Shown: piece after piece, positions 1 through 64,000 of the stretch
Layout of the letters: every line of letters begins with the position of its first letter
Numbering within the stretch: position 1 is the stretch's first letter
From: Roseiflexus sp.
GTDB lineage: Bacteria; Chloroflexota; Chloroflexia; Chloroflexales; Roseiflexaceae
Direction of reading: 5' to 3'
Assembly (NCBI GenBank): GCA_017743475.1
Contig: JAGHYV010000007.1
Location: 1 to 64,000, forward strand
DNA length: 64,000 nucleotides
The notes under the pieces: model-generated
Database searches by the model: none
What the model saw: the letters and a program-made list of their open reading frames with translations, nothing else
Told to the model about the DNA's origin: nothing
Program-made: the position numbers and the translations under genes

Positions 1-92
1 ACTGCCATGCTATCTGCTAAGGCCGTGCGCATTATTTGAACCACAGGTACACCTCGTCTCTGATCATGCTCTGGCAAGGCCTTTCGCTCTAT

Positions 93-1604
93 TCAACGAC
101 ACCCCTTTACGACAACAACCTTTCCTGGTTCCTCCCAGAGCAGCGTGGGCACATCACCAGTAAATGCTCCGACGGGAAACTCGCGCACATTTATGTCGTT
201 TCTTCGATACATGACCCGAATCGCTGCCTCTGCCCTATTCTCCCACCATACTTCTCTTGGGAAGCCAACCAAAGCGACGGTTGCGTCCGGAGGAAGTTTT
301 GGACAAACTAGCATCAGTTTATCCAGTGTCAGCCTCGCGTCTGCTCCTCCCCAAAACACTGCACTTGACTGGATGATTTTTGGAGTGGAAAGATATGAAG
401 ATCCAATCATAGATAGACTGATAATCACGGCGATAATAACTCGACTAGCCCCGTATTTCTCAGCAATAATAAACCAGAATGAACCAAGTAAAGAGCAGAG
501 CACGACGGTAAGACCAACTGACGGCAGCATGAAAAGATAAGCGGCAAAATTTCCTATGAACAAAACCGGAAGGAAGGACGATACGTACCACGCGATGCCG
601 AATACAAACATACGAATATGTGATTTCCGAACACTAATCACCCTCTCGTCGGCTTTTAGCCAGAAAACGATGAACCAAATTAGAGCGAGGAGAAACCAGG
701 ATATCAGTAGAATGATTTTGAAGCAATCTTCGCATATCTCATCGGTAAATCTTTTTATTGGGTCTAAAAAAACCTCGAAGTACCAATAAGTACCCCAATA
801 GTACTTATTTAGTACGAAATAATCTAAAATGACACTGTAACCACTACTGGTCTCGGTTGAAACGTTCAGGATCGAATTAATACGGAAAACCAGGTAAACT
901 AGGGATATAGACCAAAAATACCAAGTTCTACGAATGAAAGGCAGCACAAATCCTTTTAATCCCGTAGAACGATCGTACAGAGCATCATATATAAATAAGA
1001 TTATAGGCACGATAATAGCCATTTCTTTGCACATCAAAGACATGATGTAAACGATCGATAACGAAACTGATCTAGTGGCATTTTTCGAGTCGGGAATTGA
1101 AACGTAGAGTACAACACATAACAGAACAAAGAATGTCATCGAAATTTCTTGGAAGCCGGAGACCCACATTAGGCTTTCCACGTGCACGCGGGAGAGAAGA
1201 TAGGATAAGGAGGTGACGAAAGATAGAAATCTATCAGAGGTTAGGTTTTTCAGAATAACATACACTAGAAAACAGTTTATTGAGTGAACAAAGATATTGA
1301 AAGAGAGAAAACGAGATGCTTCTAGTCCGAAAATGTATTTTCCTAGCCAAAAATATAAATTTGTAGATATAGGTCTATAAAAACCGAGCTCTCCTGTGTT
1401 CCAAAAAGCAAAACTGGCGGCAATATCAATTATGCTACTATCGCCGGAGGAAGAGAGAAAGACAAAGTCATCTTGCCAAAAAGAGTTGCTGGACAACGGA
1501 ACGAAGAAAGACAACGCTAATACCGAAAAAAGCACGAGTAGAAGCATATCTGCCCTACTCAACCCGAAAGATATGTCTTGATCAATGGTTCGCAATGGAT
1601 CCAT
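93..1604 (-). CDS. Polytopic membrane protein, GT-C/TMTC-like glycosyltransferase
   Basis: The 503-residue product has a hydrophobic helix from about residue 20 and many further membrane segments. The first extracytoplasmic loop carries an acidic pair, WQDDF (D45-D46), followed by GFYRPIS. GT-C glycosyltransferases that use polyprenyl-phosphate sugars have a comparable acidic loop, so transfer of a sugar at the outer membrane face is the likely role; the substrate is unknown. The last roughly 70 residues are soluble. AAGG lies upstream of the ATG. The gene is much more AT-rich than its neighbours, which suggests recent acquisition. It is the most downstream member of the minus-strand glycan region. 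A non-enzymatic membrane protein cannot be excluded. Confidence 0.7.
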   Translation of the reverse strand: MDPLRTIDQDISFGLSRADMLLLVLFSVLALSFFVPLSSNSFWQDDFVFLSSSGDSSIIDIAASFAFWNTGELGFYRPISTNLYFWLGKYIFGLEASRFLSFNIFVHSINCFLVYVILKNLTSDRFLSFVTSLSYLLSRVHVESLMWVSGFQEISMTFFVLLCVVLYVSIPDSKNATRSVSLSIVYIMSLMCKEMAIIVPIILFIYDALYDRSTGLKGFVLPFIRRTWYFWSISLVYLVFRINSILNVSTETSSGYSVILDYFVLNKYYWGTYWYFEVFLDPIKRFTDEICEDCFKIILLISWFLLALIWFIVFWLKADERVISVRKSHIRMFVFGIAWYVSSFLPVLFIGNFAAYLFMLPSVGLTVVLCSLLGSFWFIIAEKYGASRVIIAVIISLSMIGSSYLSTPKIIQSSAVFWGGADARLTLDKLMLVCPKLPPDATVALVGFPREVWWENRAEAAIRVMYRRNDINVREFPVGAFTGDVPTLLWEEPGKVVVVKGCR

Positions 1605-1873
1605 AGTGTGCGCCTTAATCCATCAAACGGAGAAGTAACTTACCGCAATCAAACCAGTGGCCGACTAGTTTCGCTCGTTAACCCCGAATTCTCACAATGT
1701 TATACTTTTTGAACCGTTCTGAATTTAGTAAGGATGGTGGAAACATGCTAAGGAATTGCATAACCGACTCCGATTACGAGGAGTTCTCTAGAAGCCAAAA
1801 TAAACCTTGACAATGTCGAATGTTCGAACTTACAGAGCGACAACGTTCTATCAGACTACGATCTACTCCCTCA

Positions 1874-3499
1874 TCACTTCGTTCCCTTGAGTACTAACCG
1901 TTCTATCGTCTGGCCAGCGCAACGAAACGAAGGTTGCTGGGCAAACGAATCGAACGCTGCAGGGGAGAGTCCTGTAAGTGCCACCAGCCACTCCTGCTGC
2001 GATGAAGGGTAAGCATCGAGATCTTCAATAAAAACTCTGCCACCTAGCTGGTGTCGTTCGAGGATGAGCGTCTCGATCACACGGAGCAGCGCATTAGTGT
2101 CTTCTGTACGCGCTGAGAGATCGATCAGACTAATCGTATCGCGCCCGTAGAAATAGCGGACATATGGTGCCCAGGACCAGTCTGTCTCCAGAAAGAGATC
2201 GGCAGGGTGCATCTTGTCAGACACGCATGCCGCCTTCTGAATATTAGGGTTCGGTATGACTGCTCTAGGCCAGACTGTTGTCTGAAAGTTGCCAAATCCG
2301 ATAAGTATGACACATATGCCAAGTGCTGCATACGTTGACTTTCCCTGGCGCGCGCCAGATCCCCAGATCACGGCAACAACTGAGACAAGGAAGAGGTTTG
2401 GTATGACAAACCACTTAGGCTCGAATGGATCCCACCAAACGATGAACGGGAGAAATACCAGATAACTTAGAAGCAGCCACAGAGCGCTCCTGTGCCTTGT
2501 CGTTGAGTCCTTATCCCAGTGCAAGACCCGCCAGAGAGAGAGCAAGATCAAACCCAGCAGACCCAGCAAACTCAGCAGCGCAGGCAATTTCTCCAACCGA
2601 AATGAACCTCGCAGGAGATCGCGCAGCCCTAACCCGCTCCAGATCGGGACAATGCTGGCTATCGCACTCAAACCGGCTGGCGACAGCCTGTCAAAAGACC
2701 ATCTACCCCAGATCGGTAAGCGCGCCCCACCATAACTCGTCAACCATTGAAATATATCAGAGAGGTTGCCATATCTGTGAACCAGGATTGCAACAGCAAG
2801 ATAGGTGAGACTAAGCGAGAGTATGCAGGTGATGATGAAGCAACAGGCTGCCACGAGGCGTATACGGAATGGTCGACCAACGTTCAGTATCAACTGCCCA
2901 AGCGCGAATCCCGGTAGAAGGAACACGCTGGCCTGCCAGGTCAACACAGCAAGGGTACATAGCAGCCCGGCAGCTATTACGCCAAAAAGATGTGTCGAAT
3001 ACACCATCACCGCCAACGCCCCGGCTGCAAAAGCTAACGACAGCGTGATGTACTGGACATCTGTACTGAAGACCCACTGTGACCAGGATACAGCTAGAAG
3101 AACTGACGCAAGCAGCGTAACGACAGCGTTACCCGATAGACGACGGAAAGCAAGGGCAGAAAAACCGACTGCCGCTGAACTGGCCAGAGCGGTAATGATC
3201 TTCAAAATCGGCACTGAGGCGCCCGTGTAGCCAAATGACTGAATTGCAACGAATGCTGCCCGCCCTATAACGCCATACAACATATGATTGGGACGATAGA
3301 TGTCGGGTCCGCCGCGCTCAACTGCAACAGCTTCAGCCAGACCGTTGAGATCGTACTGGATCGAACCAAATGGAACGTAGAGTAGAATACCGATGCCGAA
3401 GCCAACTATGAACCAAAGCCAGGCTTGGAGGGATGGTACCTGCACCGCATGTGGCCAGGCAGCATAGAACTGCCGCAATTGGCGAAATATGATGCTCAT
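1874..3499 (-). CDS. Polytopic membrane protein, GT-C-like (hypothetical)
   Basis: This 541-residue protein has a helix at about residues 28-46 and roughly ten more membrane segments, then a soluble C-terminal domain of about 120 residues. The loop after the first helix contains YDLNGLAEAV and RPNHMLYG, a layout seen in uncharacterised GT-C-like membrane proteins. AAGG precedes the ATG. The gene begins 6 bases after the stop of the upstream GT2 gene, so the two are probably co-transcribed; a polyprenyl-phosphate sugar made by that GT2 would be a plausible donor. The specific reaction is not recognisable from sequence. Confidence 0.65.
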   Translation of the reverse strand: MSIIFRQLRQFYAAWPHAVQVPSLQAWLWFIVGFGIGILLYVPFGSIQYDLNGLAEAVAVERGGPDIYRPNHMLYGVIGRAAFVAIQSFGYTGASVPILKIITALASSAAVGFSALAFRRLSGNAVVTLLASVLLAVSWSQWVFSTDVQYITLSLAFAAGALAVMVYSTHLFGVIAAGLLCTLAVLTWQASVFLLPGFALGQLILNVGRPFRIRLVAACCFIITCILSLSLTYLAVAILVHRYGNLSDIFQWLTSYGGARLPIWGRWSFDRLSPAGLSAIASIVPIWSGLGLRDLLRGSFRLEKLPALLSLLGLLGLILLSLWRVLHWDKDSTTRHRSALWLLLSYLVFLPFIVWWDPFEPKWFVIPNLFLVSVVAVIWGSGARQGKSTYAALGICVILIGFGNFQTTVWPRAVIPNPNIQKAACVSDKMHPADLFLETDWSWAPYVRYFYGRDTISLIDLSARTEDTNALLRVIETLILERHQLGGRVFIEDLDAYPSSQQEWLVALTGLSPAAFDSFAQQPSFRCAGQTIERLVLKGTK

Positions 3500-3505
3500 G
3501 TCAGG

Positions 3506-4297
3506 CTACCTTACTCGTGCCTTGGTTTCTATAGAACGAGATGTAGGGGCAACGCGGTAAACGCCAAGCCAATCGTTGCACCGTACTTGAAGCACATCTC
3601 GCAGGTTGCGCCATGAATCGCGCACTGGGTCCACCTTGGTTTCGGTACCGTATCGCCATGTCACCGGTACTTCGGCAATACGATAGCCACATTGGCGGGC
3701 GAGAAAGAGCAGTTCGACGTCGTAGGCGGTGACGGCAGCGCCCTGAACCACCGGGGCATCGTCACCATAAATGCGCACACGCCGAAACAGATCGTGTGCT
3801 GCCCTGCGGGAGAGCGCCTTGAAACCGCACTGCGTGTCATTGATGCCGGGAATGGCGATCAGACGAACCAGGAGGTTGAAGACCCGACCCATAATGTGCC
3901 GGTGCAACGGCTCGCCGATACGGCGCGCGCCAAGTCCCTCACGAGAGCCAATCACCACATCATAGCCCGCTGCAAAGAACGGAAAGAGCTTCTCCCACTC
4001 TTCGATCGGCGTCGCCAGATCAGCATCGCACAGCAGAATATACGCGCCACGCGCATCGAGCGCCCCTGCGCGCACGGCAAACCCTTTGCCGCGATGATCG
4101 CGTTTGAGGACGCGCACACCAGGGTAGCGCTCGGCGAGAGCCGCAGTCTCATCTGTGCTCCCATCATCAACGACCAGGATTTCAGATTCAAATGATTGTT
4201 GCGCCAGATATTCGCCAACACGCTCGAGAGTCGCCGGCAGGCGCCGTGCTTCATTGTAGGCAGGGATGACGACAGACAGGAATACCGCAGCAGACAT
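3506..4297 (-). CDS. Family 2 glycosyltransferase, polyprenyl/dolichyl-phosphate sugar synthase type
   Basis: The 263-residue protein has the GT2 nucleotide-binding start VVIPAYNE (residues 9-16), VDDGST (43-48), and the metal-binding DAD at 91-93 within CDADLATP. NDTQCGFKAL further on is typical of Alg5/DPM-like enzymes that load hexose onto a polyprenyl phosphate. It lacks C-terminal membrane helices. A strong GGGGGAGGG site precedes the ATG. It likely feeds the adjacent GT-C-like proteins. Its 5' end lies in a segmental duplication whose second copy is near 7.12-7.80 kb. The sugar specificity is unknown. Confidence 0.85.
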   Translation of the reverse strand: MSAAVFLSVVIPAYNEARRLPATLERVGEYLAQQSFESEILVVDDGSTDETAALAERYPGVRVLKRDHRGKGFAVRAGALDARGAYILLCDADLATPIEEWEKLFPFFAAGYDVVIGSREGLGARRIGEPLHRHIMGRVFNLLVRLIAIPGINDTQCGFKALSRRAAHDLFRRVRIYGDDAPVVQGAAVTAYDVELLFLARQCGYRIAEVPVTWRYGTETKVDPVRDSWRNLRDVLQVRCNDWLGVYRVAPTSRSIETKARVR

Positions 4298-4732
4298 AAC
4301 CCTCCCCCTCTGGCGAATTGGCAGTCCGAACGGTCTGCGGGTCTATGCATGTGGACTGATGACAATGCGACTGTACATGGAAGTAATGAATCGCCGATGA
4401 AAGAGCTATATCGAAAGAAGAACGATTCTGACACGTCCTCTTTCCCTCGACGCCCCTGGAGTGCCAGCGGACAGCGACCACATAAAGAGCGAGGCGCAGG
4501 AACTTATAGTTCCTGCGGCCTAGCCAGAGACTATTACTGAGGTGTCGCCGCCTACGCGTCGCTTCCTGTCAGGCTACCGCTCATCCAGCGGATGTGGTTC
4601 ATGCCGATCTTCCACAGATGACCGAGTGTCTCGGGGTTGCTGGCTGCTTTGAGGATGATGATCGGACCAGGACGCAGCGACCATTCGCGCGCGGCCCGCT
4701 TCGCCCGGTACTCCAGATCCTTCGAGCTCAGG
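4224..4732. repeat. Segmental duplication, copy A
   Basis: This segment matches 7122-7799 in direct orientation with scattered mismatches. It holds the 5' end of the GT2 gene, its leader, and the 3' end of the radical SAM gene. Copy A lacks about 170 bases present in copy B (roughly 7345-7513). The join between GT2 leader and radical SAM 3' end in both copies implies that these two genes were once neighbours. The intervening 2.4 kb, which includes a GT39 gene, was placed between them by the duplication or insertion. Confidence 0.85.
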
Positions 4733-5133
4733 CTCGGTGGTGCTTTGCTCATCACTAGAACATACTGGATCGGTTCGCCAGCCCGGTATGATCCCAGATC
4801 ACCGTAGCCGCCGATCAGCCGCAACGCTAGCCAGATCAGCTGTTCGAGCGGCGCCAGGCTGACGCCCGCCAGGCAGAAAAAGATCGGCGATGCCAGGGTG
4901 GTGAGCAGGCCGGAGATCCAGTAGGGCGGGCTTTGGAGATACACGCGCTGCCCGCCATACGACTCGGCCTGCATGCCGACGCCAATGAAAAACGCCGCGT
5001 GGGTCAGCGCCATGAGCGCCAGCGCCATGCCGCGCAGCGCGTCGATAGCGGTGATGCGCGCTGTCGTGCGTTCGACAGGATTTTCGATCGTCGTGCTTAT
5101 CGTTGCTACTGGTAGTGAGGTCCTGATGGTCAT
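4552..5133 (-). pseudogene. Chimeric remnant: DUF1624/acyltransferase-like N-terminus fused to radical SAM C-terminus
   Basis: The open frame starts like a heparan-alpha-glucosaminide N-acetyltransferase-type (DUF1624) membrane protein, with AIDALRGMALALMALTHAAF and later FFCLAGVSLA. It then jumps to what looks like the same family's C-terminal part, LRLIGGYGD and MSKAPPSL, so its middle is missing. From SSKDLEY onward it equals the last about 60 residues of the radical SAM protein encoded near 7.62 kb. The frame stays open to the shared stop. The fusion point is the edge of duplication copy A. It is unlikely to be functional. The frame is open further upstream to 5220, but ATG at 5133 fits the family's usual start. 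Confidence 0.8.
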
Positions 5134-5289
5134 TAGACGATCCAGTGCTGATGGATGCCGTGTGGCAGCTCCCTGACGATCATTGTGCTGTAGCGCAATG
5201 ACGCAGCGATGAAGTGACACCCATGCAGATTATGACAATTCCGCAAGGTTCGATACGATAACAATTACTTTAGTCCTCGTCCAGGCATA

Positions 5290-5590
5290 CTAATGTCCAG
5301 CGCTCGCTTTACGCATCGCCAACGGCGCTATTTCGGCAGTGACAGGATTAATCGGCTTCATTCTGGGCGCTGTACCTTTCCAGTTGCGATACTTTAATAA
5401 CGTCCAGATTGCCAGCAATCCATCACGATTCTTTATCTTTTTACCTTCTTCACACGTGCGACCCATGTATGATATAGGCACTTCAAAGATGCGATATCCC
5501 AGTCGTAGCACTTTTGCTGCGATCTCAGGCTCGATGCGAAAATCGTTGCTCTGCAGGTCAAAGCTCCGCGCTTACGCAGCGATTGCGTAA
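5290..5590 (-). pseudogene. C-terminal remnant of a family 2 glycosyltransferase
   Basis: On the minus strand the frame reads SFDLQSNDFRIEPEI, then LRLGYRIFEVPISYMGRT, then EEGKKI and a short tail. This is the usual C-terminal part of DPM1-like GT2 enzymes. No nucleotide-binding or DxD region lies upstream, so about two thirds of the gene is absent. It sits between the chimeric remnant and the GT39 gene, inside the rearranged segment. It differs from the intact GT2 at 3.5-4.3 kb, so it derives from another gene. Confidence 0.75.
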
Positions 5591-5667
5591 TGAATCGTAA
5601 TCTGCCGATTGTATAGTCTCCAAATTCGATTGAAGCACATGGGTTGTCTAGAAAAATCTAACAAATT

Positions 5668-7068
5668 CTAATATTCACGAACATCTGGTGTTGGAAATAC
5701 TTTCCACCCATAATGCTGCATTTTTGATCTAAACCAAACAAAAAGCACACTAAGTGCATACACAGATGTTAAGACCAAAAACTGATCGATAGAAATACGG
5801 TATCTTTCCTTTCCGCTCAACAACAAAGCTGTTATCATGTTAGCAATTACGGGGAGCATTGGCAATAGCACGATCCAAACACGCCGACGTACAGCAATAA
5901 CGCATCCCAAGATAGCAAGTGCGAATATCAGCCGAAACGACCAGACGCGCAGCTTTTCCGGTATTCGCTCATAGGTTGGATGATCATCTAACGAAGTATA
6001 ATCAAAGCCATCTTCAGGCCGCTGGCGTTCACCTTTATATCCCAGCGGTGGTGGCAATTCTTCACGTGGTATGAGTGGGTAGCTCACTAATAGCTGCGAT
6101 ACTGCATATCGCATAGCCACTAGCGGATGTGCCCTTATGAAATCACTTGCTAATGCAACTGCATATCTATCGCGTTCGAGTTCAGTCATCTGATCGAAAT
6201 CCGGTATGGCGCACTCAAGTTCATGATTGCAGTCTTTGCCCTCCATCCAGTCTGGATTCGCCTCACGCATGTAGCGCAACCAGTATGCCTCCCAAATTGC
6301 CCAACGTTTATTCGCGGTAAACAGCAACTCGCCGTGGACATCAAGGTTGCGCAGCGCCCATGGCATTATTGTCAGCAAGCATATCGCGGCTGTCAACATT
6401 AGTCCAGACATTAGCGAACGTACTGATCGCTGCCGATAGCGGATAGTCCATGCAACAATGAACGCTGTGCTTAGCGCCGCAAAGACAAGTACTTCTGGTC
6501 TGAGCAGAAAAGCAATACTGAGCACTCCACCCCAGGCCATATAGTGAACAGGTCGCCATAACTGCTGAACATACTTAATTAGCAGCAAAGTTGCCAGTGA
6601 TAACAAGAGAGCAAATAGTATCTCGGTAGTTAATGGTCTCACGTACATAACAAGTGCGGGATAAAATGCAGTTACGATTCCAGCAATAATCCCTGCCTTT
6701 TCCCCCATTGTTCTCTTTCCGATGTGGTAGACACACACACAGATTGCGGCACTCATCAAAATCTGTACCAAGCGAACCAAGAGATAGTTTTCGCCAAACA
6801 AAGCAAACACACTTGCAAGCATAAACGGGTAGACTGGCGGCTGAATAGATGTCGGGCGATTTGAAGACGCTACAAAGATATCATAGCTCACTGAGAAGCC
6901 ACGCCCCTCCAACAGGTTTCGGGCGATGTCAATATAGATGTTCTGGTCAAAATTCGAGTCGTACAGGCGTTGTTCAGAGCCAAGCAAGAGAATAAAAGTG
7001 AGCCGCACAGCGATCGCAACCAGGAAAACCAGAGCACTTGCAAGTAATTTGTGTGCAGCAGTACGCAT
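5668..7068 (-). CDS. GT39/ArnT-like membrane glycosyltransferase
   Basis: The 466-residue protein has about ten membrane segments. The first loop has the family pattern DSNFDQNIYIDIARNLLEG, followed by RPTSIQPPVYP. Such GT-C enzymes move a sugar from a polyprenyl-phosphate carrier to an acceptor outside the membrane. ATG at 7068 was chosen because GGGAGG lies eight bases upstream. The frame remains open for 88 further codons, but these cross duplicated leader DNA and give a low-complexity, Cys/Ser-rich peptide unlike a real N-terminus. Base composition is more AT-rich than flanking genes. Duplicated segments flank it on both sides. Confidence 0.8.
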   Translation of the reverse strand: MRTAAHKLLASALVFLVAIAVRLTFILLLGSEQRLYDSNFDQNIYIDIARNLLEGRGFSVSYDIFVASSNRPTSIQPPVYPFMLASVFALFGENYLLVRLVQILMSAAICVCVYHIGKRTMGEKAGIIAGIVTAFYPALVMYVRPLTTEILFALLLSLATLLLIKYVQQLWRPVHYMAWGGVLSIAFLLRPEVLVFAALSTAFIVAWTIRYRQRSVRSLMSGLMLTAAICLLTIMPWALRNLDVHGELLFTANKRWAIWEAYWLRYMREANPDWMEGKDCNHELECAIPDFDQMTELERDRYAVALASDFIRAHPLVAMRYAVSQLLVSYPLIPREELPPPLGYKGERQRPEDGFDYTSLDDHPTYERIPEKLRVWSFRLIFALAILGCVIAVRRRVWIVLLPMLPVIANMITALLLSGKERYRISIDQFLVLTSVYALSVLFVWFRSKMQHYGWKVFPTPDVREY

Positions 7069-7119
7069 TAGTTCCCTCCCAATACCAACATATGAGAACA
7101 GGCGACGATAGGTCATAAC

Positions 7120-7195
7120 CGTCGAGAGTCGTTGGCAGGCGCCGTGCTTCGTTGTAGGCGGGGATGACGACAGACAGGAGTACCGCAGCAGACAC
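7120..7195 (-). pseudogene. 5' stub of a duplicated GT2 gene
   Basis: The minus strand codes VSAAVLLSVVIPAYNEARRL, almost identical to the start of the GT2 at 3.5-4.3 kb, but the similarity ends after about 25 codons at the duplication edge. The start codon is GTG instead of ATG. The stub lies upstream of the GT39 start in a different frame and cannot make an enzyme. Confidence 0.8.
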
Positions 7196-7799
7196 AACTC
7201 TTCCCCTCTGGCACATTGACAGTCCGAACGGTCTGCGTGTCTATGCATTGGGACTGATGACGATGTGACTATAAATGGAGGCGATGACTCGCCGATGAAA
7301 GAGCCATATCGAAAGAAGAACAATCCTGACACGTCCTCTTTTGAGAATTAACAATCAGCGCCTTCACCAGATTAGGCGGGGATACAGATAGAGACTATGC
7401 AAGTGCAGTACAGCGTGCTATCGTACAGATGCCGCTGCTGCACAAGCGTTCTGAACGGCAGCGTCAATGCGCGAGAAACACGAAAGACATACCAGGGTCA
7501 GACCTCTGCCGTCCCTGGAGTGCCAACGAACAGCGACCAGATAAAGAGCGAGGCGCAAAGAACCATAGTTCCTGCGGCCTCGCCGGAGACCATTGAGGAC
7601 TAATTTGTTGATCGCCTATGCACCGCTTCCTGTCAGGCTGCCGCTCATCCAGCGGATGTGGTTCATGCCGATCTTCCACAGATGACCGAGTGTCTCGGGG
7701 TTGCTGGCTGCTTTGAGGAAAGTCATGATCGGACCAGGACGCAGCGACCATTCGCGCGCGGCCCGCTTCGCCCAGTACTCCAGATCCTTCGAGCTCAGG
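7122..7799. repeat. Segmental duplication, copy B
   Basis: This is a direct repeat of 4224-4732. It carries the GT2 5' stub, its leader, about 170 extra bases (roughly 7345-7513) and the true 3' end of the radical SAM gene. The DNA between the stub and the radical SAM stop (7196-7615) shows no gene. Several substitutions and a 3-base indel within the radical SAM part separate the copies, so the event is not very recent. Confidence 0.85.
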
Positions 7800-9346
7800 T
7801 GCGGGTAGTTTAGCACCGTGTGATTGTACATGTCATAGTCTTCCCAGCGATCCATCTTAATCCAGCCGTTCGCAACTGCTTCATAGTAGAAAGGTGTGCC
7901 AGGGTAGGGCGTGGCGATATGGAACAGTGCGATGTCTAGCGGCAACCGCTTCGACAATGCAATCGTCTGCTGGATGGTCTCGACCGTCTCACCGGGCAGA
8001 CCGATGATAAAGTACCCCCAGTTCTTGATACCGACCTTGCGACTGGCGTGGATCGTTTCTTCAATGCGCTTGACTGTCGTGCCCTTGCGTGCGCGTTTCA
8101 GCACTGCCTCGCTGCCGCTCTCCAACCCCCAGGCGATCATGAAGCAGCCAGCTTTCTTCATCAGCGCCAGTTCTTCTTCGTCGACAAAATCGACGCGGCT
8201 GTTGCATGACCATTGTAGTTTGATGCCGTCCTTGATGATCGCATTGCACAGGTCGTAGACGAACTCCTTCTTGACGGTGAACAGGTCTGCCTCGAAATGG
8301 ATGTGGTGCATGCCCATCTCTTTGAGCATGTACATCTCTTCAAGCACATGCTGCGGGCTGCGATGACGCACGCTTGCCTGGTAGGTGACGTGCTTGATGC
8401 AGTAGCGGCACCCGGCAGGGCACCCGCGGCTTGTCAACACAAACGTGTACGGTCCGCCGACGATTGGCACTTTATACTTCTTCCAGGGCAGCATGTGGTG
8501 CAGTGGCAATGGCAGGCTATCCAGGTTCTCGATGAACGGACGGTCAGGATTAATCTGAACTTCGCCGTGCTCGTTGCGGAAGGCAATGCCGCGCGTCTCG
8601 CGCAGGGCGCGGGCAATGACCTGTGGGTAGACCCCCAGAAAACGTCCACGTGTCGTCAGGTACGACGCATCCGGGAAGGGAAGTTTGCGCCACGGCGCTG
8701 TCAGGTCGGGGTTGCCGACCGGCACAGTGTCGGTTGCTTTCTCCAGTTCCACCTGACGGTCGATGGTCTGAATGACATCGAGGATGGTCATTTCCGGTTC
8801 GCCGCGCACCACGATATCGAGCGTCGGGTAGGACTCGAGCGTCTCACGGCTCATCGGCGTGACGTGGGTGCCGATCGCCATTGTGATCGTACCAACTGCC
8901 TTACCAAGGAAGGTGGTGCGCATATCGTTTGTCAGTGTCGGCGCTGTGGCGTGGATGATCATGTAGCGCGGCTTGTGCCGGTACATGTAGCGCTCGAACT
9001 CCTCCCACGTCATGCCTAGACCGATTGCATCGACCACATCGACGGTGTAGCCTGCTTCTTTGACCACAGCGCCGATCTGCGCCAGCGCTGTCTGGGGCCA
9101 AATGATGCCGTCGCGGGTGCGGCGCCCCACGCGCGCGATGTCGCGCAGGAACAGATCGCCATCGGGTGATGGCGGGTTGAGCACCAGAACGTCGAGGCGC
9201 GGTTGTTTCTCGCGCGGCATCTCGACGAACTTGATTTCGCCAGCCCGCTCATCGGCGCGGGCGGGAGCGACCAGTTTGATGCCCTGCTTTTTGTCGCCAG
9301 GGGCAAGATGCTTCCCATTCGTTGCGTTCGTTTCGTGATCCGTCAT
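7616..9346 (-). CDS. B12-binding-domain radical SAM protein
   Basis: The 576-residue product has an N-terminal cobalamin-binding-like Rossmann domain (LDVLVLNPPSPDG at about 50-65, then about 140 residues). A radical SAM core follows, with CPAGCRYC (C309, C313, C316) as the iron-sulfur cluster motif, preceded by SRG. Such enzymes catalyse methylations or rearrangements on unactivated carbons, often in lipid or glycan modification. ATG at 9346 is favoured by GGAGGAAGAAG upstream; the open frame continues 36 codons with unlikely sequence. Its last 60 codons are duplicated near 4.55 kb. The exact substrate cannot be told. Confidence 0.85.
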   Translation of the reverse strand: MTDHETNATNGKHLAPGDKKQGIKLVAPARADERAGEIKFVEMPREKQPRLDVLVLNPPSPDGDLFLRDIARVGRRTRDGIIWPQTALAQIGAVVKEAGYTVDVVDAIGLGMTWEEFERYMYRHKPRYMIIHATAPTLTNDMRTTFLGKAVGTITMAIGTHVTPMSRETLESYPTLDIVVRGEPEMTILDVIQTIDRQVELEKATDTVPVGNPDLTAPWRKLPFPDASYLTTRGRFLGVYPQVIARALRETRGIAFRNEHGEVQINPDRPFIENLDSLPLPLHHMLPWKKYKVPIVGGPYTFVLTSRGCPAGCRYCIKHVTYQASVRHRSPQHVLEEMYMLKEMGMHHIHFEADLFTVKKEFVYDLCNAIIKDGIKLQWSCNSRVDFVDEEELALMKKAGCFMIAWGLESGSEAVLKRARKGTTVKRIEETIHASRKVGIKNWGYFIIGLPGETVETIQQTIALSKRLPLDIALFHIATPYPGTPFYYEAVANGWIKMDRWEDYDMYNHTVLNYPHLSSKDLEYWAKRAAREWSLRPGPIMTFLKAASNPETLGHLWKIGMNHIRWMSGSLTGSGA

Positions 9347-9768
9347 GTGTCTTCTTCCTCCCACGTGGGTCAACGCGCCTCGGGCATCGGGGGTCGCGGG
9401 GTCTGCTGCCGCGAGGTTCCCCTGCTCACGCTGCGCGCTGGACTGATAGCACATCGTTACGGTACCATTCCAGGGTGAATGGCGGCTGAACCAGGCATTG
9501 AAGCCAGGTTACAGAGGTGACATATTCGAGGCAAGAGGCGAGGGGCGAGCGGCGCGAGGGGATGAGGCACGAGGGGTTGAAGGTTGAACGTTGCACGTTG
9601 AACGTGGGACAACGACGTGTAGGGGCGCACCCGCAGCTGCGCCCGTACTAGCGGCGAGAATCATGGCGGGGGCGCCGCGTTGCTGCGCCCGGACTGGCAG
9701 CGGGGCGGATAGGGCGCGGGGTGCGGGGCATGGGGCATGTTGAATATTGCACGTTGAATGCAGGAAGG
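9347..9768. other. Gene-free spacer with heptad and purine-rich repeats
   Basis: No convincing gene is visible. The stretch holds GAGG-rich purine tracts (9530-9575), a TTGAACG-type heptad run (9576-9606), a GC-rich segment near 9610-9720 in which GGGGCGC/GCGCCC words recur, and a second short heptad run (about 9737-9760). It separates the radical SAM gene from the upstream membrane protein, so the two may not share a transcript. Confidence 0.6.
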
Positions 9769-12255
9769 TTACAGGTAACCCTTAACCCCTGCCTCCTTCC
9801 CTCTGCCTTCCGCCGCCACTATCTGAACCGCCTTGCGCTCGTAGAGACCGGCAGCAACGAACGCTGCTATCGCGTAGAACAGTGCTGCGCACGCCATTGC
9901 CACCGTAAATGTGCTCGCCATGCTGATGATAATCACCACGGTAGAGCCAATCACCGAAAACACGCCGTTCATTCCCCATGCCCACGGCACCAGTTCCGCT
10001 CCGTGGGCGCCGAGTTGCCGCAGCCCGGTGGGAAACGGCATCCCCATGATCACCGCCAGCGGCGCGATGATCAGAACGCTCAATGCCACGCGCACACTGT
10101 CCGGCAGGTGCAGGAACGATTGAAAGAGTGACGGCAGCGCTACAATGTAGACGACGATTGCAATCGCTACACCGATCAACACTGTGCGCAACCGTGTGGC
10201 GCTATCGATCAGGCGACGGCTGAGCAGGCTTCCAGCCGCAGAGAAGATCAGCATACTGAAAATCGTCGTGGTGATGGCGGTGGTAGGATAGCCGATAAAC
10301 AGGGTAAAACGCTGGATCAGCACAATCTGTACAAAAATGTAGCCGATTCCCAGCGCACTGAAATACACCAGCATCAGGCGCGCCAGCGGCAGTTGCAGAC
10401 CCCGCCGTTTGTGTCGCCAGAGCGGTGCAATGATGAAGGCAGCCGCGCTTGCCAGCGAAAAGACAGCCATGGTGATCAGGATAAGATTGCCGATTGGAAA
10501 ACGGTTGATCTTGCCGCTGAATGCCTGATTGAAGGCGACATGATCCCATCTGAAGTAGTTGTAGAAGAACGGATTATCGTCCGTCACCGGAAAGATGTTG
10601 AACTGATAGGCGGACTCGAAGGCGCGCGGATCGGGAGCATACAGATACTCCGCATAGGTGGTGTCGAGACGTTCCAGTGGATCGTGCAACATGATGAACG
10701 CATTGGTGCGCGCCCACGCCCGCAGTTGCTCAATCGCCTGCGGCGAAAACGGAGATGGCGAAACCAGCAGCGTCGCCTGGGTGTTGGTGTCGTTCGCAAC
10801 AATTGCAATGTGCGCCGCAGGATTGGCGATGCCGCGCTGTCGCAACGCCTCGGCAGCCAGACCGGTGATCCGCAGCATTTCACGCGGCGGCTGATCGACG
10901 TTGCGCGTCCACGAAAACACGCCCTTCGGGTTGAGCCGCGCTAAAACCAGCGCAAATGAGTCAACCGTGTAGAGATACGACTCTGATAGCACATACGCGC
11001 CACCCGAAAGAGCGACCAGATTATCGAGACCGATCCCCTGAATGAGATCATAGGTTCTAGTATCGCGGGTCAGGAAACTCCGTCCTTCCGCAACGACGAT
11101 GCGTGTCGAGGGGTGCCCTGTAAGATTGCCGCTGAACTCGCGGTAGGGTCCTTCCAGCAACTTCACGACATCGGCGTTCAGTTCGATAGCGGTGATCTGC
11201 CTGGCGCCGTACAATCGCGCCAGCAGAATATCAAGCCCGCCCCCAACACCGATCTTCAGAGTGGTGTCGTGTTTCAGCCCTAGATGGTATGGCGCGCTGA
11301 TGATGGCGTGGTCGAGAAAGCGAAAGCGTTGCAGGTCCTGGTCGGTTCCATCAAAACGGTACATGCCGGTCATCGAGGTCCCATCAAGCGTGACCAGTTT
11401 CAGGTCGTACAATGGCGCCTGCTGAAATGCGTCGCTCGCCAGATAGACCCGGCTGATGCCGCCAACGATCATCGGTTCTTTGACCTGAATAGTCGGCAGC
11501 ACATCCACGCGCCCAACCGGATTCCAGCGGGTGTACTCCGGTCGAACGTCGAAGTGTTGCTGCGCCCATCCAAGTTCCTTCGATCCCGGAACCGGCAGGT
11601 GCAGCGGCGAACCGAGGATCAACCACAGGATCAGCCCGCCCTGACCGACGCCGAGCGCCACTGCGCCGATGCGCCAGGGGCGCGTGAGACCAACGCCGAA
11701 CAGAAGACTGCCTGCCAGCACCAGTAACGCCGTCGCCACAATCGTCGCCGGTCCTCCGAGCGCCTGAATGACCCATACCACTGCCAGCGTCGCTGCGCCT
11801 GCGCCGAGCATGTCGGCGAAGTAGAGGCGGTGCGCTTCTTTGTGCCAGATGGTGAAGACGCCGGAAACGATGACTCCACCGAGAAAAAAGGTCGTGAACA
11901 GCCCGATAAAGTAGATTGCCAGCCCGATGAGGGTTTGAACAATCTGACTGCTACGCAGCGGATCGATAGCGATGCCGCCGATGATTGCCAGGTTGAGCAG
12001 GACCATCAGGCTGTACCCGATGACAAGCCTGCCCAATCGACGTTCGAGTGTTGCAGCACTCCATCCACGCACTGCCAGAAATGTGCCGGATGCGCCGCCA
12101 CCCAGGAGCGCCACACCAATGATCAGGTAGGTGAAATGGTGCCAGATCATGATCGAAAACATGCGGGTGAACGTGATCTGCAACGCCAGTATGCTTGCTG
12201 TCACCAGTGCCAGCCCGACATACCTGCGCCAGGAGTGAACGTGAACGCATGCCAT
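9769..12255 (-). CDS. Spermidine-synthase-like domain within a polytopic membrane protein
   Basis: The 828-residue protein has six or seven N-terminal helices (about 12-215), a soluble central domain (about 225-560), and a second helical block (about 585-815). The central domain has a methyltransferase/aminopropyltransferase Rossmann signature, KIGVGGGLDILLARLYG, with the ribose-binding acid in AIELN near 358. AGGGAGT precedes the ATG. Membrane spermidine-synthase-like fusions are widespread but poorly characterised; true polyamine synthesis is doubtful. Neighbours point to envelope glycan or lipid modification. Confidence 0.75.
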   Translation of the reverse strand: MACVHVHSWRRYVGLALVTASILALQITFTRMFSIMIWHHFTYLIIGVALLGGGASGTFLAVRGWSAATLERRLGRLVIGYSLMVLLNLAIIGGIAIDPLRSSQIVQTLIGLAIYFIGLFTTFFLGGVIVSGVFTIWHKEAHRLYFADMLGAGAATLAVVWVIQALGGPATIVATALLVLAGSLLFGVGLTRPWRIGAVALGVGQGGLILWLILGSPLHLPVPGSKELGWAQQHFDVRPEYTRWNPVGRVDVLPTIQVKEPMIVGGISRVYLASDAFQQAPLYDLKLVTLDGTSMTGMYRFDGTDQDLQRFRFLDHAIISAPYHLGLKHDTTLKIGVGGGLDILLARLYGARQITAIELNADVVKLLEGPYREFSGNLTGHPSTRIVVAEGRSFLTRDTRTYDLIQGIGLDNLVALSGGAYVLSESYLYTVDSFALVLARLNPKGVFSWTRNVDQPPREMLRITGLAAEALRQRGIANPAAHIAIVANDTNTQATLLVSPSPFSPQAIEQLRAWARTNAFIMLHDPLERLDTTYAEYLYAPDPRAFESAYQFNIFPVTDDNPFFYNYFRWDHVAFNQAFSGKINRFPIGNLILITMAVFSLASAAAFIIAPLWRHKRRGLQLPLARLMLVYFSALGIGYIFVQIVLIQRFTLFIGYPTTAITTTIFSMLIFSAAGSLLSRRLIDSATRLRTVLIGVAIAIVVYIVALPSLFQSFLHLPDSVRVALSVLIIAPLAVIMGMPFPTGLRQLGAHGAELVPWAWGMNGVFSVIGSTVVIIISMASTFTVAMACAALFYAIAAFVAAGLYERKAVQIVAAEGRGKEAGVKGYL

Positions 12256-12568
12256 GATGACTCCCTGTTCTCAGTTATTCGTGCACAAAAACTCTGTCTC
12301 CGCCCTTCCGCGTCTGCGATGATGCACACCTGGCATGCGCGCAGCACGCCCTGCGCTGAAGCCAGATACGAATCTGCCGCATTTGTTATAGGTATTGACG
12401 CGGAGAATAGGAACTACGTATCCTTATTCGCTATATCCTGTGAGGATACCGACGCAAACGGCTCAAACGTAACGATACACGGTTGCTCTCTGGTCTGATG
12501 TCAAATCTGTTAGAACGCGATGCGCGGTGTACTGGTGTTTGTTTACCATCTGCGCGGTTTGCCACGGA

Positions 12569-12589
12569 GCGAGAGCGGGACGCTCTCGC
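12569..12589. terminator. Strong hairpin, possible terminator or repeat unit
   Basis: GCGAGAGCG and CGCTCTCGC pair perfectly around a GGA loop. No T tract follows on either strand, so factor-independent termination is uncertain. It may instead belong to the neighbouring palindromic repeat family. Confidence 0.4.
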
Positions 12590-12638
12590 GGGGCGACTGA
12601 GAGTAAGATGCCCTCGCTCCCGTGATGGATCATACCGT

Positions 12639-12740
12639 TGCATGCGGGCGCGACGCCCGCGCATGCGGGGATGCGCCCGCCGGAGACGCGCACACCCAGG
12701 GCATCTCCACGCGACGCCCGTGCATGCGGGGACGTGCCTG
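12639..12740. repeat. GCGGGCG..ACGCCCGCGC palindromic repeat, two imperfect copies
   Basis: GCATGCGGGCGCGACGCCCG and a second ACGCCCGTGCATGCGGGGA occur in tandem about 60 bases apart. A third relative lies near 45.80 kb. Each unit folds into a GC-rich stem. The dispersed intergenic placement is like REP-type elements. Confidence 0.65.
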
Positions 12741-12869
12741 ATGCCACCAAGCAGAGCGCGACAGACATACAGCGGCGCCTGCGCATGATGCAGGGACGTG
12801 CCAGTTCCAGCGCGCTAAGAACATCCTGGAACGACCATGCGGCACTCCAGCAAGAATACATCCTATCGA

Positions 12870-14906
12870 TCAAGATTTGGCATAATACGCCCGTATCCGA
12901 CGTCGCCCGCGAGCGAGCGGCACTGCGCTATAGGTTACACCACCGACCTGCCTGCGCACAGCGCTCGTCGGCATGCCATCGATCATCACCTGGCGCAGCG
13001 TGCGTTGCCGGTGTTCCACTGGCAGTAACAACAGCAGATGATGCTGCGCCGTCCCTCCCGCCTCTGTCTCGAACGTCAGCACCCCTTCGGCGTCATTCCA
13101 GGTTAGGTCGCGCATCGCGGCGCCATGTCGCATCTCCGTAAAGGCCAGCCATTGTTCAGCAGACATGATGGCAACACCACGACTGGCAGCATGGTGCAGG
13201 ATACCATCGAGCCAGTCGCGTTCCAGTGCAGCCTTTTCGGGCGAAAGTGCATATGGATCGAAGTGGCTCTGTAGCCCGAGCGCCGATGGAAACCGTTCGA
13301 CCGCCTGGTCGATCTGTTGTCGCGATAACGCCACAGCATCCGCCGCACTCAGATTCATCTCATACCCATGGTCGAATGCAGCAATCTGGTGCTCATCAAC
13401 AATATGTGTGTGCTGCTGGTAGACGCGCAGCAGGCGGCCCTGTTCGTCAACAAACGGCAACGGCAGGCCGCTGCCGGTCAGGTAACCATTGACATAACGA
13501 CCATCGGGTCGGCGCATTGCCGGGCCAGCATGGTAATAATCGAGGCTCATATGAATGCCGTACTGCGCCTGCACTTTCGCGGTATCAACCCAACCTGACC
13601 AGAGCACACGGTGGGTACGCACCGTCGGAGCTGCAGGACCGTAGCCATGTTTCACAAAATCGTTCCAGGCACGGTTATAGCCGTATGCCACACCTTCCTC
13701 AACCCATGGATGCAGGCCGAACCCATGGCCCCGTTCGCGCCAGCTTTCAACAAGGCGGGGAGTTGGGTAGCCTGAATGTTCTTCGAAAACATGCCCGACG
13801 ACTGGAAGGGTTTCGGCCCACCACTGGATTCGCCGTGCCGTGCGCCGTGCAGCGCTGACCCTGGGGGTCGTGTAATAGACCGAGATCGTTCCACCATAGC
13901 GTTCAACAATTTCGAGGCCCGGCGTAATATGGCCTGCCTGAATCCCGTGCGCATCACCTGTCGCAACAAGTACCGCCGTCGCCCCTTGCGGCAGGTACCA
14001 GATTCGTGGGAGCGGCATTGCGTCAGTGAGGGCGTGGATCATGTTGGCGAGCAGGCGCTGAAGTTCATCGGCCTGCGGTACGTCAATCACGTCCGGATCG
14101 ATCCAGTCGACGAACAGATCCATGGTACGAATCCCGTCGAGTCCGTTGCGCTCCTGATTGGCGGCGCCAGGATTTCCCTGCCGTATCAGGGCGATATTGT
14201 GTGGGAGGTCGAAGGCCCAGAGAGCGGCAATACCTTTACCGGCGCGGTTAACCATTGCAGCTGGATAGCGTGTGGCGCTTCCGTAAGGCTGGTTGGCCCA
14301 GGCAATCGGTTCAGCGCCAGCCAGTTGATACTGCTCCACCGGCGTGTGAATCTGGAAGGCGTGTCGGTCAATACCGCGCGCCAGTGGATGATCGGCGGCG
14401 GAGAGGTACGCACGCGCCAACACGCCCCCGGTATGGCGTACACCCATAAGATCGGCCAGTTGCGGATCGGGACGCATCGCAATGAGCCTGCCGCCGGATA
14501 GAACGTATGATCTGAACATCTCAACTTCAGGCGAGGTCAACTCGCCGGCAGCCAGGATCACCAGCGGGAAACGACCGATCAACGCGCCGTCGAGATCATC
14601 GATCCGGACTGTACGGAATGCGGCGAACCCTTCAGCGCGCAAGATGGCGCCCAGGTACGCTCCAAACGATGGAATCGCCCGCTGATTGGTGACCAGCAGG
14701 ATCGGCGCATCTGGTTGCGGGCGACCCGTAGCCTGCGCCAGCAACGCCGCCGACTCCGGATGCGGCGCCGGAAGCGGCGCATTGACCGCAACATACCCGG
14801 TTGCGCCGAGCGCGCCAGCTGCGACGGTGCACGCACACGCCTGAAGGAAACGACGACGAGTAATGATTGGACGCTGCGCAGGCTGCTTCTTACGTTTGGT
14901 GTTCAT
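12870..14906 (-). CDS. Tat-exported polysaccharide-deacetylase-like protein
   Basis: The 678-residue protein opens with a twin-arginine signal (TRRRFLQA at 16-23) and a short hydrophobic stretch, so it is probably exported folded. Residues of about 60-300 resemble a ThuA/GATase-like domain (ILLVTNQRAIPSFGAYLGA; GELTSPEVEMF). A deacetylase-like beta-barrel follows, with VATGDAHGI and later GHGFGLHPWVEEG. GLQSHFDP near the end may supply metal ligands. Full NodB motifs are not all evident, so catalysis is inferred. It ends 3' of a GT2 gene by 12 bases, suggesting one operon acting on an exported glycan. Confidence 0.7.
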   Translation of the reverse strand: MNTKRKKQPAQRPIITRRRFLQACACTVAAGALGATGYVAVNAPLPAPHPESAALLAQATGRPQPDAPILLVTNQRAIPSFGAYLGAILRAEGFAAFRTVRIDDLDGALIGRFPLVILAAGELTSPEVEMFRSYVLSGGRLIAMRPDPQLADLMGVRHTGGVLARAYLSAADHPLARGIDRHAFQIHTPVEQYQLAGAEPIAWANQPYGSATRYPAAMVNRAGKGIAALWAFDLPHNIALIRQGNPGAANQERNGLDGIRTMDLFVDWIDPDVIDVPQADELQRLLANMIHALTDAMPLPRIWYLPQGATAVLVATGDAHGIQAGHITPGLEIVERYGGTISVYYTTPRVSAARRTARRIQWWAETLPVVGHVFEEHSGYPTPRLVESWRERGHGFGLHPWVEEGVAYGYNRAWNDFVKHGYGPAAPTVRTHRVLWSGWVDTAKVQAQYGIHMSLDYYHAGPAMRRPDGRYVNGYLTGSGLPLPFVDEQGRLLRVYQQHTHIVDEHQIAAFDHGYEMNLSAADAVALSRQQIDQAVERFPSALGLQSHFDPYALSPEKAALERDWLDGILHHAASRGVAIMSAEQWLAFTEMRHGAAMRDLTWNDAEGVLTFETEAGGTAQHHLLLLLPVEHRQRTLRQVMIDGMPTSAVRRQVGGVTYSAVPLARGRRRIRAYYAKS

Positions 14907-14918
14907 AAACGTTGCACC

Positions 14919-16163
14919 TTACGACACCACAGCCGGATGCGCGCTTTCAGGGTTTGTCATCCCCGACGAGATGGCATTGCCGTTCAGGTCGCGCGCTGCC
15001 AGACCCTCACGCACGCTCAGTTCCGCCAGTACGCGTGCGAGGCTCCAGGCGCTCACCAGTTGCACGCCGGTCAGCACCATCAGCGCACTGACAACCGGCG
15101 CAAACCACGAAACCTGCAACGCAGGGTTGGTCAGGTCAAAGGCGACGGCAGCGATATACAGAACGACCCCCAGCAGAATTGCCAGGATGCCCAGCCACCA
15201 GTAGTGCTTTTCGATCTTGCGCCCATTGCCGCGCGGACCGAACATTCCCTGCCGGATGGGGCGCTTGTGGAACAGGGCAACAATATAACTGAACGAGGTT
15301 CCGGTCGTGTACAGTGTCACCCCGGCGACCGCCAGCACCAGGGCACCGAAGAGACGCGGGAAGGAGACGACGGAGTCAATGCCGAACGCCTGCATACCAA
15401 ACGCCAGCGCCATCACCAGCACACTGGCGAGCAGCAAGAGTACGCCGATGCCACCGAAGATTCGCACCGGATTGTAGGTTAGCGCCGTCCACACAATACT
15501 CTTGAAGAAGCGCAGCCCATCGCGCACGACACTGAGTTTGCTGCGTCCAGAACGCTCTTTGTATGGGATCGGCACTTCAACCATGCGCAGGTTTTCATGC
15601 AGCGCGCGTGTACTCATTGCTGGCGTGAAGTCGAGCGTGTCGGGCAGAGGATAGAGGATTGGCAATACCTCTCGCCGGATGACCCGCTGACCGCTGGCGC
15701 TATCGCTAATGCGCACGCCTGCCACCAGCGAGAGCAAATTGGCAAAAATGAAATTCCCGATACGTCGCACCAGCGGCATCTCGCTGGTTGCACCCGCCAT
15801 CCGACTGCCAATCACCAGATCGGCACCATCGAGCGCAATTTTGCACATCTGCGGGAAGTATTCCGGCGGATACGTGCTATCCGCGTCAAGGAATCCGAGC
15901 AATTCGCCCGTCGCCGCCTGGAACCCGGTCTTGAGCGCCCCGCCATACCCCTTGTTTGGCTGCTGGATCAGGCGCACCCGCGGCACATAGCGCCGCACAA
16001 TCTCTGCGGTGCGGTCGTGCGAGCCATCATCGACCACAATACACTCCAGCGCGTCGACGCCGTATTTCGGCAGTTCAGACTCAATGGCCAGCACCCGTTC
16101 TACGATTGATGCAATGCCATCTTCTTCGTTGTACGCCGGGATCACGACCGATAGGGTTGTCAT
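14919..16163 (-). CDS. Membrane-anchored family 2 glycosyltransferase
   Basis: The 414-residue product begins LSVVIPAYNEEDG and has VVDDGSHD and the metal site FLDADSTYP, then QRVIRREVLP and the RSGRSKLSVV motif typical of polyprenyl-phosphate sugar transferases. Four to five hydrophobic helices fill the C-terminal 170 residues. ATG at 16163 was chosen because the GT2 fold starts immediately and GGAGG lies 11 bases upstream. The frame is open 38 codons further, with a second possible ATG 6 codons upstream. It is probably translated together with the Tat deacetylase-like gene. Confidence 0.85.
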   Translation of the reverse strand: MTTLSVVIPAYNEEDGIASIVERVLAIESELPKYGVDALECIVVDDGSHDRTAEIVRRYVPRVRLIQQPNKGYGGALKTGFQAATGELLGFLDADSTYPPEYFPQMCKIALDGADLVIGSRMAGATSEMPLVRRIGNFIFANLLSLVAGVRISDSASGQRVIRREVLPILYPLPDTLDFTPAMSTRALHENLRMVEVPIPYKERSGRSKLSVVRDGLRFFKSIVWTALTYNPVRIFGGIGVLLLLASVLVMALAFGMQAFGIDSVVSFPRLFGALVLAVAGVTLYTTGTSFSYIVALFHKRPIRQGMFGPRGNGRKIEKHYWWLGILAILLGVVLYIAAVAFDLTNPALQVSWFAPVVSALMVLTGVQLVSAWSLARVLAELSVREGLAARDLNGNAISSGMTNPESAHPAVVS

Positions 16164-16326
16164 GCCGCTTGATTCCTCCATCTCATACGCACCTGTCGCG
16201 CAGCGCCGGTCCGGCGCCCGACGCAGGAACGGATCTGCCATATCACTGCCGGAGATCGTGGCATGGAGATATGACAATCGGATGACATAACGGGGAAGCA
16301 GGGGTGAGGAGTGCGTCAGGAGTCGG

Positions 16327-17824
16327 CTATTTCACGACCCGATAGAGGCTGTAGACGCCATGCCTGGCGACCAGTTGGAGGTTGCGAGGGTTGATGTATC
16401 TGTCGTACATCTTTGTCCACGAGCCGAAACTGCCTACAAGGATATAATCCGGATCTGAAGAGATAGCATCGTGCATATTGTCAGGCAGTCGTTGACAAAG
16501 CATAAGATAACGAGTATACACGTTTACCACCTGAGTAGGCGGATAGATAATGCGCCGGTCAGACTCGATGCTAAACTCCCATTCCCACGATGCAACAATT
16601 GCACCCTCAGGAACAGTGCGTTGTAAAACTGTCACCATGTGCCGGTAGCCGTTGTCGGAAGGATGGAGGACGTTATAGACTTTGTCTGGCAGACCCTGAT
16701 ACACCACATACGCACCGCATAAAAGGACAACTATTGCTTTCCGGAGGATAGGAGGGATTGCAGCATACTTCCAGAGCGCAATGAGAGCGCCTGCGAGGGG
16801 GATCGTCGTCAGAACAAGAAAGTAAAAAGCGTACCGCGCCTACCCGATCGATAGTGCGGCAAACCACACCAGGTTGACACCTAGAAAAACCGGCAATACT
16901 GCGTGTACAAACCCGTGAGAGGTCGGCTGACGCGCCTGATAGACACCCCATACGATCGCGAGGACTCCCAATAGCCACCGTCCGGTTCGCCAGAGGACGC
17001 TCAAAGCATTACGCCGGCGTTCTGGATCAAGCGCTGCGATATGGAGCCAGAATCTGTCACGCAACACCGAAGCATTGTCATAGAACTGATCACTACCGAC
17101 AATAGCGATCTGAGCTGCATACCAGCCAGCAACACATGCCGTAGCGCAGACGCCAGGAACAATCACTGCTGGCCAGCTGGCCTTACGGTAGTACAGTCTG
17201 TCCAGCGCTAGGATAATCCCCAGCGCGACAGGCACAAAATGAGCACCTGCGATTTGGTTACCATAGCAATGCCCCAGGCAATCCCACTGAATATCCAGGC
17301 GACCGGAGCATGCGTTTTGCGTTCCAGCGAGCGGAACCAGATCAGAAGACCAGTCAGCAGATAAGCGAGCGCAGGAACTTCGCCCAATGCCTGGCGTGCC
17401 ATCGGCACAAAACTGGCATATATCATACGTGCCTGCCAGCAAAAAGAGGAACGCCAGACTGGCGCCGCCATCCCCGATGAGCCGTCGCGCTAAGAGAATA
17501 AATACAACACACGCTAGCACTGCAAATGGAAGGACAACCATGCGCGCTAGCCAGACGCCCGGACTGATTATGCGGTACGCAAGGGCAATCAGAACAATGA
17601 CCGTTGGACTGGTCTGGATCGCCGGGTCGAGAACTCGGGGCTTTTCTGGGTCTGACAATGCATACAAGCCGCTACGAGCCAGCGTAGCGGCTGTGCCTGC
17701 GTTTAGTCCTTCATCAAACCATGGGTGAGGATAAATGATTAGCGTACAGCAGATACATAACCGCAAGTACGCCAACAATCAGCGCAATGAGGCGATACGG
17801 CGAGCTTTGAAGATGGTGCGTCAT
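16327..17824 (-). pseudogene. Broken GT39-like membrane glycosyltransferase
   Basis: Pieces of one protein lie in three frames. An N-terminal helix begins at ATG 17824 (MTHHLQSSPYRLIALIVG). The active-site loop YPHPWFDEGLNAG is in a second frame. A segment around GEVPALAYLLTGLLIWF is in a third (about 17240-17430). The second frame then resumes. Near 16841 an in-frame TAG follows AALSIG, and coding continues straight on as ARYAFYF to a normal C-terminus. Two shifts lie near short A/T homopolymers, so assembly errors could explain some, but not the TAG. As written it cannot make a full enzyme. Confidence 0.8.
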
Positions 17825-17875
17825 TCCAGCGATAATGGTCGGTAAGTCATCTTATTTCACAACCGACGAACGACA

Positions 17876-18601
17876 TCAATACACGGTCAGTTTCACCGGC
17901 GCTGCTGGTTGCTTGCGCAGGTCGCGCACAACGCGCGCCGGGTTGCCGACGGCAACGCAATAATCAGGCACATCGCGGGTAACGACGGCTCCAGCGCCAA
18001 CAACGGCATTTTTCCCAATGCGGACCCCGTCGAGGATAATCGCGCCGCCTCCAATCCACGCGCCATCCTCGACAACGATGCCTTGGCAGGTGATCCCCTG
18101 GAGGCTGATCGGTCTGGTCGTATCGTGATAAATATGGTTCACCGCCAGCATCTGCACCATCGGCGCGAGGAAGACGTCATCGCCAATCCTGATACCGCCC
18201 TGACCCCGCAAAATACATGCTTCGCCAATCAGCGACCGTGCGCCAATGCGAATGCCAGCGTGCGGCAGATTGCGAAAATTGTAGACGTGCAGGATAGCGT
18301 TCTTCATTACATAACTTTCGCGCCCGATGGAGATGCCGCCAGGACAGGCATGGAGATAGACGCCGTGATCGAGGTACACGCCTCGTCCGAGACGCACATT
18401 ATCGGCAAAACGGATGCGCACCCCATCCTCGATCGCTGCCACGCCGTCCATGTGCAGAATTGCGCGATATGCAACCGCGCGTATGCCAATGCCGACGATA
18501 CCCGGAATCCATCCGACCGCCGCCTGGACGACCTGCTCCCATACGTATCGGCGTATTGACGATGATTGACGAGAGAGATAGAGGTTGACCTGGTCGATCA
18601 T
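17876..18601 (-). CDS. Left-handed beta-helix (hexapeptide) acyltransferase
   Basis: The 241-residue protein contains imperfect hexapeptide repeats ([LIV]-G-x4) from about residue 60 to 215, e.g. [11 protein letters not shown] and [19 protein letters not shown], ending in [10 protein letters not shown], as in WcaF/LacA-type O-acetyltransferases. The likely role is O-acetylation of a sugar in the surface glycan. Its ATG overlaps the stop of the upstream chain-length protein by four bases, so the two are translationally coupled. The N-terminal 55 residues are amphipathic or hydrophobic and could touch the membrane. Confidence 0.85.
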
Positions 18602-20688
18602 GGCTTTTTGCTATGTCTGCGATTTCTGGCGCGCCCTGATCGACGCGCTTTTGCAGTCGAAGAAGGCGCTTTTGCTTCTCTGGACATATCGGAGCGTCGT
18701 GATAAGCCAGGTTGCTGATCTGAAGGTACACGCTCTGGATACAGCGGCGCGCCAGATTCTGGCATCTCCTGGTCATTGACGCTCCGCTCTAGAACACGAA
18801 CATCCTGGCTCTGATCGACCTGCCCGACCAGTGCTGCGTCGGTCTCATCCGACATACGCGCAACAGCTTCCGGCGGCGGCACGATCACGCGGCGCTCTTC
18901 GTTGTGGGGAACGTCATTATCAGGAGGCGGCGTGATGATGATGCGATCGGCTTCTGGGCTCTGCGACGTATCGATATCGGAAACCACAGATGTCTGTGGC
19001 GCAGGCGACCAGCCATCACGATGCGGTTTGCCAGTGCACGCTGTCACAGCGGCGCCATTTCCCGATAGATCAGGGAGGGCCGGTCTGCGATGCCAGGGCC
19101 AGGCGCCAATCAACGGGTATCGAGTCGAATCGAGAGCAGATGGTTCGAGCAGCACTGCTCCCATCAGATGCGTGCGCTGATCCTTCTGGAGACGCTGCCT
19201 GCTCTGCGCGATCATATCCTGTTCGTCAACCGCCGGATCGATCACTATAACAACCCCATCTACATGCGGCGCCAGTAACGCTGCATCCGGTCCCGTCATT
19301 ACTGCCGGACCATCGAAGATAACGACATCGGCAATGCTGCCGAATAGATGGGTCAATTCGTGCCAGCGACGCGAACTTAGTATTGCTGGTTGCGCATTGA
19401 GCGTCGGCGCTGCCGGGAGGAACGCCACATTCTGGATTGCGGAAGGAAGAAGACGCGCCCGCAATTCCTGACGATCCCCTGCACCCAACTTCGTCCACGG
19501 GCGACCGGGATCAGCCTCAGCATTGAACAGGCGGGTCAGATGCGGTTGAGTTGGCTCTGCATCCACCAGTAACACCCGGTACCCAGAGCGGGCGAACAGA
19601 TCGGCGAGATCGACGCTGACCGCGCTGCGCGCCTCGTTTGGTTGCGTTCCGGTGACCAGCAACGCACGCACTCCTTCTTCACGCGCCACTAGCATCAGAT
19701 TGGTCTGCACCTGCCGCATCGCTTCCAATCGGCGCTCCGCTACGGCTTCCGGCACGAATTGTAACGGGAGACCTTTCGGAACGCTCCCAAGAACTGATAG
19801 ATCGAGACGATCTCGAATATCACCCGGATCGCGCAGCCGTGGATCGATCCGATCCAGCACATACGCCGCCGCTACCGCGATGGCGAACCCGCCGAGACCG
19901 GCAAAGAGGATCGTGAGATTACGGCGCGATGGCAACGGACTGCCTAGCGGCTCCGCTGGCTCGAACGGGGTCAGAACGTTCACGACGCTACTATTCTTGT
20001 AGGACAGAAGGCGATTGTACGTCTCCTGTTCCTTGCTCAGGCTCGCTTCGAGTTGCATCAGCGTCTGGTTGATCTCCGCAAGGTCGCTGGCCGACACCAC
20101 CTGCTGACGGCGAAGGGTTGTCTCCTCAATACGTACCCGCAGATCGTTCAACCGCACCTCACTCTCGCGCAGTTGCTGCTCGATGGTCATCTGCTCGGCG
20201 GCAATTTTGTCAGGCGATGTCGGGCTGTAGGCGATCAACTGATCGGCGATGGCATTGGCGATGGCTGCGGCACGCACCGGGTTCGAGTCGGTCACATAGA
20301 TTTCGAGCAGGTTTGCGCTTGGCACCACCGATGTCCGCAGCATGTAGTTGGCGATCACATCCCAGGAGAAGGGGAGATTCAGTTTTTCCTGCACTGGGCG
20401 AAGGATGCGCTCACGCTTCGCCAGTTCGCCATAGAAACGTCCGAGCGACGATCCCAACTGCAACTGGATTGGATCAGGGCGCTGGCTTTCGAGCGTGTTG
20501 CCGATCATGAGGGTTGCGCGAGCAATGTAGTAGCGCGTTTCGGTGCGACTGATAGCGAAAGCGACACCAGAAGAGAGCGCAACCGCAATAGGAATAATCC
20601 ACCACCAGCGCACAATTGGACGTGCTAGGCGGATCAGTTCATTCAGGGAGATCATCACCAGCGGTTTCTCCTGCAAGCTGTTCGACAT
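18598..20688 (-). CDS. Wzz/BY-kinase-like chain-length protein with degenerate Walker A
   Basis: The 696-residue protein has a Wzz domain: N-terminal helix at about 25-45, periplasmic coiled-coil region, and second helix near 258-278 after the proline-rich turn [12 protein letters not shown] cytoplasmic MinD/ParA-like domain follows. Its P-loop, [14 protein letters not shown], lacks the Lys and Ser/Thr of GEGKST. The downstream Walker A'-like [11 protein letters not shown] is kept. The C-tail of about 150 residues is acidic/proline-rich then Arg/Lys-rich, with no tyrosine cluster. It is probably a chain-length regulator without kinase activity. The start is uncertain (20721, 20688 or 20655); none has a strong Shine-Dalgarno site. 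Confidence 0.8.
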
Positions 20689-20782
20689 CACTATCACTCG
20701 TGGATTGAACCGCCAGCGCATAAGGCGCAGCAGCCATGAGACAGAACCACGGCGTCTTCTGGCTGATGCGTCAATGATCCTG

Positions 20783-21406
20783 TCACTGCCACGAGATCAA
20801 TGACGCGCCAGCATAGCGTTCATAAAGCGGATGATCTGCTTCGCGCCGCACTAGCGCAACGTCTTCCTCATGCATCACCCAGGCAACCGCGCCCAGGAGG
20901 TCATTCGCAATATACGCTGGCGGATACTTCTGCATCTCCGGCAGCAGCGCATGGTGCGCTCCTCTTCCGGTACGTACCAGTATACTACGTATTCCCATTG
21001 CGTGCCCAGCGGCGATATCAGTCCAGGCGTCACCAATCAGGTAGGCGTGCGAGAGATCAACGTTCCATTGGCGCGCAAGATCGCGCAGCATACCAGGACG
21101 GGGCTTGCGGCAGTCGCACCTGACATGATCGTCGTGCGGGCAGTAGCGAATATCGTGAATCTGTCCGCCATACCGTGCTACCTGCACCTGCATCCGCGCA
21201 TGAATGTCTTCGACAACATCCGCCGAAACGATGCCTCTGCCGACGATTGCCTGATTGGTGACCACGAAGACGCGAAATCCGACAAGGTTGAGCCAGCGTA
21301 GCGCTGCCAGCGCACCTGGAAGGAACACGAACTCCTGCCATGATTTGACGTGATCGACTCGATTTTCGTTGATCACGCCGTCGCGATCCAGAAATATCGT
21401 CCGCAT
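20783..21406 (-). CDS. gmhB: HAD-family D,D-heptose 1,7-bisphosphate phosphatase
   Basis: The 207-residue product begins MRTIFLDRDGVINENR, the HAD nucleophile motif of GmhB/HisB-N phosphatases. It keeps the zinc loop CPHDDHVRCDCRKPRPG and the late acidic motif YLIGDAWTDIAAG. The enzyme removes the 7-phosphate from D-glycero-manno-heptose 1,7-bisphosphate. ATG at 21406 follows AGGTGA; the frame opens 18 codons earlier without support. Immediately upstream is a heptose-7-phosphate kinase-like gene, supporting the heptose pathway over histidine synthesis. Confidence 0.85.
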   Translation of the reverse strand: MRTIFLDRDGVINENRVDHVKSWQEFVFLPGALAALRWLNLVGFRVFVVTNQAIVGRGIVSADVVEDIHARMQVQVARYGGQIHDIRYCPHDDHVRCDCRKPRPGMLRDLARQWNVDLSHAYLIGDAWTDIAAGHAMGIRSILVRTGRGAHHALLPEMQKYPPAYIANDLLGAVAWVMHEEDVALVRREADHPLYERYAGASLISWQ

Positions 21407-21479
21407 CGGATCACCTTTCCATCTGAGCAAGACTCGGAAGTGTGAACTATGGCGCTGCAACCGCGGCGAGGACGATCAT

Positions 21480-22523
21480 TCATTCGTTCCAGTTGTACGG
21501 CGAGTCGAGCAGGTTGGTATACAACAGAATGCGTGCTCCCTCGAACTCGAAGGCAAAGCGCATCTGGATCAATCCCAGGCGTGTCAGTATAGCACGCACT
21601 GCTTCCTGCCGATCTTCGCGGCAGTAGAGCATGAGAAACCCGCCGCCGCCAGCGCCAGTGATTTTGCCGCCGCCAGCGCCAGCTGCGATTGCTGCGGCAT
21701 ACGCTTCATCGATCGCACTATTGGAAATACCGCTCGCAAGTTGTTTCTTGTGCCTCCAGCTTTCATCGAGCAGTGCGCCAAAGTCATCGAGTCGCCCATC
21801 TTCGAGCGCTGCCTTGATCTGCCAGCCCAGTTCTTTGATGCGGTGCAACGACTCGACCGTTTTGCCCGTACCTTGCTTGCTGCGTTCGCGCTGCTCGCTT
21901 AGGATATCGCGCGCCTGACGCGTAGCGCCAGTATAGAAGAGCATCAAACGACGCTCGAGCGCACGGATGCTGCTCGCGCTCATGTTGAGCGGCGTCACGC
22001 GCACCCCGTCGGCACTGAACTCGAAACAGTTGAGACCGCCAAACGCTGCGGCGTACTGATCCTGCTTGCCGATCGGTGCTTCGAGACGTCTGGTTTCGAT
22101 TTCGTATGCCGTCTCAGCCAGCTGGCGCTTGTTCATCGCGTTGCCCGCCAGCGTGCTGCAAATATTGCAAAGGGTCACCGATACGGCGCTCGATGATCCC
22201 AGCCCTGTTCCGGGCGGCACTTCCGATGCGATGAAGATATTGACTGGCATACGCAGGTTGAAGTGTTCGTAGATCGCCTGACCCATGCGCATTTCCAGGT
22301 TGCTGTTAACAACCCCGCCATCCACCGGCACCTGAAGAATACTGCTACGATAATCGGCAGAAATGACCTGGAAGGTCGTATCGAAATTCCTGGTCACGAT
22401 GCCGTAAATGTACTTGTTGATCGAAGCGCTGACGACCATGCCACCAAAACGCTCATAGTATGCAGCAAGATCGGTTCCGCCGCCGCCAAAACTAATCCGT
22501 ACCGGTGAGCGTGCAATGAGCAT
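21480..22523 (-). CDS. hddA: GHMP kinase, D-glycero-D-manno-heptose 7-phosphate kinase type
   Basis: The 347-residue protein shows the three GHMP motifs: APVR-like start RSPVRISFGGGGTDLAAYY, the ATP loop PPGTGLGSSSA near 104-114, and GGGKITGAGGGGFLMLY near 290. The GKQDQYAAAFGG segment is typical of HddA and related sugar kinases. It phosphorylates heptose-7-phosphate at the anomeric position, preparing the substrate for the adjacent phosphatase and later nucleotide activation. The isomerase gmhA and nucleotidyltransferase hddC are not in the window. Fucose kinase-like activity is an alternative. Confidence 0.8.
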   Translation of the reverse strand: MLIARSPVRISFGGGGTDLAAYYERFGGMVVSASINKYIYGIVTRNFDTTFQVISADYRSSILQVPVDGGVVNSNLEMRMGQAIYEHFNLRMPVNIFIASEVPPGTGLGSSSAVSVTLCNICSTLAGNAMNKRQLAETAYEIETRRLEAPIGKQDQYAAAFGGLNCFEFSADGVRVTPLNMSASSIRALERRLMLFYTGATRQARDILSEQRERSKQGTGKTVESLHRIKELGWQIKAALEDGRLDDFGALLDESWRHKKQLASGISNSAIDEAYAAAIAAGAGGGKITGAGGGGFLMLYCREDRQEAVRAILTRLGLIQMRFAFEFEGARILLYTNLLDSPYNWNE

Positions 22524-22560
22524 GCTTCATCTCCTTACGCACAGGGGCGTTGATCACTGC

Positions 22561-22604
22561 CAGTGAAAGTGAATCACGGCGGCAAAACACCGCCGTTGTC
22601 ACTG
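22561..22604. promoter_or_regulatory. Nested inverted repeat in a divergent intergenic region
   Basis: ACGGCGG (22576-22582) and CCGCCGT (22590-22596) pair perfectly around CAAAACA. Outside them CAGTGA (22561) mirrors TCACTG (22599-22604). The structure sits between the divergent hddA-like and ParA-like genes and could be an operator or a parS-like site; its role is unproven. Confidence 0.4.
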
Positions 22605-22688
22605 CTGATGCCACTTTAGCACGCAGCAATGAAGCTGCGGTAAACTAACGAAGCGGTGACAATGACATTTTTCTTACTAACCGGTCGT

Positions 22689-22717
22689 TTGTGGCCCATC
22701 CGCCGATGTGCTACACT
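22689..22717 (+). promoter_or_regulatory. Putative sigma-70-type promoter of the ParA-like gene
   Basis: TTGTGG and TACACT are separated by 17 bases, with TG two bases before the -10 box. Transcription would start near 22725, ahead of the GGAGG site and GTG start of the ParA-like gene. Confidence 0.4.
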
Positions 22718-22752
22718 AAATGAGCGAATCATAGATGGGTTCGGAGGAAAAT

Positions 22753-23703
22753 GTGGCGCGGGTCATTGCAGTTGCAAACCTCAAGGGCGGTATCGGCAAA
22801 ACCACGACGGTGGTCAATGTGGGCGCGGGTCTGGCATTGAAAGGCGCGCGTGTTCTACTGGTCGATACCGATGCCCAGGGGAACCTGGCAATGGCTTTGG
22901 GGATCCATCCCCACCGCACGCTCTACGATGTCCTGGTCGATAGCGCTCCTGTTGAACGTTGCATCGTCGAAGCCCGTCCCGGACTCGATCTTCTGCCAGC
23001 TGATGCAACCCTGATCGGCGCACAACCGATCATTGCCCGACGCCCGGATTGGAGCCGTGTGCTGGCGCAGGCGCTTCAACCGGTCGCCAGCGCTTATGAC
23101 TTTGTGCTGATCGACTCGGCCGGTTCGCTGACGCCGTTGAATGTCAATGCGCTGGTTTGCGCCCACGATGTGATCGCCCCCACCACAGTCGAGCATTTTT
23201 CAGTCAAAAGCCTGGAATTGCTGACACTCCAGATCAGCAGGATCAAAGGCGCTGCCGGGCAGGTGCGTATGATTATTCCGACGATGTACGACCCGCGGAT
23301 GCGGCAGTCCGGCGAGTTGCTTGCGCAGCTCCGAACCCGCTATGGCGACCGGGTGACGCCACCGGTGCGCGTGAATGTACGCCTCTCCGAGGCGCCTGCA
23401 CAGGGCAAAACAATCTATGAGTACGACCCGCACTCGCGCGGTGCCATCGATTATGCCATGCTGGTTGAACACATTAGTCGATCGTTTGGTTTTACTGCAC
23501 GCCCACAACCTGCCCGTCCGCTATCGGTCGCACTGCAACACTCAGCGCCATCCGCTGCACCAGTTGTTCCAGCACCATCCGACGTATCGGAAACCTGCCC
23601 TCACTGCGGGCAAACGCTGCACCATACGCATCTGGCCGGTTATCGCGTCAGTTATTGTGTGCAGTGCCGCTATAAGAAACAGAATCTGATCCGGGGACGA
23701 TGA
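22753..23703 (+). CDS. ParA/Soj-type ATPase with C-terminal zinc ribbon
   Basis: The 316-residue protein begins VARVIAVANLKGGIGKTTT, holding the deviant Walker A of ParA proteins, then VLLVDTDAQGN and VLIDSAGSL. These dimerising ATPases position chromosomes, plasmids or other cargo. The C-terminal 45 residues form a separate zinc ribbon, CPHCG ... CVQCRYKK, after a proline/alanine linker. GTG at 22753 is chosen because GGAGG lies just upstream (22743-22747); an in-frame ATG at 22735 has no such support. No parB gene is nearby. A small helical protein gene follows. Confidence 0.85.
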   Translation: MARVIAVANLKGGIGKTTTVVNVGAGLALKGARVLLVDTDAQGNLAMALGIHPHRTLYDVLVDSAPVERCIVEARPGLDLLPADATLIGAQPIIARRPDWSRVLAQALQPVASAYDFVLIDSAGSLTPLNVNALVCAHDVIAPTTVEHFSVKSLELLTLQISRIKGAAGQVRMIIPTMYDPRMRQSGELLAQLRTRYGDRVTPPVRVNVRLSEAPAQGKTIYEYDPHSRGAIDYAMLVEHISRSFGFTARPQPARPLSVALQHSAPSAAPVVPAPSDVSETCPHCGQTLHHTHLAGYRVSYCVQCRYKKQNLIRGR

Positions 23704-23803
23704 GCGCGCCGAGAATGACTCGCCGTTTGCGTCCTCGCAAGGGCACAGCCAATCGCCAAATCAATCCTGCGGCATATGTGGTTATGTAAACAGGAGTGAT
23801 TCC

Positions 23804-24094
23804 ATGGGAGTCGATGATTTTCGCATTGAAGCGCGCTGCCTGCTCGAGCGGATGCTTACCGACGCGCAGCAGACCGATGAACGCGACATGCTGATCGAGC
23901 GGTATACCGACGAATTAACGATGCTGTACGGGCAGCATGCCCATATGCTGCTGACAGAGGTGATCGAAGATGCGCGTACACGTCTCGACGCGCGGCTTTC
24001 ACCTGATCCTATCCGCCAGACAATCGCTACCGTCCAGACAACCGTTCAGGACCTGTGGAACGCTCTGTGGGGACCCGGCGATGTCCGGAGGTGA
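23804..24094 (+). CDS. Small helical protein of unknown function
   Basis: The 96-residue product is charged and predicted mostly helical (e.g. RCLLERMLTDAQ, ERYTDELTMLYG, EVIEDARTRLD), with no signal peptide, cysteine motif or known domain recognised. AGGAGTG precedes the ATG. It lies 100 bases after the ParA-like gene on the same strand, so it may be its partner, but nothing proves this. Confidence 0.65.
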   Translation: MGVDDFRIEARCLLERMLTDAQQTDERDMLIERYTDELTMLYGQHAHMLLTEVIEDARTRLDARLSPDPIRQTIATVQTTVQDLWNALWGPGDVRR

Positions 24095-24189
24095 TACTTT
24101 TTAGAGGTGATCTATAGCAGTTCTCATAGCATTGAACCTGGTGGACAAGGTTGAACACTCCTCAGACGACCACAGTAAACCTCGCACTC

Positions 24190-24352
24190 CCTACGGCGAC
24201 CGAAATAGTGGAGATTGAGAATATAAACTGGCCAGGCAGGGCAAAGCCCGCCTGCGCGGGCTGGTCTATACTCTGCCGGAAGTGGGCGTCTCATGTGACA
24301 CGGCAGACCTAGACGAATGTCGATGTATCTGAGAAATGCCGTGATTATCATG
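24190..24352 (-). repeat. Dispersed palindromic element, copy 1
   Basis: Read on the minus strand it holds ATTTCTCAGATAC, then CGTCTAGGTCTGC and GAGACGCC, then the stem AGCCCGC-CTGC-GCGGGCT (24245-24262), then TATTCTCAATCTCCA. The same modules recur near 39.13-39.31 kb and, partly, near 63.48-63.90 kb. It fills most of the spacer between the small helical gene and purA. No terminal inverted repeats or transposase were seen. Confidence 0.75.
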
Positions 24353-24390
24353 GATGCTGGCAAGCAAAGCCGTCACTCACACATAGTACA

Positions 24391-25683
24391 TCACATTACT
24401 CGGTGAACCTCGATGATCTGGTCATGCCCCGGTCCAACTGATACCATCCCCAGGCGTGCGCCGACCAGCTCGCACAGGCGCGCGACATAGGCGCGCGCTT
24501 CGGCAGGAAGTTGCGCAAAATGGCGCGCGCCCGACGTCGAGGTTTGCCAGCCGGGAAATTCCTCATAGATCGGTTCGACCTGCCCAAGGATAAACGGATT
24601 GGCTGGCGGATAATCGAGTTCGGTGTCGTGACGCCGGTAGCCGACGCACACCTTGATGCGCGGCAACGTGTCGAGCACATCGAGTTTAGTGATCGCTAGG
24701 GTATCGATGCCGTTCACCCGCACAGCATACCGCACCATTACCGCGTCGAACCAGCCAACCCGACGCAGGCGACCGGTCGTCGTGCCGACTTCAGCCCACG
24801 GGGTTCCGAGTTGACGCAGGACGGTCGCCGTTTCGTCTTCGATCTCGGTCGGGAAGGGACCCTCACCGACACGGGTGGCGTATGCCTTACAGACGCCGAT
24901 AACCGAAGAGAGGCGGGCAGGCGGGATCCCGCTCCCCTGACAGGCGCCAGCTGCACCAGGCGGTGACGATGTAACATATGGGTAGGAGCCGTGGTCGATG
25001 TCAAGCAGCGCCCCCTGCGCCCCTTCGAGCAGGATCGGCAGATCACGATCCAGCGCGCGCTGGATGATTGGATGCACGTCGGCTACATGACGCTCGAGTT
25101 TGTTGCCATACTCCAGGTACTTCAGGAACGTTTCGTGCAGTGAAAGCGGCTGTGCGCCATACCACGCCGTCAGCATTTTATTCTTGATTTCCAGCGCATG
25201 ACGGAGGCGACGCAACAATGTTTCCTCATGCAGCAGATCTCCTATACGAATCCCAATCCGCATCATTTTGTCGGCATAAGCCGGTCCGATGCCACGCCCG
25301 GTAGTGCCGATCTTCGCATCACCGCGGAGCGACTCATCAAACTGATCCTGAAGCACATGGTAGGGCATGATCACGTGTGCCCGGTCACTGACAAACAGTT
25401 TGGCTGTTGTAATGCCGCGCGCTTCGAGATCGGCGATCTCCTGCAATAGAACGGCAGGATCAACAACAACACCGCTGCCAATGATATTGACGATCCCTGG
25501 ATCAAAGACGCCTGACGGGACAATATGGAGTTTGAACGTCCCGTGGCGATTGACAACGGTATGACCGGCATTGTTGCCGCCGCCATAACGAATGACTAGC
25601 CGCGACCGTTCGGCAAGCATGTCAACAATATGCCCCTTGCCTTCGTCGCCCCACTGGGCGCCAATTACTGCGACGACCGGCAT
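24391..25683 (-). CDS. purA: Adenylosuccinate synthase
   Basis: The 430-residue product starts MPVVAVIGAQWGDEGKGHIV, the invariant GTP-binding region, followed by RYGGGNNAGHTVV and later GTTGRGIGPAYADK, EGAQGALLDIDHG and TTTGRLRRVGWFD. It makes adenylosuccinate from IMP, aspartate and GTP in purine synthesis. Length matches the family. ATG at 25683 has GGGAG upstream; the frame opens 10 codons earlier without support. It is transcribed alone, facing away from the TerC-like remnant. Confidence 0.97.
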   Translation of the reverse strand: MPVVAVIGAQWGDEGKGHIVDMLAERSRLVIRYGGGNNAGHTVVNRHGTFKLHIVPSGVFDPGIVNIIGSGVVVDPAVLLQEIADLEARGITTAKLFVSDRAHVIMPYHVLQDQFDESLRGDAKIGTTGRGIGPAYADKMMRIGIRIGDLLHEETLLRRLRHALEIKNKMLTAWYGAQPLSLHETFLKYLEYGNKLERHVADVHPIIQRALDRDLPILLEGAQGALLDIDHGSYPYVTSSPPGAAGACQGSGIPPARLSSVIGVCKAYATRVGEGPFPTEIEDETATVLRQLGTPWAEVGTTTGRLRRVGWFDAVMVRYAVRVNGIDTLAITKLDVLDTLPRIKVCVGYRRHDTELDYPPANPFILGQVEPIYEEFPGWQTSTSGARHFAQLPAEARAYVARLCELVGARLGMVSVGPGHDQIIEVHRVM

Positions 25684-25764
25684 ATGTGGGCTCCCTTCTG
25701 CACTGCAACCCAAAAACTGTGATACGATACGAGCGAAAGCGTTATTCTTCGTATGATATTATAG

Positions 25765-26122
25765 CTGAGTTTCAATCCCGGGCGCATTTCTGCATCGAAA
25801 AGCTACCTTATCAGGTTCAGCCACCATCCATCAATGTGATTGCAGCCGCGGCACTGTCGGACGAGTTCTAGGTAGTGATGCTGGGGGTGGCGATCGGTAT
25901 TCTGGTGATACGGTTCGCAGCCACGATCTTTACCCGCATGATTTCGTGGAGCCAGTAGTACAGACGGGCGCATTTCTGCTTCTTACGGCGATCAGTGCGG
26001 AGTTGCTTGCAAAGAGGTATGGCATATCCACATCGAAGAGATGACGTGGTTCGCCATTTTTGCCGGGATTCTGATCCTGACCGTGATTGTGGCGCGCACG
26101 CCGTTGCGCGGTCCGGTGCAAC
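25765..26122 (+). pseudogene. TerC-like membrane protein remnant
   Basis: Segments in different frames together read like a TerC-family protein: SINVIAAAALSDEF, an in-frame TAG, VVMLGVAIGILVIRFAATIF, then in other frames GAFLLLTAISAELLAKRYG and HIEEMTWFAIFAGILILT. One stop and at least two frameshifts separate them, and the N-terminus is missing. The family assignment rests on these hydrophobic strings and is moderate. Confidence 0.65.
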
Positions 26123-26220
26123 TGATGGCGTGTCCGTTTATCTAGATGTCGGCAATGGTTCAGTTGCGTCTTGAGGCGGCGACTGCGGTGGTAACCAGTC
26201 CGTTCTGCTATAAAGAACGC

Positions 26221-28419
26221 TCACCCGAAACGGACGGGATGTAGGCTCCCGGTTGCCCATAGCACTTGCACGTTCCCAAACGGCGCCGTCAGATCGAAAA
26301 CGACGTAGCGGCTGCCGTTGGCATCTTCAATTGCATAGTCCTGCGGCGTGGCGTTCAACATAACCAGGGATGGCGCGGTAACATGTTCAGGAAGTGGTAC
26401 ACGGAGATAGATGCGCTCACCCGAACCGGTCACATGGATCTCGACGCCGTCCTCCATCCGGCGCCATCGGTAGGCGACATATCCGTCGGAGGCGGCATAG
26501 CGCGCCGTTACCTGTGCCTGATCCACGTCATGGGTGAAGATCCAGCGCGGGCTGAGCGTCACCTCGCGATAAAGCGCGCCACGATCTTCAACACCCGCTG
26601 CACCCTCGATCAACGCGCCGAGCATTGCTGATGCGCCCCATCCATCAGTTGGCAGCGTGTCCTCGCCGGAGATGCCTGGATTGCCAGCAGGGTAGTACCA
26701 GAGATAGGACGCACCAGTGGTACTGATTAGAAAATAGTAGCGGTGCAGGATCTCGAAAGCGTAGCGCTCCGCGCCATAGCGGAATGCGCCGCGTGCCAGT
26801 TCGCCGCCGACTAGCGGCATCAATCCGCCGTTGACGTATTCGCCAGGACGCTCGCCAGGACGCCCAGCAAGCCCGAAACTGCCTGGCGGAAATGGCGGAT
26901 CGATGCTGTACCATTCAGCAAACGTCTCACCGCGCTGCAACCCGCGCCTGAAATATTCGTCGACAATCGCCCGTCCCTGGTTGCGACTCAGGACCTGACG
27001 GTTTAGCGCATATGCATTTGAAAGGCTGAGTTGAGCAGCTTCATCGATACCTGGTGTGTCAAACGGTTCCAGCGGCACAAAGTGGGTGTAGAAGCGTCCA
27101 TTCCAGCTCAGCGCGTTCAGACGCTCCATGATCCCATCTGCTTCGGCACGCCACCGGTGCGCCAGTGCTGGATCGCCGACCCGTTCTTCGATCCGCGCCA
27201 GTAATTCAAGTGCGTGCGCCAGACCGGTGTTGTCGCCGTGGAAAATGCCCCAGATCGTCTGATTGTCGATCCAGTGCCGCGGCGCTGGTTTGCCGGTGGT
27301 TGGGTCGGTCGTGGTCGGACCGTAGGCGAAATCCCAGGTGTCAATAGTATAGGGGCGCTTGACCAATCTGTATTGTGTGTCCCATCGAAGCGGATCGTTC
27401 AGGGTATAGCGCACGGCACGGCGCATAGCATCGAGATTGGTTCGCAGCCAGGCGTCATTGCCGGTTGCCTGCCAGGCTTCGTAAACTGCCTGCACGAAGA
27501 GGTATTCAACATCTGCCTCGACTTCTTTGCGCAGCGGATGCATAACACCAACTGAAGGGCGTGCGAGAACATCGGGGAAACTGCCATCGGGTCGCTGAGC
27601 TTGTCGAAAGGCATCGATCAGGCTGGTGACATCCTTCTCGAAATAGCGAAATCCGCGCGCCTGGTATGTGTGATCGCGCAACCAGAGCAGCGGATTGTCG
27701 GGCGAACGATACCCGCGCACCGGTATGCCGTCAAGGTCGTATTCGAGCACACACTGTTCCATGAAGCGACGAATCATGGGGTAGAGGGCATCAAAGCGCT
27801 CCTGACCAGTTATCAGCGTCGTCTCGGCATCGAGCGTGTAGAGATGGCTTGAACCGCCCGCAATTGCACCATCGATGATCAGCAGGGCGCTGTGTGCGCC
27901 AGTTGCGCCGCCCGGCTGCACGGCAATGGTCCCGGCCCCATCGACGATGTCAATCACCCGGCGTTCGATCCGGCGCGCCCGTCCATCGTAGAGATACAGA
28001 ATCGCACGACCATGGTAGCCCGGCGCTGCAATCCGAATCTCGACAGGGGTCAGTGGTAGCGCATTGGCTGGCGCCATCAGCGTTGCGCGCCATGGCGAGG
28101 CGGGCAAGTGTTCGAGTTCGGCGGGAGAACCGTGCGCCCAACCAGACGGCAGAGGGAGCACAGTCAATCCATCGGGGCGCAACGCGATCAAGCCGCGGCG
28201 GTATACTTTTGTCGGCATCCCGTCCAGGAAAATCGGCGCACTGACGGGTTCACCGAGGGTAGCCGCGCTGCCAGAGCGTGTCCAGTAATCGGTGAAGACA
28301 TCGGCGGTTGGTGATGAAGGGATCGGCGATGGAGACGATGGCGTTGACGGATCGATGGGTGCTGTGGAACAGGCGGCGACCATGAGCAGCGCAATGAAGA
28401 GCAAGAGATGATGTTTCAC
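26221..28419 (-). CDS. Secreted lipoprotein with six-hairpin glycosidase domain
   Basis: The product of about 732 residues has a lipoprotein signal, HHLLLFIALLMVAACST, then a Pro/Ser linker. Residues of about 230-600 resemble alpha-barrel (six-hairpin) glycosidases: WLRDHTYQARGFRYF, RPDGSFPDV, DNQTIWGIFHGDN, EWYSIDPPFPPGSFG. A beta-sandwich-like end follows. It probably trims an extracellular glycan. GTG at 28419 is proposed as start because it gives a compact lipoprotein signal; the frame runs to ATG 28449 through a simple repeat. No strong Shine-Dalgarno site is seen. Substrate unknown. Confidence 0.75.
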   Translation of the reverse strand: MKHHLLLFIALLMVAACSTAPIDPSTPSSPSPIPSSPTADVFTDYWTRSGSAATLGEPVSAPIFLDGMPTKVYRRGLIALRPDGLTVLPLPSGWAHGSPAELEHLPASPWRATLMAPANALPLTPVEIRIAAPGYHGRAILYLYDGRARRIERRVIDIVDGAGTIAVQPGGATGAHSALLIIDGAIAGGSSHLYTLDAETTLITGQERFDALYPMIRRFMEQCVLEYDLDGIPVRGYRSPDNPLLWLRDHTYQARGFRYFEKDVTSLIDAFRQAQRPDGSFPDVLARPSVGVMHPLRKEVEADVEYLFVQAVYEAWQATGNDAWLRTNLDAMRRAVRYTLNDPLRWDTQYRLVKRPYTIDTWDFAYGPTTTDPTTGKPAPRHWIDNQTIWGIFHGDNTGLAHALELLARIEERVGDPALAHRWRAEADGIMERLNALSWNGRFYTHFVPLEPFDTPGIDEAAQLSLSNAYALNRQVLSRNQGRAIVDEYFRRGLQRGETFAEWYSIDPPFPPGSFGLAGRPGERPGEYVNGGLMPLVGGELARGAFRYGAERYAFEILHRYYFLISTTGASYLWYYPAGNPGISGEDTLPTDGWGASAMLGALIEGAAGVEDRGALYREVTLSPRWIFTHDVDQAQVTARYAASDGYVAYRWRRMEDGVEIHVTGSGERIYLRVPLPEHVTAPSLVMLNATPQDYAIEDANGSRYVVFDLTAPFGNVQVLWATGSLHPVRFG

Positions 28420-28978
28420 GGTGGTGAAGAACTGAGAACCAAGAACCAAGAATCAGGAACTGAGAACCGAGAACCCGCGCTTTTGCAGATACAACCACGG
28501 GAGCAATCCGGTTCCGGGCATTGTACCACACTTGCCGGTCATTCTATGACGCTGTGACATCGTATCCAGCTGCACGCCACAGGAGTGATTGGAACACACT
28601 CGCTGGCAGCGACCTGACCAGCCAGTTGCGCAACAGACACTAGGCTGGATAGACTATTTGTGCGCCTGCGCCGATGGACCACTCAGCAGCACGCGCTGCA
28701 TTCCCGGTTCAATACGGTTACGAAGCGATAACATCTAATTATCATAACTCTACCTGCAAGCCTTGATCATGCGGTATCATATAAAAGTAGAGGGATGACT
28801 CCGCCCAGAATGCGGTCAGTCATCCCTTACGCATATGTGCCTCTAAATCGAGATGGGTAATGCCGCAGAGTCATAGAACACCATACTCTAGCGGTTGACA
28901 GAGCTGCAATGATGCGCCCGAGGAGCACTGGCAACGTCGCTGGTGTGCAATGTTAGCACAAACAAGGAGGCTCTCCCG
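28420..28978. other. Divergent intergenic region with short repeats and a hairpin
   Basis: No gene is recognisable over about 560 bases. Next to the glycosidase start are repeats of GAACTGAGAACC/AAGAACC (28428-28480). The middle is AT-richer. A long hairpin lies at 28791-28827. The strong GGAGG site of the SnoaL-like gene is at the right end. Confidence 0.55.
28791..28827. terminator. Hairpin with 10-base perfect stem
   Basis: AGGGATGACT and AGTCATCCCT pair perfectly; the inner CCGC/GCGG extends the stem. It lies between divergent genes, where a terminator would not be expected, so it may be regulatory or a relic. A similar GGATGAC..GTCATCC hairpin occurs near 42.0 kb. Confidence 0.45.
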
Positions 28979-29413
28979 ATGTATGTCGAAGCCCATCGCG
29001 CGATCGCGCGATATGCCGCCGAAGCGGTGTGGAATCAGGGACGCCTGGAGGTCATCGACGACGTTTTTGATCCCAACTTCATCAACCACGATCCATCGGC
29101 GCAACAGGTGCGCAGTGCGAAAACGCTCAAGCGCTGGATTGAGCGGTTGCGCATTGCGTTCCCAGATATGCGCATGACAATCGAAGACCTGATTGCTGAA
29201 GGTGATCGGGTCGTGATTCGCTGGAAATGGACAGGAACGCACACTGGATTCTTTGGGTCGATCCCTCCTAGCTACAATGCCGTTACCCTGCACGGTATCA
29301 CGATTGAGCGATTTGCCAATGGCAAGATTGCCGAGGCTTGGTGGAGTTACGATGGCTCGGCGATGATGTTGCAGATTGGGGCATTTCCGATGGCGCTGGA
29401 GGTTGGACGCTGA
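28979..29413 (+). CDS. SnoaL-like ester cyclase/polyketide cyclase family protein
   Basis: The 144-residue protein has the NTF2-like SnoaL layout: AVWNQGRLEVIDDVFDPNFI, PDMRMTIEDLIAEGDRVV, RWKWTGTHTG, and IAEAWWSYD. Such small alpha+beta barrels bind or isomerise hydrophobic substrates. ATG at 28979 follows GGAGG; an in-frame ATG 12 codons earlier lacks support. It is monocistronic as far as can be seen, with a convergent gene downstream. Substrate unknown. Confidence 0.85.
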   Translation: MYVEAHRAIARYAAEAVWNQGRLEVIDDVFDPNFINHDPSAQQVRSAKTLKRWIERLRIAFPDMRMTIEDLIAEGDRVVIRWKWTGTHTGFFGSIPPSYNAVTLHGITIERFANGKIAEAWWSYDGSAMMLQIGAFPMALEVGR

Positions 29414-29489
29414 AGGTGGTCGGTGGAAGGTGACAGGTGAAAGACGACATTCGGTCTTTCCCCTGGTATGCGCCTGGCGCGGCACCGCT

Positions 29490-31562
29490 TCAATCGGCGG
29501 CACGCTCCTTTTGCACTGTTATCACCGTAAGCCACGCCAGCGCTGCCAGAGCAACTGCAAACATCACTGCCGAGAGCATTGGCCACCACGGAACTGTGTT
29601 GGGCCAGATCAGCAGGTTGGTTGCCTGGGCAATGGTCAACAGCAGAACAATTCCTCGCGTGTGGCGCGACGATTGACCAGCGATGGCGCAGGCGATCAGC
29701 AGCGCCGCCGTGATGGTCACCATGTATTGCGGACTGAATACCCGGTTCAACAGCAGGAATGCTGCCGGTGCAAGCGCTGCCAATGCCGCCGGACGCCATG
29801 TGGATGACGGAAAACGCAGTGCGCTCAGGATCAGGCTCGCGAGAACGATACCCTGCACGCCAACGGCAATCCCCATCATCGTCCCGCCAGTTTCCACCGA
29901 TCCCCACGGCGCCGGAAGACGCGCCCAATACTCCGGGTCAGTCGTCAACACTGCCAGAAACCATACGCTTTCACCGGTAATGGCGCGCCTACCCTGGATC
30001 AGGTACGGCGCAAGAAAGCGTTCTCCATCGATTAGCGCGAATGGGAGTGCTGTCGCAGCAACTGCTGCACACAGACCGCCGCCAAATGCCAGGATATACG
30101 CGTAGCGGCGGTCTTCCCGTGAACTGAGATGCGCCAGCGCCAGTGCTGGCGCCGCCAGCCAGGGCGTCCATTTCAGGGCGCCGCCGATACCAAGCGCCGC
30201 ACCGCTCCACACTATACGTCGGTGTGTATGTGCCGCCAGTCCAAGTGCCAGAAATGCTGTTGGCAACGGATCGTATTTGCCATGCCAGAAGGGGAGCAGC
30301 AGCGGCGAGAGCGCATAGAAGCAAGCCAGCTCAGTATTCCCGCTGGTTGAAGATGAAGATCGCCGCTTACTCATGCTCCAGATCGCCCAGACGATGAGCA
30401 GGTCAGCGACTGTGTTGCAGATCGGCAGTGCCAGTGCGAACAGTTCACGGCTCGTGGGCAGCGCCAGAATCGCCCAAGGTATCAGTGCGCCGGAAGGGTA
30501 CTCGACCACTGGCAACCCCAACTCCAGTGTTGCGCGTCCGTAGTTGTAGAAAAGTTCAACATCCGGGTCACTGCCGATCTCCCCACAGAGCAACCGTGTT
30601 GTCAGCGCTGCCAGGCGAACGACCAGTGCGATCTGCAGCACCCCCGAAAGCGTCAGGGTTCGTCCGATATTATGCCACATACCCCACACGACGCACGCTG
30701 CCTGTGCTGCAATTACTGCTACGCTCCAATCCCCTCGTGCAACACCTGTCACTAGAAGCGCATCGAGCGCCACGCCGCCGGACGCCACCAATAGTGCAGG
30801 TCGACAATCAGCTGTTGGCACATGGCGCGGTTCCCGGCGTTCCAGCCAGGCAAACAGGAACGCCACACCCCCCAGAAGAACGGCGTAGAACGGCAGAAAT
30901 GGAACTGTGCGCGCTGGCAGCCAGACCCACAGCACGCCACATCCCCCAATGACTGCCAGCGCAACGGCGGTTCGCCCTATCAGGCTTATAGCATTGCGTC
31001 CGATCAGGCTGGCAACCAGACCGATCGCCAGCAATGCGAGGACATGCTGCACTGATGGGAGCGCTAGCATCCGGGCAGATGCCACGCTGGCGCGGTAGAC
31101 AAGCACGCCAAGATTGCGACGGTCGTTGGGCGGCTTCCACGTGTCGCTCTGAATCGTGATGTGGAAGGCATCACCCGACAGCAGATCAGGGCGAAGCAGC
31201 AGCAGGTAACGGCGAGGGGCATCCGACAGCGTTCCTGTGACCGATGTTGTAGCAACCGCCAGAGTAACCGATGGAGAGGGCGTTTCAGGGGGGCGGGGCG
31301 CTGCCATAACGATCTCGACGACGACTGGCACGCCATAACCGGAAGCAATCAACGTCACACGCGCATCGCCGTCAGTCCACCGAAACGAACCGTATCCATC
31401 ACGTTCGCGTGTCTCGAAGCCGCGGGCGCACCCGACATCCTCGCCAGCGCCGACGTCGCACGTTGGCGGAGGAGCGATAGAAGTTGCGACAGCAGCCGTC
31501 AGCAGTGCCGCCAGTATCAGTGTGATGCCATGAAGCCAGGCGCATCGTTGTACTCTGTTCAC
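29490..31562 (-). CDS. Polytopic membrane protein, GT87/DUF2029-like mannosyltransferase type
   Basis: The product of about 690 residues has an N-terminal helix and a small extracytoplasmic beta-rich region, then about twelve membrane segments. IGSDPDVELFYNYG and VEYPSGALIPW resemble the acidic loop and the following proline segment of GT-C family 87 proteins that use polyprenyl-phosphate mannose. GTG at 31562 was chosen because a longer frame would overlap the FAH gene by about 130 bases; no clear Shine-Dalgarno site supports it. It follows the FAH gene by 10 bases and may share its transcript. Confidence 0.7.
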   Translation of the reverse strand: MNRVQRCAWLHGITLILAALLTAAVATSIAPPPTCDVGAGEDVGCARGFETRERDGYGSFRWTDGDARVTLIASGYGVPVVVEIVMAAPRPPETPSPSVTLAVATTSVTGTLSDAPRRYLLLLRPDLLSGDAFHITIQSDTWKPPNDRRNLGVLVYRASVASARMLALPSVQHVLALLAIGLVASLIGRNAISLIGRTAVALAVIGGCGVLWVWLPARTVPFLPFYAVLLGGVAFLFAWLERREPRHVPTADCRPALLVASGGVALDALLVTGVARGDWSVAVIAAQAACVVWGMWHNIGRTLTLSGVLQIALVVRLAALTTRLLCGEIGSDPDVELFYNYGRATLELGLPVVEYPSGALIPWAILALPTSRELFALALPICNTVADLLIVWAIWSMSKRRSSSSTSGNTELACFYALSPLLLPFWHGKYDPLPTAFLALGLAAHTHRRIVWSGAALGIGGALKWTPWLAAPALALAHLSSREDRRYAYILAFGGGLCAAVAATALPFALIDGERFLAPYLIQGRRAITGESVWFLAVLTTDPEYWARLPAPWGSVETGGTMMGIAVGVQGIVLASLILSALRFPSSTWRPAALAALAPAAFLLLNRVFSPQYMVTITAALLIACAIAGQSSRHTRGIVLLLTIAQATNLLIWPNTVPWWPMLSAVMFAVALAALAWLTVITVQKERAAD

Positions 31563-31572
31563 AAAGGAGATC

Positions 31573-32574
31573 TCATGCAACAATACGGTTGCGGAGAACA
31601 CCCAACCCGGCAGCCTCAAGCTCAACCAGATCATCAGGTTTGAGCCAGGGTCCCTGTCCGTCGGTGGCCTCGAGCAGCGAACCGCCAATAGCACCACAGG
31701 CAATCACGTCGCCGGGGAACAGGGTGCACCCTTCAGAAGCAGCAGCAATCATCTGGGCGAAAGAGTACGTTAGATCGCGAAGGTTGCCGCGCGACTGTTC
31801 GACGCCGTTGACGCGAGCTATCAGGGTCAGGTTGAACTGACCATCGTCGAGGGCGTATTCCTGAAGTTCGTCCGGCGTGGCAAGCCAGGGACCGATGGAG
31901 GTCGCTGCATCTTTACTCTTGCTGAAGGCAAACCCGGCGATCAGTTCCTCGCGCTGGATGTCACGTGCTGTCCAATCATTGAGCAGCAGATATCCGGCAA
32001 TATAATCGTTGGCCTCTTCGGGGGAAATGTCGCTTCCGCTGCGACCAATAACGCACGCTACTTCGAGTTCGTAATCGAAGGCGACAGTGCGTGGGAGCGG
32101 CACATGGGCTTCGGGGCCATACATGGCTGCGTGGTTGCCAAAGGCGAAGAGCGGACGTTCATACCAGAAATAGGGAATACCGCTGCTGTGCAGATGGGCA
32201 AGCGCCGCCATGTGTCGTTCGCTGGACTCAAAGCAGCGCAGGCTGGAAGGGCGCGGCAATGGCGGCAGTAGGCGCGCCTCGTCAAGCGGGATAAGCATTT
32301 CGACGCCGCCGATCATCAAAGAACCGTACTGCGGAACGAGATGCTCATCATCCACACTGCCGATCTGATCAATGACCGCCGCCACAATCTCTGCTGCCCC
32401 ATCGAGACCCATGCCATCCGGCACGCCATCCAGCACATCAAGCAAACTCCAGGGTGGCTGAGGTGGATCTTCGAAGACAAGCGGCGCAGCTGCCGCCAGG
32501 TCGATAATGGTACTACCGAGCAGCACGCCAACCCGCGGCTGGCGATCAATGAACTGAAAGGTGACCAGACGCAT
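31573..32574 (-). CDS. Fumarylacetoacetate hydrolase (FAH) family protein
   Basis: The 333-residue protein contains the FAH core: FAFGNHAAMYGPEAHVPLP, DYELEVACVIGR, YLLLNDWTARDIQREE, SKSKDAATSIGPW, and ending GDVIACGAIGG. Metal-dependent members cleave or decarboxylate 2-oxo acids from aromatic breakdown. AAGGAGTG precedes the ATG. It is divergent from the C26 amidohydrolase gene with a 124-base gap that should hold both promoters. The particular substrate is not evident. Confidence 0.9.
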   Translation of the reverse strand: MRLVTFQFIDRQPRVGVLLGSTIIDLAAAAPLVFEDPPQPPWSLLDVLDGVPDGMGLDGAAEIVAAVIDQIGSVDDEHLVPQYGSLMIGGVEMLIPLDEARLLPPLPRPSSLRCFESSERHMAALAHLHSSGIPYFWYERPLFAFGNHAAMYGPEAHVPLPRTVAFDYELEVACVIGRSGSDISPEEANDYIAGYLLLNDWTARDIQREELIAGFAFSKSKDAATSIGPWLATPDELQEYALDDGQFNLTLIARVNGVEQSRGNLRDLTYSFAQMIAAASEGCTLFPGDVIACGAIGGSLLEATDGQGPWLKPDDLVELEAAGLGVLRNRIVA

Positions 32575-32698
32575 GGCTCACTCCTTCGGGTGCGCTGCGT
32601 GCGGATCATAGCCGCCACTGGCACGAGTGTCAAATCCGAATGTGGAACGAGATGGTACAATATATCTACAAAAAGTCCGCTCAATCAAGGAGTTCCAT

Positions 32699-33454
32699 GT
32701 GTCTCACACGCACCGCCCGATCATCGGCATTCCATGCCTGGTTGGTATCGCTTACTTCGCCCGAGACGACGCCTGGTTTCCCAAAATCTACGGGAACGTT
32801 ATTGATTATCTCCAGGCAATCGAAGCAGCCGGAGGCGCTCCGCTGCTCATCCATCTCACAACAAATGATGACGTGCTGAACACCCTCTATCAGCAGATCG
32901 ACGGATTGCTCCTGGCTGGCGGCGAAGATATCGATCCCGCCTCCTACGGTGCTCCGCGCCACCCGCGACTGGGCAACCCCGATCCCTTGCAGGACGATGT
33001 CGAAATCAAACTGACCCGACGTGCACTCCAGGACGGGAAGCCGATCCTGGCGATCTGTCGTGGCATTCAACTCCTGAATGTAGCGCTCGGTGGTACGTTG
33101 TATCAGGACATTCCTTCTGAGATTTCAGGCGCTCTGAACCACAATGAATCGACCGACCAGCAGGACATGCGATACTTGGCGCACCCTATCGTTATCGAAC
33201 CCAACTCGCGGCTGGCGGATCTGCTTGGCGCAACCGAAGCGATGGTCAATACCGTGCATCACCAGGCGCTGCGCGATGTTGCGCCAGCGCTGCGCGTCAC
33301 TGCTTGCGCTCCAGATGGCGTCATCGAAGCGGTCGAAGCAGGATCATCAGCTTGGGTCGTGGGCGTACAATGCCATCCAGAGATGCTGTGGAACGGCACC
33401 GATCCGCGCTGGGCGCGAGTGTTCCAGGCATTCGTGCAGGCAGCGAGAGGGTGA
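32699..33454 (+). CDS. Class I glutamine amidotransferase, peptidase C26 (gamma-glutamyl-GABA hydrolase-like)
   Basis: The 251-residue protein has LLLAGGEDIDPASYG, the nucleophile elbow LAICRGIQLLNVALGG, and the histidine motif VNTVHHQALRD and GVQCHPEM. PuuD-type enzymes hydrolyse gamma-glutamyl amides in polyamine breakdown. GTG at 32699 is chosen for the AGGAG six bases upstream and because the family begins near HRPIIGIPC; the frame opens at 32627. TACAAT at 32656-32661 may be its -10 box, though no good -35 was found. Confidence 0.88.
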   Translation: MSHTHRPIIGIPCLVGIAYFARDDAWFPKIYGNVIDYLQAIEAAGGAPLLIHLTTNDDVLNTLYQQIDGLLLAGGEDIDPASYGAPRHPRLGNPDPLQDDVEIKLTRRALQDGKPILAICRGIQLLNVALGGTLYQDIPSEISGALNHNESTDQQDMRYLAHPIVIEPNSRLADLLGATEAMVNTVHHQALRDVAPALRVTACAPDGVIEAVEAGSSAWVVGVQCHPEMLWNGTDPRWARVFQAFVQAARG

Positions 33455-33458
33455 ACGT

Positions 33459-34409
33459 TCAAGGTTTATAACTCCCGCCATGCAGCGGTCTGCCAGCGAT
33501 CAGGTTCTCCAGTGCTGGTGTTATTTCCTCGCGGGTAATGCCCCCCTCGTACCGGGCGACGATCGTGCCGTTCGCATCGATCAGAAACAACCATGGTTCC
33601 GATTGCAATCCCCAGGCAATCATTGGATCGGAAAGCCCTACGTTGCGCTCTTCGAGCGTGGGTGCACGCCCTTCCTGCGCCAGCTTCTGGAAGACCGCGG
33701 ATTGCGCTTCAAACGACTCGCGGAACGGGTGGCGGAAAACCTCGACATGGATGAAGTTGATGCGATCACCGTAGATTTTCTGCAACCCCTGCATTACACT
33801 CAGGCTGGGAGCGCATACCGCTGTGCGACAGAACGCTGGCGTCGCGAACAGAAGCGCCGTTGGCTTACCGTTCTGCAGTGCTGCATCCAGGCTGATCTGG
33901 TACATTGAAAGGTCGTCGACCCGCCCAGACGAAAGATACGATGGATCGGGCACATCACGCACGGTCAATGTTTTGACGGGTATTGCCTTATCGCCAACAT
34001 TCGGTACGTCCGAACGTTCTTTGACTTCGAGACGCAACCGTGCAACCGTCGGTTCTGATTGACCGCTGAGCGTTGTTTGCACCTCGATCCCCCAATTCCC
34101 CGCCCGGTCGAATGTCGGATAGGCGACGTAGATGGCTGCGGGAAGCCCCTGACCATAGTAGATCGCATCGGTCTCGAACCTGACTGGTGAACTGGTATCG
34201 TTCAGATCGAAGAAGCGCAGATGAATCTTCGCGCCCGGATCATTGACCGGCGAACCATCGCGGATCAGACCCAGCGCAATGCGATTCGGACCGACAACCG
34301 CTTCGGTGAAGGCGAAGACTGGCGTCACCTGACCGGAACGCGTCGGCTGCTGCGCGCATGCGCCGAGGAGCAGCGCCAGCAGAAGGAATATCAGCAATCT
34401 GAAACGCAT
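33459..34409 (-). CDS. Lipoprotein with C-terminal thioredoxin-like fold
   Basis: The product of about 316 residues has a lipobox LLLGACAQ, an immunoglobulin-like middle region, and a C-terminal thioredoxin-like domain. There, FATPAFCRTAVCAPS holds two cysteines in a CX4C spacing instead of the usual CX2C, and PWLFLIDANGTIVARYEGG matches the cis-Pro and last strands of such folds. It would act outside the cytoplasmic membrane. ATG at 34409 follows AGGA. It overlaps nothing downstream and follows the Uma2 gene by 16 bases. A CcdA-type membrane gene lies 2 kb away and could supply reductant. Confidence 0.75.
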   Translation of the reverse strand: MRFRLLIFLLLALLLGACAQQPTRSGQVTPVFAFTEAVVGPNRIALGLIRDGSPVNDPGAKIHLRFFDLNDTSSPVRFETDAIYYGQGLPAAIYVAYPTFDRAGNWGIEVQTTLSGQSEPTVARLRLEVKERSDVPNVGDKAIPVKTLTVRDVPDPSYLSSGRVDDLSMYQISLDAALQNGKPTALLFATPAFCRTAVCAPSLSVMQGLQKIYGDRINFIHVEVFRHPFRESFEAQSAVFQKLAQEGRAPTLEERNVGLSDPMIAWGLQSEPWLFLIDANGTIVARYEGGITREEITPALENLIAGRPLHGGSYKP

Positions 34410-34425
34410 AGACATGTCCTGGCTA

Positions 34426-35031
34426 TTATGCATCGAAAATATCATCAACCGCGATGCCAAATCCATCAAGCAGTTTTGAGATTGCGCGCTGACCCCGGTG
34501 AAAGATGCCATGCAGCGCATATTCATGCAGCGTGAGAACCGTTACCGTCTCATCAAGCGGATTGACGATCCAGTATTCGGGAATGCCTGCTTCGGCGTAG
34601 TCGCGCACCTTTTCCTCAGTATCGCGCTCCGGTCGGTCAGGGCTGACAACTTCAACGACGAGATCGGTGCCAAGCCAGAAGGCGTCCTGATACCGGGGAT
34701 CACTGGCAGATCGCAATAGGAGAATGTCGGGTTCGCGGAACTTGCCCGGACGCAGCCGCAGACGCAGGGGCGCCACCAGCACTTTCCAGCCTGTCGGCTG
34801 CACTGCCGTCTTGAACTGTTCGTACAGCAGCAACAGAATCGTCTGATGACGACTGGTCGGAATCGGCAGCACCTCGATAGAGCCGTCTGCAAACTCGATC
34901 AAATGGTTGGTCTGTTCGGTCAATCGCAGGTACTGCTGCTCCGTCCAGAGTCCCTGAAGCGGCGCAAGATCGGCTTCCAGCCCGTCGCTGCGCGTGATTT
35001 TCAATGAATTAGCATGCGATTCGACTGTCAT
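34426..35031 (-). CDS. Uma2/DUF820 family PD-(D/E)XK nuclease-like protein
   Basis: The 201-residue protein shows the Uma2 pattern: LTEQTNHLIEFADGSIEVLP, HQTILLLLYEQF, FREPDILLL, and DLVVEVVSPD...KVRDYAEAGIPEYW. These match the acidic and lysine positions of a restriction-endonuclease fold. The family is hugely amplified in Chloroflexota and cyanobacteria and has no firmly known role. ATG at 35031 follows GAGGAAGG. A broken relative occurs at 62.9-63.5 kb. Confidence 0.88.
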   Translation of the reverse strand: MTVESHANSLKITRSDGLEADLAPLQGLWTEQQYLRLTEQTNHLIEFADGSIEVLPIPTSRHQTILLLLYEQFKTAVQPTGWKVLVAPLRLRLRPGKFREPDILLLRSASDPRYQDAFWLGTDLVVEVVSPDRPERDTEEKVRDYAEAGIPEYWIVNPLDETVTVLTLHEYALHGIFHRGQRAISKLLDGFGIAVDDIFDA

Positions 35032-35081
35032 GAGCCTTCCTCGCTCACCGACCAGATTCCTGTACATGTATAGTACCACCT

Positions 35082-35118
35082 TAAACGTTCAACGTTCCAA
35101 CCTTCAACCTTCAACGTT
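35082..35118. repeat. Short heptad repeat (TTCAACG type)
   Basis: ACGTTCAACGTTCCAACCTT and following bases are variants of a 7-base unit. The same unit occurs near 9.58, 9.74 and 57.56 kb. It lies in the spacer between the Uma2 gene and the FAD oxidoreductase. Confidence 0.6.
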
Positions 35119-35239
35119 CCCAGCCTCCCCCGCGCAGCAGACATTCTTGTGGTAGGATTCTCGGAGAGCATATCACGCTTTTCGGACATCACCCGCCGGA
35201 TCGATGACCCCGGATGTCCGGTCATATAAGGAGAGGATC

Positions 35240-36280
35240 ATGCATCTGGCAATTGTTGGTGCCGGGATGGCCGGTCTCAGCGCAGCGCGTGAGATGCGTC
35301 GGCGACGACCCGATCTGACAATCACCATCTATGAGAAGAGTCGCGGCTTCGGTGGGCGTGTTGCCACACGGCGGCGCGATGGGTTCGTCTTTGACCATGG
35401 CGCACAGGTCATCAAGGCGCCGGATGCCGGTATGAAACATCTGTTGACTGCTGAACTTCCTGCCGAAGAGTTGCGACGCATAGATCGCCCAGTCTACGTT
35501 TTCCACACCGATGGGACAATCGCTAGAGGCGATCCGACACTCAATGCCGAACCATCCTGGTTTTATGCCAGTGGTCTCAACCGGCTAGGAAAGTTGCTCG
35601 CCGCTGACCTCGACGTGCGCCTGGAAACACGCATTGCTGCGTTGCGTCGGGAAGCAGGAAGCGCGCGCTGGATGCTGTTCGACGCGCGAGGCACGCACGT
35701 CGGAACCGCTGATGCGGTGTTGTTGACACCGCCAGCGCCGCAGACGGCGGAAATCCTAGCGATGAGCGATTTTGACCCGATGCTGCGTGATATGCTGGTG
35801 CGGGAACTGATCCACGTACCGTATCGACGCTGCCTGACGGTGACCCTGGCGTACAACCGACCGATTGAGCGTCCGTTTTACGCACTGGTCAATATTGACC
35901 GGCAGCATCCGATGGCCTGGCTGGCACTTGAGCACACGAAAGGACCAGAGCGCTGTCCCCCCAGTCATAGTCTGCTGATTGCGCAAATGGCAGGACCCTT
36001 CAGCATGCAGCAGTGGGATGCGCCTGCTGAGGAACTGGCGTCGGCGGTGATCGAGATCGTCAGTATGATGCTTGGGGAGGATCTGCGCCAGCCGCTGTGG
36101 TATGATCGTCAGGGATGGCGCTATGCTCTGCCAGATGGAATGGCTGACACGGCAGTGTTGAACACGACCCAAACCGGGCTATTCTTTGCTGGCGACTATA
36201 CTGCCGGGCTTGGGCGCATTCACCTGGCGATCAAGAGTGGTCAGGAGATCGCCGACGCAATTGCCAGCTGGCTTCGATAA
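35240..36280 (+). CDS. FAD-dependent amine-oxidase-like (renalase-type) oxidoreductase
   Basis: The 346-residue protein begins with the dinucleotide-binding fold LAIVGAGMAGLSAAREM, followed by YEKSRGFGGRVATRR and DHGAQVI, as in renalase-like NAD(P)/FAD proteins. The C-terminal FAD motif FFAGDYTAGLGRIHLAIKSG is present. It may oxidise an amine or a reduced nicotinamide isomer; substrate unknown. AAGGAGAGG precedes ATG 35240; the frame opens 12 codons earlier. The CcdA gene follows by 23 bases on the same strand, so co-transcription is likely. Confidence 0.87.
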   Translation: MHLAIVGAGMAGLSAAREMRRRRPDLTITIYEKSRGFGGRVATRRRDGFVFDHGAQVIKAPDAGMKHLLTAELPAEELRRIDRPVYVFHTDGTIARGDPTLNAEPSWFYASGLNRLGKLLAADLDVRLETRIAALRREAGSARWMLFDARGTHVGTADAVLLTPPAPQTAEILAMSDFDPMLRDMLVRELIHVPYRRCLTVTLAYNRPIERPFYALVNIDRQHPMAWLALEHTKGPERCPPSHSLLIAQMAGPFSMQQWDAPAEELASAVIEIVSMMLGEDLRQPLWYDRQGWRYALPDGMADTAVLNTTQTGLFFAGDYTAGLGRIHLAIKSGQEIADAIASWLR

Positions 36281-36303
36281 CACAATGTAAAGAAGGTAAA
36301 GAG

Positions 36304-37221
36304 ATGTCTGTTCACAACACAAACCCGGCAACCACGTCTTCAGAAGCGCGTTTCCCGTGGCGCGCATTGCTGATCGGTCTCGGCGTAGCGCTGACGCTGG
36401 CAGCAATTGCGTTGCTGAGCCAGGGGAGCAGCAACCCGGTTGTGCCGCGTGGCGCCAGCATGCTCATTCTGGCGCCAGCTGCGTTCCTGGCGGGCGTGTT
36501 CAGTTTTCTTTCGCCCTGCACGCTGCCGATACTGCCTGCCTATTTCGCGTTTACGTTTCAGGCGCAACGCGAGCGCATCGTGATGATGACCATTGCCTTC
36601 TTTCTAGGGCTGGCGACGACGATGGTGCTGCTGGGCGCAACAGCGACGGCGATCAGTCAGTTGCTGTTTCGTAACCTGGAGACATTGACCTTCATTGGCG
36701 GCGTGATCATCATCATCTTCGGCATCCTCAGCATGCTTGGCAAAGGGTTCAGCGGCATTCAGATCCTGTCGCGCCCATCGGCAAGTATTGCCGGATCGTA
36801 TCTATATGGTGCCACATTTGCATTGGGATGGACGGCGTGCGTTGGTCCGATCCTGGGAGCGCTGCTTACCCTGCTGGCAACACAGGGCATTGCGATTCTC
36901 CAGGGGGCGATACTGGCGTTCATCTATGCACTGGGGCTGGGATCACCGCTGATCATCGTAGCGACCTTCTTCAGCCGACTGGGGACTGGCTCGCCTGTCT
37001 GGAAAGTGCTGCGCGGACGCGGATTCACCTTGAGCGTCGGCAGGTACACCCTCCATCTGCACACTACCAGCCTGATCAGCGGGGCATTACTCTTTCTCAT
37101 GGGTTTGTTGCTGGCAACCGGGCAACTGACGGCGCTGAGCGAGTGGGCGCAGCGTACTCCGCTGGCACAGTGGGCGCTCAGCCTGGAACAGTGGGTGCAA
37201 CGCATCTTCTTTGAACAGTAG
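36304..37221 (+). CDS. ccdA: CcdA-type cytochrome c biogenesis/thiol transport membrane protein
   Basis: The 305-residue protein has an extra N-terminal helix and then the CcdA/DsbD-beta six-helix core. The two active cysteines lie in FLSPCTLPILPAY and GWTACVGPILG. It moves electrons across the membrane from cytoplasmic thioredoxin to outside thiol proteins. GAAGG precedes ATG. It sits between the FAD oxidoreductase and Nudix genes. The thioredoxin-fold lipoprotein at 33.5-34.4 kb is a plausible partner. The C-terminal 35 residues after the last helix are amphipathic. Confidence 0.9.
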   Translation: MSVHNTNPATTSSEARFPWRALLIGLGVALTLAAIALLSQGSSNPVVPRGASMLILAPAAFLAGVFSFLSPCTLPILPAYFAFTFQAQRERIVMMTIAFFLGLATTMVLLGATATAISQLLFRNLETLTFIGGVIIIIFGILSMLGKGFSGIQILSRPSASIAGSYLYGATFALGWTACVGPILGALLTLLATQGIAILQGAILAFIYALGLGSPLIIVATFFSRLGTGSPVWKVLRGRGFTLSVGRYTLHLHTTSLISGALLFLMGLLLATGQLTALSEWAQRTPLAQWALSLEQWVQRIFFEQ

Positions 37222-37245
37222 ACAATCCAGCGGAAGGAACAACGC

Positions 37246-37683
37246 ATGAACAGTCACCCCGACGCAGCAGGATGCGTCGTCTATCGCTACGATGAGCATG
37301 GTCAACCGCTCATTCTGCTGATCCACGACCAGTATGGCAAATGGACGTTACCCAAGGGTCACCTGGATGCAGGCGAGAACGCCGAAACAGCGGCAGTGCG
37401 CGAGGTACACGAAGAGACCGGAATCACTGGCAAGTTAGGCGCATTTGTCGGTACGATCACCTACCCGGTGCAGAAGAAGGGCGCATCGTATCTAAAGCGC
37501 GTCGATTTCTTTCTGCTGCATGCGGATAGCAGCGACGCGGTTCCTGAAGCTGCCGAAGGAATCACAGCTGTGGGATGGTTTCCGCCTGGTGAGGCGGAGG
37601 TGCGCGCCGGGTATGATCAGATCCGTCTCGTAATCGCTCGCGCCGCTACGCTGATCCCACCGCAGTCATCATCCTGCTCATAG
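37246..37683 (+). CDS. Nudix hydrolase
   Basis: The 145-residue protein has a complete Nudix box, GHLDAGENAETAAVREVHEE then TGI, which binds Mg and cleaves nucleoside diphosphates linked to another group. AAGGAAC precedes the ATG. The end WTLPKGHLDAGE is typical of Ap4A hydrolase/MutT-like members. It is probably in the same operon as ccdA and the FAD protein. It converges on the dCTP deaminase gene, whose stop lies only 3 bases away. Confidence 0.92.
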   Translation: MNSHPDAAGCVVYRYDEHGQPLILLIHDQYGKWTLPKGHLDAGENAETAAVREVHEETGITGKLGAFVGTITYPVQKKGASYLKRVDFFLLHADSSDAVPEAAEGITAVGWFPPGEAEVRAGYDQIRLVIARAATLIPPQSSSCS

Positions 37684-37686
37684 TCG

Positions 37687-38241
37687 CTACAACCGCGGCA
37701 GCACAACCCCCGTCTGATTCTGATATTTGCCCGCTTTGTCAGCATATGACACGAGCGGTGGCTCGTCGCTCTCGAGGAACAGCACCTGGGCAATCCCCTC
37801 GTTGGCATAGATCCGCGCTGGCAACGGCGTTGTGTTTGAAATCTCGATGGTCACATACCCGCACCACTCCGGCTCCAGCGGCGTCACATTCACAATAATG
37901 CCGCAGCGTGCAATGGTGCTCTTTCCGAGCACGATGCAGAGCACATTGCGCGGAATGCGAAAATATTCGACCGAACGCGCCAGGGCGAAAGAGTTGGGGG
38001 GAATGTCACAATAATCACCACGCACATCAACGAATGAACGCGGATCGAAATGCTTCGGGTCTACCAGCGTATTGAAGACATTGGTGAACACTTTGAACTC
38101 ATCTGCGACACGCATATCGTAGCCATAGGAGGAAAGTCCATACGAAATGATGCCGCCGCGCACCTGTTCGGCAACGAATGGTTCGATCATGCCGTACTCA
38201 CGCGCCATCACCTGTATCCAGCGGTCGGATTTAATCGTCAC
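37687..38241 (-). CDS. dcd: dCTP deaminase
   Basis: The 184-residue protein begins [10 protein letters not shown], and has [16 protein letters not shown], the motif [19 protein letters not shown] with the catalytic Glu, and [11 protein letters not shown]. It deaminates dCTP to dUTP for thymidylate synthesis. GTG at 38241 is chosen because GGGAGG lies immediately upstream and the family starts at this point; the frame opens 6 codons earlier. Length matches the monofunctional family. Confidence 0.95.
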
Positions 38242-38509
38242 AGACACCTCCCTCTCCAACGGTCTGCAGCCATATTCCGCTGATGGATTGGGTATTATAC
38301 CAGAGGGGAATCGCAGCGCTGCACGACACGCAGTCGTTTCTCATTCAGGCATAGTATTCTTGGTAATACTCTGGCATCCGACATACGTATAACAGATATG
38401 CAGATCAATATCAGCTAAGTCAGTGCACGACAACAGACGTTCTGGCAAACCCTGACACTGCCTGGAACACACGTCCACGACCGATACCTTCCCGATAGGA
38501 GACGCCTCG

Positions 38510-39109
38510 ATGCAACCTCTCACTCTACCAGACTGGCAACGCTCCAACGCCCTTGATCGCTTTAGTTTCGCATCGTTCGTCGAGGAACAGCGGAAAACGC
38601 TCCACAGCCGCAGCATGATGCTGGCGTTGAGTTTCCTGATCGAAGATTATGCTGCCCAATCCCCAGGGACGCACCTGATCGTGGCATTCCAGCGTTTCTC
38701 AAACTATCGCCGCCAGATTCGACGCTACCGGAACATAGTGCCTAGACTGGTGCAGGCGTTTGTGATGGGATTCCCGGACGAAACACCTCCTGAGTTGCCT
38801 AATGTCACTCTGGTCGCACTGGAAGCAGACTGGCCCCTGGTGCACGAGTGGATTGTGATCGCCTGGGGACCAATGTGCGCCGCCGCACTGGTGGCACACG
38901 ATGAGGAACAGTGTGCACCGCACCGCGTCTCACGCCGGTTTCAGGCAGTCTGGACAACCAGCGTTGCGCAGATCGAGCCAATGGTGACGGCGTTCTACCG
39001 CGCTGTCGGGCAATCGACGCCGGTCTTCACACGTGACCTGCTTGCCATGCAGCGCACGACGGTGGCGATGCAGAAAGAACTCACGGCCCGACTTCGCACG
39101 ATCGGGTGA
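38510..39109 (+). CDS. DICT-domain sensory protein
   Basis: The 199-residue protein resembles the DICT sensor domain, with MMLALSFLIEDYAAQ, LIVAFQRFSNYRRQ, and WIVIAWGPMCAAAL. DICT domains occur with GGDEF, HTH and light-sensor proteins and are thought to bind a ligand. GGAGACG precedes ATG. No enzymatic domain is attached. It lies upstream of a PAS-STAS gene with in-frame stops, separated by a dispersed repeat element, and the two may once have formed a signalling module. Confidence 0.7.
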   Translation: MQPLTLPDWQRSNALDRFSFASFVEEQRKTLHSRSMMLALSFLIEDYAAQSPGTHLIVAFQRFSNYRRQIRRYRNIVPRLVQAFVMGFPDETPPELPNVTLVALEADWPLVHEWIVIAWGPMCAAALVAHDEEQCAPHRVSRRFQAVWTTSVAQIEPMVTAFYRAVGQSTPVFTRDLLAMQRTTVAMQKELTARLRTIG

Positions 39110-39129
39110 TCGGTGTCGCCTGGCTTTTC

Positions 39130-39313
39130 ACGTTACAGGATTTCTCAGATACGTTGACTATCGTCTAGGTCTGCTGTATCGAACGAGACGCCTATCCAGT
39201 ATGCGCCGCGTGCTGTCGGGCTATGCGAGACGAAGCCCGGCTGCGCGGGCCATGTATTTACTCAAAGACCATATGCCTTTGGCTAAGCGAGGCGAAGCCC
39301 GTCCGCGCGGGCT
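39130..39313 (+). repeat. Dispersed palindromic element, copy 2
   Basis: The same module order as the copy near 24.2 kb: ATTTCTCAGATACG, CGTCTAGGTCTGC, GAGACGCC, then two stems, AGCCCGGCTGCGCGGGC (39234-39250) and AGCCCGTCCGCGCGGGCT (39296-39313). The rest of the 39110-39482 spacer shows no gene. Confidence 0.75.
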
Positions 39314-39482
39314 ATACAACCTCTTGTAAGATTCGCGGAGCGAACAAGAGAACATCCATTACGATTATCTGGCGTAAGCATTTTTTGCGAAGCCTTAGGT
39401 TCGATAATAATGCTCCGAACGTTCTTTTCGGCGTATGCACTAAAGTTACGCCCCTATGATGTCAGAGAGGAGAAGTTAAGGA

Positions 39483-41036
39483 ATGAACATTGCCAATAGC
39501 GTCCCCGATCCTGTCAACCCTGTTGCTCTCACTGACCGTCTGGCGCAGATGGAACAGTTGAAACGCATTGTGGAGACCGGTGATTGATCGAAATTGACTC
39601 CAGAGGTCGCTTACGTGAATCAGGCTGCCTCCACCTACTTTGGGGCAGAGCTAGCCGCGTGTGTTGGTCAACCGGTGACAGCGTTCGTCCATCCTGATGA
39701 TCATGAAAAAGTGCAGCAATGGCTTTCAGAATGGAGCATGAACCAACAGCGATACCTTTCGGACGAGATTCGGGTCGTTCACCGTCACGGCGCTCTCTTT
39801 CATATGCTCTGGAAGGTGACATTCCACCAGGACGATACAGGACGACTCCAATCGATAACTGTCGTCACGTGCGACATCACTGAAATGAAATAGCAGGAAG
39901 AGACGCAGCGCGCTTTTCGGCTGTTCATTGAGAACTCGCCTGATAGCTTTGCGATCGTCGACCAGAATCTTCGACTGACGTATACCAATCATGCATTCAA
40001 TGCCATGCTCGACGAGCCATTACCGGTCAGGCGGTCGGTTGTCGAACTGGTGTGCGCAGACGATCACGCGACGCTGGTAACAGCCGCCAGAACAGCAGAG
40101 CGTGGTCAGGCGGCATGGGACGTCGTTCGCTACGTGCGCAGTGACGGAACGTTGATAACAGTCCATACGGGAATGATCGGGTTGTGCGATCACCAGGGCA
40201 ACCTCATCGCCTATGCTCTGGTCAACCGTGATATGACTTCCCAATTGCAAGCCGAAACAGAATTGCGCCGGAGTGAGCAACGGAATCGCGCTCTGCTGGC
40301 GGCAATACCCGATCTGATGTTCGTGCTGAGCGCTGATGGCATCTTTCTTGATTACAAGGCTGATAAGCTGCTCTTGCCGCCAGAGGCGTTTCTCAACCGC
40401 CACGTCAATGAGGTGCTTCCACCGCCGCTTGCAGCCCAGGTGCTTTCCCATCTCGAGTGTCTCAAACGCACCGGCGAAATGCAGGTGTATGAGTATCAAA
40501 TTGAGTTTATGGGACAGATCGAAGAGTACGAAGCGCGGATGGTACCGCTCCAGGATAGCGCCCTTGTGCTGGCTCGCGACGTCACGGCTCATCGTCGCGC
40601 CGAGCGCGAACGGGTGGCGATGCAGGAGCAGATTATTCAAGCTCAGCAGGCCGCCCTCCGCGAACTGAGCACGCCGTTGATGCCAATTGCCGATGGGGTG
40701 GTGGTGATGCAGTTGATTGGGGTAATTGACACTGCTCGTGCACAGCAGATTATAGAGAGTTTGCTGCATGGCGTGTCCGAGTATAAGGCGCGCGTTGCAC
40801 TTATCGACATCACTGGCGTTAGAGTTGTTGACACCCAGGTCGCTGGAGTGCTCCTGCGTGCTGCTCAGGCAGTCCGCCTGCTGGGTGCACAGGTGATCTT
40901 GACCGGCATCAGCCCGGAGATCGCCCAGACACTGGTGCATATCGGCGCCGAGATCCGTGACGTGAAAACAAAGGCGACCCTCCAAGAGGGAATTCGCTAT
41001 GCCATGACGGTCGGAACCGATCGTGAGCGCCAGTAA
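39483..41036 (+). pseudogene. PAS-PAS-PAS-STAS regulator interrupted by two in-frame stops
   Basis: ATG at 39483 has a strong AGGAG/AAGGA site. A single reading frame then runs 517 codons to 41036, broken only by TGA at 39585-39587 and TAG at 39891-39893. Encoded parts are a PAS domain around AYVNQAASTYFGAEL, a second PAS (ENSPDSFAIVDQNL), a third PAS-like region, and a C-terminal STAS domain (VVVMQLIGVIDTARAQQI; LIDITGVRVVDTQVAGVLL) as in RsbR-type stressosome proteins. No frameshifts occur, so sequencing error is less likely than mutation. A shorter product from about 40005 might still be made, but no Shine-Dalgarno site is visible. Confidence 0.8.
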
Positions 41037-41249
41037 GCGGTTTATCCTCCGTCGTGCAGCAATGCCAGCGCAGGCGCTCGATGCCAGAAAGAAGATGAAC
41101 TCGCCAGAAGCGCAAGGACGGACGAAGGTACGACCTTCGCCCGTCCAGGATGCAGGATGATCTGATCAATTGTTCCGCCAACCTGACTGTACAGTGGTGA
41201 GGTGTCTTCAGGCGATACCGATTGCAGCCAGTTCGTCCACATTCAAGTG

Positions 41250-41900
41250 CTAGCGATAGATCTCTCGATGGTGGCTGCCAAACAGGAGCGCAATGCCAAT
41301 GCCAATCAACACCAGGGGCCACAGGACGCCAGTCAGGTGCGCCGCTGACATCAGCGGCAGCATGCCCATTGTGCCAAGCACCGCAGCCGGAACGAACATC
41401 CAGCGCATGACGGGATTGGTGTGCAGCAGTGCCAGGATCGCAAACGTCGCCGACAGACCGAGGAACAACACACTGCTGATCGCTGCTTCGGGTAGTACAT
41501 CGGCGAGCGCTGCGGTTGCAGCGACACTCAGCAGTGCACCACCGGGAATGATCGCCCACCAGCGCGACCGATTCATCAGGACAATCGCCAGGAACCCCAG
41601 ACCCAACATAGCGAGGAAGATCGATCCGACGATGCCATCGGGAAGCCAGGGTAGCAGTTCCTCAGCACCAATCGTCATCGCAAGGCCCAATAGCGCGCCT
41701 GCGGGAATGGACGCCCACCAGCTGGCGTCGCTCTTCAAGAAGAAATAGAGGAAGACAGCGCCGCCAGCGCCGACTGCCGCTCCCCACACCAGCTCTCCCA
41801 CGAAACCGGCCATACCCAGGTTCTGCAACAGGCTCAGCACACCAAAAAGCACTAGAAGAATGCCGATAATTATCGCATTATTTGAAGATCGCTCTTCCAT
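41250..41900 (-). CDS. Multi-pass membrane protein of unknown function
   Basis: The 216-residue protein has seven to eight predicted helices with short loops and no catalytic motif. Repeated units such as SWWASIPAGALLGLAMTIGA and RWWAIIPGGALLSVAATAAL point to an internal duplication. AGGAGTG precedes the ATG. It is flanked by spacers of 210 and 410 bases and is probably monocistronic. Confidence 0.75.
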   Translation of the reverse strand: MEERSSNNAIIIGILLVLFGVLSLLQNLGMAGFVGELVWGAAVGAGGAVFLYFFLKSDASWWASIPAGALLGLAMTIGAEELLPWLPDGIVGSIFLAMLGLGFLAIVLMNRSRWWAIIPGGALLSVAATAALADVLPEAAISSVLFLGLSATFAILALLHTNPVMRWMFVPAAVLGTMGMLPLMSAAHLTGVLWPLVLIGIGIALLFGSHHREIYR

Positions 41901-42314
41901 TGCGCACTCCTTTTCGTGTGATTTTCTTTACCAACCATAGCACAAAGCGGCATACAGCACATCTATCGAACCGCCAGCGTTGGTTCCGACTTTTGGCAGA
42001 GGTGGAAGGATGACCTTTTGCAAGAGACGACGGTCATCCTCTTCCGAAGTGAACAATACTCAACTGTCAGGGCTTGATCCCATCCAGCGAAGTGTGATAG
42101 AGTCTCAATGCATTGCAGAAGAACATCCTGCTGCTCATCACCTGCAACCCCTACGTTCCTTCCAAGAGAAGACGAAGTTGCAGATAATCGACAATCGAAT
42201 CGACAGTATACCCTGCATTCCTGCAACATCATTCGCTGCTTCGCTGCCCCTCTGTGCGCTGTATGCACCGATCTCGACCTCCATCCAGGCGAATGACCCA
42301 CGTTTGATAGATGC
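41901..42314. other. Intergenic spacer of about 410 bases
   Basis: No gene is recognisable. It divides divergent genes and should carry both promoters. The one clear structure is a hairpin at 42004-42045. Confidence 0.5.
42004..42045. promoter_or_regulatory. Hairpin with GGATGACC/GGTCATCC arms
   Basis: GGAAGGATGACC and GGTCATCCT-C-TTCC pair with one bulge around a 15-base loop. The arms share the GGATGAC core with the hairpin near 28.80 kb. No T tract follows. Function unknown. Confidence 0.4.
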
Positions 42315-44559
42315 ATGAATCTGAAACGGTTCACTTCATTTGTGATGGTCCTCCTGTTGCTTGTGACCACTGCCTGTACTGGTCTCTCTTCTCCTGACGC
42401 TCAAACTGCCACACTGCCTGTTGCAGCACTTCAGACATCGCCATTGCCGTCTCCTGTCACGCGGCCGACTGTCATTCCCACCATAGCACAGCCGACGGTC
42501 GCGCCAACCGCAGCGGAAGGGATCTATCTCATCAACCGACGCGCCACAAGTGCTCATAGCGCATTCGAGCGTGTCAACCTGGTGCTCTACCGTGCAACGC
42601 TGACCAGTGATCGCCTGATCCTGCGTGTGGGATTCCACAATGTCAGCGACTCAAGCTTTTCCATCATCGCGACTGTGGATGCCAGCGATCTGCGCCTGGT
42701 CGATGCCGCAGGGAATGAGTACCAGCCTGTTGAGTTCAGCGACAATCTGAAAAGCATCGATCCACCGAATGATTTCATGCCCGGTCAGGCGAATGTCAGC
42801 GATGTCACATTTCGTGTACCGACCGGACCCGCGCCTTACGAACTCCGCTTCCCGACTTATGACCCAATTACTACTCGACCAGCCGGTGCCATCGGCGATG
42901 CAATCGGTTCCCGAGGGAACATACCCGCTCGCAGTCGAACTGTACAGTGGACGGAGCGCGCTCATGCCGATCCGTCTGCGTCTGGACTCCATCACAGTGA
43001 CGCAGCGGGAGGTGATCGTTCAGATCGCCTTTGTGAATACCCTGCGTCGGGGGTACGATCTGGGCAAGGGTCTGAAAGGAAGCGATGCACGCCTGCTCGA
43101 CGCCGAGTTTGCGGCGTATGAGCCGATCAGGGTGAGCGATAGCCTGGCGGAGAATATTGCGCCGCCGAAAGGATGGCTGCCGGGACAGGCATATGTTGGG
43201 GAGGTGACATTCCCTCGACCGGAACGTATGGAAGAGGTGCGGTTCATCTTCCCTGAGTATGCCGCTGCAACGCTGCGCTTCAATGCGACCGGGCTGGCAA
43301 GCGCTGCGGTCACCTCAGCAACTGGCAGCGCGCCGCCGCCAACAGCGACACCGACGTTGGAACAGGTGGCGCTGCGCGAGCTGGAGAACCTGCTGGAACG
43401 GCAGACGAAGGCACTGGTAACCGGCGATCTGACTGCATACCTGGCAACGTTCGCGGAAGGGTTGCGCCGGGAACAGCAGACGATCTTCGAGCGAAGTCGG
43501 AAACTGCCGTTGAGTGACTATCAATTGAGCACATCGCCCTCAACGATGCTGCTGTCCTCCCATCTGGAACGAGGACGCATCAGCAACATTGCCGTCTTCA
43601 TACGGTACTGGTTGCGCGGTGCTCCGGAGGACAATCCATTCCAGCACACAGTGCGCTACACTTTCGAACGACAAAATGGGGGATGGATTGTCAGCGCATA
43701 TGAACCGGAAAAACCGCCGCCCTTCTGGTGGTCCGGCGATGTTATAGTACAGGAAACGCCGCATTTCCTGATCATCACGCGACCGGATGCTGGCGATGCG
43801 TTGACGAAAGTGGCGCAGGAGCGCGAACAGGCATACCGCGACATTCAGGCTGCCGGGCTTGAACCGGAGGAGCGGTTTGTTGCCTACCTCACAACCACGC
43901 AGGAGGATTTCACGGCACAGACCGGCATGGGATCGCGCACCCTCGGCGCTGCTCTGTCGCTGTACGAACTTGCCGGCGATGAGATACAGACGCTGGGACG
44001 GGCGTTCTACATCAACGGCGAGGCGTTCAAAAACCAACGCGATGACAGCGGACCCTTTGGACGACTGGCGACTATCAGGCACGAACTGGTGCACCTGGCG
44101 TTGGCACGCGAGAGTCGACCATTCACGCCGATCTGGCTCGTCGAGGGCGCTGCAATGTACTACGCCGGGCAACTCTCGCCCGACTTCCGGCGTCGCCTGG
44201 TTGCAGATGGCAGACTGGACTACCTGAGCCTGGAGCGGCTCACTGACGAGGAGAGCCTTGGCGCTTACGACCTTCTTGGTCAGAGCGTCGGGTACGAATA
44301 TATCTTCTCAGGCGAAACGGTGCGCTATCTGATCGACACCTACGGAACGGATTCGTTTCGGGAGTTCTACCGGTATTTCAGTCGTGTGCCAACGGAAAAA
44401 GTGATCGACCGGATGCCGCTTTTTTCGGTTGGCTTTGGCTCGCGATTTGGCAACCTCAGCCGGGAAGTGACGCCGGAAGCGCTCTTGAGTGTCTATGGAG
44501 TGACCATTGCTGACCTCGATGCGGCAGTCAAAAAGCGATTGCGGGAACAGCAACCCTGA
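42315..44559 (+). pseudogene. Lipoprotein metalloprotease gene with a frameshift
   Basis: The first frame starts with a lipoprotein signal (FVMVLLLLVTTACTG) and two DUF-like beta domains begin. Around 42860-42900 the frame changes: YELRFPTYDPITT continues as QPVPSAMQSVPEG in the next frame. Thereafter an uninterrupted frame of about 550 codons encodes a second similar beta domain (GEVTFPRPERMEEVRFIF), a Ser/Thr-type linker, and a gluzincin-like peptidase domain with TIRHELVHLAL (HExxH) and EGAAMYYAGQL. One base indel restores about 748 codons, so it may be a recent break or an assembly error. The protease would be anchored outside the cell. Confidence 0.8.
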
Positions 44560-45972
44560 GATAAGTCCGGTCGCTTATCTAGCGCTGCATCCGACAAGAA
44601 ACCATCACGTTGTTTTCAATTATCTGCGCACTTGCTTCCGATAGGGCGGCTTCCCGGATTTCGAATATGCTGAAGAGCGCCCTGCCAAGCTGGCGCACCC
44701 GGTGAAAGGATTGAAGGCAATCTGAGGGATGATGTTGTAGGGTGAGAGAGTAAATGAACGACAGTGCACCGTGACCCCCACTCCGTCCCTGCTGCTTCTA
44801 TAGTGCACACCCGCTGTGGGGCACGGCGCATGGCGCAACCGGAGAGGCGAAAAGCAACTGCGTATCGCTCTGCGCTGGCGGAAGATCGGTCAGCAGCACT
44901 CACGGTTCATCATCGCCTGCGATCCAGACAGCCACCAGCATGCTGGCGATCCGTTGTCCGCATGTTCCACAAACCTCCTGTGCCATCTATGCCCCGCTCC
45001 GGTCACATACCGCAGCACTGCCTGGCGGACCTGACCGGTCGGCGCACAGGTCGACGTGGCGCGCACCCGCATTGCGAGATGGAGGTGACGGGCGCAGATG
45101 GCGCGCCGCTGCTGAGGGCGCTATACACCCTGATTGGCTCGGACGAGCGCATCCTGATGACCATCCTGCGCTACCGTGCTTTGGCGCGCAGCATTACGAT
45201 TGCGTCGCACTGCGCCGACGCAGCACACCCCGCGATCAGCGGTCGGTACCTGTCTGCCACACCGTCGTCCAGCACAGCAGGTCAGCGCCGACCGCGCGGG
45301 GGACTGGCGGATCGGCGCCCGCCAGGGGCGGATCCATGGTCGGCGGCGCAGGGTGCGCCAGCCAATGGTCCCACCTCTCTGGTAGGGTCGACCAGCGCGC
45401 TACACGGGCGGTGACGAGAGCGTCAATGATCGACGGTGGCATTGGTCAACCCTGCCAGGCGCTGCCCCCGACATGCTGCACGTCGGAGCGTGCTGGTGGC
45501 GCGGCGGCAGGGAAGGCAGACCTGGGTCGCGGTGCACCAGACTCGTTCCGCATTAGAGCGAGGCATCCTCTTGCGCGAACGCCAGTCTTCTGGACAATGG
45601 TTAGACCAGGCTGGTTGCCTGGCGACCGTCGCTACGAAAGGATTGACAGATTGAACGCCTATCCCCCTTTCAACCTCGTATGGGAGAAGGGGGTTTGGGG
45701 ATAAGGGACAAAAATGTACGGGAACGCAGAAGGGAGAAAGGGTGTAAGGATAGCGGTCGGGGGCACGCTACTGGCGCTTCCATGTAAGGGTCAACATTGA
45801 TGCGTGCGGGCGAGACGCCCGCGCACCCAGGCAGTGCGGGGATGCGCACCATTCTGGCATGCCAGGAACCTTCCAGAACGATTAGAGGTTGACCTCGTAG
45901 AAATGCACCTTTGATGATTTGACATAAGAAAAGTTTGGAAGGCAATCTTCCGCCAGGAGATGCGACCGGACG
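44560..45972. other. Long gene-free stretch of 1.4 kb
   Basis: Both strands were read and no open frame resembles a known protein; the longer frames are Arg/Ala/Pro-rich and give no domain signature. Some parts are GC-rich like coding DNA, so a decayed gene is possible. A purine-rich tract (45680-45770) and one GCGGGCG palindrome (45801-45845) are visible near its right end. It separates the metalloprotease gene from the exopolysaccharide locus and may mark its 3' boundary. Confidence 0.5.
45801..45851. repeat. GCGGGCG..ACGCCCGCGC palindromic repeat, third copy
   Basis: TGCGTGCGGGCGAGACGCCC then GCGCACC and later GTGCGGGGATGCGCACC parallel the copies at 12.64-12.74 kb. The same GGGGATGCGC tail occurs in both places. 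Confidence 0.6.
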
Positions 45973-46656
45973 TTATACTCGCATACGGACGCGCTGCTGA
46001 TGGGAGTGTCCGTTGCGTGGTACAGTCATATGTGGTCGAGCCGGGATGCCGGTGACCACGAGGTGATCATCAACCGCCGAGGTCACCAGCGCACCGCCGC
46101 CAACCACACTCCACGCGCCGACCGTACACTGCGGAAGCACCGTGGCGCCGATACCAATTAGCGCCCCTTCGCCGACTACAACGCCGCCACCAAGAGTTGA
46201 TCCCGGCGCAATGTGAGCGTGGGCGCCAATGCAGTTATGATGCTCGACAATGCTTCCGCTGTTGAGAATAACGTTTACGCCGACACGCGCACCCGCATTC
46301 ACGACGGCGCGCGCCGCAATAACCGTTCCTGCACCGATAACAGCATCACGAGCGATAATTGCCGATGGGTGACACGCAACCGTGAACTGCTTACCACACG
46401 CAGCCAGACGTTCATAGATCGCCTTGCGCGTCTGGTTATCGCCGATCCCAATCACCAGCGCATCGTGTTCAATCGCGTCAATGACGGCGAGCGGACCGAG
46501 GATCGGCAACCCCAATCGCCATTCGCCGAAGAGGTGCGGATTATCGTCGAGGTACCCAATCGGCAGCAGATCAGCGCCCGATTCATGCATCCGCAGCAGA
46601 ATGTCGGCAACCACCTGGGCATGACCGCCGGCGCCGATGATCAGCACGCGCTTCAT
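45973..46656 (-). CDS. NeuD/PglD-like sugar O- or N-acetyltransferase
   Basis: The 227-residue protein has an N-terminal Rossmann part, KRVLIIGAGGHAQVVADIL, and a C-terminal left-handed beta-helix with hexapeptide repeats (residues of about 115-215; SIVEHHNCIGAHAHIAPGST). The histidine pair HHN is conserved in PglD, which acetylates UDP-4-amino-sugar. Its start overlaps the sugar transferase stop by four bases (ATGA), and GGAGGG lies upstream. The PglC-like neighbour supports a role in making the first, N-acetylated sugar of a lipid-linked glycan. It is the last gene of the locus. Confidence 0.87.
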   Translation of the reverse strand: MKRVLIIGAGGHAQVVADILLRMHESGADLLPIGYLDDNPHLFGEWRLGLPILGPLAVIDAIEHDALVIGIGDNQTRKAIYERLAACGKQFTVACHPSAIIARDAVIGAGTVIAARAVVNAGARVGVNVILNSGSIVEHHNCIGAHAHIAPGSTLGGGVVVGEGALIGIGATVLPQCTVGAWSVVGGGALVTSAVDDHLVVTGIPARPHMTVPRNGHSHQQRVRMRV

Positions 46657-47273
46657 TGGTAACCGCCCTCCGATGTTCCCTGAAATATGGTCGTTGTGGC
46701 GCATCCGTGCTGGCTGATCCCGTCACGCTGCGCAACCCGCCAGATGGTCAGTGCCAGGATTCGCAGATCGAGCCAGAATGAGAGATGATCGACATACCAG
46801 ACGTCCAGCGTCAATTTCTGATCCCAACTGATCGCGTTTCGTCCGTTGACCTGCGCCCACCCGGTAATGCCGGGACGCACCTCGTGCCTGCGCATCTGTT
46901 CGGGGGTGTAGCGATCCAGATACTCCATGAGCAGGGGACGCGGTCCTACCAGGCTCATATCGCCGCGGATCACATTGATCAGTTCCGGCAGTTCATCCAG
47001 GCTGCTGCTGCGCAGAAAACGACCGAACGGCGTCAGGCGCTGCTCGTCTGGTAGCAGGTTGCCTTCTGCATCGCGCGCATTGGTCATGCTACGAAACTTC
47101 AGCATCGTGAATGGTCGCCCGTGCAGTCCGGGGCGCTGCTGGCGAAAGATCACCGGCGCACCCAGCCGTATCCGCACCAGTGTGGCCAGGATCAACAACA
47201 GCGGCGCGAGTGTAACCAGCGCGATACTGGCGACGCAGAGATCGAACACACGCTTCAGATGATAGCGATACAT
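46653..47273 (-). CDS. PglC/WcaJ-type initiating sugar phosphate transferase
   Basis: The 206-residue protein has one N-terminal hydrophobic helix (about 10-32) and the catalytic core: KFRSMTNARD, SSSLDELPELINVIRGDMSL then VGPRP, and PGITGWAQVNGRN. It transfers a phosphosugar from UDP-sugar to undecaprenyl phosphate to start each repeat. It is the short PglC form, without the extra helices of WbaP/WcaJ. ATG at 47273 was chosen by family length; the frame opens 47 codons earlier with unlikely sequence. It lies 4 bases after the GT4 gene and overlaps the NeuD-like gene. Confidence 0.92.
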   Translation of the reverse strand: MYRYHLKRVFDLCVASIALVTLAPLLLILATLVRIRLGAPVIFRQQRPGLHGRPFTMLKFRSMTNARDAEGNLLPDEQRLTPFGRFLRSSSLDELPELINVIRGDMSLVGPRPLLMEYLDRYTPEQMRRHEVRPGITGWAQVNGRNAISWDQKLTLDVWYVDHLSFWLDLRILALTIWRVAQRDGISQHGCATTTIFQGTSEGGYQ

Positions 47274-47277
47274 ACTG

Positions 47278-48468
47278 CTATACCCTGCCGGTCGCCGCGC
47301 TCTCCGACGCCAGCAACCCTTTTTCGTGCAGGAGCCGATGGTATGCGGCAAGAATCCGTTGAAACACCAGCCGTTCGTCAAACTGCTCATGCGCCATCCT
47401 GCGTCCGGCATCACCCATCGCCCTGCGTCGGTCGTGATCGCGCAACAGGCTGATCAACGCCTCTGCCAGCGCATCCACGTCACGCAGCGGCACGATCAAC
47501 CCGTTGCGTTCGTGCTCTACCGCCTCGCGACAACCGCGCACATTGGTGACCACGCATGGGACTCCCATCGCCGACGCCTCCATCGGCGCGCGCGGAAATC
47601 CTTCACGGTACGAAGGGAGTGCAAATATGTCCATCAGTGCATACATGTCGGGCATATCCTGGCGAACCCCGGCGAAGATGCATGTCGCCGTTCCCGCAGC
47701 CGCCTGAATGTCCTCGTGGGTGAGCGCATCTGCTTTTTCTCGATCAACGCCGCCGACGATCAGCAGCGTGACCGGACCAAAACGCGACTGTACCTGCTGA
47801 ACGGCGCGCGCCAGTTCGAGAATGCCCTTTTCGACCACCAATCGCCCGACGAACCCGATCACCGGGACATCCGGCGGCAATCCCAGCGTTGAGCGCAGGT
47901 GCGCCAGCATCGCTGGATCGACCCGGTTCCGATCAAAGCGCTGGATATCGATACCGTTGCCGAGCAACTGAATGCGCTCAGGTGGACAGATGCCCACCCG
48001 GATGGCGGTGTCCAGGTCTTCGCGGCTCTGCGAGAGGATGAGATCGGAGCAACGAGCTGCGATGCGTTCCATTGCAATGTAGAAGCGTCGCTGTGCAGGC
48101 GGCATATGCTCGTGAAAATAAAAGCCGTGGATGGTGTTAACTACCACCGGCGCCCCCGCCATGCGCGCCGCCAGTTGTCCCAGCAGTCCCGGTTTGGGGG
48201 TGTGCGTGTGCACAATCGCGAATTGTTCGTGTCGAAAGATGCGGTACAGATGCACCAGCGCGCGCAGATCGGCGAAGGGCGTCAGGCGTCGCGTGAGAGG
48301 GACAGCGATGTGGCGGATGCCCATCGACTCGATAACGGGAACGTCGCTCCCCGGCGCCGAGATGCCGGTCACCTCATAGCCCGCCTGAGCGATGCTGCGC
48401 ATCTGGTTGAGCAGCAGATAGCGCAGCGACTGATCGACCGTTGTGATATGTGCCACCCGCAGGGTCAT
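47278..48468 (-). CDS. Family 4 glycosyltransferase
   Basis: The 396-residue GT-B enzyme begins RVAHITTVDQSLRYLL and has VHTHTPKPGLLGQLAAR in the acceptor half. Its donor half has GFVGRLVVEKGILEL and the EX7E motif EGFPRAPMEASAMGVP followed by VVTNVRGCREAVEH. AAAGGACG precedes the ATG. It sits between another GT4 gene and the initiating transferase, so it likely adds the second or a later sugar in the repeat unit. The sugar is unknown. Confidence 0.9.
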   Translation of the reverse strand: MTLRVAHITTVDQSLRYLLLNQMRSIAQAGYEVTGISAPGSDVPVIESMGIRHIAVPLTRRLTPFADLRALVHLYRIFRHEQFAIVHTHTPKPGLLGQLAARMAGAPVVVNTIHGFYFHEHMPPAQRRFYIAMERIAARCSDLILSQSREDLDTAIRVGICPPERIQLLGNGIDIQRFDRNRVDPAMLAHLRSTLGLPPDVPVIGFVGRLVVEKGILELARAVQQVQSRFGPVTLLIVGGVDREKADALTHEDIQAAAGTATCIFAGVRQDMPDMYALMDIFALPSYREGFPRAPMEASAMGVPCVVTNVRGCREAVEHERNGLIVPLRDVDALAEALISLLRDHDRRRAMGDAGRRMAHEQFDERLVFQRILAAYHRLLHEKGLLASESAATGRV

Positions 48469-48480
48469 GGAACGTCCTTT

Positions 48481-49575
48481 CTATGCACTGCGTCCCACCT
48501 GGAGCAGGATATCCACCAGACGCGGCGCAACTGATTGAGTGGAATACGATTGAATGACCGTCGCGCGACCCGCCATGCCCATGCGCTCCCGCAGGTCTGG
48601 ATCGTCGAGCAATCGCGCCAATGCGTAGCGCCACGCAGTCGGGTGATCTGCCAGCATCCCGTTCACATTGTGGGTAATCAACTGGCGCGCCACGCCGACC
48701 GGTGAACAGACCGCCGGAACGCCGACTGCCATGTACTGCACGGCTTTGACGCCGCTCTTGCCTCGCGTCCACTCATCGTCCGGCAACGGCATCACGCCAA
48801 TGTCCAGGTCGTGGAGATGCTCCACTTCGGTCTGCATACTCCACGTGCGGTTGACCACGCGCACATGCGCGCTGCTGTATGCCATCGAACTGATCACGTG
48901 CAGTTCGAGCGGATACTGCTGCGCCAGTTCGGCAAAGACCGTCTCCAATGAGCGGAGATAGGGAAAACCGTTCGGTGTGCCGATCCAGCCAATGACCAGT
49001 CGATCCGTCGTGCGCGGTGCGCGGTAATCCTTCGGCGGGTAGCGGGTGATGTCAACGCTGCTGTTCACTACCGAAACGCGCGGATTCAGGCGGCGCATAT
49101 ATCCTGCCAGATGGTCGTTCCAGACGATCACGTGCGTGGCGCTGCGCACGATGCGTTCGATCTTGCCACGACAGAGGAAGCGCACCAGGGGAAAGGGATG
49201 GTGTCGATAGTACGCATACGTGGCATCATCGAACAGCACGACAAGTTTCACGCCGCGCCACCGCAGCCACTCCTCGAAGCCATACGGCACATAGGGGAAC
49301 AGTTCCTTTTCAAACACGACCAGGTCGTAGCGGTGCGCCTCGAGCAGCGCCCGCAACCGCAGCAGAACGCGACGCGCATAGTACGGGCTATGGCGTACAA
49401 TCTCCCCTATCCCCGTTGGACGATCAAGCACGCCAAAATCGAAGTAGCGGTCGTCGAACAGGGGCGTAACAGTGCAGGTCATGCCCGCCTGTGCATATGC
49501 GGGCAGATACTGATGCACCATGTAGCGACTGCTGCCGCCTCTCTGACTGTAGCGTGTGAGAAAGAGCACGTTCAT
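48481..49575 (-). CDS. Family 4-like glycosyltransferase
   Basis: The 364-residue protein begins MNVLFLTRYSQRGGSSRYMV and ends with a GT-B donor domain: IGWIGTPNGFPYL, DIGVMPLPDDEWTRGKSGVK and AVGVPAVCSPVGVARQLI. The EX7E motif is replaced by EWTRGKSGVK, as in some polysaccharide GT4 proteins. ATG at 49575 follows GAGGAAAC; the frame opens 28 codons earlier. A gap of 14 bases follows the upstream GT2 stop. Which sugar it adds is not known. Confidence 0.87.
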   Translation of the reverse strand: MNVLFLTRYSQRGGSSRYMVHQYLPAYAQAGMTCTVTPLFDDRYFDFGVLDRPTGIGEIVRHSPYYARRVLLRLRALLEAHRYDLVVFEKELFPYVPYGFEEWLRWRGVKLVVLFDDATYAYYRHHPFPLVRFLCRGKIERIVRSATHVIVWNDHLAGYMRRLNPRVSVVNSSVDITRYPPKDYRAPRTTDRLVIGWIGTPNGFPYLRSLETVFAELAQQYPLELHVISSMAYSSAHVRVVNRTWSMQTEVEHLHDLDIGVMPLPDDEWTRGKSGVKAVQYMAVGVPAVCSPVGVARQLITHNVNGMLADHPTAWRYALARLLDDPDLRERMGMAGRATVIQSYSTQSVAPRLVDILLQVGRSA

Positions 49576-49589
49576 CGTTTCCTCTGGCA

Positions 49590-50528
49590 TTACTGCACAC
49601 CTATCGTCAACCTGCACACATAAGCCGTTGCGCGCCAGTACTGGACGGCGTAGTTCCACTGTCGCCGCTGACCTTCCAGCATGGCGCGCACTGTCGCCAG
49701 ACAGGCACGCAACATGAGCGCTGGCGCCAGTGCAACGCAGAGCGCACCCGTCGTCAGCGCACCGTAGTGCTTGCGGAAGAAGATCAACAGACTGGCGTAC
49801 CGTTGCGTGATTCGCGCATCAAGGTTCTGGAGCGAACTCTGACCGCCGTAGTGCGTGATCTGCGGTGTCGGCGTGAAGCGGATTCGCCATCCTGCCTGCC
49901 GCACACGCCAGCACAGGTCAACCTCCTCGAAGTACATGAAGAAGCGTTCGTCAAGTGGACCGGCGCTCCGCCACGCTTCACGGCGCACCAGCAGGCAGGC
50001 GCCAGACGGTTGATCGACATCGCGGGACTCATCGTGCGCCCAGTACGTCATCCTGAACCGCGCCAGCCGTCGATTGTGCGGTGCGAGGCGACTGATGCCC
50101 CAACTCTCTAGCGCAATGTTCAGCAGCGTCGGGAAGTGACTGCACGACGGTTGAAGGCTGCCATCGGCGTTCAACAGCCGCGGACCGAGGATGCCGGTGT
50201 CGGGCATCTGATCCATCAGCGCCACCATGTCGTCCAGTGCGCCCGGTGGCAGCCAGGTGTCCGGGTTCAGCAGGAGAAAGTAACGCCCCTGCGCCCCGGC
50301 GAATCCGAGGTTGTTGGCGCGCGCAAACCCCACGTTCTCCGGCAGGGCAATCAGGCGCACATGCGGGAATGTCGTGCGCAACATCTCGACGCTGCCATCC
50401 GTCGAAGCGTTATCGACCACGATGATTTCGCAGACGAGGGAACGCGCCGCTTCCGGCAGCGACGCAAGACAGGCGCGCAGAAGATCGCGGGTGTTCCAGT
50501 TGACGATTACAATGCTGAGGTCGCACAT
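49590..50528 (-). CDS. Family 2 glycosyltransferase, rhamnosyltransferase-like
   Basis: The 312-residue protein has LSIVIVNWNTRDLLRACLAS, VVDNASTDGS, NNLGFAGAQGRYFLLLNPDT as metal/nucleotide sites, and ERFFMYFEEVDLCWRVRQAG typical of WcaA/RfbN rhamnosyltransferase-like GT2 proteins. Its C-terminal 50 residues are hydrophobic or basic. Its 5' end overlaps the upstream GT4 stop by 22 bases, so the genes are tightly coupled. GAGGCG precedes the ATG. Confidence 0.9.
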   Translation of the reverse strand: MCDLSIVIVNWNTRDLLRACLASLPEAARSLVCEIIVVDNASTDGSVEMLRTTFPHVRLIALPENVGFARANNLGFAGAQGRYFLLLNPDTWLPPGALDDMVALMDQMPDTGILGPRLLNADGSLQPSCSHFPTLLNIALESWGISRLAPHNRRLARFRMTYWAHDESRDVDQPSGACLLVRREAWRSAGPLDERFFMYFEEVDLCWRVRQAGWRIRFTPTPQITHYGGQSSLQNLDARITQRYASLLIFFRKHYGALTTGALCVALAPALMLRACLATVRAMLEGQRRQWNYAVQYWRATAYVCRLTIGVQ

Positions 50529-51694
50529 ACCGGTTCGCCTCGCAGGTGGTAAAAGATACGCTCTTCGGTCAGCGCCACACGATTGATGTCGAACAATTCC
50601 TGGACGATGGCCCGTCCCCTGCGCCCCATCGCGCGCCGCGCAGCAGCAGGCAGGGTCAGGGTATGCAGCAGCGCATCCGCCAGCGCTCCCGGATCACGCG
50701 GCGGAATCAGGTAGCCGGTTTCACCGTCGCGCACCACGTCGGGCAACCCGCCGACAGCGCTGGCAACCACCGGTCGTTCCATCAGTAACGGCTCCACCGC
50801 GCCGCCGACATTCTCCGAGAGCGATGGCACTGCCGCCACATCGCTCGCCGCAAGGATCGCCGGAATATCGGTGCGTTTTCCGGTAAAGATGACGTGGCGA
50901 TCAACACCATGATCGTGCGCCAGTTGCTTCAAATATGCCTCATATGCGCCTCGTGCAGCGCTTTCCGGTTCTGCGCCGACGATCAGGAAGCGTGTCTCTG
51001 GCAGACGTGCCACCACGTCGCGCGCCGCCCGGATCAGCACCTCGTGCCCCTTGATACCGTAGTGCAGGTTGAAGCGCCGAATGGGAGGAATCAGATGCGC
51101 GACCAGCGTCACAACCGGCGCTGTGGAAGGGATGCCGAACTCGTGACGGATGCCTCCCCCGTCCAGCGATGGATCAAACCGTTCGAGCGGAAAACCGTAG
51201 TAGCTCAACATCACCTGAGTGCGTCCAAGGGGCGCCCGCCGATAGTAGCGCACCAGCGCGCGGCTTGACGCCAGGATCGCGCTGTCCATCCAGGCGGTAC
51301 CATACTCTGCGATACGGTAGTGTGGCAATTCCAGGTCCCACAGGCTCGGCGGTTTGAACAGGCGCACCGGCACGCCCGCCAGTCGCGCCGCCAGCCGCGC
51401 CCACAGGCTGATCGGCATCGCATAGTACACCACCACATCCGGGCGCTGCCGCCGAAACAGGCGGTAGAGTGCGTTGACGGCGCGTGCTATGGAACGGGTT
51501 TCTGTCAGGCGGAGTGGCGCCTTCCAGTCGTGCACGTCCATGCCAGCCTCTCGTGCCAGGCGTTCCATAGGCGAATCGGTCGGGCATGCCAGTGCCACCC
51601 GGTGCCCACGTTGCGCCAGGAAGCGCGGCGTATGCAACGCCCATTCGTGCGCTCCATAGCCGGTGACGTAGAGAATGGTCAGCGGCGTGCCCAT
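50507..51694 (-). CDS. Family 4 glycosyltransferase, tandem paralogue 1
   Basis: The 395-residue GT-B protein ends with a donor domain containing GKRTDIPAILAASDVAAVPS, SENVGGAVEPLLMERPVV (an EX6E spacing in place of EX7E) and GGLPDVVRDGETGYLIPP. The N-terminal half differs strongly from the next gene, while the last 110 codons are nearly the same even in DNA (50580-50880 versus 51760-52070). AAAGG precedes the ATG. It overlaps the downstream GT2 and the upstream paralogue (16 bases). Confidence 0.9.
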   Translation of the reverse strand: MGTPLTILYVTGYGAHEWALHTPRFLAQRGHRVALACPTDSPMERLAREAGMDVHDWKAPLRLTETRSIARAVNALYRLFRRQRPDVVVYYAMPISLWARLAARLAGVPVRLFKPPSLWDLELPHYRIAEYGTAWMDSAILASSRALVRYYRRAPLGRTQVMLSYYGFPLERFDPSLDGGGIRHEFGIPSTAPVVTLVAHLIPPIRRFNLHYGIKGHEVLIRAARDVVARLPETRFLIVGAEPESAARGAYEAYLKQLAHDHGVDRHVIFTGKRTDIPAILAASDVAAVPSLSENVGGAVEPLLMERPVVASAVGGLPDVVRDGETGYLIPPRDPGALADALLHTLTLPAAARRAMGRRGRAIVQELFDINRVALTEERIFYHLRGEPVCATSAL

Positions 51695-52899
51695 CGCAAA
51701 CCTTTCATTGCAGGCGCACTCAACAGTTCCTCGTACAAGTGCATGGTTTGCCCGACGGTTTTGTTCAGGTCGAACAATTCCTGGACGATTGCCCGTCCCC
51801 TGCGCCCCATTGCGCGACGTGCAGCTGGAGTCAGCGACAGGATGTGCAGCAGCGCATCCGCCAGCGCCTGTGGGTCGCGTGGCGGAACCAGGTAGCCGGT
51901 TTCACCGTTGCGCACCACGTCGGGCAACCCGCCGACGGCGCTAGCAACCACGGGTCGCTCCATCAGCAACGGTTCGACCGCGCCGCCGACATTCTCTGAG
52001 AGCGATGGCACTGCCGCCACATCGCTTGCCGCCAGGATCGCCGGAATATCGGTGCGTTTCCCGGCAAACAGCACCGTCTGCTGAAGCCCCAGGTCGGCGA
52101 CTATCCGATACAACTTCTGTTTGTAGCGTTCCGCCTCACCCGGCACCAGCGCATCACCGACAATCAGGAAGCGCACATCGGGCAGTGACGCGCGCACGTG
52201 CGCCGCCGCCTCAATCAGGATTTCGTGCCCTTTCAGCCCGATCCCGTCGAAGACATTCAGCCCGCGCAACGAACGCTCCTTCATGGGAGAGTACATATAG
52301 GCGATCATCGTCACCAGCGGTGCATCTGGTGCAATGCCGAACTCGCGACGGATCGGACTCCCGTCAAGCATCGGATCGAACGGATCGAACGGAAAGCCGT
52401 AGTAGATCAGGTGGATCCGCCCGTGCATCACACCGCATGTTTCATAGATACGCTGGGTTGCGGTGCTGGAAGCGATAATCGCACTGTCGAGGGGTGCCAG
52501 CGCCATTTCGATCCGCCGCGACACAGGAATTTCGAGCGGCAACGGACCGGGCCACTGGGTCAGGCGCACCGGAACACCCGCCACACGTGCTGCCAGACGC
52601 CCCCACACATTGGTCGGCGCCAGATGGTTGTGCACCACGTCAATCCGTTCGCAGCGCAACCAGGACGCCACACGCGCGATATACGCCGCAGCGCTACGCG
52701 TATGCCGGATGCGGCGCGGAAACGGTTCGATCCGCGTCGGTATGCCAGCTGCACGCGTCCGTTCCGGCAGCGGACCTTCTTCCGGGCAGATGAGGAAGAC
52801 ATCGTGCCCGGCGTCGCGCAGCAGGCAGAGCGGATGGAACGCCCATCCACCGGCAAAGGCGCTTCCAACGATATGGACGATACGTAATGACCGGGACAT
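51679..52899 (-). CDS. Family 4 glycosyltransferase, tandem paralogue 2
   Basis: The 406-residue protein begins LRIVHIVGSAFAGGWAFHP and has VVHNHLAPTNVWGRLAAR in the acceptor half. The donor half shares GKRTDIPAILAASDVAAVPS and SENVGGAVEPLLMERPVV with paralogue 1. The different acceptor halves suggest different acceptors but the same donor nucleotide sugar. It begins right at the end of the polymerase gene (one base gap). No strong Shine-Dalgarno site was seen, so translational coupling is likely. Confidence 0.9.
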   Translation of the reverse strand: MSRSLRIVHIVGSAFAGGWAFHPLCLLRDAGHDVFLICPEEGPLPERTRAAGIPTRIEPFPRRIRHTRSAAAYIARVASWLRCERIDVVHNHLAPTNVWGRLAARVAGVPVRLTQWPGPLPLEIPVSRRIEMALAPLDSAIIASSTATQRIYETCGVMHGRIHLIYYGFPFDPFDPMLDGSPIRREFGIAPDAPLVTMIAYMYSPMKERSLRGLNVFDGIGLKGHEILIEAAAHVRASLPDVRFLIVGDALVPGEAERYKQKLYRIVADLGLQQTVLFAGKRTDIPAILAASDVAAVPSLSENVGGAVEPLLMERPVVASAVGGLPDVVRNGETGYLVPPRDPQALADALLHILSLTPAARRAMGRRGRAIVQELFDLNKTVGQTMHLYEELLSAPAMKGLRWARR

Positions 52900-54270
52900 T
52901 CACTGCTCACTTTCCTGCCTGACCAGGCATGCCAGGATCAGCACAAATACGAACGAAAGAACGGGATCAAACAGCGGTTCGCCAAACAATGACGCCAGCA
53001 CGACTGCCAGCAGCACTACCTGCACCAACCGCGCCAGATGAACCCGGCGGGCAATGAGCGCTCGCGCGCGTTGCCACGCGGCAAGAAACACGCTGACGCT
53101 CATCACGCCGCCGCCGATGCCAAGCATCGCGCATGCGCTCAAAAAATAGTTGTGGGCGTATGCCAGGTCGTACACCGCCTGCCCGGCGGCAGCTGGCGCC
53201 TGCCCGGTGCGCACCAGGTAGTCGCTGAACTTACCCCAACCGATGCCCGTCAGCGGTGCCGAGAGAAAAGCGTTGATCGCAGCAATCCACAACTCGATGC
53301 GCGCTTCCGCCGATGGATCGAATCCGCGTATCGGCGACCAGGTCATTTCAAGGCGCGCCCACACCGCTTCAGGTAAGCCAAAGAGCACAAAAGCGCATAT
53401 TGCGCCAATGGCGAGCCACAGGGCATAGGAGCGTCCCCAGTACAGCAGCAGCGTTGCAGCGATCAACGCCATATACGAAGAGCGACTGAACGAGAACAGG
53501 ATGGCAGCCAGCAGCACGGCGAGCAGCGGCGCCTTGATCGCCCAACCTCCTCTGGTGCGCCATCCGATCAGGAGTATCCAGCCGATGACCCACAACAGTC
53601 CGAGCGAGTTCTTCAGGCTTCCGATAATGGTATAGGTATCGATCCAGGCATCGCGCCCCTGAAGCCCTTCGATCAGCGTGCGCGAATTGAGCAGAAACGC
53701 GGCAGCCGTGACGATTGCGCCAGTTGCGATCCCGGCGAGCAGCGCGTGCGCCTGTTGCTTCGTGATCCGTGGCGCCGCCAGCGCAAACCAGAAATAGGGG
53801 AGCACCCCAATTGTGGCAACAATGAGGCGGCGCAGACTTAATCCTTCGCTGAAAAGTCCGCGCTCAGCCAGCACAACGATCACACCCCAGGCAATAACCA
53901 GGATCGCTAGTCGCCGGTTCCAGCGTTTCGCGTCCGGTTGATGGACGATCTGATGTACTGCGTGGATGAATGCCATGCTGGAGAGCGCCAGGATCGCCTG
54001 GCTGAAAAGCGCACTGCGTATATCAATCAGATACAGGAGCGGCGCCGCGACGCCGAGCACGAAGGGGGCGCTGCTGTCACTACGCAACACCAGGAACACC
54101 CATACCGCAGCGCCCAGCAACAGCAACAGCAACACCGGCTGAGTCGCTGCCAGCACCCCGATCAGCGGCGCAATGGTCAATCCGATCAGCAACGCCGATC
54201 CTGTCCGGATAGTTTCAGGCGCGACGAGCGCGGATAACCTGTTCATAGAGAGCGTGAATCTTTCGTTCAC
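52900..54270 (-). CDS. wzy: Wzy-like O-antigen ligase/polymerase
   Basis: The 456-residue protein has 11-12 membrane helices and a large outer loop before the late helices, with GIGWGKFSDYLVRTGQAP and YDLAYAHNYFLSACAMLG. H-N in the loop and RSSYMAL earlier fit the Wzy_C/O-antigen-ligase layout. It would join repeat units outside the membrane. A GTG at 54270 or ATG at 54246 could start it; neither has a good Shine-Dalgarno site, and it overlaps the flippase gene by up to 56 bases, implying coupling. Confidence 0.85.
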   Translation of the reverse strand: MNERFTLSMNRLSALVAPETIRTGSALLIGLTIAPLIGVLAATQPVLLLLLLGAAVWVFLVLRSDSSAPFVLGVAAPLLYLIDIRSALFSQAILALSSMAFIHAVHQIVHQPDAKRWNRRLAILVIAWGVIVVLAERGLFSEGLSLRRLIVATIGVLPYFWFALAAPRITKQQAHALLAGIATGAIVTAAAFLLNSRTLIEGLQGRDAWIDTYTIIGSLKNSLGLLWVIGWILLIGWRTRGGWAIKAPLLAVLLAAILFSFSRSSYMALIAATLLLYWGRSYALWLAIGAICAFVLFGLPEAVWARLEMTWSPIRGFDPSAEARIELWIAAINAFLSAPLTGIGWGKFSDYLVRTGQAPAAAGQAVYDLAYAHNYFLSACAMLGIGGGVMSVSVFLAAWQRARALIARRVHLARLVQVVLLAVVLASLFGEPLFDPVLSFVFVLILACLVRQESEQ

Positions 54271-55537
54271 TCTTCGCCCAATCTGTTGCCTGAAACACCA
54301 GTGATGCGCGCCAGTTCAGCCCACTGACACGACAAAACCGGGCTATGATGAATAGCGACGTCGCTGCGCGTGCAATACTGGTCGCTACAGCTGCGCCTGC
54401 TGCACCGGCGAAGGGCACAAGCGCCAGCGAACCGGCGATCACAACGCTGCACCCGAGCCAGGCGGCGGTTGCCGGTGTTTCCGGTTGTTCACGCGCATTG
54501 AAATAGACCGACAGGATCGTGCCGGGTGTGCCAAGCGCAGCGCCAATGCAGAGCAGCAGCGCCACCGGTGCAGCCGGACGGAATGCCTCGCCAAACCCAA
54601 CCGGCACGACCAGAAATGCGCCACACCCGATCATCAGCATCAGCGCCAGTGCACCAGTAGAGGCGTAGCGTGCTGCGGCAGCGACGCGCGCTGTGATCAA
54701 TGCAGGATGCTGTCCTGCCAGACGCGGCAGCAGGATGTTGGTCAGCGTGTTCGGCATCATCAGCGCTACATCCGCAAAAACGACCGCTATCGAGTAGATG
54801 CCAGCCTGCGCGATAGGCGCGAAACTCCCCAACACGAGCAGACTGCTGCGCAAGAACAACAGTCCGGCGAGGTTGCCGCGGAACGATTGCAGTGCGTAGC
54901 GCATAAACGCCGGAAGTTGCGGTGTGCGACATTCGGTGGCGCCGACGCGCTGAACAGCAGCAACGAGCAGGATGAGCGTAGTAAGTTGCACTCCAATCAC
55001 AACCGCCGTGATTGCTTCAAACGTCTCAATATCCATCAAAAAACATACTGCAAGCGCAGAAGTATAGAGGATCGCCGAAACAACATTGACGTTGTTCGTT
55101 GATCGGATACGGTTTAATCCGACCAGGATCGCATTGAATATCGACGTGAGAATAAAAATCGGCGCTAACAGCGCAATCACCAGGATCATGTTCAGATCTG
55201 CCAATGCCAGGGGCATGAATGCAATCGCTGCACCGATCAGCGCTCCTGCGAGGATGGCGAGACCGATGGCATAGATCAGACCGGTGCGCATCAGCCACAG
55301 CGCATGGTTTGCAGCACGTGCGACAAAGTAGATCGCGGCGCTATCCGAGCCGAAGAGCGCTACCCCGCCGATCAGCGCCGACCATGCGAGTGCGGTTGCA
55401 AGCAGACCTTTGCCTTCAGGACCAAGCAGTCGCGCCTGCAGAATTGCTGCGATCACTAGGCATCCCAGCGTGATCAGACGCATGGCGTAGGTCTCAGCCA
55501 CGAGACGTGCAACTCCTGGTTGTGGTCGATGCGCCAT
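54215..55537 (-). CDS. wzx: Wzx-like polysaccharide flippase
   Basis: The 440-residue protein has about twelve helices of the MATE/MVF fold. The N-terminus LVAETYAMRLITLGCLVIAA, then LLGPEGKGLLATALAW, is typical of polysaccharide-export flippases; the middle RYALQSFRGNLAGLLFLRSS is also family-like. It moves lipid-linked repeats to the outer face. ATG at 55537 follows GGGGAAAG. It begins 17 bases after the Wzc stop and overlaps the polymerase. Confidence 0.9.
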   Translation of the reverse strand: MAHRPQPGVARLVAETYAMRLITLGCLVIAAILQARLLGPEGKGLLATALAWSALIGGVALFGSDSAAIYFVARAANHALWLMRTGLIYAIGLAILAGALIGAAIAFMPLALADLNMILVIALLAPIFILTSIFNAILVGLNRIRSTNNVNVVSAILYTSALAVCFLMDIETFEAITAVVIGVQLTTLILLVAAVQRVGATECRTPQLPAFMRYALQSFRGNLAGLLFLRSSLLVLGSFAPIAQAGIYSIAVVFADVALMMPNTLTNILLPRLAGQHPALITARVAAAARYASTGALALMLMIGCGAFLVVPVGFGEAFRPAAPVALLLCIGAALGTPGTILSVYFNAREQPETPATAAWLGCSVVIAGSLALVPFAGAAGAAVATSIARAATSLFIIARFCRVSGLNWRASLVFQATDWAKSERKIHALYEQVIRARRA

Positions 55538-55554
55538 CGTGCGCTTCTTTCCCC

Positions 55555-57375
55555 TCATTGATGAGGCGTCCTGCCATTCCGCCGCTCGTCCAGACCCCGC
55601 ACCGCGGTCGCGCTGGTCATTGCCGGTTGTGCGTCGGGGTGCGCGGTCATATCTGGCGCATGCCGGTGAACTGCTCCCTCCGCCACGTCCGATGCGCCAT
55701 AGAGCGTCTGCCCGCCGCTACTCATAACCAGACCCGATGTATCGACGACTCCTGGAATAGCATTGCGACGTCGTCCCCGTTTGAACAGTCGGCTCAACAA
55801 CCCGCGACGACTGCGCTTCCGGTTCTGTCCGTAGTAGTAGTAGTAGTAATGGTCATACCCGCCCTGTTCTTTTGTCACCCGGTTCAGGACGACCCCCTGC
55901 GGCTCGACTCCCGCCTGGAGCAACTGATCGCAGGCGCGGCGCAACTGACTGGTGCGCGTAACTCCAGCCAGCACCACCAGCAGCGTGGCATCGCAGATAT
56001 GCGCCAGCGGTATCGCATCCGCCACGGCAAGAATGGGAGGGCTGTCGAACACCACCACATCCGCCATGCGTTTGAGTTCATCGATCAGGTCAAGCATCTT
56101 CTTCGAACTGACCATCACTGCCGGGTCGGAGGGAACCGGACCACTTGGCAGCACCAGTAGATTTTCCAGACTGGTGGCGATCATGTGGTTGTATAGGCTG
56201 TCCGACGGATCGCGCACCAGCGCCGTCGTCACGCCGCGCAGATTGGCATGGCGGAAAAAGCGGTGCAACGATGGACGCCGCAGGTCGGTATCCACCAGGA
56301 TGACGCGCTTACCGGAGCGCGCAATCGCCAGCGCCAGGTTCGCCGCAGTTGTGCTCTTCCCTTCTCCAGGACTGCTGCTGGTCACAAGTAGCGTATGCAG
56401 CGGCTTCTCAAATCGGGCGATCTCCAGTTTGACGCGCAACATCTGGTACGCTTCGGCGACCTGCGAGAACGGATCTTTCAGCATCACCAGTTTGTCTGAT
56501 GGCTCCGCGCCGTCAATTCGCCCGATGGCTGCCAGCATGCCAACGTGAGTGGCAGTGGTCACGTCTTCGGCAGAACTGACCCGATCACTGAGATATTCAA
56601 TTAGCAGCGCCAATCCAATCGCCAGCAACAGACCGGCGACAGCCGCCATTGCAGTGTTCGTCACGATCCGTGGGCGCACGGGAGTCGCCATGGGAACGGC
56701 GGTTTCTACCACATTGACACTATTGGTCAACTGCGCTTCGGCAAGCCGCACCTCTTCCAGGCTACGCAGCACTGTCGCATAACTGCTGCGGTACTGCACC
56801 AGCGCCTCCTCCAAGCGTGCCCGCCGCGTCGAGTTGTCAATATCGCGTAGGACGGCAATTTCCGCCTGCGTTGCATCGATATCCGCCTGAAGTTTGGCAA
56901 TCTCGTTCATCAGGCTGCGTTTCGACTCGGCGAACCGTTCGGACTGCAACTCACGGTTTTGCTCACTGAAGACGGCAACGATCCGGTTGGCAATATCGGC
57001 AGCGCGCTGCGGATCGATGTCTTCAACGGTCACAACGATCAGTTGCGTGTCGCGGATCGGGCGCACGCGAACACGCTCGGCAAGCAATGGCGGGGCAATC
57101 GAGAGATTCAGTTCACGCACAACGTCTTCGAGCACTGGACGTTTCACCAGCAATTCGGCGTAGGTGCGTGCCAGACGCTCTGCGGTCAGCACTGCCTGAT
57201 AGTCGGGTGACGAACTGCCGGCCGGCGCCTGATTGATCAGCAGGGTGGTCGAAGCTTCATAGATCGGCGTCATCTGGCGACTGACCAGGTACGCTGCGCC
57301 GCCAGCGATCAGCGTCATCAACAGCATGAGCCAGAGCCAGCGCCAGAAGAGAGTCAGGTAACGTTGCAGAGTCAT
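55555..57375 (-). CDS. wzc: Wzc-type chain-length determinant and BY-tyrosine kinase
   Basis: The 606-residue protein has a Wzz domain with helices near residues 12-32 and 240-260, and a coiled-coil. A kinase domain follows with intact Walker A SSSPGEGKSTTAANLAL (about 332-348), Walker A' ILVDTDLRRP (about 359-368) and Walker B VVFDSPPIL. A C-terminal Tyr cluster, GGYDHYYYYYYG, is encoded by about six TAC triplets and serves as autophosphorylation site in such kinases. It controls polymer length and export. ATG at 57375 was preferred; a GTG lies 6 codons upstream. Confidence 0.92.
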   Translation of the reverse strand: MTLQRYLTLFWRWLWLMLLMTLIAGGAAYLVSRQMTPIYEASTTLLINQAPAGSSSPDYQAVLTAERLARTYAELLVKRPVLEDVVRELNLSIAPPLLAERVRVRPIRDTQLIVVTVEDIDPQRAADIANRIVAVFSEQNRELQSERFAESKRSLMNEIAKLQADIDATQAEIAVLRDIDNSTRRARLEEALVQYRSSYATVLRSLEEVRLAEAQLTNSVNVVETAVPMATPVRPRIVTNTAMAAVAGLLLAIGLALLIEYLSDRVSSAEDVTTATHVGMLAAIGRIDGAEPSDKLVMLKDPFSQVAEAYQMLRVKLEIARFEKPLHTLLVTSSSPGEGKSTTAANLALAIARSGKRVILVDTDLRRPSLHRFFRHANLRGVTTALVRDPSDSLYNHMIATSLENLLVLPSGPVPSDPAVMVSSKKMLDLIDELKRMADVVVFDSPPILAVADAIPLAHICDATLLVVLAGVTRTSQLRRACDQLLQAGVEPQGVVLNRVTKEQGGYDHYYYYYYGQNRKRSRRGLLSRLFKRGRRRNAIPGVVDTSGLVMSSGGQTLYGASDVAEGAVHRHAPDMTAHPDAQPAMTSATAVRGLDERRNGRTPHQ

Positions 57376-57523
57376 ACCATGCTCACTTTGCACGCAACTC
57401 GCGGAAGGTCTCCGCTTGTCTCGACTGTAGCATCACCAGCGCGCAGCAGCGTCTGCTTGTTGGGCAATCGCGCCTATGCTGGATGGCGTATCTTGTCGGG
57501 TGTCGTCCCTGAGCAATGCTACA

Positions 57524-57632
57524 GGGGAAGCGACGTGCGGGGAGAGGACCCCGACACGATTTCAACGTTCAACGTTCAACGTTCAACCTTCAACGGGGGA
57601 AGCAACGTGTGGGGCGAGGATCCTGACACGAT
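57524..57632. repeat. 37-base direct repeats around a TTCAACG heptad run
   Basis: GGGGAAGCGACGTGCGGGGA... (57524-57560) and GGGGAAGCAACGTGTGGGGC... (57596-57632) are near-identical and 72 bases apart. Between them TTCAACG repeats four to five times (57561-57595). The block lies between the lone receiver gene and the Wzc gene, and could affect transcription of the locus. Confidence 0.75.
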
Positions 57633-57643
57633 GCCTTCAATGG

Positions 57644-58129
57644 TCACCGATATTTCGGAGAAAACGTCGGTCGCGCCGGATCGGAGACTGCCAGTTGCTG
57701 CAGGGCGCGGGTGGCGAACCCCGTGTCGAACAACACTTCTCCGGCGAGGATGCGTTGCAGGGCGCTGACAAGATCGTTGGGGGCGGCAGCGGCGGGCAGA
57801 TAGCCGGTCACTCCGATCCGCAGCGCTTCGAGAAGGCAGGGGGGATCGTCAATATCCGAAATAATGACGACAGCGATGCCGGGGAGAGCGCGAATCGCCT
57901 GGCGAGCGACGGTCAGCCCGCTCAATCGCCGCAGCGAAATATCGAGCAGCGCCAGGTCGAAGCGTCGGTGCCGCACGTAGTCGAGCGCAACACGTCCATC
58001 GTCAGTCTCGGCGACCAGCATGGTCTGGGGAAGGCATTCCAGCAATGAACGGAACAGTGCGCGCCTTTCGGCTGCTGCCGCAGCAAGCGTGCACACGCAA
58101 CCTGGCGTCGGCGCTCCTGAGCAATCCAT
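57644..58129 (-). CDS. Stand-alone receiver-domain protein
   Basis: The 161-residue protein is a CheY-like receiver with the phospho-acceptor in LALLDISLRRLSG and IISDIDDP and GYLPAAAAPNDL at later positions. The usual paired acids at the end of strand 1 are not obvious, as the region reads CTLAAAAAERR, so phosphorylation is uncertain. No DNA-binding domain follows. AAGGAACC precedes ATG 58129. It lies between the LuxR-type regulator and Wzc and may tune either. Confidence 0.8.
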   Translation of the reverse strand: MDCSGAPTPGCVCTLAAAAAERRALFRSLLECLPQTMLVAETDDGRVALDYVRHRRFDLALLDISLRRLSGLTVARQAIRALPGIAVVIISDIDDPPCLLEALRIGVTGYLPAAAAPNDLVSALQRILAGEVLFDTGFATRALQQLAVSDPARPTFSPKYR

Positions 58130-58267
58130 AGGCGGTTCCTTGCAACTCGCTCGATCTCCAGCGCTGGATATATCGTAGCGAAGCAACTGCCAGGGCGCGT
58201 CTGCCGATTGGCTATCCGTTGCCTATGCCGTTCGGCGGAGTTATTGCTATCCGTCCATCCAGAACGC

Positions 58268-58948
58268 CTACGACAACGAAACCAACCCCAACTCCAGTGC
58301 GCGCACCGCTGCTTGGGTGCGATCCGAAACACCCAGTTTGGCAATGATATGCTCCACGTGAACTTTGACCGTCCCTGGACTGATGATCAGTTCACGCGCA
58401 ATCTCGCGGTTGGTCTTGCCCTGCATCAACAGACGCAGCACCTGCTGCTCACGCGCGGTCAACGGCTCGACCGGCGGCTCATCATCGGGTGTGGCGCTTG
58501 CCATACGCCGCAGCGTCTGCATAACCAGATCGGGGTTCAGGAACGCGTCGCCGCGCAGCACCTGCCGCACTGCGCCGATGATCTCGCGCCGACTCGCGTC
58601 CTTTAGCAGGTACCCGGCGACGCCGGCGCGCAGCGCGTCCATTAACGCATCCGGCTTCGCCTGCACCGTCACAATAATCACCCGAATGGCGGGGCGCAAT
58701 GCCTTGATCCGCCGCGTCACCTCGATACCGTCCATCCCAGGCATCTGCAGGTCCATCATCACCAGGTCTACCGGATGGCGCGACACAAAATCAAGCGCGG
58801 CGGCGCCGTCGCCTGCCTCACCGATAACTTCGATGCCCGGTTCGTGCATCAGCACCGCCGCAATCCCGGCGCGCGCCAGTTCGTGATCGTCTACTATCAG
58901 CACGCGCACAGGCGAAGACGTGGTTGGAGCAGTCGGGTTGACCGTCAT
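58268..58948 (-). CDS. NarL/LuxR-family response regulator
   Basis: The 226-residue protein has an N-terminal receiver domain (VLIVDDHELARAGI; acceptor in LVMMDLQMPGMDG; KDASRREI) and a C-terminal LuxR-type helix-turn-helix (LTAREQQVLRLLMQGKTNRE then IARELIISPGTVKVHVEHI). GGAGAAGCG precedes ATG. It is encoded next to its histidine kinase with a 12-base gap, and probably sets expression of the exopolysaccharide locus downstream. Confidence 0.95.
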   Translation of the reverse strand: MTVNPTAPTTSSPVRVLIVDDHELARAGIAAVLMHEPGIEVIGEAGDGAAALDFVSRHPVDLVMMDLQMPGMDGIEVTRRIKALRPAIRVIIVTVQAKPDALMDALRAGVAGYLLKDASRREIIGAVRQVLRGDAFLNPDLVMQTLRRMASATPDDEPPVEPLTAREQQVLRLLMQGKTNREIARELIISPGTVKVHVEHIIAKLGVSDRTQAAVRALELGLVSLS

Positions 58949-58960
58949 GACGCTTCTCCT

Positions 58961-59875
58961 CTATCTCCGCTGTTCTGGCAGCGCACCATGTTCGGGGGCG
59001 CACGTACCAGCGCTGATCACGTCGATTGGTGTGCGCGGCTTGCCGGTTTCCCGCAGCGCGATGTTCAGAGATGTCGCATCATCCGAATCCGGTGGTTGAA
59101 CGTCCAGCGGTATCGTTATGACAATTGTTGTGCCAGCGCCGGGACGACTCTGAATATTGATCGTGCCTCCCAGCAGCGCCACGCGCTCCCGCATCCCTGC
59201 CAGACCGAAACGTGCGGCTGGAGTCTTCTGCGGATCGAAACCGCACCCATCGTCAGCGATCGCAAGGTGCACGTATGCGCCATTGCGCTCCAGGTTGAGC
59301 CACACGCGACAATGCCCCGCGTGGCGACGCACGTTCTGCAACGCCTCCTGCGTCATTCGGAAGAGCGCCAGTTCGATGTCCGCTGGCACGGAACCAATGT
59401 CGGCGATGTGCAGTGTTACCTGCCACCCATCACGGCTCAACGCCGTCGCTTCCGCACGAATAGCGTCTGCCAGGCAGCGCCCATCGAGTGGCGCTGGCAG
59501 CGATCCAGCGATGACCCGACGAACCTCATCGGCGGCGCGGCGGGTCAGCTCAATGGCGCGTGCGAGCGCTTCGCGCGCCTCCGGCGAACGTGGACGGTAG
59601 ATGCCGCTCAGGGATTGGAGGTGCAAGTATGCAGCAGTAATGTGCTGCGCCACGCCATCGTGCAGTTCACGGGCGATCTGGCGCTGCCCGGCGCGCCGCG
59701 CTCCGGCAAGCATGCTACGCAGCAGACAGATCTCTGACTCGCGCTCGGCAAGCAGCAGCAACAACTGCTCACGTTCCAGGTGCTGTGGTTCGGGAAAAAG
59801 GCGTGTCGCCGACGGACGCATGCGATCAAGGGGAATCGAAATGGGCTGCGAGTGTTCCAGGATGAAGTGTGTCAT
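58961..59875 (-). CDS. NarX/LiaS-type histidine kinase without membrane segments
   Basis: The 304-residue protein has a HisKA_3 dimerisation motif, RQIARELHDGVAQHITAAYL, with the phospho-His in ELHDG, and an ATPase domain with MTQEALQNVRRHAGHC, ADDGCGFD, and GLAGMRERVALLGG. The N-terminal 50 residues form a coiled-coil without hydrophobic helix, so it is soluble and may sense a cytoplasmic signal or a partner. It forms a pair with the response regulator. The ATG has no strong Shine-Dalgarno site. Confidence 0.92.
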   Translation of the reverse strand: MTHFILEHSQPISIPLDRMRPSATRLFPEPQHLEREQLLLLLAERESEICLLRSMLAGARRAGQRQIARELHDGVAQHITAAYLHLQSLSGIYRPRSPEAREALARAIELTRRAADEVRRVIAGSLPAPLDGRCLADAIRAEATALSRDGWQVTLHIADIGSVPADIELALFRMTQEALQNVRRHAGHCRVWLNLERNGAYVHLAIADDGCGFDPQKTPAARFGLAGMRERVALLGGTINIQSRPGAGTTIVITIPLDVQPPDSDDATSLNIALRETGKPRTPIDVISAGTCAPEHGALPEQRR

Positions 59876-60070
59876 AGTTGTGCTGCATTGTCGTGCTCGA
59901 ATAAACTACGCCTCCATCATAATGCCATGATGCAGCGCCAATGATTGCGAAATGGTTGCTAAAAGTCATCAAAAACCGATTGTTTATGGATGTGCATAGT
60001 AAGTTTTGCGTCTACTATGCATATTCGTAAAATCGTCATCGAATTGCAAGAATAGTAACATCACTAGACA

Positions 60071-60370
60071 CTACACGAGTTCTAGAAGTCTGGTGATGGG
60101 CATTTCCGGGTGGTTCGGCGAGCAGCAGCCGGTAATCGAGGTCAAAAAGCGTGGTAATTTGAATAGGATCAGCGCAGTATCGATGTTAAATACTGCGATA
60201 ATCGGGGAGCAAAACTCGAGAAACGTGTATATCACGGCAATAAAATCTCCATTAACCTCTCCCCTGTATATACACAGATTGTGCATTATCTTTTGCTTCC
60301 GCAAACCCTGTACGCTGTGATAGAACATAAAAAGACCCAGAGGCACGCTCAAAAGAAGAAAGATGTTCAT
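60071..60370 (-). CDS. Small membrane protein of unknown function
   Basis: The 99-residue product has a first helix (MNIFLLLSVPLGLFMFYH) and a second (FIAVIYTFLEFCSPIIAVFN), with a basic loop between. ATG at 60370 follows GGAAGG by seven bases. Base composition is more AT-rich than neighbours. No family is recognised. It lies alone between the kinase gene and the methyltransferase. Confidence 0.5.
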   Translation of the reverse strand: MNIFLLLSVPLGLFMFYHSVQGLRKQKIMHNLCIYRGEVNGDFIAVIYTFLEFCSPIIAVFNIDTALILFKLPRFLTSITGCCSPNHPEMPITRLLELV

Positions 60371-60586
60371 GAGCATCCCTTCCACATGTTCCTCCTCGAA
60401 ATTCGGCAGTCGTTCATTCGGCACACAATTATCGGCATTAGGACGAGATAGGCTTCTGGACTCTGGAGTGTGGCGGCATGTCGCTGTTGTCTCACAATCG
60501 TCCAAGGCGCCAGACTTGCTCTCAGCATTAGCAGGCGTGCCGCCTTGCCAGCGCTGGACGCATCAGATAATGAGCGGGCACCAGGG

Positions 60587-61443
60587 CTATGTTGTTTTCT
60601 CGAACACGATCAGTTCATATGCAATCATCCCACGCGCCAGGCATTCCTGAAGCGCTACGCTGCTGGAGATACTCTGCGCGAACGGATGCACCCCGCTGAC
60701 CAGGCGCAACCCTTCGCGCGCCGCGCCTGCCAGCAACCGAGGAAGGCGGTGCAGTCGCAGCGCACCGGTCAGGTCGCGGGTTGTACGGAGCGCGAATCCG
60801 GCGCGGCGCGCCGCAGCGATGGTCTTGTCGAGCGGTTGCACTCCAGGGACGCGCCACCCTTCCCGGAACACTTTCAACCGGTGTTCCTCGGCTGCATTTG
60901 ACGACGCGCGCACAACAACATCGTCGCAGATGATCAGGCGCCCACCGGGAACCAGTGCTGCATGCGCCTGTTCCAGGGCGCGCTGCGGATCATGGGAGTG
61001 GGCGAATGCCTCGATAGCGACCGCAATGTGAAAGCATGGCGTACATGGAAGGTCATGGAAATCAGCGGTGATCACTGCCGCGCGCGGGGCAGAATCCGCC
61101 GCGCAATCCGCGCCTGCGTTATACTCAGGGTCACGCCTGCCATTCGCGCCTCTGGCAGCGCGCGCGTGCAGTATGCCAGCGTTTCGCCTATACCGCATCC
61201 AAGATCGATCAGGTGCAATCGCACGGGAGGCGACGCTTCCAGAAATGTCTGCACTTCCTCTATCACCAGCGCGTTCACCCGCTGCAATGCAGCATCGAAG
61301 GTCGTCACCGATGCGTCCCAGAGCGTGCGATGCACGGCATACGACCGGTTGCCCAGCCCTGCGGCGCGAAACGGGAGCGTGTTCTGTTCATAATAGCGCC
61401 GGACTGCGCGGATCGATGCTTCGGAGAGTGAAAGTGACTGCAT
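60587..61443 (-). pseudogene. SAM-dependent methyltransferase gene with a frameshift
   Basis: The first frame (from ATG 61443) holds the N-terminal part, with LHLIDLGCGIGETLAYCTRA as SAM-binding motif I. Near 61090, in a CCCC run, the frame shifts and the rest, VITADFHDLPCTPCF then LVPGGRLIICDDVVV and FALRTTRDLTGAL, continues to 60587. Joined, it is a normal class I methyltransferase of about 285 residues. It may be a real break or a homopolymer error. No clear Shine-Dalgarno site precedes ATG. Confidence 0.8.
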
Positions 61444-61458
61444 CGATGTGTGCTCTCT

Positions 61459-61890
61459 TCAAGTGACGCGGCGATCAGCAACTTCCTTTTTTCCAATGTC
61501 CACGGTTCTGCCGGGTTCAGCAGGCGGATTGGCGTTCATCGGCGCGCCCGGCATGTCAACCTGCCGGATCAGCGTTTCAACGGTGGCAATGTCCCGCTTC
61601 AGATCAGCTTCCATTGCTCGCAGAAGGCGCAGGATGCTATAGTAGCGATGGCGGACGACGAAGAGCGTCGGACGCGCAGAGGGACGCTGGCGTGTCGCCC
61701 ATCGCCACCAACCGTATGCGCTGCCGATCGCCATGCCGCTCCCGCCGATCAGGATCGCAACCCACGGCATTCCTGCGAACCATGCTGTCGCTACAAACCC
61801 GATACCTGCGAGAACCAGCGCCCCGCGTACTTGCCGCCATACAGGAAGCATGCGATCAGGCAGGAATGGATTGTATCTGAGGCGTTGCAT
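61459..61890 (-). CDS. Small two-helix membrane protein
   Basis: The 143-residue product has two adjacent helices (GALVLAGIGFVATAWFAG and AILIGGSGMAIGSAYGW) and a basic, coiled-coil-like C-terminal region. ATG at 61890 is the first that avoids overlap with the divergent hydrolase gene; no Shine-Dalgarno site is visible. It precedes the methyltransferase by 15 bases. Function unknown. Confidence 0.6.
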   Translation of the reverse strand: MQRLRYNPFLPDRMLPVWRQVRGALVLAGIGFVATAWFAGMPWVAILIGGSGMAIGSAYGWWRWATRQRPSARPTLFVVRHRYYSILRLLRAMEADLKRDIATVETLIRQVDMPGAPMNANPPAEPGRTVDIGKKEVADRRVT

Positions 61891-61900
61891 ACGGTACAAT
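61871..61900 (+). promoter_or_regulatory. Putative promoter of the beta-lactamase-like gene
   Basis: TTGTAT (61871-61876) and TACAAT (61895-61900) are 18 bases apart. The AGGAG site of the downstream gene follows at a suitable distance. It overlaps the 5' end of the divergent small membrane gene. Confidence 0.4.
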
Positions 61901-61930
61901 GATTTCGTCGTCTGAACCAGGAGTGTACCG

Positions 61931-62923
61931 ATGATACCAGATACGCATCCTGCAGACAACCTGTTGCGTCCGTTCGATGGGAATGTTCCGGGTATAAGCG
62001 TACTACTGCTGGTCGATGGCAATGCCGTCTATGCCCGCTCGCTGGGAATGGCGGACCTGGAGCGCGGCTCAGCAGTCACCATTGCCACAAACTTTCGCCT
62101 GGCATCGTTGACGAAGCAGTTCACGGCGGTTGCTATCCTGCGGCTGGCAGCGCATGGCGCGCTCACGCTCGATATGCCAATAGCATCCTTTTTTGAGCGC
62201 ACGCCTGCATTCTGGCGTCAGATCAGCATCCATCATCTGCTCACCCATACATCCGGGCTGGTTGATTATGAGGAACTGATTGAACCGGATGCCGCCACAC
62301 ACCTATGTGACCGTGATGTTCTCGACCTGGTGCGACGTGTCGAACGCAGCTATGCTGCGCCAGGTACTGCCTTTCGCCACAGTAACACCGGATACTGCCT
62401 GCTCGCTCTGATTGTTGAGCAGGTCGCTGGACAACCCTTTGCAGTGTTTCTACGGGATCAGGTGTTCACACCGGCTGGCATGCACTTCTCTGCTGTCTAT
62501 CAGGGAGAGGGAAGCGTCATTCCCCGGCGTGCCTATGGCTATTCGCTGCGTGACGGCGTCTTCGTGCGCACCGACCAGAACCTCACGAACGCTACCCAAG
62601 GCGATGGTGGCATCTACAGTTCGACAATCGATCTCGAACGCTGGGATGTGGCGCTTGCCAGCGACGCGCTTCTTCCCGAAGCATGGCGCGCCGCCATGTT
62701 CACGCCCTACGTCACCACGCCTTCCGGTGATCACTACGGCTATGGCTGGTTTCTGACGAACATCCGCAGTGAACGCGCCGCCTATCATACCGGCGAGACG
62801 AATGGCTTCCGCACTGCCATGGTGCGCCTGCTCGACCGCCGCTGCACGGCAATCGTTCTGGCGAATCGCAGCGAGGCGGAACCGCTGCCCATCGCGTGGG
62901 CGCTGGTAGAGACTGCTCAATAG
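61931..62923 (+). CDS. Serine hydrolase, beta-lactamase/PBP4-like (class C fold)
   Basis: The 330-residue protein has the SxxK motif in LASLTKQF (catalytic Ser-Lys), a later SNTGYCLLALIVE standing for the Tyr motif, and HTGETNG for the KTG-like box. ISIHHLLTHTSGLVDYE is a family signature. No signal peptide is present, so it may be cytoplasmic, where such proteins act as esterases or peptidases. AGGAGTG precedes ATG. It is followed by a broken Uma2 gene. Confidence 0.9.
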   Translation: MIPDTHPADNLLRPFDGNVPGISVLLLVDGNAVYARSLGMADLERGSAVTIATNFRLASLTKQFTAVAILRLAAHGALTLDMPIASFFERTPAFWRQISIHHLLTHTSGLVDYEELIEPDAATHLCDRDVLDLVRRVERSYAAPGTAFRHSNTGYCLLALIVEQVAGQPFAVFLRDQVFTPAGMHFSAVYQGEGSVIPRRAYGYSLRDGVFVRTDQNLTNATQGDGGIYSSTIDLERWDVALASDALLPEAWRAAMFTPYVTTPSGDHYGYGWFLTNIRSERAAYHTGETNGFRTAMVRLLDRRCTAIVLANRSEAEPLPIAWALVETAQ

Positions 62924-62945
62924 AACAACATATGTGGAGACCACG

Positions 62946-63465
62946 ATGGCGCAGACAACTCCGGCGACCGATCCAGGTTACCTGCTTGAGAAACTGGTGC
63001 GTGAACAGCGGATTAAGCTGGAAGTAACCGGCGGCGTACCAAACCTGGCGTTTGCTCCCCAGTGTACGGCATCAGAAGGTCATTGATCGCATTCGTGCAA
63101 CGATCGCTCCGATTGCCGGGCGGGCAGACGAATGCGGATGTTATCATCTCGCTGATGTTTCGCTGATCTTCCCCGACGGGTCGTATCGCCGTCCCGATAT
63201 TGCCATCTTCTGCGTTGAACCGCCCGACATCGATGAAGCGTGGGAATGTGTGCCTGAAGCAGTGATCGAGATCGTCAGTCCTGGCTATACGGAAGAAGAC
63301 CTGAGCATCAATCCGCCCTGGTATCTGTCGCAAGGCGTCAAAGACGTCCTGATCGTCGAGCCGCATGAGCGCTGGGTGCGCCACTTTAGTCACGGTCGTT
63401 CGCCTGTCACCCATCCGTGGCACTATACTGCCGAGTTGCACTGCGGTTGTCGGGTGACCATCTGA
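62946..63465 (+). pseudogene. Uma2/DUF820 gene with a frameshift
   Basis: ATG at 62946 (GGAGACC upstream) opens a frame that reads YLLEKLVREQRI and GGVP, then shifts around 63037-63042 (CCAAACC). The other frame goes on TWRLLPSVRHQKVIDRI, FPDGSYRRPDIAIFCVEPP, EAVIEIVSPGYTEED, and DVLIVEPHERWV, as in Uma2 proteins. Removing one A would restore a protein of about 173 residues. It could be a decayed gene or a sequencing error. Confidence 0.8.
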
Positions 63466-63479
63466 ACGCGCTTATGGTC

Positions 63480-63898
63480 AATAAGTAATCTGGTATAGCC
63501 TGCGCAGGCGGGCTTCGCCTTGCACAGGCGAGGGCTTATGGACTTTGAGTAATTATTCCCTCTAGCCCGCGCAGGTGGGTTTCGCCCCGCATAGCTGAGG
63601 GCTTATCGTAGGCGATAGGCGATGGTCGATAGGGTTGCCATTGGAGTTCGCGTTCCGCGCAGGCGGGCTTTGCCCTGGAAAGCCGAGGGCTTTAGCCCGA
63701 CGGCACAATGCGCATACCGGAATAAATTCTCAATTTCCATTAGCCCGATGGCTGGCAGTGATAGCGGATTTATTTCTCAATCTCCATTAGCCCGACAGTC
63801 AGCGCTCTTCTCGGCTATCAGCTATCAGCTATTGCTTATCGGCTATTCATTCAGCCCGACGGCACGAGGCATATACCGGATTAAATTCTCAATCTCCA
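63480..63898. repeat. Repeat-rich block with palindromic and tandem units
   Basis: The stretch has no recognisable gene. It begins with GCGCAGGCGGGCTTCGCC-type stems (several copies, 63497-63690; related to the elements near 24.2 and 39.2 kb). These alternate with GAGGGCTTA. Then three copies of a unit ending TTCTCAATCTCCATTAGCC (about 63730-63900) occur. The units are imperfect. Confidence 0.7.
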
Positions 63899-64000
63899 TC
63901 AGCGCGCCGGTTCCGCAATCGTGATCAGGCGATGGCTCATATCTACCACCTCACGCCCGACAATCACTTTATCGCCGATGCACGAAATCAGCGTGAGGCG
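63899..64000 (-). CDS. C-terminal end of a sortase-like protein (partial)
   Basis: The last 33 codons before the stop read RLTLISCIGDKVIVGREVV and end SHRLITIAEPAR. The LTLISC string with a Cys, followed by an Arg in a final strand, resembles the active site of sortases, which attach proteins to the cell envelope. The gene starts beyond the window. The assignment rests on a short stretch. Confidence 0.4.
   Translation of the reverse strand, partial: RLTLISCIGDKVIVGREVVDMSHRLITIAEPAR

Follow-up and report, generated by a model that had tools for sequence, protein, structure and literature searches.

Gene clusters for exposed structures form replacement flexible genomic islands, and their exchange by homologous recombination has been proposed in aquatic prokaryotes (Lopez-Perez et al. 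2014, PMC4033161). Stacked effector-immunity modules have been described in the T6SS of Vibrio cholerae, for which homology at one end and an illegitimate event at the other were proposed (Kirchberger et al. 2017, PMC5361080). Homology-facilitated illegitimate recombination is known in transformable bacteria and, rarely, in E. coli (PMC3240628). We analyzed a window of 64,000 nucleotides at the start of contig C66 of a Roseiflexus genome (G000). The window contains a real recombination scar in a glycosyltransferase slot, which is an event of a known kind. The locus resembles the replacement flexible genomic islands in that variable clusters, typically for exposed cell structures, occupy the same place in related genomes and that the divergence is uneven at the boundaries. 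In those islands one cluster replaces another, whereas the present locus retains both in tandem, separated by truncated edge genes, and each cluster comprises only a few genes. As in the Vibrio cholerae modules, a new module appears to have been added and the old one shifted rather than fully replaced, and remnants remain; the genes and their function are different, and the arrangement is that of one genome, whereas the Vibrio cholerae arrays recur in many strains. The combination of one homologous and one illegitimate end would be shared with homology-facilitated illegitimate recombination, which was demonstrated experimentally, whereas here it is deduced from an old joint.

The radical SAM gene is designated R and the DUF1624 (HGSNAT) gene is designated D, and their truncated copies are designated R' and D'. 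Read along the minus strand, the order is R, spacer, GT2 start (cut at 7122), GT39, GT2_B tail, promoter-like element, D', R', spacer, GT2_A, ORF541, ORF503, and the end of C66. The features are as follows.

93–1604, minus strand: ORF503, membrane-type protein of cargo 2, low G+C (36–48%)
1874–3499, minus strand: ORF541, open reading frame for a membrane-type protein of cargo 2
3506–4297, minus strand: GT2_A, intact family 2 glycosyltransferase of cargo 2 (PF00535)
4224–4732, no strand: left copy of the direct repeat (GT2_A 5' end, spacer, radical SAM 3' end)
4552–4732, minus strand: R', radical SAM 3' fragment, last ~60 codons
4552–5133, minus strand: open chimeric D'-R' reading frame
4725–4732, no strand: D'/R' joint, 8-bp microhomology AGCTCAGG, the overlap of the two matches
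4725–5133, minus strand: D', DUF1624/HGSNAT_cat remnant (5' piece, PF07786), codons 1–96 and 249–286 of the intact gene
5208–5241, minus strand: promoter-like element GAATTGTCA-N19-TTCATC, which lies upstream of D in five relatives
5299–5574, minus strand: GT2_B C-terminal fragment, residues 194–285 of the intact SKYB12 (G003) GT2 adjoining radical SAM, 83–84% identity
5668–7068, minus strand: GT39/PMT_2 gene of cargo 1, apparently intact (PF13231)
7122–7799, no strand: right copy of the direct repeat, GT2_A start cut after ~75 bases at 7122
7342–7509, no strand: block of ~168 bases found only in the right copy
7616–9454, minus strand: R, intact B12-binding radical SAM protein, right edge of the slot (PF04055)
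14712–15878 of contig C161: intact D (DUF1624/HGSNAT gene) of this genome

The best NCBIfam match of R was HpnJ, far below the HpnJ cutoff. ORF503 and ORF541 gave no Pfam match, and no relative of ORF541 was found at E ≤ 1e-30 in 10 other family genomes. The relatives of GT2_A (~70%), including one on C168 of the same genome, sit at other loci. The GT2_B fragment corresponds to the C-terminal third of its GT2. The G+C content of the cargo genes except GT2_A was lower than that of the core.

A search without prior coordinates recovered the repeat block pairs 4224–4443 and 7122–7341 (89% identical), 4451–4535 and 7510–7594 (85%), 4549–4655 and 7613–7719 (96%), and 4658–4737 and 7725–7804 (96%), so that the identity per block was 85–96%. 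The coordinates given in the initial annotation for two direct repeats, each consisting of a GT2 5' end and a radical SAM 3' end, were thus accurate, and its placement of the GT39 gene, the GT2 C-terminal piece, and the DUF1624 piece between them was confirmed. The left copy comprises the GT2 5' end (4224–4297), the spacer, and the radical SAM 3' end (4552–4732); the right copy contains the same parts, but its radical SAM gene is whole and its GT2 is cut. The left copy is 169 bases shorter, as against the ~170 bases estimated earlier, and the difference is essentially the block found only in the right copy plus small indels. At a minimum length of 45 nt the window contains four direct-repeat families, and three of them represent this pair. 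In a whole-genome search, the left spacer retrieved the right copy at E = 3e-45, and chance similarity is therefore excluded. The spacer is not a dispersed repeat, with only 2 copies in the genome and none in the 25 other family genomes.

Other repeats were observed elsewhere in the window. Two neighboring paralogous ORFs (proteins 52% identical) have a common 300-bp block (50583–50882 and 51764–52063) at 89% DNA identity, which is suggestive of a gene-conversion tract. The heptamer TTCAACG occurs 5 times in tandem in a non-coding stretch (57561–57595), and a 47-bp unit is present in 2.2 tandem copies with 75% matches at 63692–63796.

D' and R' are joined at AGCTCAGG, 8 bp found in both parent genes, and this joint shows microhomology only, as in homology-facilitated illegitimate recombination. 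D' consists of two pieces (5133–4840 and 4839–4725) whose junction at 4839/4840 marks the in-frame loss of 152 codons, and R' aligns with the intact radical SAM gene over 181 bases with 6 substitutions and a single 3-bp gap. The frame stays open across the deletion, the joint, and the 3-bp indel from 5133 to 4552. Polarized by eye against G002, the changes of D' itself were ~4 silent and 2 non-silent, and those of R' were the non-silent W to R and G to D, the indel, and a few silent ones. These counts are too few to claim selection, and the silent changes would be explicable by divergence as an allele before joining. The open frame lies behind the only D promoter-like element found in this genome; that the chimera may be a working new gene is nevertheless a long shot.

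The relatives used for comparison are other species, among which G003 (SKYB12) and G004 share the genus Roseiflexus with the window. The core order in Roseiflexus and two neighboring genera is R then D, and the R-D gap holds glycosyltransferase genes in some species only. R is directly followed by full-length D in four relatives (G002, G004, G009, and G010); the gap is ~376 bp in G002, and the gene order in G002 and G004 is U678, U828, R, D, GT4. The R and D flanks lie on one contig in G002, G003, G004, G009, and G010 and on two synteny-linked contigs in G000. The gap of G003 contains an intact GT2_B, a truncated GT4, and an inverted 817-aa gene (L038, 7434–11950), the product of which matches DUF7402 and a beta-propeller. 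In G005, a GT39 gene 81% identical to that of the window lies directly before D at a contig end, where the slot is visible from the D side only. Among 82 genomes of the order, the GT39 gene of the window was otherwise found only in G005 and in one more distant genome (48% identity). The glycosyltransferase content of the slot, compared between species, differs among G003, G005, and G000, and there is none in G002. The possibility that G003 also carries a duplicated core gene was considered and rejected; its GT4 is truncated at both ends (residues 38–305) and no intact GT4 was found elsewhere in the assembly, so duplication is not demonstrated.

The same slot with conserved flanks is thus present in related genomes, as in replacement flexible genomic islands. 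The adjacency of R and D in the relatives, together with the absence of the spacer from the 25 other family genomes, indicates that the ancestral order was R then D, and the best explanation of the interval is a variable cargo slot in Roseiflexus. The initial annotation had taken radical SAM then GT2 as the original order. This does not hold, because four relatives carry DUF1624/HGSNAT directly after radical SAM and the order radical SAM-GT2_A was seen in no relative. An intact radical SAM-GT2 adjacency elsewhere, named at the outset as confirmation, exists in one species only, G003, with a different GT2, the one of which the window retains the GT2_B tail. The present arrangement with full-length genes at each position, named at the outset as counter-evidence, was found in no relative examined.

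On the side of D that faces away from the slot, C161 shows synteny with G002 and G004 (for G002, over the part that was compared), and C66 does so from R outwards. C161 most likely adjoins the start of C66 in view of this synteny, an adjacency that no sequence spans, and the extra genes would then sit between the native copies of R and D. The bracketed interval most likely spans at least 8.9 kb, made up of ~7.6 kb from C66 and 1.25 kb from C161 plus any unseen gap, and most likely reads R – cargo 1 (GT39, GT2 tail) – D'/R' – cargo 2 (GT2, two membrane proteins) – D. In a translated comparison with the loci at hand, no gene remnants were recognizable in the 1.25 kb that C161 carries beyond D. 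The D side of the slot is co-linear with relatives, which are other species and not the parents. Elsewhere on C66, two adjacent minus-strand ORFs at 16327–17778 (126 and 312 aa) correspond to one 508-codon open frame in G002 (DNA 90% identical), and this gene is probably frameshifted in G000.

The element GAATTGTCA-N19-TTCATC lies upstream of D with constant spacing in G002, G003, G004, G005, and G009. Whole-genome scans found it once per genome and twice in G002; in G000 it occurs only at D', and the intact D on C161 lacks it. Its position and conservation suggest that it is a promoter. The N-terminus of D' is like those of G003, G005, and G009, and that of intact D is like those of G002 and G004, as judged by eye over 20–35 residues. 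The occurrence of the element at D' only and the differing N-termini therefore indicate two alleles of D. D' and intact D are 98.6% (first piece) and 95.7% identical in the two shared pieces. D' appears to retain the native 5' end of the gene as a leftover, with the working copy having another 5' end. The initial proposal of capture or unequal recombination in a glycan locus stands in part: duplication with mosaic pieces by unequal or illegitimate recombination is supported, but capture of foreign DNA does not account for the DUF1624 piece.

Comparison of the two spacer copies gave 34 differences in 248 aligned bases (13.7%), whereas R' and D' combined showed 14 in 511 (2.7%) relative to the intact genes (Fisher P = 3e-8). 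Under a single date of in-situ duplication with R' and D' unconstrained, ~35 changes are expected in a test that assumes an even clock (P = 5e-5). The uneven divergence suggests that the copies accumulated their differences as functioning alleles in separate lineages and were joined only afterwards; gene conversion between R' and R, or between D' and D, could be an alternative source.

On balance, we lean toward the explanation that inter-strain recombination, with one homologous and one illegitimate end, stacked two alternative cargo alleles in tandem in a single slot, and that decay followed. For this we infer two parental strains, a direction of transfer, an order of events, and a mechanism. 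The recipient slot would have read R – spacer – GT2_A (whole or remnant) – GT39 – GT2_B – promoter – D, and the incoming fragment from a related (sister) strain would have read R3' – spacer – GT2_A – ORF541 – ORF503 – ... – D. The D-region end of the fragment would have entered by homologous recombination, and its R3' end would have been joined illegitimately to the recipient D at the 8 bp, giving R – cargo 1 – D'/R' – cargo 2 – D with both cargos kept. Later decay would account for the in-frame deletion in D', the loss of the GT2_B 5' part, the truncation of the first GT2_A, and the 168-base indel. Stacking is favored by what was directly observed, namely the anatomy of the locus, the R-D core that is full length in four relatives with a gap filled differently in G003 and G005, the two kinds of D 5' end that define two alleles by element and N-terminus, and the microhomology at the D'/R' joint. 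It is also favored because the uneven divergence fits copies that diverged while still functioning as alleles, before joining, and because the cargo (except GT2_A) is lower in G+C than the core, with GT39 and ORF541 rare or absent in relatives. The identity of 98.6% between the first piece of D' and intact D counts against it, which is too close for long-separated alleles unless recombination homogenized the D body.

The main rival is an in-situ tandem duplication, in which an ancestral R – spacer – GT2_A – GT39 – GT2_B – D had its R3'-to-D segment doubled via the 8-bp microhomology and the copies then lost or exchanged different genes. It requires no donor, the D'/R' joint is as expected from microhomology-mediated tandem duplication, and D' and R' are closest to the genes of their own genome rather than to those of a relative. 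We regard it as rather unlikely, as a single date does not match the divergence of the spacer versus that of R' and D', the D copies differ in their 5' ends with the promoter-like element in one only, and ORF541 and ORF503 need an extra acquisition. Imperfect flanking direct repeats around a block missing from most relatives would also be produced by Campbell-type integration of a circle carrying GT39 – GT2_B tail – D'/R3' – spacer – GT2_A start through a single crossover in R3' – spacer – GT2_A. Such a circle would already need both odd joints, and the ORFs of the block include no replication, relaxase, or recombinase gene; this route appears improbable. The assembly consists of 206 contigs, one of which ends inside the slot, and two strain-like alleles are present, as would be expected of an assembly chimera of two co-occurring strains. 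The 8 bp shared at D'/R' are too short for an ordinary k-mer joint, however, and there are no N gaps at 4200–7900, and we consider such a chimera quite improbable. An integrative mobile element was considered and rejected, as no integrase or transposase Pfam match was found in the main ORFs of 1–12255 (the sequence beyond position 1 is an assembly gap), there is no tRNA in the window, and no convincing inverted repeats occur at the joints.

These results identify the interval between the radical SAM and DUF1624 genes as a small glycosyltransferase cargo slot in Roseiflexus. The locus retains an intermediate stage, with old and new cargo present together and scraps of the edge genes between them. 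If the D'-R' chimera works, a new small membrane protein would have been born from a cassette-stacking scar. The event also shows how a core gene can be parted from its own promoter region.
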